Shown here: positions 1 through 41,479 of the stretch, one piece after another
Layout of the letters: the number at the start of each line of letters is the position of its first letter
Position numbering within the stretch: position 1 is the first letter of the stretch
Source of the DNA: Alphaproteobacteria bacterium
Lineage (GTDB): Bacteria > Pseudomonadota > Alphaproteobacteria > SMXP01
Assembly (NCBI GenBank): GCA_028285305.1
Contig: JANQPV010000041.1
Coordinates: 1-41,479, forward strand
Length of the DNA: 41,479 nucleotides
Direction of reading: 5' to 3'
The notes under the pieces: model-generated
Told to the model about the DNA's origin: nothing
Database searches by the model: none
The model's input: the letters and a program-made list of their open reading frames with translations, nothing else
Program-made: the position numbers and the translations under genes

Positions 1-24
1 CAACTCCCAATCAGTCCAAAGTTA

Positions 25-69
25 TCTAGAGCCGTTTTGGTTTGGACGGAAACACAAAACGGCTCCAGA
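25..69 (-). terminator. Long hairpin downstream of the cyclophilin gene, possible terminator
   Basis: Arms at 29-39 and 55-65 are perfect 11-bp reverse complements. They extend outward to 25-27 and 67-69 with one intervening pair that is a mismatch on the plus strand but a G-U wobble on the minus strand. That slightly favours a minus-strand RNA, the 3' end of the gyrA-coaD-cyclophilin transcript. The loop is about 15 nt. There is no strong T-run after it on the minus strand; on the plus strand a moderately T-rich stretch follows, so a terminator for an unseen gene to the left is also possible. Confidence 0.4.
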
Positions 70-157
70 TTCTTTGTTTTGCGCGTTTCCTGACGGTGAA
101 CCGGATTCCACTTCACCTGGAAACGCTCTAGGGCACGATTGTTCGAAATCAAGCGGA

Positions 158-742
158 CTATTGAGCGTCAGCCGCGATCTGCATGCGAACGATCACATCA
201 GGCTCGCCATCAAACTGGGTCCCGTCCCCTATGCTCTTTTTGATTTTGTCCACATGCTTCATGCCATCAATGACCTTTCCCCAAACGGAATGATGCGTGT
301 TGAGATATTCAAGCTGAGATCCTTGAGCGTCCTCAAACATGATAAAAAACTGGCTGTTCCCTGTGCCGGGGCCTGCATTCGCCATCGAAAGGTACCCACG
401 ATAGTGATAGTTGGGATTGGCTGGCGCAATCTCATCGGGCAAATCCGGCAAGTCTGAGCTGCCCATGCCTGTGCCGGTGGGGTCGCCAGTCTGCGCCATG
501 AAATCGGTTATGACACGGTGAAATTTCAATCCATCATAAAAACCGGCACGCGTCAGTTCCTTAATTCGCGCGACTGTTTGCGGGGCGTCCTCGTGGAAGA
601 GCTCAATCGTCACGCGACCATCCTTTAAATCCAAGTAAAGGGTGTTTTCCAAGTCCGGCACTGTTTCTTTGTTCTTGTCCGCGGCGAACGTAGCAGCGGG
701 AAGAAGGAGCGATAGGACAATCGTTAAGATCAGAGACTTCAT
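158..742 (-). CDS. Periplasmic cyclophilin-type peptidyl-prolyl cis-trans isomerase
   Basis: Cyclophilin-family PPIase, expected to catalyse prolyl cis-trans isomerisation of proteins in the periplasm. The 194-residue product starts with a signal peptide (MKSLILTIV...AATFAA), followed by a single cyclophilin domain. The core motifs FHRVI, GDPTGTG and a GNSQFFI stretch are visible. The start at 742 is preferred over an upstream one at 787 because a GAGGA ribosome binding site sits just ahead of it and it begins exactly at the signal peptide. It lies downstream of coaD on the same strand, about 50 bp away, and is probably the last gene of the gyrA-coaD unit. Alphaproteobacteria often carry a second cytoplasmic cyclophilin gene beside this one; none is present up to the left edge. 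Confidence 0.9.
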   Translation of the reverse strand: MKSLILTIVLSLLLPAATFAADKNKETVPDLENTLYLDLKDGRVTIELFHEDAPQTVARIKELTRAGFYDGLKFHRVITDFMAQTGDPTGTGMGSSDLPDLPDEIAPANPNYHYRGYLSMANAGPGTGNSQFFIMFEDAQGSQLEYLNTHHSVWGKVIDGMKHVDKIKKSIGDGTQFDGEPDVIVRMQIAADAQ

Positions 743-795
743 GGTGTCCTCTTTATCCTGAAGAATTACCAATTGGATCGGACTCAACCTGGCGA

Positions 796-1302
796 TTATG
801 GCGCCGTTGAGGCGAATTTGGCTTTCAGTTCGGTAGCCACTTGAGGTGGTGTGAACTTCGACACGTCACCGCCCAGTCTCGCGATCTCTTTGACAAGCCG
901 GGATGCAATCGACTGGTGTTCCGCTTCGGCCATCAAAAACACCATCTCGATATCGGGATTCAAATGGCGGTTCATCCCGACCATTTGAAACTCGTACTCG
1001 AAGTCGGAAACGGCTCGCAATCCGCGAATGATCATGCTCGCGCCGACATCTTCGGCAAAGTTCATGAGTAAATTTTCAAACGGCTGAACGGCGATTGTCG
1101 CTTTGCCTGGGCCCGTCAAGGCGGACGCCTCTCTTTCGACCATCTCCACCCGCTCGTCCAAACTGAAGAGCGGCCCCTTGTCTCGATTGATCGCGACCCC
1201 AATCACGAGGTGATCCACCAATTTGATCGCGCGCCCTATGATATCCAGATGTCCCAAAGTGATGGGATCGAAGGTGCCAGGATACATCCCTATTCGTTTC
1301 AT
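796..1302 (-). CDS. coaD: Phosphopantetheine adenylyltransferase
   Basis: Fourth step of coenzyme A synthesis: transfers AMP from ATP to 4'-phosphopantetheine, giving dephospho-CoA. The 168-residue product is the usual length. The nucleotidyltransferase T/HxGH motif is clear (Thr10, His18 in GTFDPITLGH), and the C-terminal nucleotide-binding motif SIASRLVKEIA is present. An in-frame TTG at 1323 would add seven residues, but the ATG at 1302 gives the canonical MKRIGMYPGTFDP start. The ribosome binding site is weak for either start. The gene lies between gyrA and the cyclophilin gene on the same strand, a recurrent alphaproteobacterial order. Confidence 0.95.
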   Translation of the reverse strand: MKRIGMYPGTFDPITLGHLDIIGRAIKLVDHLVIGVAINRDKGPLFSLDERVEMVEREASALTGPGKATIAVQPFENLLMNFAEDVGASMIIRGLRAVSDFEYEFQMVGMNRHLNPDIEMVFLMAEAEHQSIASRLVKEIARLGGDVSKFTPPQVATELKAKFASTAP

Positions 1303-1357
1303 GGTGCGAGTCTTGCTCCCCAAGCCAATGCATAGGGTTAGGCTTTAGCCTGTCCGG

Positions 1358-4126
1358 TCAGTTTTCGGAAGAGCCTTCGTTACTCTCCATCTCGGGGGGA
1401 TCCTCCCCCTCTCCCACATCGCCGATATGCTCAACGGAGACGACACGCTCGTCTTCTCCCGTGCGGAACAGTGTTACCCCTTGCGTGTTTCTGCCAGCCA
1501 CGCGGATATCGTCAACAGGGGAGCGGATGAGTTGACCGGAATTGGTCACCAACATGATCTGATCGCCGTTCTCGACGGGAAAACATGCCACGAGTGCCCC
1601 GTTTCGAGGCGTGACTGTCATGGCAATGATGCCCTTCCCGCCGCGACCGGAGACGCGATACTCATAGGCAGATGTGCGTTTTCCGAATCCGTTTTCGGAG
1701 ACCGTGAGCAAGAACTGCTCGTGGGCGCCGAGTTCGGCGTAGCGCTCTGGCGACAAAGCTGCCTCGTCCTCTCCATTCTCGATCTCGATGGAATCTTCAC
1801 CTTCGTCTTCGGAATCGCCAGATGCGCGGCGCATAGCGCTTGCCTGTTTCAAGTAGGCGCGGGCCTCGGCGGGGGAGCAATCCACATGGCGAATGATGGT
1901 CATTGCAATCACGCGGTCCGGCCCTGGATCGTCGGCGAGCTTTATCCCCCGCACACCCGTCGACGTTCGCCCTGAAAACACCCTCACGTCCTCAACGGAA
2001 AATCGAATGCACTGACCCAAGGCCGAGGTCAAAATGACATCGTCCTGATCGGTGCAGATCTGAACGCCGATGATCCGATCGTCCTCCGGAATTTTCATGG
2101 CGATTTTTCCGTTTTGCGGAATGCGCGTGAAATCGGACAATTCGTTACGGCGAACACCCCCAGATGCCGTCGCGAACATAACATTGAGCTTGGACCATGT
2201 GGACTCATCCTCCGGCAGCGGAAGGATTGACGTTATGGTCTCGCCTTCGCTGAGCGGAAGGAGGTTTACCATGGCCTTGCCGCGCGATTGGGGCGAGGCT
2301 TGAGGCAACCGCCACACCTTCAATCGATAGACCATTCCACTCGACGAGAAAAACAAGACCGGTGCATGGGTGCTGGCAACGAACACACGCGTGACAAAGT
2401 CCTCGTCCTTGGTGGCCATGCCGGCCCGTCCCCTGCCACCGCGGCGTTGGGGCCGATAGAGATTCAGGGGTACACGCTTGATATAGCCGCCGTGGGTAAC
2501 GGTGACGACCATGTCCTCCTTTTGGATGAGATCTTCGTCTTCGACCTCGAACTCGACATCGACGATTTCCGTGCGGCGGGGCGTGGCGAACTCTTCCTTG
2601 ACCTCGTGAAGCTCGGCTTTGATGATCTCCATGACTCGCACGCGGGACCGCAGAATATCGAGAAAGTCCTCGATCTGCTCACCGAGGGCCTTCAGCTCGT
2701 CCCCGATCTCGTCGCGGCCAAGAGCGGTTAACCGCTGCAGCCGCAAATCCAAGATGGCGCGTGCCTGCACATCGCTTAAACGAATTGTTCCGTCATCCGA
2801 CAAATTGTGCCTGGGATCGTCAATGAGTTTGACGAGCGGTGCAATGTCCGCGGCCGGCCAATCAATCGTAATGAGTTGCTCGCGCGCGGTAGCGGGGTCC
2901 GGCGCCTCGCGGATAAGCTTGATCACGCGATCAATGTTCGCCACGGCAATCGCCAGACCTACCAGAACATGGGCGCGGTCTCTCGCTTTGCGAAGCTCGA
3001 AGGCCGTCCGGCGCGTCACAACTTCTTCGCGGAAGGCGATGAAGGCCTCCAAGACGTCGCGCAGGTTCAGCAATTCGGGTCTGCCGCCATTCAGTGCCAG
3101 CATATTCACGCCGAAACTCGTTTGCAGGGGGGAGTAACGATAGAGCTGGTTGACGATCACATCGGGGTTGGCGTCGCGCCGCAACTCGATGACCACGCGC
3201 ATGCCGTGGCGATCGGATTCATCGCGCAGGTCGGTAATGCCTTCCACCCGCTTGTCCCGCACCAAGTCTGCGATCTTTTCGATCATGGCCGCTTTGTTGA
3301 CCTGGTAAGGAATTTCCGTCACGATGATCGCAGTTTTGTCTTTGGACAAATCTTCGAAGTGAACCTTGCCGCGCATCATGATGGAACCGCGGCCGGTGTG
3401 AGCAGCCGAGCGCGTTCCCGAGCGCCCCAGGATAAGACCACCTGTGGGAAAATCAGGCCCCGGAACATATTCCATCAGGTCTGCAACTTGCAGTTCCGGA
3501 CTGTCGATCAGCGCGACACAGGCGTCGATCAACTCCCCCAAATTGTGAGGGGGAATGTTGGTCGCCATGCCCACGGCGATTCCGCCTGAGCCGTTGACCA
3601 GAATGTTCGGAAACCGCGCCGGCAGAACAACAGGTTCGACATCCTCGTCGTCATAGTTGGGCTGGAAATCGACCGTGTCTTTCTCAATGTCCTCGAGAAG
3701 GGCGTGAGCCGGCTTGGCCATGCGGACTTCGGTGTATCGCATCGCCGCCGGCGGGTCCCCATCGACAGAGCCGAAGTTACCCTGACCATCTAGGAGGGGA
3801 AGGCGCAAAGAGAACTCTTGCGCCATGCGCACCAGCGCTTCATAGATCGAAGAGTCGCCGTGAGGGTGGTATTTCCCGATGACGTCACCAACGACGCGCG
3901 CAGACTTTCGGTATGGCTTGTCCCAATCGTAATTGTTCTTGTACATGGAGTACAAAATGCGGCGATGAACGGGTTTCAAACCATCCCTGACATCCGGCAG
4001 CGCACGGCTGACGATGACACTCATCGCATAGTCAAGATAGGATGACTTCAGCTCATCTTCGATGGAAATGGGGCTGATGTCGCTGCCGTCCGAACCGGCC
4101 GGCGGGGTCTCTGGTGTATCCGACAA
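1358..4126 (-). CDS. gyrA: DNA gyrase subunit A
   Basis: Breakage-reunion subunit of DNA gyrase, which introduces negative supercoils with GyrB. The 922-residue product has the catalytic tyrosine in AAMRYTE (Tyr131) and the quinolone-resistance region [18 protein letters not shown]. There, the position equivalent to E. coli Ser83 is Ser92 and that of Asp87 is Glu96. The GyrA box QRRGGRG at about 560-566 confirms gyrase rather than topoisomerase IV. An acidic insert (about 765-800) interrupts the C-terminal pinwheel, as in many alphaproteobacterial GyrAs. The start is TTG: an in-frame TAA lies directly before it, and the first ATG (residue 35) is already inside the conserved core. It probably leads the gyrA-coaD-cyclophilin unit. 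Confidence 0.97.
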
Positions 4127-4268
4127 TTAAATATTCTCTACGCTCGTTCGCACCTGCATATGGGGCGCATCCCGCTCTGCGGGGAATCAATCCAATTGAA
4201 GGGGAAAATAGCAGATACAATTGCCACAAAACCAATAAAATTGGTCCCGATCTTCTCCAAATTCACCG

Positions 4269-4306
4269 AAAAAAACTGCGTTCCGCTCCCCCGTTTCCGG
4301 GGCGGT
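4269..4306 (-). terminator. Probable rho-independent terminator of ssb
   Basis: Just downstream of the ssb stop, the minus strand carries a CCCCG / CGGGG stem closed by a GAAA tetraloop, with further CCG/CGG pairing outside it (4283-4305). A run of seven Ts follows about eight bases later (4269-4275). The gap before the T-run is longer than ideal. It would separate ssb transcription from gyrA. Confidence 0.6.
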
Positions 4307-4319
4307 CCTTTCTGAGCGA

Positions 4320-4784
4320 TCAGAAGGGTATTTCGTCGTCAAACTCATCACCGGAGAAGGCATCCTTACCGCCGCCAAAGGGCGCGGCATCCTGCATGCC
4401 TCCACCCCCCATGGACGCGCCTTCGCCGCCAGCGCGGCTATCCAACATGGTCAAAGAGCTGTTGAATCCCTGCAAGACAACCTCGGTCGTGTAGCGGTCG
4501 GCACCGGACTGATCCGTCCACTTCCGAGTCTGCAACTGCCCTTCCAGGTAGACCTTCGAGCCTTTCTTCAGATAATTTTCAGCGATCTTGCAGAGACCTT
4601 CGCTGAAGATAACAACCCGGTGCCACTCCGTCTTTTCACGGCGCTCCCCAGAATTCTTGTCACGCCAGGATTCTGATGTTGCAACGCGAAGATTGCATAT
4701 GGGCCGTCCGTCCTGCGTATATCTAACTTCGGGATCGGCGCCGAGATTGCCGACGAGAATGACCTTGTTGACGCTTCCGGCCAT
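4320..4784 (-). CDS. ssb: Single-stranded DNA-binding protein
   Basis: Binds single-stranded DNA in replication, recombination and repair. The 154-residue product has an N-terminal OB fold (about 1-110; [23 protein letters not shown]), a glycine-rich low-complexity linker, and the acidic tip DDEIPF that recruits partner proteins. The start is secure: ATG preceded by GAGGAG. It is divergent from uvrA across about 200 bp, a widespread arrangement. I looked for the alphaproteobacterial LexA box GTTC-N7-GTTC between the two genes and did not see one on either strand. Confidence 0.96.
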
Positions 4785-4986
4785 GATTGAACTCCTCGAT
4801 TAATGTTGTCCCCGCTCCGCCCCAGACCCTTCATATAGAGAGTTTTCCACAATCTGCGAGTGTTTCGGAACGGCTCTTCGCCAATAAAACCGGTGTTGCG
4901 TTACTGAGCTATGAGCGAAGACTTGAACCAAGGGAAAAACCTATCGTATCGATAATACATCATCAATCCATCATCGCGGATCTCCT

Positions 4987-7920
4987 GTGAGTAAGAAATC
5001 CATCGTCGTGCGAGGTGCACGGGAACACAATCTTCGCAACATCAACGTGGAAATTCCCCGCGACAAGCTGGTCGTGATCACCGGATTGTCGGGGTCCGGC
5101 AAATCGTCGCTTGCCTTTGATACGATCTATGCGGAGGGCCAACGGCGATACGTCGAGAGCTTATCCGCCTACGCCAGGCAATTCCTGGAGCTCATGCAGA
5201 AGCCCGATGTGGAACAAATAGACGGATTGAGCCCGGCCATCTCCATTGAGCAAAAGACGACCTCCCGCAATCCAAGGTCGACGGTTGGCACCGTAACCGA
5301 AATCTATGACTATATGCGGCTTTTGTTTGCCCGTGTCGGCGTCCCCTATTCGCCTGCCACCGGATTGCCTATCGAAAGTCAGACGGTCAGCCAGATGGTC
5401 GACCGGGTAATGGCCCTCGAAGACGGCACCCGGCTCTATCTGATGGCGCCGCTTATTCGTGGCCGGAAGGGGGAATATCGGAAAGAGTTTTCCGATCTCC
5501 TTAAACGGGGCTTCCAACGGGTGAAAGTTGACGGCGCGTTTCACGAAATGGAGGACGTCCCGGCCCTCAATAAGAAGCTCAAGCACGACATCGATGTAGT
5601 GGTTGATCGCCTCGTCGTCCGTGAAGGGATCGAACAGCGCTTGGCGGACTCCTTTGAGACGGCACTTGGCTTGACGGACGGCATTGCCGTTGCAGAATTC
5701 GCCGACAAAAAAACCGACGACGGACCGGAGCGGATTCTCTTCTCAGCGAAATTTGCCTGTCCGGTCTCAGGCTTTACCATTGAAGAAATTGAGCCGCGGC
5801 TGTTTTCCTTCAACAATCCGTTTGGTGCCTGCCCCACGTGCGACGGTCTTGGCACGCAGATGTACTTCGACCCAAATTTGGTCGTTCCGGATCCCTCACT
5901 GGCGCTGACGAAAGGGGCGATCGCACCTTGGGCGCGCTCTTCGACGCCCTCGCCCTACTATATGCAAACCCTTGAGGCGCTCGCGGATCACTTTGGATTC
6001 TCCGTTACCGATGCATGGGACGAGATCGATCCGAAGCATCAGGACGTTATTCTGTATGGAACCAAACAGAGCGTGAATTTTGTTTATGACGACGGGTTGC
6101 GCCGGTATGAAACAAAAAAAGGTTTTGAGGGCGTCCTAAACAATCTCGAACGGCGGTGGAGAGAGACGGATAGCGCCTGGGTCCGGGAGGAGCTCGAAAA
6201 GTATCAGGCGGTTGCCCCTTGCGATGCTTGCCATGGATACCGGCTCAAGCCGGAAGCTCTCGCGGTCAAACTCGATGGCTGGCACATTAGCGAAGTTGCC
6301 GAACTCTCTATCAAGAAGGCCCTTGACTGGTTTGACCACTTACCCAAAACGTTGACCAAGAAACAGCAGGAAATTGCGGTACGCATTCTGCGAGAGATCA
6401 AGGAACGGCTCACCTTCCTGAACAGTGTCGGCCTTGAATACCTCACTTTGTCTCGCAGTTCAGGGAGCTTGTCCGGCGGCGAGTCCCAGCGCATCCGCCT
6501 GGCCTCGCAGATCGGCTCAGGCCTGACGGGCGTGCTTTACGTTCTCGACGAGCCCTCTATCGGGCTCCACCAACGGGACAATGCGCGGCTCTTGGAAACG
6601 CTCAAGCGGCTGCGGGATCTTGGTAATTCGGTCGTCGTGGTTGAGCATGATGAGGACGCCATTCTGTCGGCGGATCATGTCATCGACATGGGGCCAGGTG
6701 CCGGCGTCCATGGCGGACGGATCGTTGCGGAGGGCCAACCGGCTGCGATCAAGAAGAGCGAAAAGAGCTTGACCGGACAGTATCTTGTCGGTTCGCGGCA
6801 AATTGAAGTTCCGGCTGCCCGGCGGCCCATCAACCCTGCTCGCGCGATCAAGGTCAAAGGCGCGCGCGAGAACAATCTTAAAGACGTGACCGCTGAGATC
6901 CCGTTAGGGGCTTTTGTGTGCGTCACCGGCGTGTCGGGAAGCGGCAAATCTTCGCTGGTCATCGAAACGCTATACAAGGCCTTGGCGCGGCGTCTTCACA
7001 ACGCGAAAGATCAGCCCGGAGATCATGATGCGATCGAGGGTCTTGAGCATTTGGACAAGATCATCGACATCGACCAATCTCCCATCGGCCGCACGCCGCG
7101 GTCTAACCCGGCCACGTATACGGGAGCGTTCACACCGATTCGGGAATGGTTTGCGGGTCTGCCTGAAGCCAAGGCGCGGGGTTACAAGCCAGGCAGGTTC
7201 TCGTTCAATGTAAAGGGTGGGCGCTGTGAAGCGTGTCAAGGCGACGGGGTCATTAAGATTGAAATGCACTTTCTCCCCGACGTGTATGTCCAATGCGACG
7301 TGTGTAAAGGGTTGCGCTATAACCGGGAGACCTTGGAGATCAAATTCAAAGATAAGTCGATTGCGGATGTTCTCGACCTAACAGTGGAAGAAGGCGCCGA
7401 GTTCTTTAAGGCCGTGCCTTCCATCCGTGACAAGATGGAAACGCTTAAGCGAGTGGGTCTGGACTACATCAAAGTGGGCCAGCAGGCGACAACGCTGTCC
7501 GGCGGCGAGGCACAGCGGGTTAAGCTGGCCAAAGAACTCTCAAAAAGGGCGACCGGCCGAACGCTTTATATTTTGGACGAGCCGACGACCGGATTGCACT
7601 TTGAAGACGTGCGCAAGCTTCTCGAAGTCCTGCATGAGCTGGTCGACACCGGCAATACGATCATCGTGATCGAGCACAATCTCGAGGTGATCAAGACGGC
7701 CGATTGGATCCTGGACATCGGTCCGGAAGGGGGCGACGGCGGCGGCGAGATTGTGGCGGCCGGCACCCCGGAAGAGGTGGCTGCGGTTAAAGAGAGCCAC
7801 ACAGGCCAATACTTGCAGCAGGCCCTCAAAAGGGGAAAGAAAGCCCGCTCCCAGGCCAAGGCGGCAACGAAAGCCGCCACCAAACGCAAGACCGCCACCC
7901 GGAAAAAACGCGCGGCGTGA
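4987..7920 (+). CDS. uvrA: Excinuclease ABC subunit A
   Basis: Damage-recognition ATPase of nucleotide excision repair; loads UvrB on lesions. The 977-residue product has two ABC modules with Walker A motifs GLSGSGKS (33-40) and GVSGSGKS, and signatures LSGGESQR and LSGGEAQR. The C-terminal zinc module (CEAC...CDVC) is intact. In the first zinc module the second cysteine is replaced by serine (C258, S261, C282, C285); I recall the same substitution in other alphaproteobacterial UvrAs. The last ~30 residues form a Lys/Ala/Arg-rich tail, likely DNA-contacting or disordered. The start is GTG, giving the usual [16 protein letters not shown]. It converges on the mscS gene, leaving 10 bp between stops. 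Confidence 0.97.
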
Positions 7921-7930
7921 GGCGGTCCCG

Positions 7931-8800
7931 TTAGGTCGCTTCTGCCGCCTGCGCCTCCACGAGATGGGTTTGGGTTGGGTACGGAATGGTAATGCCGTCC
8001 TCATCGAAACGCTGTTTCAAGGCCTTCGTCAGATCAAATTTCACAGCCCAATAGTCTGATGTGTCCGCCCATACCCGCACGATGAGATCGACCGAACTGT
8101 CGCCGAGATTTCCGACCACAATCTGTGGCTCCGGGTCGGCATGTATGCGCGTCTCTTTAGAGAGCTCGCTCTCAATTGATTGCATCGACCTGTCAATGTC
8201 ATCGTCATAAGAGATGCCCATCACAATTTCGATACGCCGGGTTGGATTGGCACTGTAGTTCTTTACGGCGCTGCCCCAAACGTCCCCATTGGGAACGATG
8301 ATCTTCACATTGTCGGGGGTCGCGAGTTCGGTCGTAAACAGGTTGATGACTTTTACGGTCCCCGATTGGTCCGCCACCTCAACAAAGTCACCCACCTTGA
8401 ACGGACGAAATGCAAGCAGCATCACGCCGGAAGCGACGTGACTGAGTGTGCCTTGCAGAGCAAGTCCGATCGCCAGCCCCGCCGCGCCGATCAGAGCCGC
8501 GAGTCCCGTCGTCTGTATGCCGAACATGCCCAAGACGGCGATCACGACAAAGGCAACGATCAAGTAATAAACGATACTGCCAAAGAAATTGCCAAGCGTT
8601 TGATCGAATCGCGGGGAGCGTTCCACCCATTTGATCGCCGTCTTCTTCAAGCGGCCAGCAACCCAAAGGCCAACCACGAGGACCACCAAAGCGCCGATCG
8701 CGTTCATCGTCCATGCGACAGCGAGCTCGGTCAAACGCGCTATCGTTTCCGGACCCAGCCATTCCGATAGTGCAGCCACAGACGCAGGTGTTTCTTCCAC
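7931..8800 (-). CDS. Small-conductance mechanosensitive channel, MscS family
   Basis: Inner-membrane channel expected to open under membrane tension and release solutes on hypo-osmotic shock. The 289-residue product has the short MscS layout: TM1 around 30-50, TM2 around 73-95, and a pore-lining TM3 rich in Gly/Ala (AALIGAAGLAIGLALQGTLS). The beta-domain motif FRPFKVGDFVEV and a cytoplasmic vestibule follow. The GTG start has AAAGGAA at good spacing. It stands alone between uvrA (convergent) and trmFO (divergent). The family assignment is firm; the particular osmotic role is inferred. Confidence 0.92.
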   Translation of the reverse strand: MEETPASVAALSEWLGPETIARLTELAVAWTMNAIGALVVLVVGLWVAGRLKKTAIKWVERSPRFDQTLGNFFGSIVYYLIVAFVVIAVLGMFGIQTTGLAALIGAAGLAIGLALQGTLSHVASGVMLLAFRPFKVGDFVEVADQSGTVKVINLFTTELATPDNVKIIVPNGDVWGSAVKNYSANPTRRIEIVMGISYDDDIDRSMQSIESELSKETRIHADPEPQIVVGNLGDSSVDLIVRVWADTSDYWAVKFDLTKALKQRFDEDGITIPYPTQTHLVEAQAAEAT

Positions 8801-8965
8801 GGCAGTTCCTTTCGCGAATCTCTCCTGAAAAGCGTGACCTGTTGGTAGGGGCCCGTCAACGCCGCGGCCCCCGAGTCTTCCCCCATAATCCGGTTCTCGT
8901 TTGGTCGGAAAATGGTGTAGAAAGCCTGCTGATCAACAAAGCACGGCATGCAAACTAGGAACGAC

Positions 8966-10366
8966 GTGAGCAAAGAAGCGATTCATATTATTGGTGGCGG
9001 GCTGGCGGGAAGCGAGGCCGCGTGGCAGGCCGCCGAGGCGGGAGCGCAGGTGGTCCTTCACGAGATGCGTCCCGTCCGCGAGACGGAGGTACATGAAACC
9101 GACAGCCTGGCCGAGCTGGTCTGCTCAAACTCATTCCGCTCTGACGATTGGGAGTACAACGCGGTTGGACTGTTGCACCAAGAAATGCGGCTGTGCGGCT
9201 CTTTGATCATGCGGTCCGCGGACAAACACAAGCTTCCGGCTGGCGGCGCTTTGGCTGTGGATCGTCATGGCTTTTCCAGCGAAGTTCAACACGCCTTGGA
9301 AGCTCATCCCAATGTCAACATCGTCCGTGAGGAGATTTTGAAGCTCCCTGCTGCAGACGACTGGAGCAACGTCATCATCGCGACGGGGCCCCTCACCTCT
9401 CCTGATCTGGCCCAAGCCATCCAAGATATGACCGGTGAAGATGAATTGGCGTTCTTTGATGCGATTGCCCCCATCGTTTACAAAGACTCCATAGACTTTG
9501 ATGTCGCGTGGTTTCAGTCTCGATACGACAAGGGTGGACCCGGTGGCGACGGCGCGGACTACATCAATTGTCCACTGAACAAGGAACAGTACGAGACCCT
9601 CGTTCAAGCATTGGTCGACGGCGAAAAGACCGAATTCAAAGACTGGGAGAAATCAACTCCGTACTTCGACGGTTGCTTGCCCATCGAAGTGATGGCGGAG
9701 CGTGGTCCAGAAACGCTGCGCCATGGACCCATGAAGCCCGTTGGCTTAACCAATCCGCACTCAGACGAAAAACCCTATGCCGTCGTCCAGCTGAGGCAGG
9801 ACAATGCACTTGGCTCTCTTTACAATATGGTGGGGTGCCAAACGAAGCTGAAGCATGGCGAACAAAAGAGAATCTTTCGAACAATTCCTGGCTTGGAGGG
9901 GGCGGCGTTTGCACGTCTGGGCGGGCTGCATCGCAATACTTTTTTGAACAGCCCCAAAGTCTTGGACGAAGAGCTTCGCCTGAGGTCGGCGCCTCATATC
10001 AGATTTGCCGGTCAGATTACCGGGGTCGAGGGCTATTTGGAGAGCGCCGCTATTGGTCTCCTCGCCGGGCGCTATGGGGCCAACCAACAACTGTCGAGAT
10101 CCAATACGCCGCCGCCCCTGCCCACCGCTCTGGGTGCTTTGGCAAACCACATTACATCGGGAGCCGACTCTTCGACCTTTCAACCGATGAATATCAACTA
10201 TGGTCTCTTGCCGGACCTTCAGCGCGACGAATTCAATCCACGCGATTACAAGGGCAAAGAGCGAGCCCGCGCACGCAAGCGCGCCAAGTCGGAGCGGGCC
10301 TTGCGCGCGTTGCAAATATGGCTCAACGAGAATGATTCCGCTTCAGAAGTCGCTGCCGCCTCATAA
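8966..10366 (+). CDS. trmFO: Folate/FAD-dependent tRNA (uracil-54-C5)-methyltransferase
   Basis: Makes ribothymidine at position 54 of the tRNA T-loop using methylenetetrahydrofolate and FADH2 rather than S-adenosylmethionine. The N-terminal FAD-binding motif [14 protein letters not shown] and the long GidA-like body are characteristic. I place the start at the GTG at 8966 (product [12 protein letters not shown], 466 residues) because AGGA lies five bases upstream. The ATG at 8948 would add six residues and has no ribosome binding site. The basic C-terminal stretch ([16 protein letters not shown]) is typical of the alphaproteobacterial form. A TetR regulator follows on the same strand 84 bp away. 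Confidence 0.94.
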
Positions 10367-10450
10367 ATAACGCGAACCTCGCTTCGCAATTTCGCTTAAT
10401 GCGGTTAGGCTAGTACCCTGTCCGTTGACAACCTTTGGGCGAGCTGTGCC

Positions 10451-11059
10451 ATGAGGACCCGCAACGAAGAGCAATTTGCCAAGAAGCGCGATGAGATATT
10501 GCAGGCGGCTGCCGACTGCTTTGTCGCCAACGGCTTTCATCAAACCAGCATGCAAGAGATTTGTTTGGCTTCGAATATGAGCCCCGGCGGACTCTATCGC
10601 TATTTTGGCAGCAAATCAGAGATCATTCACGCGATCGCGGAGGCGAAGAGCGGGCAGTTTGACGTGCTCATTCAGAACACGGAAAATAAGAAAAGCCCTG
10701 AAAAAACTATTGTTGCCGTGCTCGAAGCGGCCATCGACAATATGGTCGATCTCGGGCCGGCTGCGCTTGAAGTCGAAATCATGTCCGAAGCTCATCGCGA
10801 TGCGCATGTGGCTCAGTTGTTGGAATCCCGTGAAAACGGATTGCGTAGCTTCTTGGAATCCACCATCCGCAAAGGCAAGAAAGCCAAGAAGATCTCAAAA
10901 GACGTGAAGGCGAACGCGGTGACGTCCATTCTGGTGATGTTCATTCGCGCTCTCTCTTTACAGGCCGCCGCGGATCCGGCCTTCGACCCGGAAAAACTCA
11001 AACCGCACGTCAGAGGTGTGGTTCGTGGATTGCTCAGGTCCGAAACCAAAAAGAACTAG
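10451..11059 (+). CDS. TetR/AcrR-family transcriptional regulator
   Basis: The 202-residue product has the family's N-terminal three-helix DNA-binding domain (about 10-58: ILQAAADCFVANGFHQTSM, then MSPGGLYRYFGSKSEII). A helical C-terminal ligand/dimerisation domain follows, with a lysine-rich segment (KGKKAKKISKDVKA). The ligand and targets cannot be read from the sequence. It may be cotranscribed with trmFO, or act on a distant gene, since no efflux pump or metabolic operon lies beside it. Its last four bases overlap the convergent stop of the NDUFAF6-like gene. Confidence 0.9.
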   Translation: MRTRNEEQFAKKRDEILQAAADCFVANGFHQTSMQEICLASNMSPGGLYRYFGSKSEIIHAIAEAKSGQFDVLIQNTENKKSPEKTIVAVLEAAIDNMVDLGPAALEVEIMSEAHRDAHVAQLLESRENGLRSFLESTIRKGKKAKKISKDVKANAVTSILVMFIRALSLQAAADPAFDPEKLKPHVRGVVRGLLRSETKKN

Positions 11060-11910
11060 AGGGTTTTCCTAAGAAAGGCCGAGAGATACGCCCATTGCTT
11101 CGTGATCAGCAAAAGGTCGCGCGGCGGTGCTTGGAGTATATCATCACTGCGCGACACAAGGGACAAGTAGCGCCTGACCAGAGCGCAAGGCAAGAATACT
11201 CCGAATACAGAATCGGATATTTTGTGAATGTCGTCTCGAAGCTTTGCAAGATAGGCCCGCGCTTGGTCAGCTCGCTCGCGCATGGAACGCTCAAATCCTG
11301 CATGGGATTCAAGCTCAAAATACTTGGACAAGTCGAAGGCTGAGCCACCGCCAGCTGGCAAGTAACACCGACCGCGAGATGCGTGGAATGCGGCGGCCCG
11401 CAACATGTTTGTGAGCCCGTAAGCCCTGCCCGCATTGAGAGAAAGATCTCTGACGGCTGTGCGGTCCACTTTGGGGTCTGCGGCAAGGGCCGCCAGATAG
11501 AACAGGTTTCCCGACGTGCGCTCGCAATATGTCAGCAGAGCCGTCTCGGACTCCATTGGTTCCGTATAGACATCAAACGTTCGGGCATCGATCATCTCGA
11601 TAAGGATCGACTGATCCAATTGAGCGTGAGCAATCGTGTCGCTGAGGCCCATAACCACGTGGTGTTGCCGCACCGTGCCGGCATAGATCTCTTCGACGGC
11701 CTCACGCCACCATTGTAGCCGGATCTCTCCGATCATGGGTTCGTTCGTTACCTCAGACACTTTTGCCAGCTCGATATTGAAGGCATAGAGCGCTAGAACA
11801 TGCGCGCGTTCCGCCTGCGAGAGAAATGCCGTGGTCAAAAAGCGATCCGTGTCGCTGGCGCGGACCAAATCAGCGATCTCGGATTCCCTTGTCTGCTCAG
11901 GCGCACCCAT
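11056..11910 (-). CDS. Squalene/phytoene synthase-fold protein, NDUFAF6-like, catalytic motifs missing
   Basis: The 284-residue product has the squalene/phytoene synthase fold but looks non-catalytic. Where true synthases have a first Asp-rich motif it reads YAFNIELAKVSE, and where the second should be it reads GLTNMLRAAAFHASRG. The patterns AFNIELAKV, RLQWWREAVEEIY and GLTNMLRAAAFHASRGRCYLP closely match what I recall of mitochondrial NDUFAF6, a complex I assembly factor of the same superfamily. I therefore infer a complex I assembly role rather than carotenoid or hopanoid synthesis. I chose the ATG at 11910 over a longer frame from 12078, because homology begins there and the extension is low-complexity; no ribosome binding site is obvious. 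Confidence 0.75.
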   Translation of the reverse strand: MGAPEQTRESEIADLVRASDTDRFLTTAFLSQAERAHVLALYAFNIELAKVSEVTNEPMIGEIRLQWWREAVEEIYAGTVRQHHVVMGLSDTIAHAQLDQSILIEMIDARTFDVYTEPMESETALLTYCERTSGNLFYLAALAADPKVDRTAVRDLSLNAGRAYGLTNMLRAAAFHASRGRCYLPAGGGSAFDLSKYFELESHAGFERSMRERADQARAYLAKLRDDIHKISDSVFGVFLPCALVRRYLSLVSRSDDILQAPPRDLLLITKQWAYLSAFLRKTL

Positions 11911-12031
11911 TACGCACTGTGACGGCGTTTGGCCCCGATGGGCGGGCGGGCGTTCGTCCCGAGAGCGCCCTTTTTCGGAATTGCCCGATCGACCCCTTTT
12001 GGAGGTGCAATCGGGCAAACCACTTTGATGC

Positions 12032-12634
12032 CTAGTAGATGTTCTGAGCAGAAACCATGGCAAAGAGCATGGGGACACTCAGCATGGTATTTGTTCGTGA
12101 GAACAACATGGCCGTGCGTGCCGATGCTGCCTTTACATCGTCCGGTGCGGAAACAATGCCCAGCGCTCGTTTCTGATTGGGCCAAATGACGAACCAGACA
12201 TTGAACCACATGATCAAACCAAGCCACATACCGAGTCCGATCGCCGTTTCTTTCGGAACTGCGAAGCCATTCAGAGCTCCCAAAGTCATTGATTCGAGCA
12301 AATAATTGTTCAGCATGGCGAGCAAAAGCCCTGTTATCATCGTCGCCATGGCCGCCCAGCGAAACCAGAACAAAGCCGCCGGAGCGATAACTTTGCCGAT
12401 GGCGGGCTTTTGGTCATCCGGGATATTGGGCATGTTTGGTATCTGGACAAAATTGAAATACCAAAGCAACCCGATCCACATCACGCCGCTGAGGACGTGA
12501 AGCCAGCGCATGAAGAACTGCCAGAAGGCCGTATCGATGACGCCACCCGCCATCAGATAAAGAATCAACGAAAGGACCGCCAACACGAACCCAGCGATCA
12601 CCGTATTGCGAAGATCGGATAAGATCCCGGCCAT
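12032..12634 (-). CDS. PuuD-like integral membrane protein (DUF989 family)
   Basis: The 200-residue product resembles the membrane domain of urate hydroxylase PuuD (FFMRWLHVLSGVMWIGLLWYFNFVQIP). About five membrane segments are visible (12-29, 42-60, 88-107, 132-151, 180-196). A histidine in the second (His46) could be a haem ligand. The cytochrome c domain carried by full-length PuuD is absent, and there are no purine-degradation genes nearby, so urate oxidation should not be assumed. The start is supported by GGGAG before the ATG. It sits between secF and the NDUFAF6-like gene on the same strand, where other alphaproteobacteria often have a DUF498/Mth938 gene. Confidence 0.75.
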   Translation of the reverse strand: MAGILSDLRNTVIAGFVLAVLSLILYLMAGGVIDTAFWQFFMRWLHVLSGVMWIGLLWYFNFVQIPNMPNIPDDQKPAIGKVIAPAALFWFRWAAMATMITGLLLAMLNNYLLESMTLGALNGFAVPKETAIGLGMWLGLIMWFNVWFVIWPNQKRALGIVSAPDDVKAASARTAMLFSRTNTMLSVPMLFAMVSAQNIY

Positions 12635-12762
12635 TTAGAGTCTCCCTCTTCCTAGTTTTCTTGGTTGGACACGACACAGCCCAAACTTTGCGGCACCTTA
12701 TAGGGCTCGCACAAGCAAATCAGCCATTTTTTTAACAAGATTAAGAGGCGAATGCAGATGCC

Positions 12763-13734
12763 CTATTCTGCCGCCGTGGGAACCGCGCTCTCTTTGGCCG
12801 CTTTCTCACCCCAATCACGCTTAACACCGGTGAGCATCAGGATGGGGGCGGCGATGAAAATCGACGAATATGTGCCAATGAAAACACCCCAAATCATCGC
12901 AAATGTGAAACCGCGAATGACTTCGCCCCCTAGGAAATAGAGCGAAAACAGAGCCACCAAGGTCGTAACTGAGGTCATGACTGTCCGAGACAGAGTGTCG
13001 TTGATAGAGATATCCAGAACCTCTGGCAGAGGTTTGCGTTTGTATTTCCGCAAATTCTCTCTGATCCGGTCATAGACCACCACCGTGTCATTCATTGAGT
13101 ATCCAACGATGGTCAAGATCGCGGCAATGATCGAGAGATTGAACTCAAGTTGGGTGAAGGCGAACATGCCGATTGTCAAGATAACGTCATGCACAAGAGC
13201 AGCGATGGCACCGATGCTGAAAGTGCGCGCAAACTGGAACCAGATATAGGCCAGCATGAAGATTACGGCGATCGTGACGGCCAAAATCCCCTTCTGAGTG
13301 AGCTCCCCACTGACAGTCGGGCCGACAACTTCGCTGCGAACAAATCTGAAACTATCAGGATAATTGGCCTCCAGCGCTTCTTGCACCCTGTCGATCACTT
13401 GTTGCTGAAGCGCTTCAACGCTTTCGTCCTCCGAAGTCGGTTGCTGGAGCTCGATGACCATCAATACTTCCTTTTCGCCGCCGAATTCCTGGACCTTTAT
13501 GTTGCCGAGGTTCAACTTGCTCAATTCCGTTCGAATTTTGAGCAGATCCGCCGGTTGCTCGGTTCGCATTTCAATGAGCGTTCCGCCCCGGAAATCGATG
13601 CCGAAATTCAATCCGAGAACAGCGTATAGGGCGAACGAAGCCACAATCAGAGCAGTGGACAGAGCAAACGCTATGAATCGATATTTTATGAACTCAATCT
13701 TGGTGGTGTCGGGAACGAGTTTGAGCAGGGCCAT
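12763..13734 (-). CDS. secF: Protein translocase subunit SecF
   Basis: Inner-membrane partner of SecD; the pair uses the proton-motive force to assist late steps of Sec-dependent export. The 323-residue product has TM1 near 21-42, then the family motif GIDFRGGTLIE, a periplasmic domain, and a bundle of five membrane segments containing the conserved AALVHDVILTIG, SIIAAILTIVGYSMNDTVV and DRIRENL motifs. It begins 15 bp after secD, and the two form an operon with yajC. The usual length and intact motifs suggest a functional protein. Confidence 0.96.
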   Translation of the reverse strand: MALLKLVPDTTKIEFIKYRFIAFALSTALIVASFALYAVLGLNFGIDFRGGTLIEMRTEQPADLLKIRTELSKLNLGNIKVQEFGGEKEVLMVIELQQPTSEDESVEALQQQVIDRVQEALEANYPDSFRFVRSEVVGPTVSGELTQKGILAVTIAVIFMLAYIWFQFARTFSIGAIAALVHDVILTIGMFAFTQLEFNLSIIAAILTIVGYSMNDTVVVYDRIRENLRKYKRKPLPEVLDISINDTLSRTVMTSVTTLVALFSLYFLGGEVIRGFTFAMIWGVFIGTYSSIFIAAPILMLTGVKRDWGEKAAKESAVPTAAE

Positions 13735-13749
13735 TGCGTTACCTTGAGA

Positions 13750-15372
13750 TTAGATCGGGAGCGTCGTTCGTCGCTGACCACGCAGCCATAGGGCAACCAT
13801 CAGCCTCGTAACAACAAAGGCGGTAAACACGGACGTGAAAATTCCCACAGCCAACGTCACGGCAAAGCCTCTAATCGGACCGGCGCCCAAATAAAACAAA
13901 ACCAGAGCCGCGAACAGCGTTGTCAAGTTCGCGTCACGAATTGCGCCAAACGCTTTCGAATACCCTGTATCAACCGCGTTAATCGGACTCTTTCCTGAAC
14001 GCAGTTCCTCTCGGATGCGCTCGAAAATAAGGACGTTGGCGTCAACCGCCATGCCGATTGTAAGAACGATCCCCGCAATTCCGGGCAGCGTCAGCGTGGC
14101 CCCGAACAACGATAAAACGCCCACCACAAGCACCAGATTGAGAATAAGCGCGATGTTTGCGAACACACCGAACCAGCTGTAGCACAAGACGATCAGCGCA
14201 ATGACGCCGAAAAAGCCGATAATGGATGCGCGTTGACCCGCGGCGATCGAATCGGATCCCAAATCCGGGCCAACGGTCCTTTGGGTCAGCGCTTCAAGAG
14301 GGGCAGGTAACGCCCCCGAGGCGATCTTGATGGCCAAATCGTTGGCTTCTTCGACCGTGAAGTTTCCGGTGATCTGGCCCTGGCCGCTCAGGATCGCCGA
14401 TTGAATGATGGGAGCGGTTATAATCTCGCCGTCCAACACGATTGCGAACGGCCGCCTGATATTCTCACGCGTGTGATCCGCGAACTTCTTGCCTCCGGCG
14501 AAATCAAATTGGAAGTCGACGGACGGTTGACCGTCTTGGTCAAAGCCCAAGCGGGCATTTTCCAATCGATCACCGCTAATGATCGGCCGCTCAACAAGAA
14601 GCATATTCACCGCTTCGTTATCCGCCATGGGAACAAGAATCGCTCCCGGCGGGATGCGGCCATTCTCCGCTTCGGTTACGGTAACGCGCGTATCGACATC
14701 ATGGAAATTCATCTTGCCGGCAGCGGCGACGAGCTCGATGATCCGGGTAGGATCATCGACACCGGGCACCTGAACGACGATCCGGTCTGCCCCTTCCCGT
14801 TGGATGGTCGGCTCGCGCGTGCCCATCTCATCAATCCGGCGCCGGACGACCTCTATGGATCGAGCGACAGCGGAATTCTCAAGTTCCTCTATAGCGGGAT
14901 CCGACAGATTGATTTCTAAGGTCGAGTCGCCCACACGTTTGATTTCTAGCTCGGGCGTGGTGACACCGATCGCCCCCGACGTGATGGGGGCGGACAGATC
15001 ATTAATGCGCGCGATTGCCGCTTGAACTTCATCGGCATTCACAATGCGCACGGTGACTTTGTTTTCGCCCGCGTCAAGACCGGTATAACGGATGCGGCCG
15101 CCTTCGATATCCCGGCCAAATAGGGCGTCGCGGATGTTGTCTCTTAGAGTTAAGAGCTTGTCTCGGATGACCTCGTCCATACCAACTTGGAAGAGAATAT
15201 GAACGCCGCCTTGCAGATCGAGGCCGAGAGTGATTTGGCGGCTTGGAAGGAATCCAGGCCACTCGCTGCTCTCCACGGTCGTGCGCGAAAACAGATTGGG
15301 CGAAGCAAACAGAACCCCCATGAAGCAAAGGGCGAGGATGACACCGATTTTTACGCGGTCAAACTGCAGCAT
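13750..15372 (-). CDS. secD: Protein translocase subunit SecD
   Basis: Larger SecDF subunit. The 540-residue product has an N-terminal membrane segment (about 8-25), then GLDLQGGVHILFQV, and a large periplasmic region with the P1 head. A C-terminal six-helix RND-like bundle contains GIAGIVLTIGMAVDANVLIFERIREE. The aspartate in that motif is implicated in proton coupling in this family. It is transcribed with yajC upstream (75 bp gap) and secF downstream (15 bp gap). secD and secF are separate genes here, unlike the fused secDF of some bacteria. Confidence 0.97.
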   Translation of the reverse strand: MLQFDRVKIGVILALCFMGVLFASPNLFSRTTVESSEWPGFLPSRQITLGLDLQGGVHILFQVGMDEVIRDKLLTLRDNIRDALFGRDIEGGRIRYTGLDAGENKVTVRIVNADEVQAAIARINDLSAPITSGAIGVTTPELEIKRVGDSTLEINLSDPAIEELENSAVARSIEVVRRRIDEMGTREPTIQREGADRIVVQVPGVDDPTRIIELVAAAGKMNFHDVDTRVTVTEAENGRIPPGAILVPMADNEAVNMLLVERPIISGDRLENARLGFDQDGQPSVDFQFDFAGGKKFADHTRENIRRPFAIVLDGEIITAPIIQSAILSGQGQITGNFTVEEANDLAIKIASGALPAPLEALTQRTVGPDLGSDSIAAGQRASIIGFFGVIALIVLCYSWFGVFANIALILNLVLVVGVLSLFGATLTLPGIAGIVLTIGMAVDANVLIFERIREELRSGKSPINAVDTGYSKAFGAIRDANLTTLFAALVLFYLGAGPIRGFAVTLAVGIFTSVFTAFVVTRLMVALWLRGQRRTTLPI

Positions 15373-15447
15373 GGTGTTTCAGTCTGTTGGATAGAGAGAA
15401 TGTGGGGTCAAACTTCAAAATCGCAATGTCTCAAAAAGCACAATGAC

Positions 15448-15801
15448 TTAGCTGCTGGACGTATTGTCATTCGACTGCGGAGGAACAGGCTCGGACTTGC
15501 TCTTCACATCCGAGAGCGTGTTCTTCATCACACGCACACGTACACCGTCTGCAATCTCAACTTGGATTTCTTCGCTGTTTTCCGGGACTTTGGTAACTTT
15601 TCCCACAATGCCGCCAGACGTCACAACGGTGTCACCACGACGAACGCTTTCGACCATCTTACGATGGTTCTCAAATCTCTTTCTTTGGGGGCGCATGATC
15701 AAGAAATAAAAAATCGCGACGATGAGCAACATCGGCACGACGAATTCCAAAAAAGGATTAGGCGCGGCGCCAGCCGCCTGAGCGTAAGCCGGAGTAATCA
15801 C
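15448..15801 (-). CDS. yajC: Preprotein translocase subunit YajC
   Basis: Small single-pass inner-membrane protein of the SecDF-YajC accessory complex. The product of about 117 residues has one membrane segment (FLEFVVPMLLIVAIFYFLIM) followed by the conserved RPQRKRFENHRKMVESVRRGDTVVTSGGIVGKV. Two GTG codons three residues apart could start it (15810 or 15801). An AAGGG lies two bases before the first and 11 before the second. The second gives the common M-ITPAYAQ beginning and is preferred, but the choice is not certain. First gene of yajC-secD-secF, divergent from the DUF815 gene. Confidence 0.92.
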   Translation of the reverse strand: MITPAYAQAAGAAPNPFLEFVVPMLLIVAIFYFLIMRPQRKRFENHRKMVESVRRGDTVVTSGGIVGKVTKVPENSEEIQVEIADGVRVRVMKNTLSDVKSKSEPVPPQSNDNTSSS

Positions 15802-15901
15802 TGTGATCACACCCTTGATTTGTTAAAGTCGCGCGGACTATAGCCATTGGTTTCTGGCTTTGCAAAAGATACCTGTGCTGGTTGTAAGGAGTGTCTCGCG
15901 G

Positions 15902-16780
15902 TTGGCTGATCCCACGAATACAGCGATCTTGGAGGAGTTGAGCCGCATTCGGCGTGCTTTTGAGCGCCTGTCGCCCGAGCCTGAAGGAGCGCGTGACTTC
16001 TCCCAATCCGATGCCTTCGTGTGGGACCCATCCAAACACAGCGGCATTCCAGTCGCGCGGATCAATCGGTTGCCGCTTAGCCTACTCGTGGGCATAGATC
16101 GGTCACGGGATTTGCTTCTAGAGAACACGCGGCAATTTGCGCAAGGCTTGCCCGCCAACAACGCACTTTTGTGGGGAGCGCGCGGGACGGGGAAAAGCTC
16201 GCTCGTCAAAGCGGTTCACGGGGATATTTGCGACAGCTATCCAGCCACGAAACTGATTGAAATCCACAGAGAAGATATTGGTACGCTGCCGCGCCTGATG
16301 GCTCTGGTGCGTGGTCGGAGCGAACGATTCATCGTCTTTTGCGACGATCTCTCTTTCTCGCGGTCAGATACGACCTACAAATCGCTGAAAGCCGTCTTAG
16401 AGGGCGGTATTGAAGGGCGGCCGGCGAACGTCGTCTTTTATGCGACGTCCAATCGGCGCCACTTAATGCCCCGTGACATGATGGAAAATGAACGTTCGAC
16501 GGCGATTAATCCAGCCGAAGTGGTGGATGAGAATGTGTCGTTATCCGACCGGTTTGGGCTGTGGCTGGGATTCCATAATTGTTCGCAAGAAGAGTATTTG
16601 GCGATGGTCGACCGGTATGTGGAACATTTCGGGCTCATGTCCGGTTCTGGGTTGGCCTTGTCAGCGATCCACAAAGAAGCCCTGGAATGGGCCACAACGC
16701 GCGGCGCGCGCTCGGGCCGGGTTGCCTGGCAGTTCATCATTCACTTTGCGGGCAAATCGGGCGCAGAACTCGGTCTTTGA
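15902..16780 (+). CDS. DUF815-family AAA+ ATPase
   Basis: Conserved P-loop ATPase of unknown function, about 292 residues. The Walker A GARGTGKS is at 92-99 and the Walker B FIVFCDDLSF at 143-152. Further AAA+ features follow (YATSNRRHLMPRD, and an arginine-rich SGRVAWQF near the C-terminus). It lies between yajC and the nlpD-like gene but on the opposite strand, a position I recall from Rhizobiales. The start is uncertain: a TTG at 15860 gives 306 residues without a ribosome binding site, while the TTG at 15902 has AAGGAG ten bases upstream and starts where family similarity does. It ends 8 bp from the convergent nlpD-like gene. Confidence 0.88.
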   Translation: MADPTNTAILEELSRIRRAFERLSPEPEGARDFSQSDAFVWDPSKHSGIPVARINRLPLSLLVGIDRSRDLLLENTRQFAQGLPANNALLWGARGTGKSSLVKAVHGDICDSYPATKLIEIHREDIGTLPRLMALVRGRSERFIVFCDDLSFSRSDTTYKSLKAVLEGGIEGRPANVVFYATSNRRHLMPRDMMENERSTAINPAEVVDENVSLSDRFGLWLGFHNCSQEEYLAMVDRYVEHFGLMSGSGLALSAIHKEALEWATTRGARSGRVAWQFIIHFAGKSGAELGL

Positions 16781-16788
16781 ACGGAGTT

Positions 16789-17901
16789 CTACTCGCCTGC
16801 GAACATGAAGCCGGGATTGATGCTTTTGCGGCCCCGGCGGATCTCAAAATGAACCTGCGGAGATGTTACCGCCCCCGTCGAGCCGGACTCGGCGATGACA
16901 TCGCCTTGTTGCACCTTATCGCCAGGCCGAACCAGCAAACGGCTGTTGTGGGCATAGGCGGTCACATGGCCGTCGTTATGCTTGATCAACAAAAGATTGC
17001 CATAGCCCTTCAGCTCGTTGCCTGCATAGGTGACGGTTCCCGCCTTGGACGCACGAACAGACGTGCCCGGAGGAACCGCGATATTGACGCCATCATTGAA
17101 CAATCCGTTGGGCTTTTTTCCATAGTCGGAGATCACGCGACCGGTCACCGGCCAAATGAAGCTTCCTGCACCCTTTGTGGGCAGACTGTCGTGTAGGCTC
17201 GCGGTCTGCACGGGTTCCGATTTTTGTGTTGGTTTCGGTGTCGGTCCGCCGACCAGATTTCGCTGCCACGATTGCGTTTGCGTACTGCGCAAAGTCGGCG
17301 CGCCCGGCTTGGATACCGGTGCGACGCTGGCCACTTGGACGTGCCCCGAGTTGTTCATAGCCAGGGTTTGCCCAGGTCGAATGACATCATTCTTCGATAG
17401 AGAGTTGGTCTTACGGATGTCTTTGACGGAGACCCCGTACTTGCGGGACAGGCTATACAGAGTGTCGTTTTCAGCAACGATATGCTCGCGCATGACCGGT
17501 GATGACTTTGCCACTGCGCCCGGTTTCTCATAAACGGCGGTATCGACGCCGCGTAGCGACAATTGCTGACCTGGGCGAATGGTGTATGGCGGACGGATCT
17601 TGTTGGTCTTAATCAAATCGTTCACGTCCAGGCTGTGGGCCCGCGCGATGCTATAAACTGTATCGCCGTCATTGACGCGCACGGATTTACCATTTCGGCT
17701 GGAACCCGTCGCCTTTGCGGAGGATTGAGCCCGGCGCACCAGCGCTTTTTCCGACTTGGTCGCCTTTGCCACCGGGTGGCCGGCTTGACCGTAGCCCCAG
17801 TGAACGGGGGCCCCATTATCACTGCGTGTACAACCAGAAAGAACAACACAGGCGCTAAGCGCTAATACGCAAGATTTGACCAAATTTCCTGGTTTTTTCA
17901 T
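16789..17901 (-). CDS. nlpD: NlpD/DipM-type lipoprotein with LysM repeats and degenerate LytM domain
   Basis: Predicted envelope lipoprotein that activates cell-wall amidases during division. The 370-residue product has a lipobox LSGC (lipidated Cys24), LysM peptidoglycan-binding repeats at about 73-117 and 138-182, a Pro/Thr/Gln-rich linker, and a C-terminal LytM/M23 domain (247-366). The zinc ligands are degraded: the HxxxD motif reads N269-DGV-N273, and the first His of the final HxH is Gln349. It is therefore probably not a peptidase itself, as in E. coli NlpD and EnvC. The order surE-pcm-nlpD matches E. coli, which supports the name. The start ATG has only a weak ribosome binding site. 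Confidence 0.88.
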   Translation of the reverse strand: MKKPGNLVKSCVLALSACVVLSGCTRSDNGAPVHWGYGQAGHPVAKATKSEKALVRRAQSSAKATGSSRNGKSVRVNDGDTVYSIARAHSLDVNDLIKTNKIRPPYTIRPGQQLSLRGVDTAVYEKPGAVAKSSPVMREHIVAENDTLYSLSRKYGVSVKDIRKTNSLSKNDVIRPGQTLAMNNSGHVQVASVAPVSKPGAPTLRSTQTQSWQRNLVGGPTPKPTQKSEPVQTASLHDSLPTKGAGSFIWPVTGRVISDYGKKPNGLFNDGVNIAVPPGTSVRASKAGTVTYAGNELKGYGNLLLIKHNDGHVTAYAHNSRLLVRPGDKVQQGDVIAESGSTGAVTSPQVHFEIRRGRKSINPGFMFAGE

Positions 17902-17919
17902 TGAATGTGCGCCCCAGCA

Positions 17920-18552
17920 TTATTCGATATCCTCAAGCATCGGAACAAAACGCACTGGAATTAAAGTTTCGTTCACGATCCTTCCGTCTTGCCGGGTGAG
18001 TCTTACCAAAGTCTGAAGATCATCAGATTCGGTTAACGGCAAGATCAAAATGCCGTCGGGGCCCAATTGATCGATGAGCGCCTGTGGCACTTCCGTTGGC
18101 GCCGCGGTAACGATGATGCGATCGAAAGACCCTTGCTCAGGCCAGCCCTCATAGCCGTCCGCGTGCCGGGTGGTCACGTTCACAATATCCAATTCTTGCA
18201 GTCTGGCTTCGGCGGATTTGAGCAGAGGACGGTGGCGCTCGATGGAGTAAACTCTGCGGGTCAGATAACTCAAGAGCGCCGTCTGATATCCAGAGCCCGT
18301 CCCGATCTCGAGCACTTTGTGGCGCTCATCAAGGCGGGCCTCTTGTAACATGTAGGCGACGATAAACGGCTGACTGATGGTTTGACCACACTCTATCGGG
18401 AGGGCACGGTCCTCATACGCGTGTTCCAGGAAGTCCGGATGAACAAACTTCTCCCTTGGCACGCGCTCCATTGCCGATAAGACCCGATTGTCTCTGATCC
18501 CCTGGCGTCTCAGCATGAGAACCAGATGCGCTTTGTCGACCTGTTCGCTCAT
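17920..18552 (-). CDS. pcm: Protein-L-isoaspartate O-methyltransferase
   Basis: Methylates L-isoaspartyl residues that arise in ageing proteins, starting their repair, with S-adenosylmethionine as donor. The 210-residue product has the SAM-binding loop EIGTGSGYQTALL (82-94) and the family motif GQTISQP with the conserved Ser60. It lies between surE and the nlpD-like gene, as in E. coli, with short gaps on both sides. A second PCMT-family gene at 34202-34858 lacks the TISQP motif, so this copy is the more likely true repair enzyme. Confidence 0.95.
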   Translation of the reverse strand: MSEQVDKAHLVLMLRRQGIRDNRVLSAMERVPREKFVHPDFLEHAYEDRALPIECGQTISQPFIVAYMLQEARLDERHKVLEIGTGSGYQTALLSYLTRRVYSIERHRPLLKSAEARLQELDIVNVTTRHADGYEGWPEQGSFDRIIVTAAPTEVPQALIDQLGPDGILILPLTESDDLQTLVRLTRQDGRIVNETLIPVRFVPMLEDIE

Positions 18553-18606
18553 CTAGACCTAAGACCGTTCGTTCGCGCCCTTAACGTCCATTGCATTGCC
18601 ATATAC

Positions 18607-19371
18607 TTATTCAGTGAACGCATCCCGCAATGGCGCAAGCGTTTCGTCATGTGTAAGATTGAGGTGAAGAGGCGTAATGGAAATGTACCCGTTATAGATC
18701 GCAAAAAGGTCCGTTCCCCGCGCCGGACTGCTCAGCTTGCGGTGGAACCCTAACCAGAAATAGTCGCGTCCGCGAATGTCCAATCGGGCGTCAATCATCG
18801 CGTTGGCTTGATCCCGCTTTCCTTGCACAGTCACTTCTATGCCGGCGATCTTCTCTGGAGGGCGATCGGGAAAGTTCACATTCATTAGAACATTGCTCGG
18901 CCAATCCACCTCCAAAAGGCGCGAGACAATTCCAGGCGCATGCCGCTCGGCGCACGCCCACTGCATTCCCTCGTTCGTTTCAAACCCATACCCCTGAGAC
19001 AGAGCAATGGACTTCACGCCCAACACCGTTCCTTCCATCGCCGCGGCGATCGTGCCCGAATACGTCACGTCTTCTGCCATGTTGCTGCCCCGATTGACAC
19101 CGGATAGCAATAAGTCTGCCGGTTCATCCTCAAGCACCTGTTTCACGGCCATCATGACACAATCAGTCGGCGTTCCGTACACAGCGAATTTACGATCGCT
19201 CACTTTGCGCAATCTCACTGGATCGGCAAGGGTGAGTGAATGAGACGCACCGCTCTGCTCCGTTTCGGGAGCAATGACCCAAACGTCGGATGAAAGCTCG
19301 TTCGCGACCCGCTCTAGAACCTCTAAACCGGGCGCATGGATGCCATCATCATTGGTTACTATAATTCTCAT
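18607..19371 (-). CDS. surE: 5'/3'-nucleotidase SurE
   Basis: Metal-dependent phosphatase acting on nucleoside 5'- and 3'-monophosphates. The 254-residue product has the N-terminal metal-binding NDDGIHAPG, the SGASHSLT loop, and the signature LSGVNRGSNMAEDVTYSGTIAAAMEG. Its ATG overlaps the serS stop by one base (TAATG), so translation of the two is probably coupled. pcm follows 54 bp downstream. Confidence 0.96.
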   Translation of the reverse strand: MRIIVTNDDGIHAPGLEVLERVANELSSDVWVIAPETEQSGASHSLTLADPVRLRKVSDRKFAVYGTPTDCVMMAVKQVLEDEPADLLLSGVNRGSNMAEDVTYSGTIAAAMEGTVLGVKSIALSQGYGFETNEGMQWACAERHAPGIVSRLLEVDWPSNVLMNVNFPDRPPEKIAGIEVTVQGKRDQANAMIDARLDIRGRDYFWLGFHRKLSSPARGTDLFAIYNGYISITPLHLNLTHDETLAPLRDAFTE

Positions 19372-20663
19372 TACGCATCACTCGTCTGCTGTTCAATTCG
19401 TTCCATGTTGCCCATATAGGGCCGCAAGGCCTGCGGTATGGTCACGGACCCATCCTCATTTTGGTAATTCTCAAGGATGGCCACCATCGTTCGCCCAATG
19501 GCCAAACCCGAGCCGTTCATGGTGTGGACAAATTCCGTTCCTTTAGCATCGATGGGGCGAAAACGGGCGCCCATTCTGCGGGCCTGAAAGTCGCCGCAAT
19601 TCGAGATGCTTGAGATCTCCCGATACGTGCCTTGTCCGGGAAGCCAGACTTCCAAATCGATGGTCTTGCGCGCTTGAAACGACATGTCTCCGCTCGATAG
19701 AAGTACCACGCGATACGCCAACCCCAGCCGCTTGAGAATTTCTTCTGCACACGAAGTCATGCGCGCATGCTCTTGCTCGGCTTCTTCGGGCCGGGTGACA
19801 CTCACCAATTCCACCTTCGTAAACTGATGTTGGCGGATCATACCCCTTGTGTCTTTTCCGGCGGCACCTGCCTCGGACCGAAAGCATGGTGTGTATGCTG
19901 TGAATCGCAGCGGCAGTTCTTCCTCGTCGAGAATGGATTCACGCACCAAATTCGATAAGCTCACTTCAGACGTGGGCACCAGCCAATACCCATTTTCGGT
20001 CCGAAACATATCTTCCGCCGCCTTCGGCAGTTGAGCCGTTCCGTACACTGCGTCGTCGCGGACGAGCAGCGGAGGAATGACTTCGGTGTAACCAAATTCA
20101 CCGGTATGTATGTCGAGCATGAAGTGTGCCAGGGCGCGCTCTAGTCGCGCAAGCGCGCCTTTCAGCACAACAAACCTGGACCCTGACATCTTGGCCGCCG
20201 TCTCAAAGTCCATATACCCCAAAGCTTCACCAAGTTCGTAGTGTTCTTTCGGCGTAAACGCGAAATCAGGAGGCGCTCCCTCTCTCCTTAGTTCAACATT
20301 GGACTCTTCATCTGGCCCCTCCGGTACGTCGGGAAACGGAATATTTGGCAGTACGGAAAGCAAGTCACTTAGCTTTTGGTCGATTTCACGCTGTTGCCGC
20401 TCTCCATTTTGAATCTCGTCGCGAATGGAGGCAACTTCCTGCATGAGCTCTTCAGCTCTTTTTTCGTCACCGCTCCCTTTTGCCTTGCCGATTTGCTTGG
20501 ACGACGCATTGCGCTGAGCCTGTAAATGTTGGAGCGAGGTCACGATTTCCTTGCGCTGATTGTTTAGATCAGTGAGCGTGGCGGCGTGAGGCTCAAAACC
20601 TCTGGCCCGCCAACCTGCATCATATTCATCGGGATTATCGCAGATCGCTTTGATGTCTAACAT
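19371..20663 (-). CDS. serS: Seryl-tRNA synthetase
   Basis: Class II aminoacyl-tRNA synthetase that charges tRNA-Ser, and tRNA-Sec where present. The 430-residue product starts with a long antiparallel coiled-coil arm (about 30-105) that recognises the long variable arm. The catalytic core has motif 2 ([21 protein letters not shown]) and motif 3 ([17 protein letters not shown]). The ATG is preceded by AAGGA. About 200 bp of non-coding sequence, in which I see nothing distinctive, separates it from tatC upstream; surE follows by overlap. Confidence 0.97.
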
Positions 20664-20867
20664 GGCCTTCCTTTAGGTGGGTGGCACTGCCACCGGAGAT
20701 TTCGACGGCAACACACAATTTCCAATGTCGTCATCCGGCTAAGTTGCCATGACTCGGGTTTGATAAATATGTGCGAGACCAAGGGACAGCTCCGCAACGC
20801 CGCCAAACCCAAATGAGCCGCCCTCTGCCATTGTTGCCCCTTCTTAGAACGGTCTTCTTGTGTTCGA

Positions 20868-21671
20868 CTAAGCTGTTTTGGAACTGAGATCTTCCGCGTG
20901 CCGCTTTTTCTCAATCATCGCTACCACGAAGATCGATATCTCGAAAAGTGCCATAATCGACAACCCTAAACCGATCTGGGTGAAGGGGTCGGGCGGGGTC
21001 AAAAATGCCGCCACGGCAAATGCGCCAACGATGAAGTATTTGCGCCTCTTGCGCAGGCCCTGGGCGCTCACAAGGCCTGCGCGCGCGAGCAAGGCAAGAA
21101 GAACCGGCAGTTGGAAAGCTATCCCAAACGCGAGAAGCAACGTGGTGACAAAGTTCAGGTACTCACTGATCCGGTTTTCGTTCGACAAAGAAATCATGTC
21201 CGCAAATGTGCGGTTCGCGTTGGCCTCAAGCGTAAGAAAGAACTGGAACGCCATCGGGAGCACAAAGAAATAGAGCAGCGCCCCTCCCAATGCGAATAGG
21301 ACCGGCGTTGCGATGACAAAAGGCAAGAACGCCATGCGTTCGTTTTTGTAGAGCCCCGGCGCCACAAAGGCATAGACCTGATAGGCCACGACAGGAAAGG
21401 CCAGGCTTAAACCGGCGAATAAAGAGAGCTTCACATTCGTGAAAAATTGTTCGTGCGGGGCCGTTGCGATCAGTCTCAGTTCTTCTTTTCCAACGGCTTC
21501 GGCCGCTTTCATCAAAGGGATAAGCAAAACGGAGTACAATTGATTGACGAAGGGGAAGCAGATGAGAAAGGCGACGAGGATTGCCACTACGCAAACAATG
21601 AGCCGGCTGCGCAGCTCCATAAGGTGATCCAAGAGGGGGGCTTTCGTGGCCTCAATATCGTCGTGGGTCAC
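20868..21671 (-). CDS. tatC: Twin-arginine translocase subunit TatC
   Basis: Receptor and core subunit of the Tat pathway, which exports folded proteins bearing twin-arginine signals. The 267-residue product has six predicted membrane segments. The family motifs LLDHLMELRSRL near the N-terminus and FAGLSLAFPVVAYQVYAFVAPGLYKNER are intact. The start is GTG, with only a weak upstream site. It directly follows tatB by a 21-bp gap, and tatABC runs downstream of scpA-scpB. Confidence 0.96.
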   Translation of the reverse strand: MTHDDIEATKAPLLDHLMELRSRLIVCVVAILVAFLICFPFVNQLYSVLLIPLMKAAEAVGKEELRLIATAPHEQFFTNVKLSLFAGLSLAFPVVAYQVYAFVAPGLYKNERMAFLPFVIATPVLFALGGALLYFFVLPMAFQFFLTLEANANRTFADMISLSNENRISEYLNFVTTLLLAFGIAFQLPVLLALLARAGLVSAQGLRKRRKYFIVGAFAVAAFLTPPDPFTQIGLGLSIMALFEISIFVVAMIEKKRHAEDLSSKTA

Positions 21672-21692
21672 GCGGGACTACTCGCTGATGAA

Positions 21693-22085
21693 CTAGGTCT
21701 GGTCAGGCTTTTTTGCCTGGATTTGTTCGTCGTTTCCATCTTTCTTGCGGGGACCGGAAGGCTCTTGGGGGTCATCCAAGTCCGGATCCTCCCCTCCCGG
21801 AGGATAAAAGGGCTCATTCGGATCAATCGGCCCTGCAATGTTCTCTTTTAGCTTTTCTAGAGGATTTGCGCTTTTGATCGACTCAACTTCTTTGCGGAGT
21901 TCCGCAAGTTCGGCCTCGCGCGCCATGTCTTCAAAGCTGCGCTGAAACTCGCGCGCCGTTGCGCGCGCTTTACCAACCCACTCACCAATTGTTCGCATCA
22001 TGCCGGGAAGTTCTTTGGGGCCGACAACAACGATGATTACGGCCACAAGGACTAGAAGTTCCAACAGTCCGATATCAGGGAACAT
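21693..22085 (-). CDS. tatB: Sec-independent translocase subunit TatB
   Basis: Membrane-anchored Tat component that works with TatC in binding twin-arginine signal peptides. The 130-residue product begins MFPDIGLLELLVLVAVIIVVVGPKELP: a single N-terminal membrane segment, the glycine/proline hinge, then an amphipathic helix and a Pro/Asp-rich tail. The acidic residue in the membrane segment (Glu9) distinguishes TatB from TatA. It sits between tatA and tatC. Confidence 0.95.
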   Translation of the reverse strand: MFPDIGLLELLVLVAVIIVVVGPKELPGMMRTIGEWVGKARATAREFQRSFEDMAREAELAELRKEVESIKSANPLEKLKENIAGPIDPNEPFYPPGGEDPDLDDPQEPSGPRKKDGNDEQIQAKKPDQT

Positions 22086-22120
22086 CTGTGTTCACTCACC
22101 GATTTGAGATCGCTTTAGCG

Positions 22121-22348
22121 CTAAGTGTTCGACTTTTCTTTGCTTGTGTCGGCTTCGAGAGGTTCGCCGGTTTCGTTGTCGATCGTCTTTGGATCCGCTG
22201 TTGGTTCTGCCGCAGCGTCGCTCAGACCCTTGCGAAAACTGGTAATGCCTTTGCCAAGATCTCCCATAAGGTCGGAAATCCTACCCCGGCCGAACAACAA
22301 GACGACCAATAACGCGACAATCAAGATTTGCCATATACTCAAGCCCAT
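22121..22348 (-). CDS. tatA: Sec-independent translocase subunit TatA
   Basis: Pore-forming subunit of the Tat system. The 75-residue product begins [22 protein letters not shown], then the amphipathic helix ([19 protein letters not shown]) and a polar tail. The start is set at 22348, where GGAG precedes the ATG and the canonical MGLSIWQ begins. Upstream in-frame ATGs up to 22372 would add eight residues that TatA proteins do not normally have. First gene of tatABC, about 100 bp after scpB. Confidence 0.94.
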
Positions 22349-22447
22349 GGGCCACTCCATTCTCTTCCACATCTCTAGATGAGGCTCTAGAACGGGAATT
22401 AAAAGGGAAACATTACCGATCGATTTAGCACAGCTGCGTGACGGCCG

Positions 22448-23185
22448 CTACGTCTCGTTGTCTTCGAGGAAATCCTCCTGAAAAACCCCCTCTTCTCCCT
22501 CCTCGACTGGATCCAGCTCTTCTTCCGCCGCTTTTCCCGCGAGTTCCGGGTTCGGTACGGCAAAATCGGGCGGCAAACGTGCTTCTAAGAGACCAGCGGC
22601 CTTTAAATCTTCTAATCCTGGAAGATCGCCAATGGTGGAAATTCCAAAGTGCTCCAAAAACGCCTCTGATGTTCCATATGTGAGAGGGCGTCCGGGTACC
22701 TTTCTGCGGCCCCGTGGTTTGACCCAACCGACCTCCATAAGAAGATCGAGCGTGCCTTTGCTGACGGCAACGCCGCGAATGTCCTCAATTTCAGCGCGGC
22801 TGACGGGCTGATGATAGGCAATGATCGCGAGGGTCTCAATTGCCGGTCGCGACAGCCGGCGAGGTTCAATCCGCTCCTTTTCCATAAGAAAGCTCAAATC
22901 GCTAGCGGTTCTCAGCGACCATTTGCCGGAGATGTTGACGAGATTCACGCCGCGCTCCGAATAGAACTCGGAAAGCTCTTCCATGACACTTTGCAGATCA
23001 AACTCAATAGGGACCCGGTCGCGGATTGTCTTTTCGTCCAGCGGTTCGGATGCCGCAAACAGCAAAGCTTCGATCATTCTCGAAACTTGGGCTGTGTTTT
23101 CTAAAGTCTCCACGTTAGATCCGGCGGGATCGGCTGTGGTCTCTTCGTCATTGTCGTGCACGGTCAGCGCTTGATGGGTATCCAT
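22448..23185 (-). CDS. scpB: Segregation and condensation protein B
   Basis: Winged-helix dimer that forms the SMC-ScpAB condensin complex, which organises and segregates the chromosome. The 245-residue product has a variable N-terminus (to about 30), two winged-helix domains (EALLFAASEPLDEKTI; RPAIETLAIIAYHQPVSRAEIEDIRG), and an acidic C-terminal tail. It follows scpA with a gap of about 20 bp. No smc gene is in the window. Confidence 0.95.
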   Translation of the reverse strand: MDTHQALTVHDNDEETTADPAGSNVETLENTAQVSRMIEALLFAASEPLDEKTIRDRVPIEFDLQSVMEELSEFYSERGVNLVNISGKWSLRTASDLSFLMEKERIEPRRLSRPAIETLAIIAYHQPVSRAEIEDIRGVAVSKGTLDLLMEVGWVKPRGRRKVPGRPLTYGTSEAFLEHFGISTIGDLPGLEDLKAAGLLEARLPPDFAVPNPELAGKAAEEELDPVEEGEEGVFQEDFLEDNET

Positions 23186-23204
23186 GAAACAGGACTTTCT
23201 CTAC

Positions 23205-24131
23205 TCACATTAATTCTGGCGCGTCAGGGGTCTCGCCCAAGGCAAATTCCGGTTTGGACCGAACATAAATGGGGCCAAACTCCGATAGCTGACGAATGTC
23301 CAGTTGTTCTTCCTTCACCATTTCCAAACACGCCAAAAACGTACTTGCTCGTGCAGACTTCCATTTGTGTCCGGGCTCAGCTTTCACCGACTGATCGGCA
23401 ATCCATTCTTGAGGAAGAAGCGAATCAAGGGAGTTCCAGTCTTTGAGCTTGCCAAACATGCGTTCGACCCGCTTTCGGGCAAGCTCGATGGCGAAGACCG
23501 GCATCTTTTCAATCTTAAAGTCGTTTCGGCTTATCGTCCGCACACGCTGGGACGTATACGCTTTGAGAAGCTCAAAAAGATCAGCTTCATATTTGGCCTT
23601 GCGGATAATCCGTACCCCTTCGGGTGCGCCGCGCGCGAAAACGTCCCTGCCCAATCGATCGCGCGCCATTAGACGAGCGCCCGCCTCACGCATAGCCTGC
23701 AATCGCTGTAATCGAAACTGTAAGCGGGCCGCCATTTCCTCTCCGGACGGCTCTTCTTCCGTTTCCTCGGGCGCTGGCAGAATCAGCTTGGATTTCAAAT
23801 AAGCCAGCCACGACGCCATAACCAGATAATCCGCAGCCAGCTCCAAATTGAGGCGCTTGGCCGCGGCCACGAACTCCAAATATTGATCAACCAGCGCCAC
23901 GATGGATATCTTTTTGAGGTCGACCTTTTGGCTTCTCGCCAACATCAGAAGGACATCAAGAGGCCCCTCAAATCCGTCTACATCCACAATGAGCGCCTCG
24001 GCGAGAACGGGTGCCGCAGAAAAGTCTTCGGCGCTCATTTCTGAAGACGATTCGCCTTGAGGGCCCCCATCCGCGCCTTCGGGATCGGCGAGACCTTCTT
24101 CGGAAACCTCACTCGTCAATGGTTCCTCCAT
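23205..24131 (-). CDS. scpA: Segregation and condensation protein A (kleisin)
   Basis: Kleisin that bridges SMC heads and binds ScpB. The 308-residue product has an acidic, low-complexity N-terminal extension (about 1-50), the conserved kleisin N-terminal core (DGFEGPLDVLLMLARSQKVDLKKISI), a linker rich in Glu, and a C-terminal winged helix. Its ATG lies inside the end of nagZ, a 23-bp overlap, so translation of the two is likely coupled. Confidence 0.95.
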   Translation of the reverse strand: MEEPLTSEVSEEGLADPEGADGGPQGESSSEMSAEDFSAAPVLAEALIVDVDGFEGPLDVLLMLARSQKVDLKKISIVALVDQYLEFVAAAKRLNLELAADYLVMASWLAYLKSKLILPAPEETEEEPSGEEMAARLQFRLQRLQAMREAGARLMARDRLGRDVFARGAPEGVRIIRKAKYEADLFELLKAYTSQRVRTISRNDFKIEKMPVFAIELARKRVERMFGKLKDWNSLDSLLPQEWIADQSVKAEPGHKWKSARASTFLACLEMVKEEQLDIRQLSEFGPIYVRSKPEFALGETPDAPELM

Positions 24132-25173
24132 GGTGAATTCGAGGCTTCATTCCATTGCGCTCAAATAATCCGCACACTTCGGCGAGCGGCTGAGGAGGAA
24201 CGTCAGAAACGATGCGCGCGGCGATGAGACGCGATACGTTATCGGCGCGTTTGCGCGATGCCCCCGAAAGCTCAACGACGGCTTTCGCCGCTTGCTTCAT
24301 CTCTGCCAATTGACCCGAGCCGTGTACCACAACATCACATCCCGCCGAGAGCGATCTGTCCACTCTGCTTGCGAATGGTCCTGACAAAGCCTGCATAGAA
24401 ATATCGTCTGTCAGCAAGAGTCCATCGAATCCTATTGAACCTCTAATTACATTATGCACAACGTGCGCTGACTGTGTAGCAGTATTTTCCGCATCCAAAG
24501 TTTCGAAGCAGACGTGCGCCGTCATCGCCATCGGCAAATGCGAAAGCTCGCGAAAAGGCGCAAAGTCCGTTTGGTCCAGTTCCTCTTCGGGGAAGCCGAC
24601 ATAAGGGAGGCAAAGGTGGCTGTCCGCAGATGCTCGGCCATGGCCAGGAATATGCTTCATTACGGGTTGAAGGCCGGCGGCCTCCAATCCTCGGACTGCG
24701 GCGCGGCCCAACTCCGCAACAATGCGCGGTTCTTTATGATAGGCACGCCGCGCAATCACGTGGCCGGATTCAAAGATACGCCTGTCCAATACCGGCATAC
24801 AATTTACCGTTATGCCTAAAGCCGCCAACTGGGCCGCCATGTGATAGGCGGACAATTCAACCGCACGGATCGCGTCTTGCCCGCTTCGCTCGAACAGTTC
24901 GCCAAAATCAGCGGCAGACGGATATCTATCGGTGGCCGGAGCAACGAAGCGCTGAACCGGCCCGCCCTCTTGATCAATGAGAATTGGCAGATCCTCTCTG
25001 CCGCTCAGTTCCTTTAGCTCGGTAGTAAGACCAATAATTTGGTCGTCCGTCAGACAATTGCGAGCGTACAGAATGTATCCCCAAGGATTGAGGTCCTGAA
25101 AAAGGGCCTTCTCTTCGCGCGTGACCTCAGGCCCGCTCAGCCCAAAGACGACTGACGTCACCTGTTGGCTCAC
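24109..25173 (-). CDS. nagZ: Beta-N-acetylhexosaminidase (peptidoglycan recycling)
   Basis: Glycoside hydrolase family 3 enzyme that removes N-acetylglucosamine from anhydro-muropeptides during cell-wall recycling in the cytoplasm. The 354-residue product shows the family's KHIPGHGRASADSH (173-186), with the catalytic Asp-His pair on that loop, and the nucleophile region LLTDDISM (Asp256/Asp257). No signal peptide is present, as expected. The GTG start has GAGGAT before it. Overlaps scpA downstream; the SPOR gene lies 31 bp upstream on the same strand. Confidence 0.95.
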   Translation of the reverse strand: MSQQVTSVVFGLSGPEVTREEKALFQDLNPWGYILYARNCLTDDQIIGLTTELKELSGREDLPILIDQEGGPVQRFVAPATDRYPSAADFGELFERSGQDAIRAVELSAYHMAAQLAALGITVNCMPVLDRRIFESGHVIARRAYHKEPRIVAELGRAAVRGLEAAGLQPVMKHIPGHGRASADSHLCLPYVGFPEEELDQTDFAPFRELSHLPMAMTAHVCFETLDAENTATQSAHVVHNVIRGSIGFDGLLLTDDISMQALSGPFASRVDRSLSAGCDVVVHGSGQLAEMKQAAKAVVELSGASRKRADNVSRLIAARIVSDVPPQPLAEVCGLFERNGMKPRIHHGGTIDE

Positions 25174-25204
25174 ACTATCCTCGTATTCGGGAGCGATCGC
25201 GTAC

Positions 25205-26203
25205 CTAGGGTTTCGCGACGAAACAATCCTGTCCGCGCGACTTTATCGTCGTGCAGTAGCTGGCAGCGTCCCGAGCACTCGTAAACGGGCCAATACGCAC
25301 CCGATAATAGATCCCCTTCGCGCCCAGATCAGCCCGCTTGGTCTCGACGGCCAGATCAATCAAAGTATCTGTGAACTGACGCTCGAATCGAGAACGGCTA
25401 TCGTCTGCATCCGACTGTTTAGGTGACGACAAAATCTGCACAACATGGCTTCCAGATGAGGGATCGACGGCCTTGGCCACTTCTTCTGGTTCTTGCGTTT
25501 CCTCGAAGCCGACGATCGCATCTGAAGAAACCTCTTCCTGCCCCGCGGTTGCGGGATCCAAGGACGCGGTTTCGGTCCGGCCACCAGCAGACGTTCCTTC
25601 ACCTTCGCCGGAAGAGGCCGCTGCCGCCAGATCCCCTATGTCGAGTGCGTTGGACGGCTCGGCTTCCGAAGAACTCGCCTCTTCGGCGTCGGCCATTACA
25701 GTCGCCGGATCAGGAACTTCGATGGCACTATCCGAGGCGTTTTGATCAGATGTTGCAACGATGTCCGGGTTGGGTGACGGCACGCCCGCTACATCAATCG
25801 TTTCGGTCCCCGGATTTCCCGTTTCTTGCGCGGCCAGACCACTTCCGCCTGCCGGATCACGCGCTATGGGCTCTTCCGGCGCTTCCACGATCTGGACAGC
25901 TCCTTGGTCCGCTTCTTCCGACAATGTAAATGAATCTAGATAGGGTTCGGAACCTTCTTCAACTGTGGACGGATCAACTTTCACATCGCCCGGCTGGGCG
26001 ACGATGAGCGGCGGGCTCTCCTTCCTGCCGCGCTGTAAACCTTGTTCGTATGCGAAGTAGATCACACCCACAAAAAAGGCGGCAATGATGATAAATCCCA
26101 TAACGAACAGTATAGAGCTGCGTCCGTATTCAGGTTCGTCGTCGAGTTCGTAGTCGCTGTCTTGGCTCATTGGAGCAAATGTCCCTGTGTGTGTCGTCGT
26201 CAT
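25205..26203 (-). CDS. SPOR-domain inner-membrane protein
   Basis: Single-pass inner-membrane protein predicted to bind septal peptidoglycan through a C-terminal SPOR domain. The 332-residue product has a short cytoplasmic N-terminus, one membrane segment (about 30-51), a long acidic Glu/Ser/Pro-rich periplasmic linker, and a SPOR domain (about 248-332: GSHVVQILSSPKQSDAD ... YYRVRIGPFTSARDAASYC). The ATG at 26203 has AAAGG upstream; an in-frame ATG 11 codons later is less well placed. Its position ahead of nagZ-scpAB matches other alphaproteobacteria, though argS is missing beside it. Confidence 0.9.
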   Translation of the reverse strand: MTTTHTGTFAPMSQDSDYELDDEPEYGRSSILFVMGFIIIAAFFVGVIYFAYEQGLQRGRKESPPLIVAQPGDVKVDPSTVEEGSEPYLDSFTLSEEADQGAVQIVEAPEEPIARDPAGGSGLAAQETGNPGTETIDVAGVPSPNPDIVATSDQNASDSAIEVPDPATVMADAEEASSSEAEPSNALDIGDLAAAASSGEGEGTSAGGRTETASLDPATAGQEEVSSDAIVGFEETQEPEEVAKAVDPSSGSHVVQILSSPKQSDADDSRSRFERQFTDTLIDLAVETKRADLGAKGIYYRVRIGPFTSARDAASYCTTIKSRGQDCFVAKP

Positions 26204-26399
26204 GGAAAGCTACCTTTTATTCTTGCTTCGTTTTGGTTGGTAGTTGCCTGACATTTTGTTCTTGTTCCAATCCTCGCATCGCCGATTGCTTTTGCCGCCG
26301 CATATTTTCTATTCCCTATATTAGAGAATCAGAAGGAGAATAATACATATAGAGCATGTGTGCCAAAAAGTAGCTCGATATTGTGGTCGACTTAGGTCT

Positions 26400-27572
26400 T
26401 TAGGCCCACTTTTCCAAAGAAAACAGGCGCTTATGCTCTTTCAGGGCGAATCTGTCCGTCATTCCGGCGATATAGTCACATACGATGCGAGCAGTTTTCG
26501 GCGTTCCAGGATCGTCGCATAGGTTAAACCAAATGGTCGGGAGCGTATTGGGTTCTTGGATAAATTGGTCAAAGATCTCCTCAACAATCCGCTTCGCCTG
26601 GCTGGTCGTGCGATTCACCTGGTAGTGGCGGTAAACCCGATTCAACAAGAAGTCCTTCAATTGCCGATCAAGCGCCGCCATTTCATCAGAGAGCGCCACC
26701 AACGGTTCGGCATGATTTCTCACTTGGGCGCACGACTCGATGCCGTTTCGCTCCAACCTTGATCGCGTTTCCCGCAGCAGGTCATCCACCAACTCCGAAA
26801 TCAGTCTGCGGGTGGTTTCATGGGTGAGACGAGTTATTTCGAGGTTTGGGTGCTCCGCCTCGATGGAATGAATGAAGTGCCCGACAATGGGAATGTCTCT
26901 CAATTCGGAGATAGCAAATGCACCAGCGCGCAGACCGTCATCAATGTCGTGCGTGTTGTAGGCGATGTCATCAGACAGCGCCGCGACTTGGGCCTCCAAA
27001 GAAGAAAACTCAGCCAAGCTCAAGTCTTTGAACGCCTCGTTTTGTCCAGCTTCAACGCGAATTTCATACAGAGGCATTAAACCCGAAGAAACGGGACCGT
27101 TATGCTTAATCAATCCGTCGACGGTCTCCCAACAGAGATTTAGCCCGTCGAAAGACGCATAGCGGGCCTCCAACTTTGTCAACAATCGAAACGTTTGGAC
27201 ATTGTGGTCAAAGCCGCCGAATTCAGCCATGCATTCGGACAGGGCGTCTTCCCCGGCATGGCCAAACGGAGGATGCCCCAAATCGTGGGCGAGGGCGAGC
27301 GCCTCGGCGAGGTCTTCATCCAGGCCCAACGAGCGGCTGAGGGAGCGGGCGATCTGAGCCACTTCGAGGGAGTGGGTGAGGCGTGTGCGATAGTGATCCC
27401 CTTCGTGATACACAAAAACCTGCGTTTTGTGTTTCATTCTTCGAAAAGCGGTGGAGTGGATGATGCGGTCGCGGTCCCGTTGAAAGCATGTCCGGGTCGA
27501 ACTTTCCGCCTCCGCCACCAATCGGCCCTTGGTCTTGGCAGGATCGCAAGCATAGGGCGCAAGAACAGTCAT
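26400..27572 (-). CDS. dgt: Deoxyguanosinetriphosphate triphosphohydrolase-like protein
   Basis: HD-domain enzyme that hydrolyses dNTPs to deoxynucleosides and triphosphate, helping balance the dNTP pool. The 390-residue product has the HD metal ligands (His67 in RLTHSLEV; His96-Asp97 in LAHDLGHPPFGHAG) and the downstream FGGFDHN and SDDIAYNTHDIDDG segments. The ATG is preceded by GAGGTAAAG. It is divergent from erpA across 81 bp. On its 3' side the SPOR gene follows after 196 bp with no argS between. Confidence 0.94.
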   Translation of the reverse strand: MTVLAPYACDPAKTKGRLVAEAESSTRTCFQRDRDRIIHSTAFRRMKHKTQVFVYHEGDHYRTRLTHSLEVAQIARSLSRSLGLDEDLAEALALAHDLGHPPFGHAGEDALSECMAEFGGFDHNVQTFRLLTKLEARYASFDGLNLCWETVDGLIKHNGPVSSGLMPLYEIRVEAGQNEAFKDLSLAEFSSLEAQVAALSDDIAYNTHDIDDGLRAGAFAISELRDIPIVGHFIHSIEAEHPNLEITRLTHETTRRLISELVDDLLRETRSRLERNGIESCAQVRNHAEPLVALSDEMAALDRQLKDFLLNRVYRHYQVNRTTSQAKRIVEEIFDQFIQEPNTLPTIWFNLCDDPGTPKTARIVCDYIAGMTDRFALKEHKRLFSLEKWA

Positions 27573-27653
27573 ACTATCTTTACCTCACTGTCGTAGGGCC
27601 TGTCAGAGGCGGCGCCCATTGCAGATGCGCACGAAACCTCCTACATTCGGATC

Positions 27654-27986
27654 ATGAATATGCAACGAGTCACTGTATCGGACAAAGCTGCCATCCAGAT
27701 CTCAAAGATTTTGGAGCAGGAAGGGTCACCCAAGATGCTGCGCGTGTCCGTTTCAGGAGGCGGGTGTTCGGGCTTTCAATATGGCTTCGATTTGGTTGAG
27801 GACCGCGGAGATGACGACATCGCCATCGAAAAGAACGGCGTTACGGTTCTCGTCGATTCGGTATCCCTTGCTTACTTGGAAGGATCGGAGATCGATTACG
27901 TGGAAGATCTCATCGGTGCCTCGTTCCAGGTCCATAATCCGAACGCGAAAAGTTCTTGCGGCTGCGGGACTTCATTTTCTATTTAG
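27654..27986 (+). CDS. erpA: A-type iron-sulfur cluster insertion protein
   Basis: Carrier that receives and passes on iron-sulfur clusters during maturation of essential Fe-S enzymes. The 110-residue product has the three conserved cysteines: Cys38 in SGGGCSGFQYGF, and Cys102 and Cys104 in the C-terminal CGCGTSF. It is divergent from dgt, the usual alphaproteobacterial pairing, and xthA follows 49 bp downstream. No clear Shine-Dalgarno precedes the ATG; a second ATG two codons on would also serve. The name erpA rather than iscA rests on context and general sequence. Confidence 0.92.
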   Translation: MNMQRVTVSDKAAIQISKILEQEGSPKMLRVSVSGGGCSGFQYGFDLVEDRGDDDIAIEKNGVTVLVDSVSLAYLEGSEIDYVEDLIGASFQVHNPNAKSSCGCGTSFSI

Positions 27987-28035
27987 GCCTTTCGAAAGCC
28001 GGTCCGAGATTGATCGGTGACATTGAGAGGTTCGC

Positions 28036-28818
28036 GTGAAAATCGCCACTTGGAATGTTAATTCCATCAAAGTCCGCAAAGAGATCGTTTCTGATTGGCT
28101 CCGCGAGGCCGAACCAGACGTTGTTTGCTTGCAGGAAATAAAATGCGTCGACGACGCCTTTCCAAAAAAGGCCTTTGAGGACCTGAACTACAACGTGCTT
28201 GTGCACGGTCAAAAGACGTACAATGGGGTTGCGATCTTGTCGAAGTACCCCATTGAAGATCACATGATCGGTTTGCCGGGTGATAAATCCGACGATCAGG
28301 CTCGATACGCCGAAATCGTTGTGTCAGGAGAGTCGTCACCTGTTCGTGTGGGCGGTCTCTATCTGCCCAACGGTAACCCTGCCCCAGGTCCTAAGTACGA
28401 CTACAAACTGGCTTGGATGGACCGTCTTTATGATCACGCCGCCGGACTTCTTGCCAACGAGGAGCCTTTCCTGTTGATCGGCGATTACAATATTATTCCC
28501 CATGAAGACGATGTTCACGATGCGGAAGCGTGGCGCGAAGACGCTTTGTTCCGCCGGGAGTCGCGGACCAAATTCAATCGGATGGTTCATTTGGGACTGA
28601 CGGATGCCTACCGGGCTCTGCATGAAGACGCCCATCAGTACACGTTTTGGGACTATCAGGCGGGGGCTTGGCAGAAGAACAATGGGATCCGAATCGATCA
28701 CTTGCTGCTCTCGCCGCAAGCCGCCGATTTGCTCACGGGAAGCGGTATCGACGCCCATGTCAGAGGCTGGGAAAAGCCTTCCGACCACGTCCCGGTTTGG
28801 TGCGAACTGAACGCTTGA
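28036..28818 (+). CDS. xthA: Exodeoxyribonuclease III
   Basis: AP endonuclease and 3'-5' exonuclease of base excision repair. The 260-residue product begins MKIATWNVNSIKVR with Asn7. Glu34 (CLQEIKC), the GDYNIIPHEDDVHD segment, and the terminal SDHVPVW histidine complete the expected active site. The GTG start has GAGAGG five bases upstream. Likely cotranscribed with erpA; the 148 bp between it and the convergent valS show no gene or clear terminator. Confidence 0.95.
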   Translation: MKIATWNVNSIKVRKEIVSDWLREAEPDVVCLQEIKCVDDAFPKKAFEDLNYNVLVHGQKTYNGVAILSKYPIEDHMIGLPGDKSDDQARYAEIVVSGESSPVRVGGLYLPNGNPAPGPKYDYKLAWMDRLYDHAAGLLANEEPFLLIGDYNIIPHEDDVHDAEAWREDALFRRESRTKFNRMVHLGLTDAYRALHEDAHQYTFWDYQAGAWQKNNGIRIDHLLLSPQAADLLTGSGIDAHVRGWEKPSDHVPVWCELNA

Positions 28819-28966
28819 ATCTCACTTGGCCGCTGCACCAGTTCCTGCGGACCCATCTGGCCACCGCGTGGGCCATCCGAATTAGATTCGAAAGTGCGGG
28901 TGAGTCCTCGACCGCCTGGCTTGCTTTGCGGTACTCTGCGCGGACGCTCTAAAGCGGCACGGGCGT

Positions 28967-31654
28967 TTAGGCTATTCCGTCCAAGCGCGAAAGTGCATCG
29001 TTCAAGCGCGTCTTGGCCTGCTCTGCTTCTGCACGCCTTTCTTGCTGTTCCTCAATAACGTGCTGAGGGGCACGGCTCATGAACTTGTCGTTCGACAGTT
29101 TCTTTTCGATCTTGTCGATCTCGCCGGTTACTTTTGAGATTTCTTTTGCCAGGCGCGCCCGCTCTTTCTCTAGATCTATAACATTTGCCAGCGGCAATAT
29201 GAGGGACGCCTCGTCCAAGATCGTTTGGATAGCCCCTTCAGGAACAGCGGTTGTCGGCCGAGCGCTCTCCAGCCGTGCGCGATCCATAATCATATCCAAG
29301 TGGGTCTCCAACCGCTGCAGAGATGCGGTATCTGCATCTTTAATCAGCAACTGGATTTTAGCTGCCGCAGGCACGTTCATCTCTGAACGAACAGAGCGGA
29401 CTTCACTGATCAGACGAATGACCCAATCCATTTCTTCGATCGCTGCATCGTCAATCCATCCCGGACCCTCTTCAGGCCAAGGCGTCAGAACCAGCATCTC
29501 GTTCCTGGGCAATGCAGACTCACCCAATCGTTGCCAGAGTTCTTCAGTAATGAAGGGCATGAACGGGTGGAGCATGATCAGAATCTGATCCAAGACCCAC
29601 GCCGCCATGGCACGCGTTTCGGCTTTTGCCTCCTCATCAACTCCGTTTAAGGACGGTTTGATGAACTCGACATACCAGTCGCAGAAGACGTGCCATACAA
29701 ATCTATAGAGAGCTGTCGCCGCTTCATTGAACTTAAAGTCTTCAATGCCCGCGGTCACAGCTCGGAGTGTTTTCGCACACTCGCCGAGAATCCATTTGTT
29801 TACGATGAGGGAAACGGAGCTGGGATCGAAATCGTCTTGGCGAACGCATTCGTTCATTTCACAAAAACGGGCCGCATTCCAGAGCTTCGTTCCGAAGTTC
29901 CGGTATCCTTCGACCCTATCTCTGGACAGCTTGATGTCGCGGCCCTGAGCTGCCATCGCTGCTAGTGTAAACCGCAGAGCGTCCGCTCCAAAGTCGTCCA
30001 CCAGCTCCAAGGGGTCCATCACATTGCCCTTGGACTTGGACATTTTCTGGCCTTGTTCATCACGAACGAGAGCGTGGATGTAGGTCGTATGGAACGGCAC
30101 TTCTTGTTTGAAGTGCAGCCCCATCATCATCATGCGCGCAACCCAAAAGAAGATGATGTCAAATCCTGTGACCAAGACATCTGTTTTGTAATGGCGCGCC
30201 AGCTCTTTGGTTTCCTCGGGCCAGCCCAAAGTTGAAAAGGGCCACAAGGCAGATGAAAACCACGTGTCTAGGACGTCTTCGTCTTGGGTAAGTTGGACGG
30301 GTTTGCCGTAATGGTCTTGGGCACGGGCCTGGGCCTCCGTTTCAGAAGGGGCAACAAAGGTTTCGCCGTCAGGTCCGTACCAAGCCGGGATGCGATGTCC
30401 CCACCAGAGCTGGCGTGAGATGCACCACGGCTGGATGTTCCGCATCCATTCAAAGTAGGTCTTCTCCCAATTCTTTGGCACAAAGACCATGTCGCCCCGC
30501 TCGACAGCTTCAATAGCCGGTTTCGCCAGCACTTCTGCGTCAACGTACCATTGATCCGTCAGCCACGGTTCGATCACCACATGGGAACGATCTCCATACG
30601 GAACAGTATGCCGGTGGTCTTCGATCTTTTCCAGCAAGCCTGCAGACTTTAAGTCTTCAACGACTTTTTCACGCGCATCGTAGCGATCCATTCCCCGATA
30701 AGGTTCAGGGACCTCCTGATTTAAAGACGCGTCTGCGTTCAAGATGTTAATTGTATCTAGGCCGTTGCGCTTACCCACTTCGAAATCGTTGAAGTCGTGA
30801 GCTGGTGTAATCTTAACGGCACCGGAGCCTTGCTCCGGATCCGCATACTCGTCAGCGACGATTTTGAGCCGGCGGCCCACCAAGGGAAGGAGCGCATTCT
30901 TTCCAACCAGATCTTTGTAGCGGTCGTCCTCAGGATGAACTGCAACCCCGGTGTCGCCCAACATGGTTTCCGGACGCGTTGTTGCGACCGTGATGAAGCG
31001 GCCATCCTCCCCCTCAATTGGGTAGTTGAAATGCCACAGGTGGCCGTCCGTCTCGATTTGTTCGACTTCGAGATCAGAAATCGCGGTGAGAAGTTTGGGG
31101 TCCCAATTCACCAGACGCTTATCCTTGTAAATGAGACCCTCTTCGTACAAAGCTATGAAGACCTTAATGACTGCGGCCGACAACCCGGCATCCATCGTGA
31201 AGCGTTCGCGGCTCCAGTCGCAAGACGCCCCCAATCGCTTTAGCTGTTCGAGGATCATGTTCCCCGACTCGGCTTTCCACTTCCAAACTCTCTCCACGAA
31301 CTGCTCGCGGCCCATGTCTCTCCGCGACATGTTGCCTTCGGCTTCGAGTTGACGCTCCACGACCATTTGAGTGGCAATGCCGGCATGGTCTGTTCCCGGC
31401 TGCCAAAGAACGTCGCGCCCGCGCATTCGTTCAAACCTGATGAGAATATCTTGGATCGTGTTGTTTAACGCGTGACCGGCATGTAAGCGCCCGGTCACGT
31501 TGGGCGGGGGAATAACGATTGTGTACGGATCAGCATCCGGACGCTTGCCTGCCTTGAAGGCTTCGGACTGTTCCCAATTCGCGTAGATTCGGCTTTCGAT
31601 TTCCCGGTAAGTTTGGCCGCCGCCGGACTGGCCTCCGAACGTTTTCTCCAACAT
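28967..31654 (-). CDS. valS: Valyl-tRNA synthetase
   Basis: Class I synthetase that charges tRNA-Val and edits mischarged threonine. The 895-residue product has the HIGH-equivalent HAGH (58-61, after PPPNVTGRL), the CP1 editing domain, and KMSKSKGNV. The helical anticodon-binding domain ends in a C-terminal coiled-coil arm (LEKERARLAKEISKVTGEIDKI...). Length and motifs are normal. No obvious ribosome binding site precedes the ATG. The valS-popZ-tolC-PCMT order on the minus strand is shared with many alphaproteobacteria; 164 bp separate it from popZ. Confidence 0.97.
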   Translation of the reverse strand: MLEKTFGGQSGGGQTYREIESRIYANWEQSEAFKAGKRPDADPYTIVIPPPNVTGRLHAGHALNNTIQDILIRFERMRGRDVLWQPGTDHAGIATQMVVERQLEAEGNMSRRDMGREQFVERVWKWKAESGNMILEQLKRLGASCDWSRERFTMDAGLSAAVIKVFIALYEEGLIYKDKRLVNWDPKLLTAISDLEVEQIETDGHLWHFNYPIEGEDGRFITVATTRPETMLGDTGVAVHPEDDRYKDLVGKNALLPLVGRRLKIVADEYADPEQGSGAVKITPAHDFNDFEVGKRNGLDTINILNADASLNQEVPEPYRGMDRYDAREKVVEDLKSAGLLEKIEDHRHTVPYGDRSHVVIEPWLTDQWYVDAEVLAKPAIEAVERGDMVFVPKNWEKTYFEWMRNIQPWCISRQLWWGHRIPAWYGPDGETFVAPSETEAQARAQDHYGKPVQLTQDEDVLDTWFSSALWPFSTLGWPEETKELARHYKTDVLVTGFDIIFFWVARMMMMGLHFKQEVPFHTTYIHALVRDEQGQKMSKSKGNVMDPLELVDDFGADALRFTLAAMAAQGRDIKLSRDRVEGYRNFGTKLWNAARFCEMNECVRQDDFDPSSVSLIVNKWILGECAKTLRAVTAGIEDFKFNEAATALYRFVWHVFCDWYVEFIKPSLNGVDEEAKAETRAMAAWVLDQILIMLHPFMPFITEELWQRLGESALPRNEMLVLTPWPEEGPGWIDDAAIEEMDWVIRLISEVRSVRSEMNVPAAAKIQLLIKDADTASLQRLETHLDMIMDRARLESARPTTAVPEGAIQTILDEASLILPLANVIDLEKERARLAKEISKVTGEIDKIEKKLSNDKFMSRAPQHVIEEQQERRAEAEQAKTRLNDALSRLDGIA

Positions 31655-31818
31655 CGCTAAGTCGTGGGTAATTCTGATCTGCAGTGCATCTGCACGAGTC
31701 TCTTAAGCCATTGGGATATCCACGGCATACTAAAGCTGACCGGAAATGGAAACCCAGAATTGGGGGACGAAGGGAATTTAAACCCCCTCGCGATCAGAAA
31801 ACAGCCAGATAGAGACGA

Positions 31819-32454
31819 CTAGCGGCCGCTGCGCTTCGAGATTCGCGTGATCTCTTCACGTACCAGCTCTTCCACCATTTCTGGCAAATTGGTGTCGAGC
31901 CAATCTTTGAGCAGTGGCTTCAACATCTGCTGAACCAGCTGTTCCAAGGTATGACCCTGACCGTTCGAAACCGCTATATTTTGCGCCAACGTACCAAACG
32001 CGTCAGCGGCTACGCCCGCCGCGTTTGAACTCAAGAGCGGCTCTTCCTCTGCTTCGGCGAAGCTCTCTTGAACCGGCTCACTCTCTTCCATCACGAGAAG
32101 ATCGGAGCCATCATCCATCGGCTCTGACGCCGGCTCTTCAAATTGGACGGGCTCGGGCGCTTCGGGTTCCGGTTCTAGAGCCGGTTCTTCTTGAAGGGGC
32201 TCCGTCAACTCAAGGATATCCTCTTCCTTTACCCCGGACTCTTCAGCTGGCTCTGCAAAGGCAAGAGGCTCGTCCTCGACTTCATCAAGACCCAGGTCGA
32301 CTTCGTCGCCCGAAAGATCGAGGCTTGGTTCCTGAACGGCCTGCTCAGCGGCGGCAGCATCGGGCTGCTCTTCGTCGTCTTCCGAGATGATGCGACGAAT
32401 CGAGGCCAAAATCTCTTCCATTGTCGGTTCTTGCTGACTGTCTTGCTGAGACAT
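31819..32454 (-). CDS. popZ: Polar organizing protein PopZ (DUF2497 family)
   Basis: Scaffold that self-assembles at cell poles and anchors the chromosome-partitioning complex in alphaproteobacteria. The 211-residue product shows the three expected parts: a short N-terminal helix (PTMEEILASIRRIISED, about 11-27), a long Pro/Glu/Asp-rich disordered middle (about 28-145), and C-terminal oligomerisation helices (LEQLVQQMLKPLLKDWLDTNLPEMVEELVREEI). Identification rests on this layout and the end motifs, since the middle is low complexity. The gene lies between tolC and valS. Confidence 0.92.
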   Translation of the reverse strand: MSQQDSQQEPTMEEILASIRRIISEDDEEQPDAAAAEQAVQEPSLDLSGDEVDLGLDEVEDEPLAFAEPAEESGVKEEDILELTEPLQEEPALEPEPEAPEPVQFEEPASEPMDDGSDLLVMEESEPVQESFAEAEEEPLLSSNAAGVAADAFGTLAQNIAVSNGQGHTLEQLVQQMLKPLLKDWLDTNLPEMVEELVREEITRISKRSGR

Positions 32455-32634
32455 AGATGTTCGCGCCTACCAATTGAATAAGGTTAATGTGCTGGGTTCG
32501 GGGCGACCCTAATTCAGGATCGACAAAAAAGCCAGCATCTGATGGTGTAGCTTAGTCAAGTTAATATTTTCACACTGTGGCAGCGATCTGTGGCAGGAAT
32601 CAGACCGAGACGCGAATACTTCGGCGATCGACAC

Positions 32635-34032
32635 TTATTCGGAAGGCGCTCCGAATCCCACAAATTTCCAGCGAACATCCTTGTAGTTGTCGACTGGATC
32701 GTAGATGTCCGTCGGCAGTGCGAGCCCTTGTGCCGTCAGCGAACCGATCGCCGATAGCAGTTGATAAGACGTAACATATTCGTCTCTTTGGGCAGCAACC
32801 AAGGCAACGCGAGAATCGAGGAGCTCCTGTTCAGCATCAAGGACGTCCAAGGTTGTCCGGGAACCGACTTGGGCCTCTTGCTGCACCCCTTCAAAGGCAA
32901 CGGTGTTCGCTCTGACTTGTTCCTTGTTTGCCACGATGGACGCTCGGGCGGCCAAAAGGTTGTTCCAAGCGGTCGTTGTTGACTGAACCACGCTGCGCTG
33001 AGTTTCCGCAACTTGCAGCCTCCGCTGATTGCGAACATGCTTTGTTTGGCGAATAGCTGAGTAGTTTGTACCCGCCTGGTAGATTGGCATCGACACCTGC
33101 GCGGTCGCTGTAGCTTGGTAGTTTTGGCTTTGATCGCGATTGGTCAGCTCGTCTTTTTGCAGGGTCCCTTGAATTTCAAGACTCGGCAACAGCGCTCCCG
33201 CAGCATCCCTAACGTCATACTTTGCGGCGGTTTCCGTTTCCTTCGCGGAGACGACAGTTGGGTTACTGTCTAGGGCGCTTTTCACCGCTTCTTCGAGGGT
33301 TTCGGGGAGAGCGGGCACTGCCGGCGCCTGATCTAAGCTTGCGGCAGGAACACCGACGATCTGTTCGTACGATGCAAGACTCTGGGCCAGCTGCGCTTCG
33401 GCGCTCGACAAGGCGGCACGCGCACCGCTGAGCCGCGCTTCGGCCTGAGATACGTCCGTACGGGTGATCTCGCCGACCCGGAACCGGTCTCTTGAGGCCT
33501 GCAGCTGTCGGGAAAGAACGTCAACATTGTTCTTGCGGAGATCGACGGTCGCACGATCGCGAATGACATCCATATAAGCCGTGACCACACTCAAAAAGAC
33601 CTGTTGCTCCGTTTCCGTCAGACTGGCCCTGCCTGCGCGGACCTGAGCATCGGCGGATTTTGTCGAAAAGAAGTTCCGTCCGCCGCGAAAAATGGGCTGG
33701 GTCGCGACCACACTTGCGGCATATCCCTCTGTGTAGTCATTATCTTCAACAGAGGTAGCGTTGCCCAGGAAGCGAGCAATCTGCCTCTGACTTTCGGTTA
33801 TCGTATACGAACCATTGATCGTGACCGTCGGTTTCCAGCCGGCACGCGCTTGGTTCGAATTTTCATCCGTCGCGCGCTGCCGCGCACGGTCGGCAAGCAA
33901 CGTTGGATTAGAATTGTAGGCTGCGACGAGCGCGTCTTGCAGCGAATCGCTTAACACCGGTGTGGTCGCACTCATATAGAGCGCGGCCGAGGCAGCACCC
34001 AGAAAGAGCGTCGTTCGTTTTGATCTACCCAT
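32635..34032 (-). CDS. tolC: TolC-family outer-membrane efflux and type I secretion channel
   Basis: Outer-membrane trimeric channel for drug efflux and type I secretion. The 465-residue product has an N-terminal signal peptide, then two homologous repeats of long helices and beta strands (DALVAAYNSNPTLLADRARQ; EEAVKSALDSNPTVVSAKE), as in TolC. The duplicated SNPT segment marks each repeat. It follows the PCMT-family gene with about 170 bp between, and that gap includes a TTAA-N7-TTAA site. No periplasmic adaptor or pump gene is nearby, so it may serve several export systems. Confidence 0.93.
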   Translation of the reverse strand: MGRSKRTTLFLGAASAALYMSATTPVLSDSLQDALVAAYNSNPTLLADRARQRATDENSNQARAGWKPTVTINGSYTITESQRQIARFLGNATSVEDNDYTEGYAASVVATQPIFRGGRNFFSTKSADAQVRAGRASLTETEQQVFLSVVTAYMDVIRDRATVDLRKNNVDVLSRQLQASRDRFRVGEITRTDVSQAEARLSGARAALSSAEAQLAQSLASYEQIVGVPAASLDQAPAVPALPETLEEAVKSALDSNPTVVSAKETETAAKYDVRDAAGALLPSLEIQGTLQKDELTNRDQSQNYQATATAQVSMPIYQAGTNYSAIRQTKHVRNQRRLQVAETQRSVVQSTTTAWNNLLAARASIVANKEQVRANTVAFEGVQQEAQVGSRTTLDVLDAEQELLDSRVALVAAQRDEYVTSYQLLSAIGSLTAQGLALPTDIYDPVDNYKDVRWKFVGFGAPSE

Positions 34033-34090
34033 ACTAAAACAGTCTTTGGTCCAAGTTCTGGCTATAGTTAATCAGAGTTTACTCGATTAT

Positions 34091-34106
34091 GTTAAATATC
34101 ATTTAA
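34091..34106 (-). promoter_or_regulatory. Possible CtrA-type site upstream of tolC
   Basis: On the minus strand this reads TTAAATGATATTTAAC, matching the CtrA consensus TTAA-N7-TTAAC, about 60 bp before the tolC ATG. The surrounding DNA is AT-rich, so a chance match is quite possible. Confidence 0.3.
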
Positions 34107-34201
34107 AATGGAACGATTAGTCGAAGCTTACTTGCTTGGAGAGTCAACACAATAGGCAATCGCGGTACGGTTCGTCTTTATTGTGCGGCGTTGTAGAAGT
34201 G

Positions 34202-34858
34202 TCAAAAAATAAAGGATTGCGGGCGCTCGAAACCTCTCAAAACGGGTATCTGTGCATCAAAAATCATCCGTTTCGAGATTTTTCCACCCCTGAGCTTTTC
34301 GAAGACAAACGCATGACCGCATTCCCCCTCCATAATGACCGCGCCCAGCCGACCGCCCTCCTTGAGCTGAGCGAACAGAGATTCGGGAACGACCTCGATG
34401 CCTCCATTTATGAAGATGACGTCGAAGGGCCCCTCATTCGCCACCCCTTCGATCAGATTTCCTTCGACGACGGCAACGTTGTCGATCTCCAGGGAGGCGA
34501 GCTTCGATGTGGCCGCCTTCACCGTTTTCTCGTTATCCTCTATGGCGATCACCACGTTGGCCAACCGAGATATGACCGCACTTGAATAGCCCAAGCCGCA
34601 AGCGACATCGAGCACTAGGTCATCGCGATCAATTTCGAGCGCCTGCAAGAGCTTGCCGATCGTGCGCGGCTGCATAAGGTAGCGATCGGTTTCGATCTCG
34701 ATATTGTCTTCTGCATATGCCAAGGACTGCTTGGCATTGGGGACAAACTTTTCGCGAGGAATGTGGGCGATGGCCCGCTGTAATGCGACATCGGTTACAT
34801 CATTGGTCCGGACTTGACCTTCCAGCATATTGCGTCGCGCGACTTCGAAATCCATCAT
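34202..34858 (-). CDS. PCMT-family methyltransferase lacking the TISQP motif
   Basis: SAM-dependent methyltransferase fold of the protein-L-isoaspartate methyltransferase family, 218 residues. The SAM-binding loop VACGLGYSSAV (85-95) is present, but where true Pcm has T-I-S-Q-P this protein reads YLMQPRTI (60-67), so the conserved serine is missing. Its substrate is therefore unclear. It sits directly upstream of tolC, a conserved alphaproteobacterial pairing. Two ATGs stand in tandem at the start; GGAGGT lies 11 bases before the first. Confidence 0.8.
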   Translation of the reverse strand: MMDFEVARRNMLEGQVRTNDVTDVALQRAIAHIPREKFVPNAKQSLAYAEDNIEIETDRYLMQPRTIGKLLQALEIDRDDLVLDVACGLGYSSAVISRLANVVIAIEDNEKTVKAATSKLASLEIDNVAVVEGNLIEGVANEGPFDVIFINGGIEVVPESLFAQLKEGGRLGAVIMEGECGHAFVFEKLRGGKISKRMIFDAQIPVLRGFERPQSFIF

Positions 34859-35019
34859 TGATACCCAAGACCTCCATTCCTATGTGCACGCTGATCGCCG
34901 TTATATTTGCCGCTTTTGCGAAAAACAACGGACCAAGCGTCTCAGGACCACGCAAGAGTGTGATTTATCCAATCAAGTTGTTCGACAAATGCGATTCCTG
35001 CGAGGCGGACAATGCCTGA

Positions 35020-35048
35020 TTGCTCTGCGTGGGCGTGGGTGCTATAGC
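35020..35048 (+). promoter_or_regulatory. Sigma-70-type promoter of tRNA-Cys
   Basis: A TTGCTC -35 element, a 17-bp spacer and a TATAGC -10 element end 26 bp before the first base of the tRNA. Spacing and position are right for the tRNA gene; no reading frame begins here. Confidence 0.6.
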
Positions 35049-35074
35049 CTGCCGCTCGTCCACTTTATAATGAA

Positions 35075-35148
35075 GGCCACGTGGCGGAGTGGTGACGCAG
35101 CGGACTGCAAATCCGTGTACCCCGGTTCGATTCCGGGCGTGGCCTCCA
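35075..35148 (+). tRNA. tRNA-Cys (GCA)
   Basis: A complete cloverleaf: acceptor arms GGCCACG and CGTGGCC, anticodon loop CTGCAAA giving GCA, T-arm CCCGG-TTCGATT-CCGGG, discriminator U73 (a cysteine identity element), and an encoded CCA. It is a single-gene unit on the plus strand, with a recognisable promoter just upstream. Confidence 0.97.
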
Positions 35149-35203
35149 GACCCCTCCTGCAAACACTCGAACGCCAAAGGGTCCCACACTGTTGACCGAT
35201 TGG

Positions 35204-35794
35204 CTATTCGAAGTCCTCTATCCCGTCCAAGTCGAGACTTTCGACATACGCCACCTTGTTGTCTTGGGTGGCTGTTCCCTCTAACGTTACGAGTTTCGTT
35301 CCCAGACCAATTCGCAGGTCGCCCTCCTGGGCGACCACTTGTTGACCATTGATGCGCAAAATTGTGGCCCCGCTCGCTTGGGCAAAGCTTGGATTGGCAA
35401 ATATGGCCCCCAATTGAGACAAGATCGGCGAGTCGACAACGATCGAGACCGTCACCTGCTCTCCGTCTTTCGAGTATTGCCGGCTGGCATTGAGGCCGCC
35501 TCCGAATGCGCCGGCGTTTGTGTTCTGAACATCAGCCGCCGTCCAGCCGTCTAGCGGCTCAGGCAACAAGGTGCTCAAGGCCTCTAATCGCTTTTGTGCA
35601 ACCAGTTGTTGAAGATAGTCCAGGTCCTGTTTGACGTCTCCGTAATCTCCGTCCGCGTAGCGCCCTTTCATTTCCTCGACGACGGTCAGAAACTCATCCG
35701 TTTGATCATCTTGGTTCTGCGCTGCGTCCTGGGCCAACGCGCCCGAGACAACGCCAATCGCGAACACACTTGCAACCGTTAATGTGCGAATCAT
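35204..35794 (-). CDS. Secreted protein of unknown function
   Basis: I do not recognise a named family. The 196-residue product has a clear signal peptide (MIRTLTVASVFAIGVVSGALAQ), so it is probably periplasmic. An acidic helical segment follows (about 30-75, DLDYLQQLVAQKRLEALSTLL), then the phrase LLPEPLDGWTAADVQN, and a second half rich in beta-strand patterns (QVTVSIVVDSPILSQLGAIF; ATILRINGQQVVAQEGDLRI). There are no cysteines after the signal and no membrane segment. The ATG is preceded by GAGGT. It stands alone: tRNA-Cys lies downstream on the other strand, and about 400 bp of non-coding sequence upstream probably holds its promoter. Confidence 0.8.
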   Translation of the reverse strand: MIRTLTVASVFAIGVVSGALAQDAAQNQDDQTDEFLTVVEEMKGRYADGDYGDVKQDLDYLQQLVAQKRLEALSTLLPEPLDGWTAADVQNTNAGAFGGGLNASRQYSKDGEQVTVSIVVDSPILSQLGAIFANPSFAQASGATILRINGQQVVAQEGDLRIGLGTKLVTLEGTATQDNKVAYVESLDLDGIEDFE

Positions 35795-36021
35795 TTGTGT
35801 ACCTCACCCTTTTCGATTCGTTTCGTTGAGCGTAATCCAAAACCTCAGTCTCGTCATCTCGCACGCGTCGTTATTTTTTCCCGCCTCGTTGAGCATCCCA
35901 TAGCGATCGTCCGAACGCCGATTTCGTTAGCCGGTTGCACACGTTCACGGGGGCCAACTAAAACGCTTTAGTAAGGAAAATGACTATCCCCTTACAGAAT
36001 TTCTCGATTTGGCCCATTCCA
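35795..36021. other. Non-coding stretch upstream of the secreted-protein gene
   Basis: No coding frame is supported. It should contain the minus-strand promoter of the secreted-protein gene, though I cannot pick one out. Two short inverted repeats occur: ACTAAA/TTTAGT at 35957-35972 and GTAAGG/CCTTAC at 35971-35995. Either could be an operator or chance. Confidence 0.4.
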
Positions 36022-36037
36022 TTAACCATTTGTTAAC
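36022..36037 (+). promoter_or_regulatory. CtrA-type binding site
   Basis: TTAACCATTTGTTAAC is a full match to the CtrA consensus TTAA-N7-TTAAC, and its first half, TTAACCAT, is the half-site form used in several alphaproteobacteria. Another TTAAC follows at 36053. The distance to the hairpins beginning at 36058 suits a promoter in which CtrA occupies the -35 region. Confidence 0.55.
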
Positions 36038-36057
36038 CAAAACAAACCAAAGTTAAC

Positions 36058-36131
36058 GTGTCTTCCCTTGAAGACACCCCACCATTTACCCAACGACTTG
36101 GGGCCGCCTCTCCGGCGGCCCCCTTTCTTTT
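36058..36131 (+). ncRNA. Candidate small RNA, two hairpins with strong terminator
   Basis: No coding frame explains this segment, yet it looks like a compact transcript. It opens with a perfect 8-bp hairpin (GTGTCTTC, loop CCTT, GAAGACAC; 36058-36077). A 22-base single-stranded C-rich linker follows (about 36078-36099), then a perfect 9-bp GC-rich hairpin (36100-36122) and a T-rich tail. The linker is C-rich and could pair with Shine-Dalgarno sequences, as in some alphaproteobacterial small RNAs. A CtrA-like box lies just upstream. The 5' end is inferred, not observed. I match it to no known RNA family. Confidence 0.5.
36100..36131 (+). terminator. Strong rho-independent terminator
   Basis: Stem GGGGCCGCC / GGCGGCCCC (9 bp, perfect), 5-base loop TCTCC, then CTTTCTTTT. 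Only the plus strand has the T-run. No plus-strand protein gene precedes it; the nearest plus-strand gene is tRNA-Cys, about 950 bp away. It therefore implies an unannotated transcript. Confidence 0.8.
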
Positions 36132-36207
36132 AACCGGGTGTTTTCTCTTTCACACTAGATCTTGCGCTCGGTTGTCATTATATGGCACAGACTAAACATT
36201 CTCCTAA

Positions 36208-36283
36208 TCCCCGGTAGCTCAGTTGGTAGAGCAAGCGGCTGTTAACCGCTGGGTCGTTGGTTCGAGTCCGACCCGGGGAGCCA
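36208..36283 (+). tRNA. tRNA-Asn (GTT)
   Basis: A complete cloverleaf: acceptor arms TCCCCGG and CCGGGGA, D-arm GCTC-AGTTGGTA-GAGC, anticodon stem GCGGC with loop anticodon GTT, discriminator G, and an encoded CCA. It marks the boundary between the conserved housekeeping region and the gene-poor accessory stretch to the right. I found no second copy of its 3' end in the window that would indicate an integrated element. Confidence 0.97.
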
Positions 36284-36868
36284 CCTTACCCCCTCATCAT
36301 TTTGGACGTTCATGCTCTCTTGCGGAATCCAAATGAGTCCCCGCATACGCCCCAAAAGTGGCAATGGTTAAGATTTCCGTCCCTGTCGTTGTCGGACTGC
36401 GCCGGTGCTCCCGTAGTTTTGATCACGGTAAACTGGCTCGAATGCAAACCAAACTGCTCAGACGGCGTGTGAGCGTGTCTGGCGACGGAAATTGCAAGTT
36501 TGAGGTATGCCGCTCAATCGCGTGAGTTGTACTCAGTCTCGCGAGCGGGACGGGGGCTGATGTGCCGACCTTGTTCGATCTGGCACTACGGAGCAGTTGG
36601 AGCCAATGAACTCCGCCTGTTTATCGATTTCGATACCAGCCCCTGAACGACCGCTGCACTTTTTATCGCGATGAGTCCGATATCCGCATCGCCAGCAAAG
36701 AGAACAATCCAGAGATTTTAGAGCACTCGGCGGAGAGCCATTTGGAGTTCTTGATTGATAGCAGGGTGCAGAGGTTCGAAGACTTTTTCAGCACCCTGTT
36801 CGGAAGATGGGAGTGGTTCGCACAACCACTATCTTCGAACAGGCCGCCTAGAATGCGAAGCAAAGTCA
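36284..36868. other. Gene-poor stretch after tRNA-Asn
   Basis: Short frames occur on both strands but none has a family signature, a convincing start or a ribosome binding site. The one structured element is the imperfect 20-bp hairpin at 36795-36843. It may be decayed mobile DNA, but I cannot identify a transposase fragment. Confidence 0.5.
36795..36843. repeat. Imperfect inverted repeat / long hairpin
   Basis: Twenty base pairs form between CCTGTTCGGAAGATGG... on the left and ...ATCTTCGAACAGG on the right, with bulges of one and three bases in the left arm and a 5-base loop (CGCAC). It lies just downstream of the ialB-like stop on that gene's strand. Neither strand has a T-run after it, so a standard terminator is unlikely. 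A small repeat element or a protein-binding palindrome is possible. Confidence 0.6.
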
Positions 36869-37432
36869 TTATTCTGCTCGAAATCGATTTCTGGTCTCCG
36901 TTACAAGCCGTTGATAGCCGGACCCAAAACCGCTGAGCGAAAATGGCAGGTCGATACTTTGCCCCTCCAAGTCAAACACAACAACCCTCGCTTCCTTGCC
37001 CGTGGTCATCTTCTCACGAGCACTATCCTCCAATCGAGCTTCTATGTAGCAGCCTTCTGTGTCACAACGTCGTACACGAATGTCTTTAACCTCGAGATCG
37101 TCTAGATGCAGTTCCACACCTTCTTTCAGCGAAATCCCCAGCGGCACAACAAACCTAATGATATTGGTATTCTCACTCATGAGGTGAGCGACTGATATAC
37201 CCAATACTTGCTGATTTGTGCGTGCATGTATCGTCTTGTGAACGAGGTCGCAGGGAAATGACGTTGAAGAACGAACACACCGAACGGACCAATCTGCATA
37301 GGTAAAAATCTCAGGCCCTGGCTCTTCTTCACCCGGGACCGAGTTTGGAGCGATCGACACAAGGATACACATCCAAACCAAACAGCGGACGTCGCGCAAA
37401 CAACCAGTTCTGTCGGCGTAGCTGATACTCAT
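36869..37432 (-). CDS. Invasion-associated locus B (IalB) family protein
   Basis: Secreted protein of the IalB family, named from Bartonella; the biochemical role is not settled and the family is widespread in free-living alphaproteobacteria. The 187-residue product has a hydrophobic leader (about 17-34, signal-like) and then the family signature: YADWSVRC (Cys52) with Cys61 nearby, a FVVPLGISLKEG segment, the cysteine pair RRCDTEGCYIEARL, and a C-terminal DLPFSLSGFGSGYQRL. The leader is preceded by a longer than usual N-terminus from the first ATG; a later ATG at residue 21 would shorten the signal. The gene is isolated, with non-coding DNA on both sides. Confidence 0.82.
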   Translation of the reverse strand: MSISYADRTGCLRDVRCLVWMCILVSIAPNSVPGEEEPGPEIFTYADWSVRCVRSSTSFPCDLVHKTIHARTNQQVLGISVAHLMSENTNIIRFVVPLGISLKEGVELHLDDLEVKDIRVRRCDTEGCYIEARLEDSAREKMTTGKEARVVVFDLEGQSIDLPFSLSGFGSGYQRLVTETRNRFRAE

Positions 37433-37819
37433 TGGCTTCGTCCAACTGCGCGGATATCACTTGGTGAGCAGGTGACGCTTATCGAGATGCGGCATCGCCC
37501 CCATCGATATTCACATTTCGGCTTGTCGAGCGCCGCATCCAGATGCTTTGGCAAGGCTGAGATACCAAGTAGTCTTTCTGATGGAGATAAACGACAAGCA
37601 ATTGGATGAAATTGGCCCCTCTTGGACTGATGATCGAAACGTTATCTAGAGTCAATCTTTTTGCGCTACCAGCTAATGGAAATCTAGAACGCTTAAGTCA
37701 ATGAAGGATGTGTTGCCTGATGAACCCACAGCCGAATGTTGGCCAAGGCGATCGGCTCAAGTTTGCTATCTGGTACTGCTCCTACTTAAATTGAATTGGC
37801 CACACTAATTCCATCTCTT
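37433..37819. other. Non-coding stretch between the IalB-family gene and the exoprotein
   Basis: No frame with a recognisable product. Short open frames (for example about 22 codons from 37580 on the plus strand) lack support. Promoter elements for the IalB-family gene and a terminator for the exoprotein would be expected here, but I cannot point to either. Confidence 0.4.
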
Positions 37820-40800
37820 TCAGAATCCGGCGATGGCTATCATTTCATTAGCAAGATTCGCATACTTGTCTGATCCAAGTTGGTCGGCAACTTCTCTGAC
37901 TAGTTCAAGCCGATACAACGCTCTGTTCAGGTTACCATTCAAATGGGCGTTCTTTGCACTGATCACACCGGATATAATTTGCCACCTTTTAGCATCGTCC
38001 AGGTGACCAAAAGCGAAGTAATCCTCGGAGAGGCTCGAAAACATCTGATTGCTAAGCGCAACTTGGTACATCACCTCTTGCCGAGATTCCGAGCTGGATG
38101 CTGTTTCTAGCATGCTCATATACGATGTTCCGAGAAAGACGAGATAGTTGTCAAACTGGCGAGACTCTTTGGCCAATTCCATTGCTGCGATGACCACGTT
38201 AACGACTTGGCCAAATGTCAACACGCTAGTCCGCACTGCCATGTCGGCGGAATTCCGAGAAGAAGATATGGCGATTGCATATCTCGCGCTATAGGCAGAG
38301 ACCTCTGCCCAGTACCGTGCACCAGGAACGCCGCTGTCCAGAATCAGTTGCTTGACCACTTCAACGATGACATCGGTTACTATGCCCCAATCCGTCTTGC
38401 TAGATCCTGCATTTTCAACATATCTTTCTGTGATTTCGCCAACGAGAAGGTCCACCGACCTTTCATCTGCTAACAACCATTGCAGAACACTATCTGGGAG
38501 CTGGGCAAGAGCCGCGGAATAGAACTGCGCCGATACGGAGTCCATGCCTGCCTCAGCAAGTTTCCAAAGGAACCATTCTGGCGAATAGTTTTTGAAGACA
38601 ACGAGTTGCTCCTGACCGTTTGGCTCCTGAGTATGCATTAACTCGAACGTCCACGGAGTTTCATCTAACTCACCATTTTGTTGCAGAAACTCGTTCAAAC
38701 CATCCACCTCACTTGCCCTTAATGATATGGCTGCTGTGGAAGTCTCTGGCTCTATACTTTGCCCAAAATAAACCAACGTACCTGCCGATGGCGCCCCGCC
38801 CTGCCATGCGAGGGATGGGTAACCATCGTTGACTCCGGCATTTAGCACCCAGACGGACGGATCAAATCCCGATGGCAGTGACGATTTCAGCTCTGCGGTA
38901 GTCAACCCAGCGCCACCCGAATTCGAACTGCTAAAGGTGGTTCCACTAGTTTGAGTGTCCCAGTACGAATCAACGATTAATCCGCCAACTCCGGTATCTG
39001 TTCCAACTAATCCGCCATTTGACTGTGCATTTGCTACGAGGCCGGTTGAGAAGGAACGAGCGATTGTACCGCCCTGATTATAGCCAACCAAGCCGCCATG
39101 GTTGCTCGAACTACTAAAACTCGGAAATCCGGCAACTGATCCGCGCGCGTAGCTGTCTTCTATCCTCCCTGTGTTTCGGCCCACCAGCCCCCCCACCTGA
39201 CGAGAACTGACATCAACGGAGCTTGTCACAAGAGATTGACTGATTAGTCCAGAATTCTCTCTGGCCAGCCCTCCGGTCTCGGTGCTTCCGACAATCAGTG
39301 TCCCATCAAATTGGGAGCGGTATATCGTGCCCGAATTGAAAGCGACTAGCCCACCGTCCGGCCGCGTCACGGTGGCATTGGAATAAGCGTACTCGATTGT
39401 TCCCTCATTTGCATTAGCGATCGAACTTGAAAACGACCCACCAATGTTGCCGCTAACTCGAACGTTGCTGATCGTGCCTCGGTTGATATGAGCAAAGGCT
39501 CCCGGTCGAAACCCCGTGACGGAAATACTGTCCAGTTGCACGTTCTGCACCTGGCCCGACGAGCCAATTGTTCCGAATACGCCGCCTTCACTGTTGACGC
39601 GAAGATTAGAAATAGTGTGCTCCAAACCGTCGAAAGTCCCTTCGAAGGGGTTGGCGATAGAGCCAAGCGAAGTGAAGAAGTTTGGTGAGGCGGCGTCAAT
39701 ATCACGACCCAGCGCGTAGTTGCCGGATAAGTTGTTGGCAATGCTCTGGAGGTCTTCCAGCGAATTTACCAGCATATGGGCACTCAGTTGGTCCGGTACA
39801 CCTGCATTGGTCACAACGTGAGAAGAGAACTCCGTTGGAATCGCATAGTCGACACTCCGTGATAAGACGAAATTGTCGATTTTGCTGTGAGTATATAAGG
39901 GCGATCTGCTGTCAGGCCCATCCTGAATAATGGCAAATCCATCTGTAGGCAGACTTTGAGATTGGACACCGAAGTCGAAATGGAATGTCCCCGGTCCCGT
40001 AACGACTCCCGAGATACGTCCGTCCGCCGCCCTTGTGACCGATACACGTATCTTCAAGCCGAACTGAAAGCCGGAGCGAATACTCTGAATGTCTTGGCCA
40101 TTGTATGCGAGCGTAATGGCCGAATCTCGAAAGTTTTGGTCGCCTCGGGTAAACCTCACCACATAACCTGAGTTCGGCGTCCCATCATTGCCGAAAGCCA
40201 AATAGGTTCCATATTGCTGCCGCAGACCTCCATATCCATTTTTGTCTGTCACGTCCAACTCGGCAGTCACATTGCCGGACAAATCTACCGAACGTTGTAT
40301 TCCACCTTGGGCACTAGGACCTGGAGTCGTTAGCGACGAGTTTTCTATGACAAGCCGGAAATCATTGTTGCCCACAATGTCGTTCCAGCCGTTTCCAACC
40401 GGTCCGTTGGCTCGGTCAAAGTCATCCGTGAACAACGTTGCGGCTCCTCCGCCGGGATTATAGTAAACTAAGACTCTTCCTGCACTTTGCGACCAGTCCG
40501 CGATCCCTGAGCCATAGAAACGCACAGTCCCCGCTCCGGTTCCTGTATTGTCCGCTCTGAGAATCAAATTGCCGGCGCCGTTGTTGGAAATCGTTATTCC
40601 ATCACTGATTCTCACATCACGATGCGCGCTTAATTCAAGCGAATTATCTCCTGCCCAATGAATATCGGCTTCGACCGTAATATCCCCTTCTTGACTACCA
40701 GCCGTTCCTGTGCTGACGATAACATTCGCCCGTTGCAGAGCGCTCTGCAAAGTGCTGACCGAGATTACGGAGTCCGTCTCCAATGGACTGAATATGAGAG

Positions 40801-41479
40801 GGTCGTGAAGAAGACCCGGAATGTTCGGAGCGTCGCCGATCGACGCAATTCGCACGTTTTGAGGATCGAGAAGTAGCTGGCCTGTCGAACCAAGGCGCGC
40901 GCTCAGATCTGCATAGCCTTCGAATGAAAGGATCCCGTAGCTTGAAACCTCAGCAAAGCCACCGTTTCCGCCGTTCGTTCCACCCTTCGCCGAAATGAAC
41001 CCTTGAAAGTTCGTGTATTCATCGGACCAAACGATGATTGTACCACCGTCTCCCTGATTCAACGCGTCCGCACTTATGGTTGTCGTCGAATCAGCGAGAG
41101 TCCGCTTCGATTGCGGTAATACGCCGGAGCCACCGACGTCTCCACCTAGTTTTACTGTTCCTCCGCTTGACTGACCTGAAGCGTTCAATCGCGCGGTCGA
41201 GAGTTGAACTGCTTCGGCGGTCAACGTGATGTCGCCACCCATTTCGCCGACAGCATTTAGTTCCCCAGTAATGGCAATCTTTTGGTCGCCGTCGATGCTG
41301 ATTTTGCCGCCCTGTCGAGAAGTTCCATCTGCAACGAGAATACCATCCATTTCGATGGAATCTCCCGCTATTTCAATTGTGCCCCCTTTTGTGCCAGACG
41401 CATCCAATGTGCCGGTGACTTTGACCGCCCCGTTTTCGCCGCCAGAGAGAATGATCCGGCCGCCCTTTTGAGTGACCGA
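37820..41479 (-). CDS. Large filamentous-haemagglutinin-type exoprotein, 5' end beyond the window
   Basis: The frame stays open to the right edge; the apparent first codon at 41407 is an internal TTG (leucine), and 24 more codons upstream continue the same pattern. Numbering from that codon: residues 1-180 are LDASG...GGTIxI repeats of a two-partner-secretion beta-helix, ending in the marker GQLLLDPQNVRI. Residues 325-517 look like an inserted jelly-roll (concanavalin A/LamG-like) domain beginning TDDFDRANGPVGNGW. Residues 550-815 carry GLUG-type repeats such as GGLVGYNQGGTIARSFS. Residues 885-1195 are mainly helical and match nothing I recognise. A surface or secreted adhesin-like role is inferred; no TpsB transporter is visible in the window. 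Confidence 0.85.
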   Translation of the reverse strand, partial: SVTQKGGRIILSGGENGAVKVTGTLDASGTKGGTIEIAGDSIEMDGILVADGTSRQGGKISIDGDQKIAITGELNAVGEMGGDITLTAEAVQLSTARLNASGQSSGGTVKLGGDVGGSGVLPQSKRTLADSTTTISADALNQGDGGTIIVWSDEYTNFQGFISAKGGTNGGNGGFAEVSSYGILSFEGYADLSARLGSTGQLLLDPQNVRIASIGDAPNIPGLLHDPLIFSPLETDSVISVSTLQSALQRANVIVSTGTAGSQEGDITVEADIHWAGDNSLELSAHRDVRISDGITISNNGAGNLILRADNTGTGAGTVRFYGSGIADWSQSAGRVLVYYNPGGGAATLFTDDFDRANGPVGNGWNDIVGNNDFRLVIENSSLTTPGPSAQGGIQRSVDLSGNVTAELDVTDKNGYGGLRQQYGTYLAFGNDGTPNSGYVVRFTRGDQNFRDSAITLAYNGQDIQSIRSGFQFGLKIRVSVTRAADGRISGVVTGPGTFHFDFGVQSQSLPTDGFAIIQDGPDSRSPLYTHSKIDNFVLSRSVDYAIPTEFSSHVVTNAGVPDQLSAHMLVNSLEDLQSIANNLSGNYALGRDIDAASPNFFTSLGSIANPFEGTFDGLEHTISNLRVNSEGGVFGTIGSSGQVQNVQLDSISVTGFRPGAFAHINRGTISNVRVSGNIGGSFSSSIANANEGTIEYAYSNATVTRPDGGLVAFNSGTIYRSQFDGTLIVGSTETGGLARENSGLISQSLVTSSVDVSSRQVGGLVGRNTGRIEDSYARGSVAGFPSFSSSSNHGGLVGYNQGGTIARSFSTGLVANAQSNGGLVGTDTGVGGLIVDSYWDTQTSGTTFSSSNSGGAGLTTAELKSSLPSGFDPSVWVLNAGVNDGYPSLAWQGGAPSAGTLVYFGQSIEPETSTAAISLRASEVDGLNEFLQQNGELDETPWTFELMHTQEPNGQEQLVVFKNYSPEWFLWKLAEAGMDSVSAQFYSAALAQLPDSVLQWLLADERSVDLLVGEITERYVENAGSSKTDWGIVTDVIVEVVKQLILDSGVPGARYWAEVSAYSARYAIAISSSRNSADMAVRTSVLTFGQVVNVVIAAMELAKESRQFDNYLVFLGTSYMSMLETASSSESRQEVMYQVALSNQMFSSLSEDYFAFGHLDDAKRWQIISGVISAKNAHLNGNLNRALYRLELVREVADQLGSDKYANLANEMIAIAGF

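What the first reader, a model, noticed from the sequence alone, without database searches (positions are those of the whole stretch)
36022..36131. Unannotated CtrA-linked small RNA candidate between a secreted-protein gene and tRNA-Asn
A strong plus-strand terminator has no gene in front of it. Immediately upstream are a perfect 8-bp hairpin, a C-rich single-stranded linker that could pair with Shine-Dalgarno sequences, and a full CtrA consensus site at the distance expected for a -35 element. Together these describe a transcript of about 74 nt under cell-cycle control. The hairpins and site are read directly; transcription and CtrA control are inferred.
Basis: partly seen in the sequence, partly recalled or inferred. 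Interest (0 to 1): 0.75.

Follow-up and report, generated by a model that had tools for sequence, protein, structure and literature searches.

The report
Conserved CtrA-promoter small RNA (CC0196 type)
[quoted passage not shown] its targets are still unknown.

Summary
Hairpin, C-rich linker, terminator and TTAA-N7-TTAAC site are at the stated places, and the RNA folds far better than shuffles (z -7.2). The element recurs upstream of tRNA-Asn in 14 other sampled genomes of the class, plus divergent ones. A named-genome scan gave 118 loci: Caulobacter, Phenylobacterium, Maricaulis, Hyphomonas, Rhizomicrobium and uncultured Alphaproteobacteria. 105 lie near tRNA-Asn/Cys; 104 of these have the CtrA site (78 perfect, 26 with one mismatch) 38-40 nt before the stem, against 34 full sites in 21,000 random places. 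A conserved -10 element puts the start at G36060, giving a ~71-nt RNA. Caulobacter and two Phenylobacterium members reach Rfam RF01519, 'Caulobacter sRNA CC0196' (36-80 bits, cut-off 35). Its C. crescentus copy, CCNA_R0004, is an expressed sRNA with its own promoter (PMC6237742). The window's copy scores 15 bits, hence unannotated. So this is a divergent ortholog of a known but uncharacterised sRNA. New here: its breadth and near-invariant CtrA promoter. Base-pairing to G-rich translation starts is likely but unproven; ctrA mRNA is not favoured as target.

The parts
36022..36036 (+). CtrA box TTAACCATTTGTTAA (TTAA-N7-TTAA), -38 to -24 from the inferred start
   Evidence: kept in 104 of 105 syntenic homologs at -38/-39/-40
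36048..36053 (+). -10-like element CAAAGT (A at -11, T at -7)
   Evidence: A 96% and T 86% at these two columns in 73 homologs; both together in 79 of 104 loci at this phase
36060..36060 (+). inferred transcription start (G)
   Evidence: Spacing from the conserved -10 and CtrA box; stem pairing is conserved only from here inward; not measured
36060..36131 (+). sRNA gene, about 71 nt, ortholog of Caulobacter CC0196 / CCNA_R0004
   Evidence: fold z -6.6
36060..36075 (+). 5' hairpin, 6 bp GTCTTC/GAAGAC with loop CCTT (the DNA could form 8 bp from 36058)
   Evidence: Paired in essentially all of 88 distinct homologs
36076..36099 (+). C-rich single-stranded linker ACCCCACCATTTACCCAACGACTT, proposed seed
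   Evidence: Near-invariant ACCC(C)ACCA core; unpaired in the fold
36100..36131 (+). intrinsic terminator: 9-bp G-C stem and T-rich tail
   Evidence: 9 of 9 pairs show double changes in homologs, 96% of cells paired; T-run in 101 of 102 loci
35075..35148 (+). tRNA-Cys, upstream syntenic marker
   Evidence: same order in many relatives
36208..36283 (+). tRNA-Asn, downstream syntenic marker
   Evidence: downstream of the RNA in 101 loci, 127-1916 nt away

Best explanation
This is a free-standing small regulatory RNA gene of about 71 nt (36060-36131), a divergent ortholog of Caulobacter sRNA CC0196 (CCNA_R0004). Shown by conservation: a full CtrA box over the -35 region at -38, a weak -10 element at -12 to -7, a short 5' hairpin, an almost unchanging C-rich single-stranded linker, and an intrinsic terminator. 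Inferred from known CtrA promoters: phosphorylated CtrA recruits RNA polymerase, so the RNA is made mainly in predivisional or late-growth cells. Inferred from the anatomy: the linker ACCCCACCAUUUACCC pairs with G-rich translation starts of target mRNAs and blocks ribosomes, while the hairpin and terminator protect the ends. Identity as a CtrA-promoter sRNA gene: about 0.95. Translational repression by base-pairing: about 0.6.
For: Homologs at the same tRNA locus in many genomes. CtrA box at a fixed spacing in 104 of 105 against 34 in 21,000 at random; the clear chance hits in other phyla lack both tRNAs and box. -10 signature A-11/T-7. Published activating CtrA full sites have their 5' end near -35, for example -39 at ctrA P2 (PMC4287350). 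CtrA is encoded in all 17 member genomes checked, 86% identical to the query in the own genome. Terminator covariation is far above shuffles and slid controls. Relatives pass RF01519. CCNA_R0004 has its own promoter and lies between CCNA_00197 and CCNA_00196 (PMC6237742); it is annotated 'Cell cycle regulated' with one CtrA half site (PMC5988900). Loop lengths of 2-6 nt rule against coding.
Against: No expression or CtrA-binding data for this organism. The time course listed for CCNA_R0004 is low and without a clear phase (5.5, 3.9, 8.0, 4.8, 12.8, 2.2, 3.7, 4.2; PMC5988900). The published size of 133 nt exceeds 71 nt and is close to the distance from the inferred start to tRNA-Asn in C. vibrioides OR37 (134 nt), so read-through or processing at the tRNA is possible. 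No conserved mRNA target was found. Stem 1 barely varies, so covariation there is thin.
Confidence: 0.78

Rival explanations
1. The element is a leader or attenuator of tRNA-Asn: transcription starts at the CtrA promoter, partly reads through the hairpin, and supplies tRNA-Asn after processing.
For: tRNA-Asn lies downstream in 101 loci, mostly 127-215 nt away. CCNA_R0004 is listed as 133 nt, about the distance from the inferred start to tRNA-Asn in C. vibrioides OR37 (134 nt).
Against: Terminator kept in 101 of 102 loci and strongly covarying. Distance varies to 1916 nt, with long open frames in between in some loci, for example a 346-aa frame in L099. The linker is more conserved than an attenuator would need.
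Confidence: 0.12
2. It belongs to the alphaR8 / suhB (MmgR, SisA-D) family of C-rich sRNAs.
For: Best sub-threshold Rfam hit for the window: suhB, 20.9 bits, similar layout of 5' hairpin, C-rich linker and terminator.
Against: Below the 41-bit cut-off; the linker lacks the CCUCCC core of the suhB consensus. The locus is tRNA-Asn, not the N-formylglutamate amidohydrolase gene typical of that family (PMC12559287). Relatives score over the cut-off with CC0196 instead.
Confidence: 0.03
3. The conserved thing is the DNA: a CtrA box working on the divergent gene or the chromosome, with the RNA incidental.
For: The box is the most conserved upstream feature; a divergent gene starts at 35794 in the window.
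Against: The RNA core and terminator are conserved too, and a -10 element sits at the right spacing only on the RNA side. tRNA-Cys is only 139-300 nt upstream in many relatives, leaving little room for such a divergent gene.
Confidence: 0.04
4. A small protein is encoded (frame 36058-36195, 45 aa).
For: An open frame exists.
Against: Loop lengths of 2, 3, 4, 5 and 6 nt and one-base linker indels shift the frame among homologs; the frame runs through the terminator.
Confidence: 0.01

Closest known systems
Caulobacter sRNA CC0196 (Rfam RF01519; CCNA_R0004 in NA1000)
   Same: Same locus (tRNA-Asn downstream), same GAAG-R-CACCC-ACCA core, hairpin, linker, terminator; linked by intermediates scoring 36-80 bits
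   Different: The window's copy scores 15.2 bits (cut-off 35). It has a full CtrA box where C. vibrioides OR37 has TTAG-N7-TTAA. The Rfam model starts in the first loop and lacks the 5' arm.
CcnA (CCNA_R0094), CtrA-activated ncRNA of Caulobacter
   Same: CtrA-linked ncRNA using a CCCC stretch (PMC8959179)
   Different: Different gene: 182 nt, transcribed from the chromosomal origin (PMC4287350), listed beside CCNA_R0004 as a separate RNA (PMC5988900). Pairing of this sRNA with the own ctrA 5' region is not special (rank about 12-13 among 39 window starts).
alphaR8 / suhB (MmgR, SisA-D), RF00519
   Same: C-rich linker between a 5' hairpin and a terminator
   Different: Score 20.9 of 41 bits, different core and locus
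EcpR1 of Sinorhizobium
   Same: Trans-sRNA acting on cell-cycle genes in an alphaproteobacterium (PMC4414408, abstract only)
   Different: Not compared by sequence here

Membership tests
RF01519 CC0196 | Score at or above Rfam's gathering cut-off (35 bits) | tested here: not met
   Window 15.2 bits. Met by relatives at the same locus: 79.7, 70.7, 52.1, 45.1, 36.3, 36.0. The model is Caulobacter-centred and lacks the 5' arm.
RF01519 CC0196 | Homology through intermediates with continuous sequence and structure similarity | tested here: met
   One covariance model built from the window's close relatives finds Caulobacter, Phenylobacterium, Hyphomonadaceae and the window together
RF01519 CC0196 | Same genomic place, upstream of tRNA-Asn | tested here: met
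RF01519 CC0196 | Transcribed as a separate RNA | not testable with these tools
   Shown for C. crescentus CCNA_R0004 (own promoter, PMC6237742), not for this organism
CtrA-activated promoters | TTAA-N7-TTAA over the -35 region | tested here: met
   At -38 from the inferred start; 104 of 105 homologs
CtrA-activated promoters | CtrA encoded in the genome | tested here: met
   G000:C27:52693-53295, 86% identity
CtrA-activated promoters | CtrA binding and dependence in vivo | not testable with these tools
   Needs ChIP-seq or depletion
suhB / alphaR8 (RF00519) | Score at or above the gathering cut-off (41 bits) | tested here: not met
   20.9 bits
suhB / alphaR8 (RF00519) | Conserved CCUCCC-type core in the linker | tested here: not met
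   Linker reads CAUUUACCCAACG against CGUUUcCUCCCU of the model
CcnA | Sequence homology to CCNA_R0094 | not tested
   CcnA sequence not retrieved; separated by locus and by separate listing in PMC5988900

The most novel reading that the evidence does not exclude
An ancient, single-copy arm of the CtrA cell-cycle circuit: a CtrA-activated sRNA whose linker has stayed nearly unchanged across Caulobacterales, Hyphomonadaceae/Maricaulis-type bacteria and Rhizomicrobium-type lineages, controlling a core set of mRNAs at their start codons (the seed complement contains AUGGUGGG), and so giving CtrA a conserved post-transcriptional output.
Probability: 0.4. Interest if true: 0.78.

Novelty: new member of a known kind. 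Interest (0 to 1): 0.58.

Why it matters
CtrA is the best-studied cell-cycle regulator of Alphaproteobacteria, and the RNA arm of its regulon is known mainly from one RNA, CcnA. This RNA has a CtrA promoter conserved in nearly every homolog, across far more lineages than its Rfam entry covers, and it already has a name and an expressed copy in the model organism. That makes its role directly testable: deletion, CtrA depletion, and target capture in Caulobacter. The Rfam family should also be rebuilt with the missing 5' arm and a wider seed.

Tried and rejected
Target search by seed complement. TAAATGGTGGGG with one mismatch gave no excess over the reversed control in 7 genomes. The one exact extra hit in the own genome, at the start of a CoA-transferase-like frame (G000:C51:13116), has no counterpart among the exact hits in relatives. 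ATGGTGGGGTG in four genomes gave the RNA itself plus five sites without a shared start-codon role; L261 and L266 look alike but lie inside a longer frame. Duplex energy with the own ctrA start was -13.2 kcal/mol, rank about 12-13 among 39 window starts, so ctrA is not favoured. The RNAalifold consensus on the raw MAFFT alignment was poor because the terminators were misaligned; a padded alignment fixed it. Model R1 was built from a first padded version (A3) in which four terminators were off by one base; it still recovers all members. Weak model hits without the locus (L065, L067-L072) were set aside as chance. Landt 2008 is not held. No text on small RNAs in the Hyphomonas CtrA ChIP-seq paper. 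CCNA_R0004 is not named in the main texts of the Hfq papers.

Full report
Observation. The 74-nt stretch folds to -32.8 kcal/mol, z -7.2. The region lies between a leftward 196-aa gene (35204-35794) and tRNA-Asn (36208-36283). No Rfam family reaches its cut-off there. The CtrA pattern alone is not rare in this genome: 27 matches against 46 for the reversed control. So conservation had to decide.

Conservation. A DNA search with the tRNA-containing stretch already showed a second conserved block at query 80-147, ahead of tRNA-Asn. The RNA alone was found in 15 of 385 genomes of the class, own included, by BLAST and in 25 by a covariance model, the weakest of which are chance. In those loci where both ends are present it sits between tRNA-Cys and tRNA-Asn. 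The block GAAGACACCCCACCA is invariant in 14 genomes. The CtrA box stands at the same distance upstream, with TTAA halves almost unchanged.

Named relatives. Of these, 105 lie near tRNA-Asn or tRNA-Cys: Caulobacter, Phenylobacterium, Maricaulis, Hyphomonas, Woodsholea, Hirschia, Hellea, Glycocaulis, Rhizomicrobium, Aquidulcibacter, a Parvularculaceae MAG and many uncultured Alphaproteobacteria. Clear chance hits in Bacteroides, Myxococcus, Rhodopirellula, Rhizobium and others have neither tRNA nor CtrA box. At least one of the 13 loci without a nearby tRNA also has a full CtrA box at -38 (L158, a Phenylobacterium locus at the edge of the stretch held) and is probably genuine.

Promoter. In 104 of the 105 loci a TTAA-N7-TTAA box (78 perfect, 26 with one mismatch) begins at -38, -39 or -40 from the G of GTCTTC. 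Random places in the same loci gave 34 perfect boxes in 21,000 trials. In the 73 loci with spacing -38, two further columns stand out: A at -11 (96%) and T at -7 (86%), the two most conserved positions of a sigma-70-type -10 element (the role of those positions is general knowledge). Both together occur in 79 of 104 loci at this phase, against 1-11 at most others; the exceptions at -13 and -14 fall on the CtrA box itself. This puts +1 at G36060. In C. crescentus, full CtrA sites whose 5' end lies near -35 activate transcription in predivisional cells, with -39 at ctrA P2 as an example (PMC4287350). CtrA is encoded in all 17 member genomes tested (the query was the C. crescentus CtrA sequence as I recalled it).

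RNA structure. On 88 distinct homologs 91% of pair cells are standard pairs, against 70% in shuffles and 39-52% when partners are slid; 283 cells show double changes against 95. Nearly all of this comes from the terminator, where all nine pairs covary. Stem 1 is almost invariant, with one U-A to C-G change and a few G-U pairs. The alignment was fitted to the model, which favours the structure somewhat. The T-run is present in 101 of 102 loci. Loop lengths from 2 to 6 and one-base linker indels rule against a coding reading.

Identity. One intermediate (G280, L064) passes Rfam RF01519, 'Caulobacter sRNA CC0196', at 36.0 bits against 35. Caulobacter members reach 79.7, 70.7 (C. vibrioides OR37) and 52.1, and two Phenylobacterium members 45.1 and 36.3. 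The window's copy reaches only 15.2, and the Rfam model begins in the first loop, lacking the 5' arm. In NA1000 the RNA between CCNA_00197 and CCNA_00196 is CCNA_R0004: own promoter, 133 nt, raised 3.7-fold after mitomycin C but not specifically (PMC6237742). It is annotated 'Cell cycle regulated' with one predicted CtrA half site (PMC5988900). That CC0196 and CCNA_R0004 are one RNA rests on this flanking-gene match. In C. vibrioides OR37 the box reads TTAG-N7-TTAA, which would be scored as one half site. The window element is therefore an ortholog by sequence chain, structure, locus and promoter, but not a formal Rfam member.

Mechanism. Shown by conservation: promoter, RNA, terminator, linker. 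Inferred: CtrA activates it, and the linker acts by base-pairing. The linker core ACCC(C)ACCAU is complementary to AUGGU(G)GGGU, which could cover a start codon or a G-rich ribosome site. My searches for a conserved target were negative, and the own ctrA leader is not favoured, so a CcnA-like effect on ctrA is not supported. The main rival, a tRNA-Asn leader, draws on the 133-nt published size, but conserved terminators and loci with long open frames between RNA and tRNA speak against it.

Verdict. The RNA is a divergent ortholog of a known, uncharacterised sRNA. What appears new is the breadth of the family, its full 5' structure, and a CtrA promoter kept in nearly every member.

Noticed in passing
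G000:C51:207162-207229 (L047, L074): A second, diverged copy in the window's own genome (34.1 bits with model R1), stem GTGCCTT/AAGGCAC (U-A changed to C-G), between a TetR-type regulator and a nicotinamide-nucleotide adenylyltransferase-like gene, without a CtrA box upstream and with a weak terminator.
   Followed up: partly
window 34091-34106 (-): Another TTAA-N7-TTAAC match (TTAAATGATATTTAAC) 59-74 nt upstream of the leftward TolC-like gene (32635-34032).
   Followed up: no
Rfam RF01519 against L064 and L153: The Rfam CC0196 model starts in the loop of the first hairpin, so it lacks the 5' arm and misses most of the family.
   Followed up: yes
L153 (Caulobacter vibrioides OR37): The distance from the inferred start to tRNA-Asn is 134 nt, close to the published 133-nt size of CCNA_R0004; read-through cut at the tRNA 5' end, or an annotation artefact.
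   Followed up: partly
L171 (uncultured Caulobacter): Two tRNA-Asn genes in a row downstream of the sRNA, at +134 and +345.
   Followed up: no
L150, L166, L177 and similar: In several relatives a small leftward frame encoding a hydrophobic peptide lies between the sRNA and tRNA-Asn.
   Followed up: no
G000:C51:13116-13127 (L243): A CoA-transferase-like frame whose start GGTAAATGGTGGGG is perfectly complementary to 14 nt of the linker; not seen among exact hits in relatives.
   Followed up: partly
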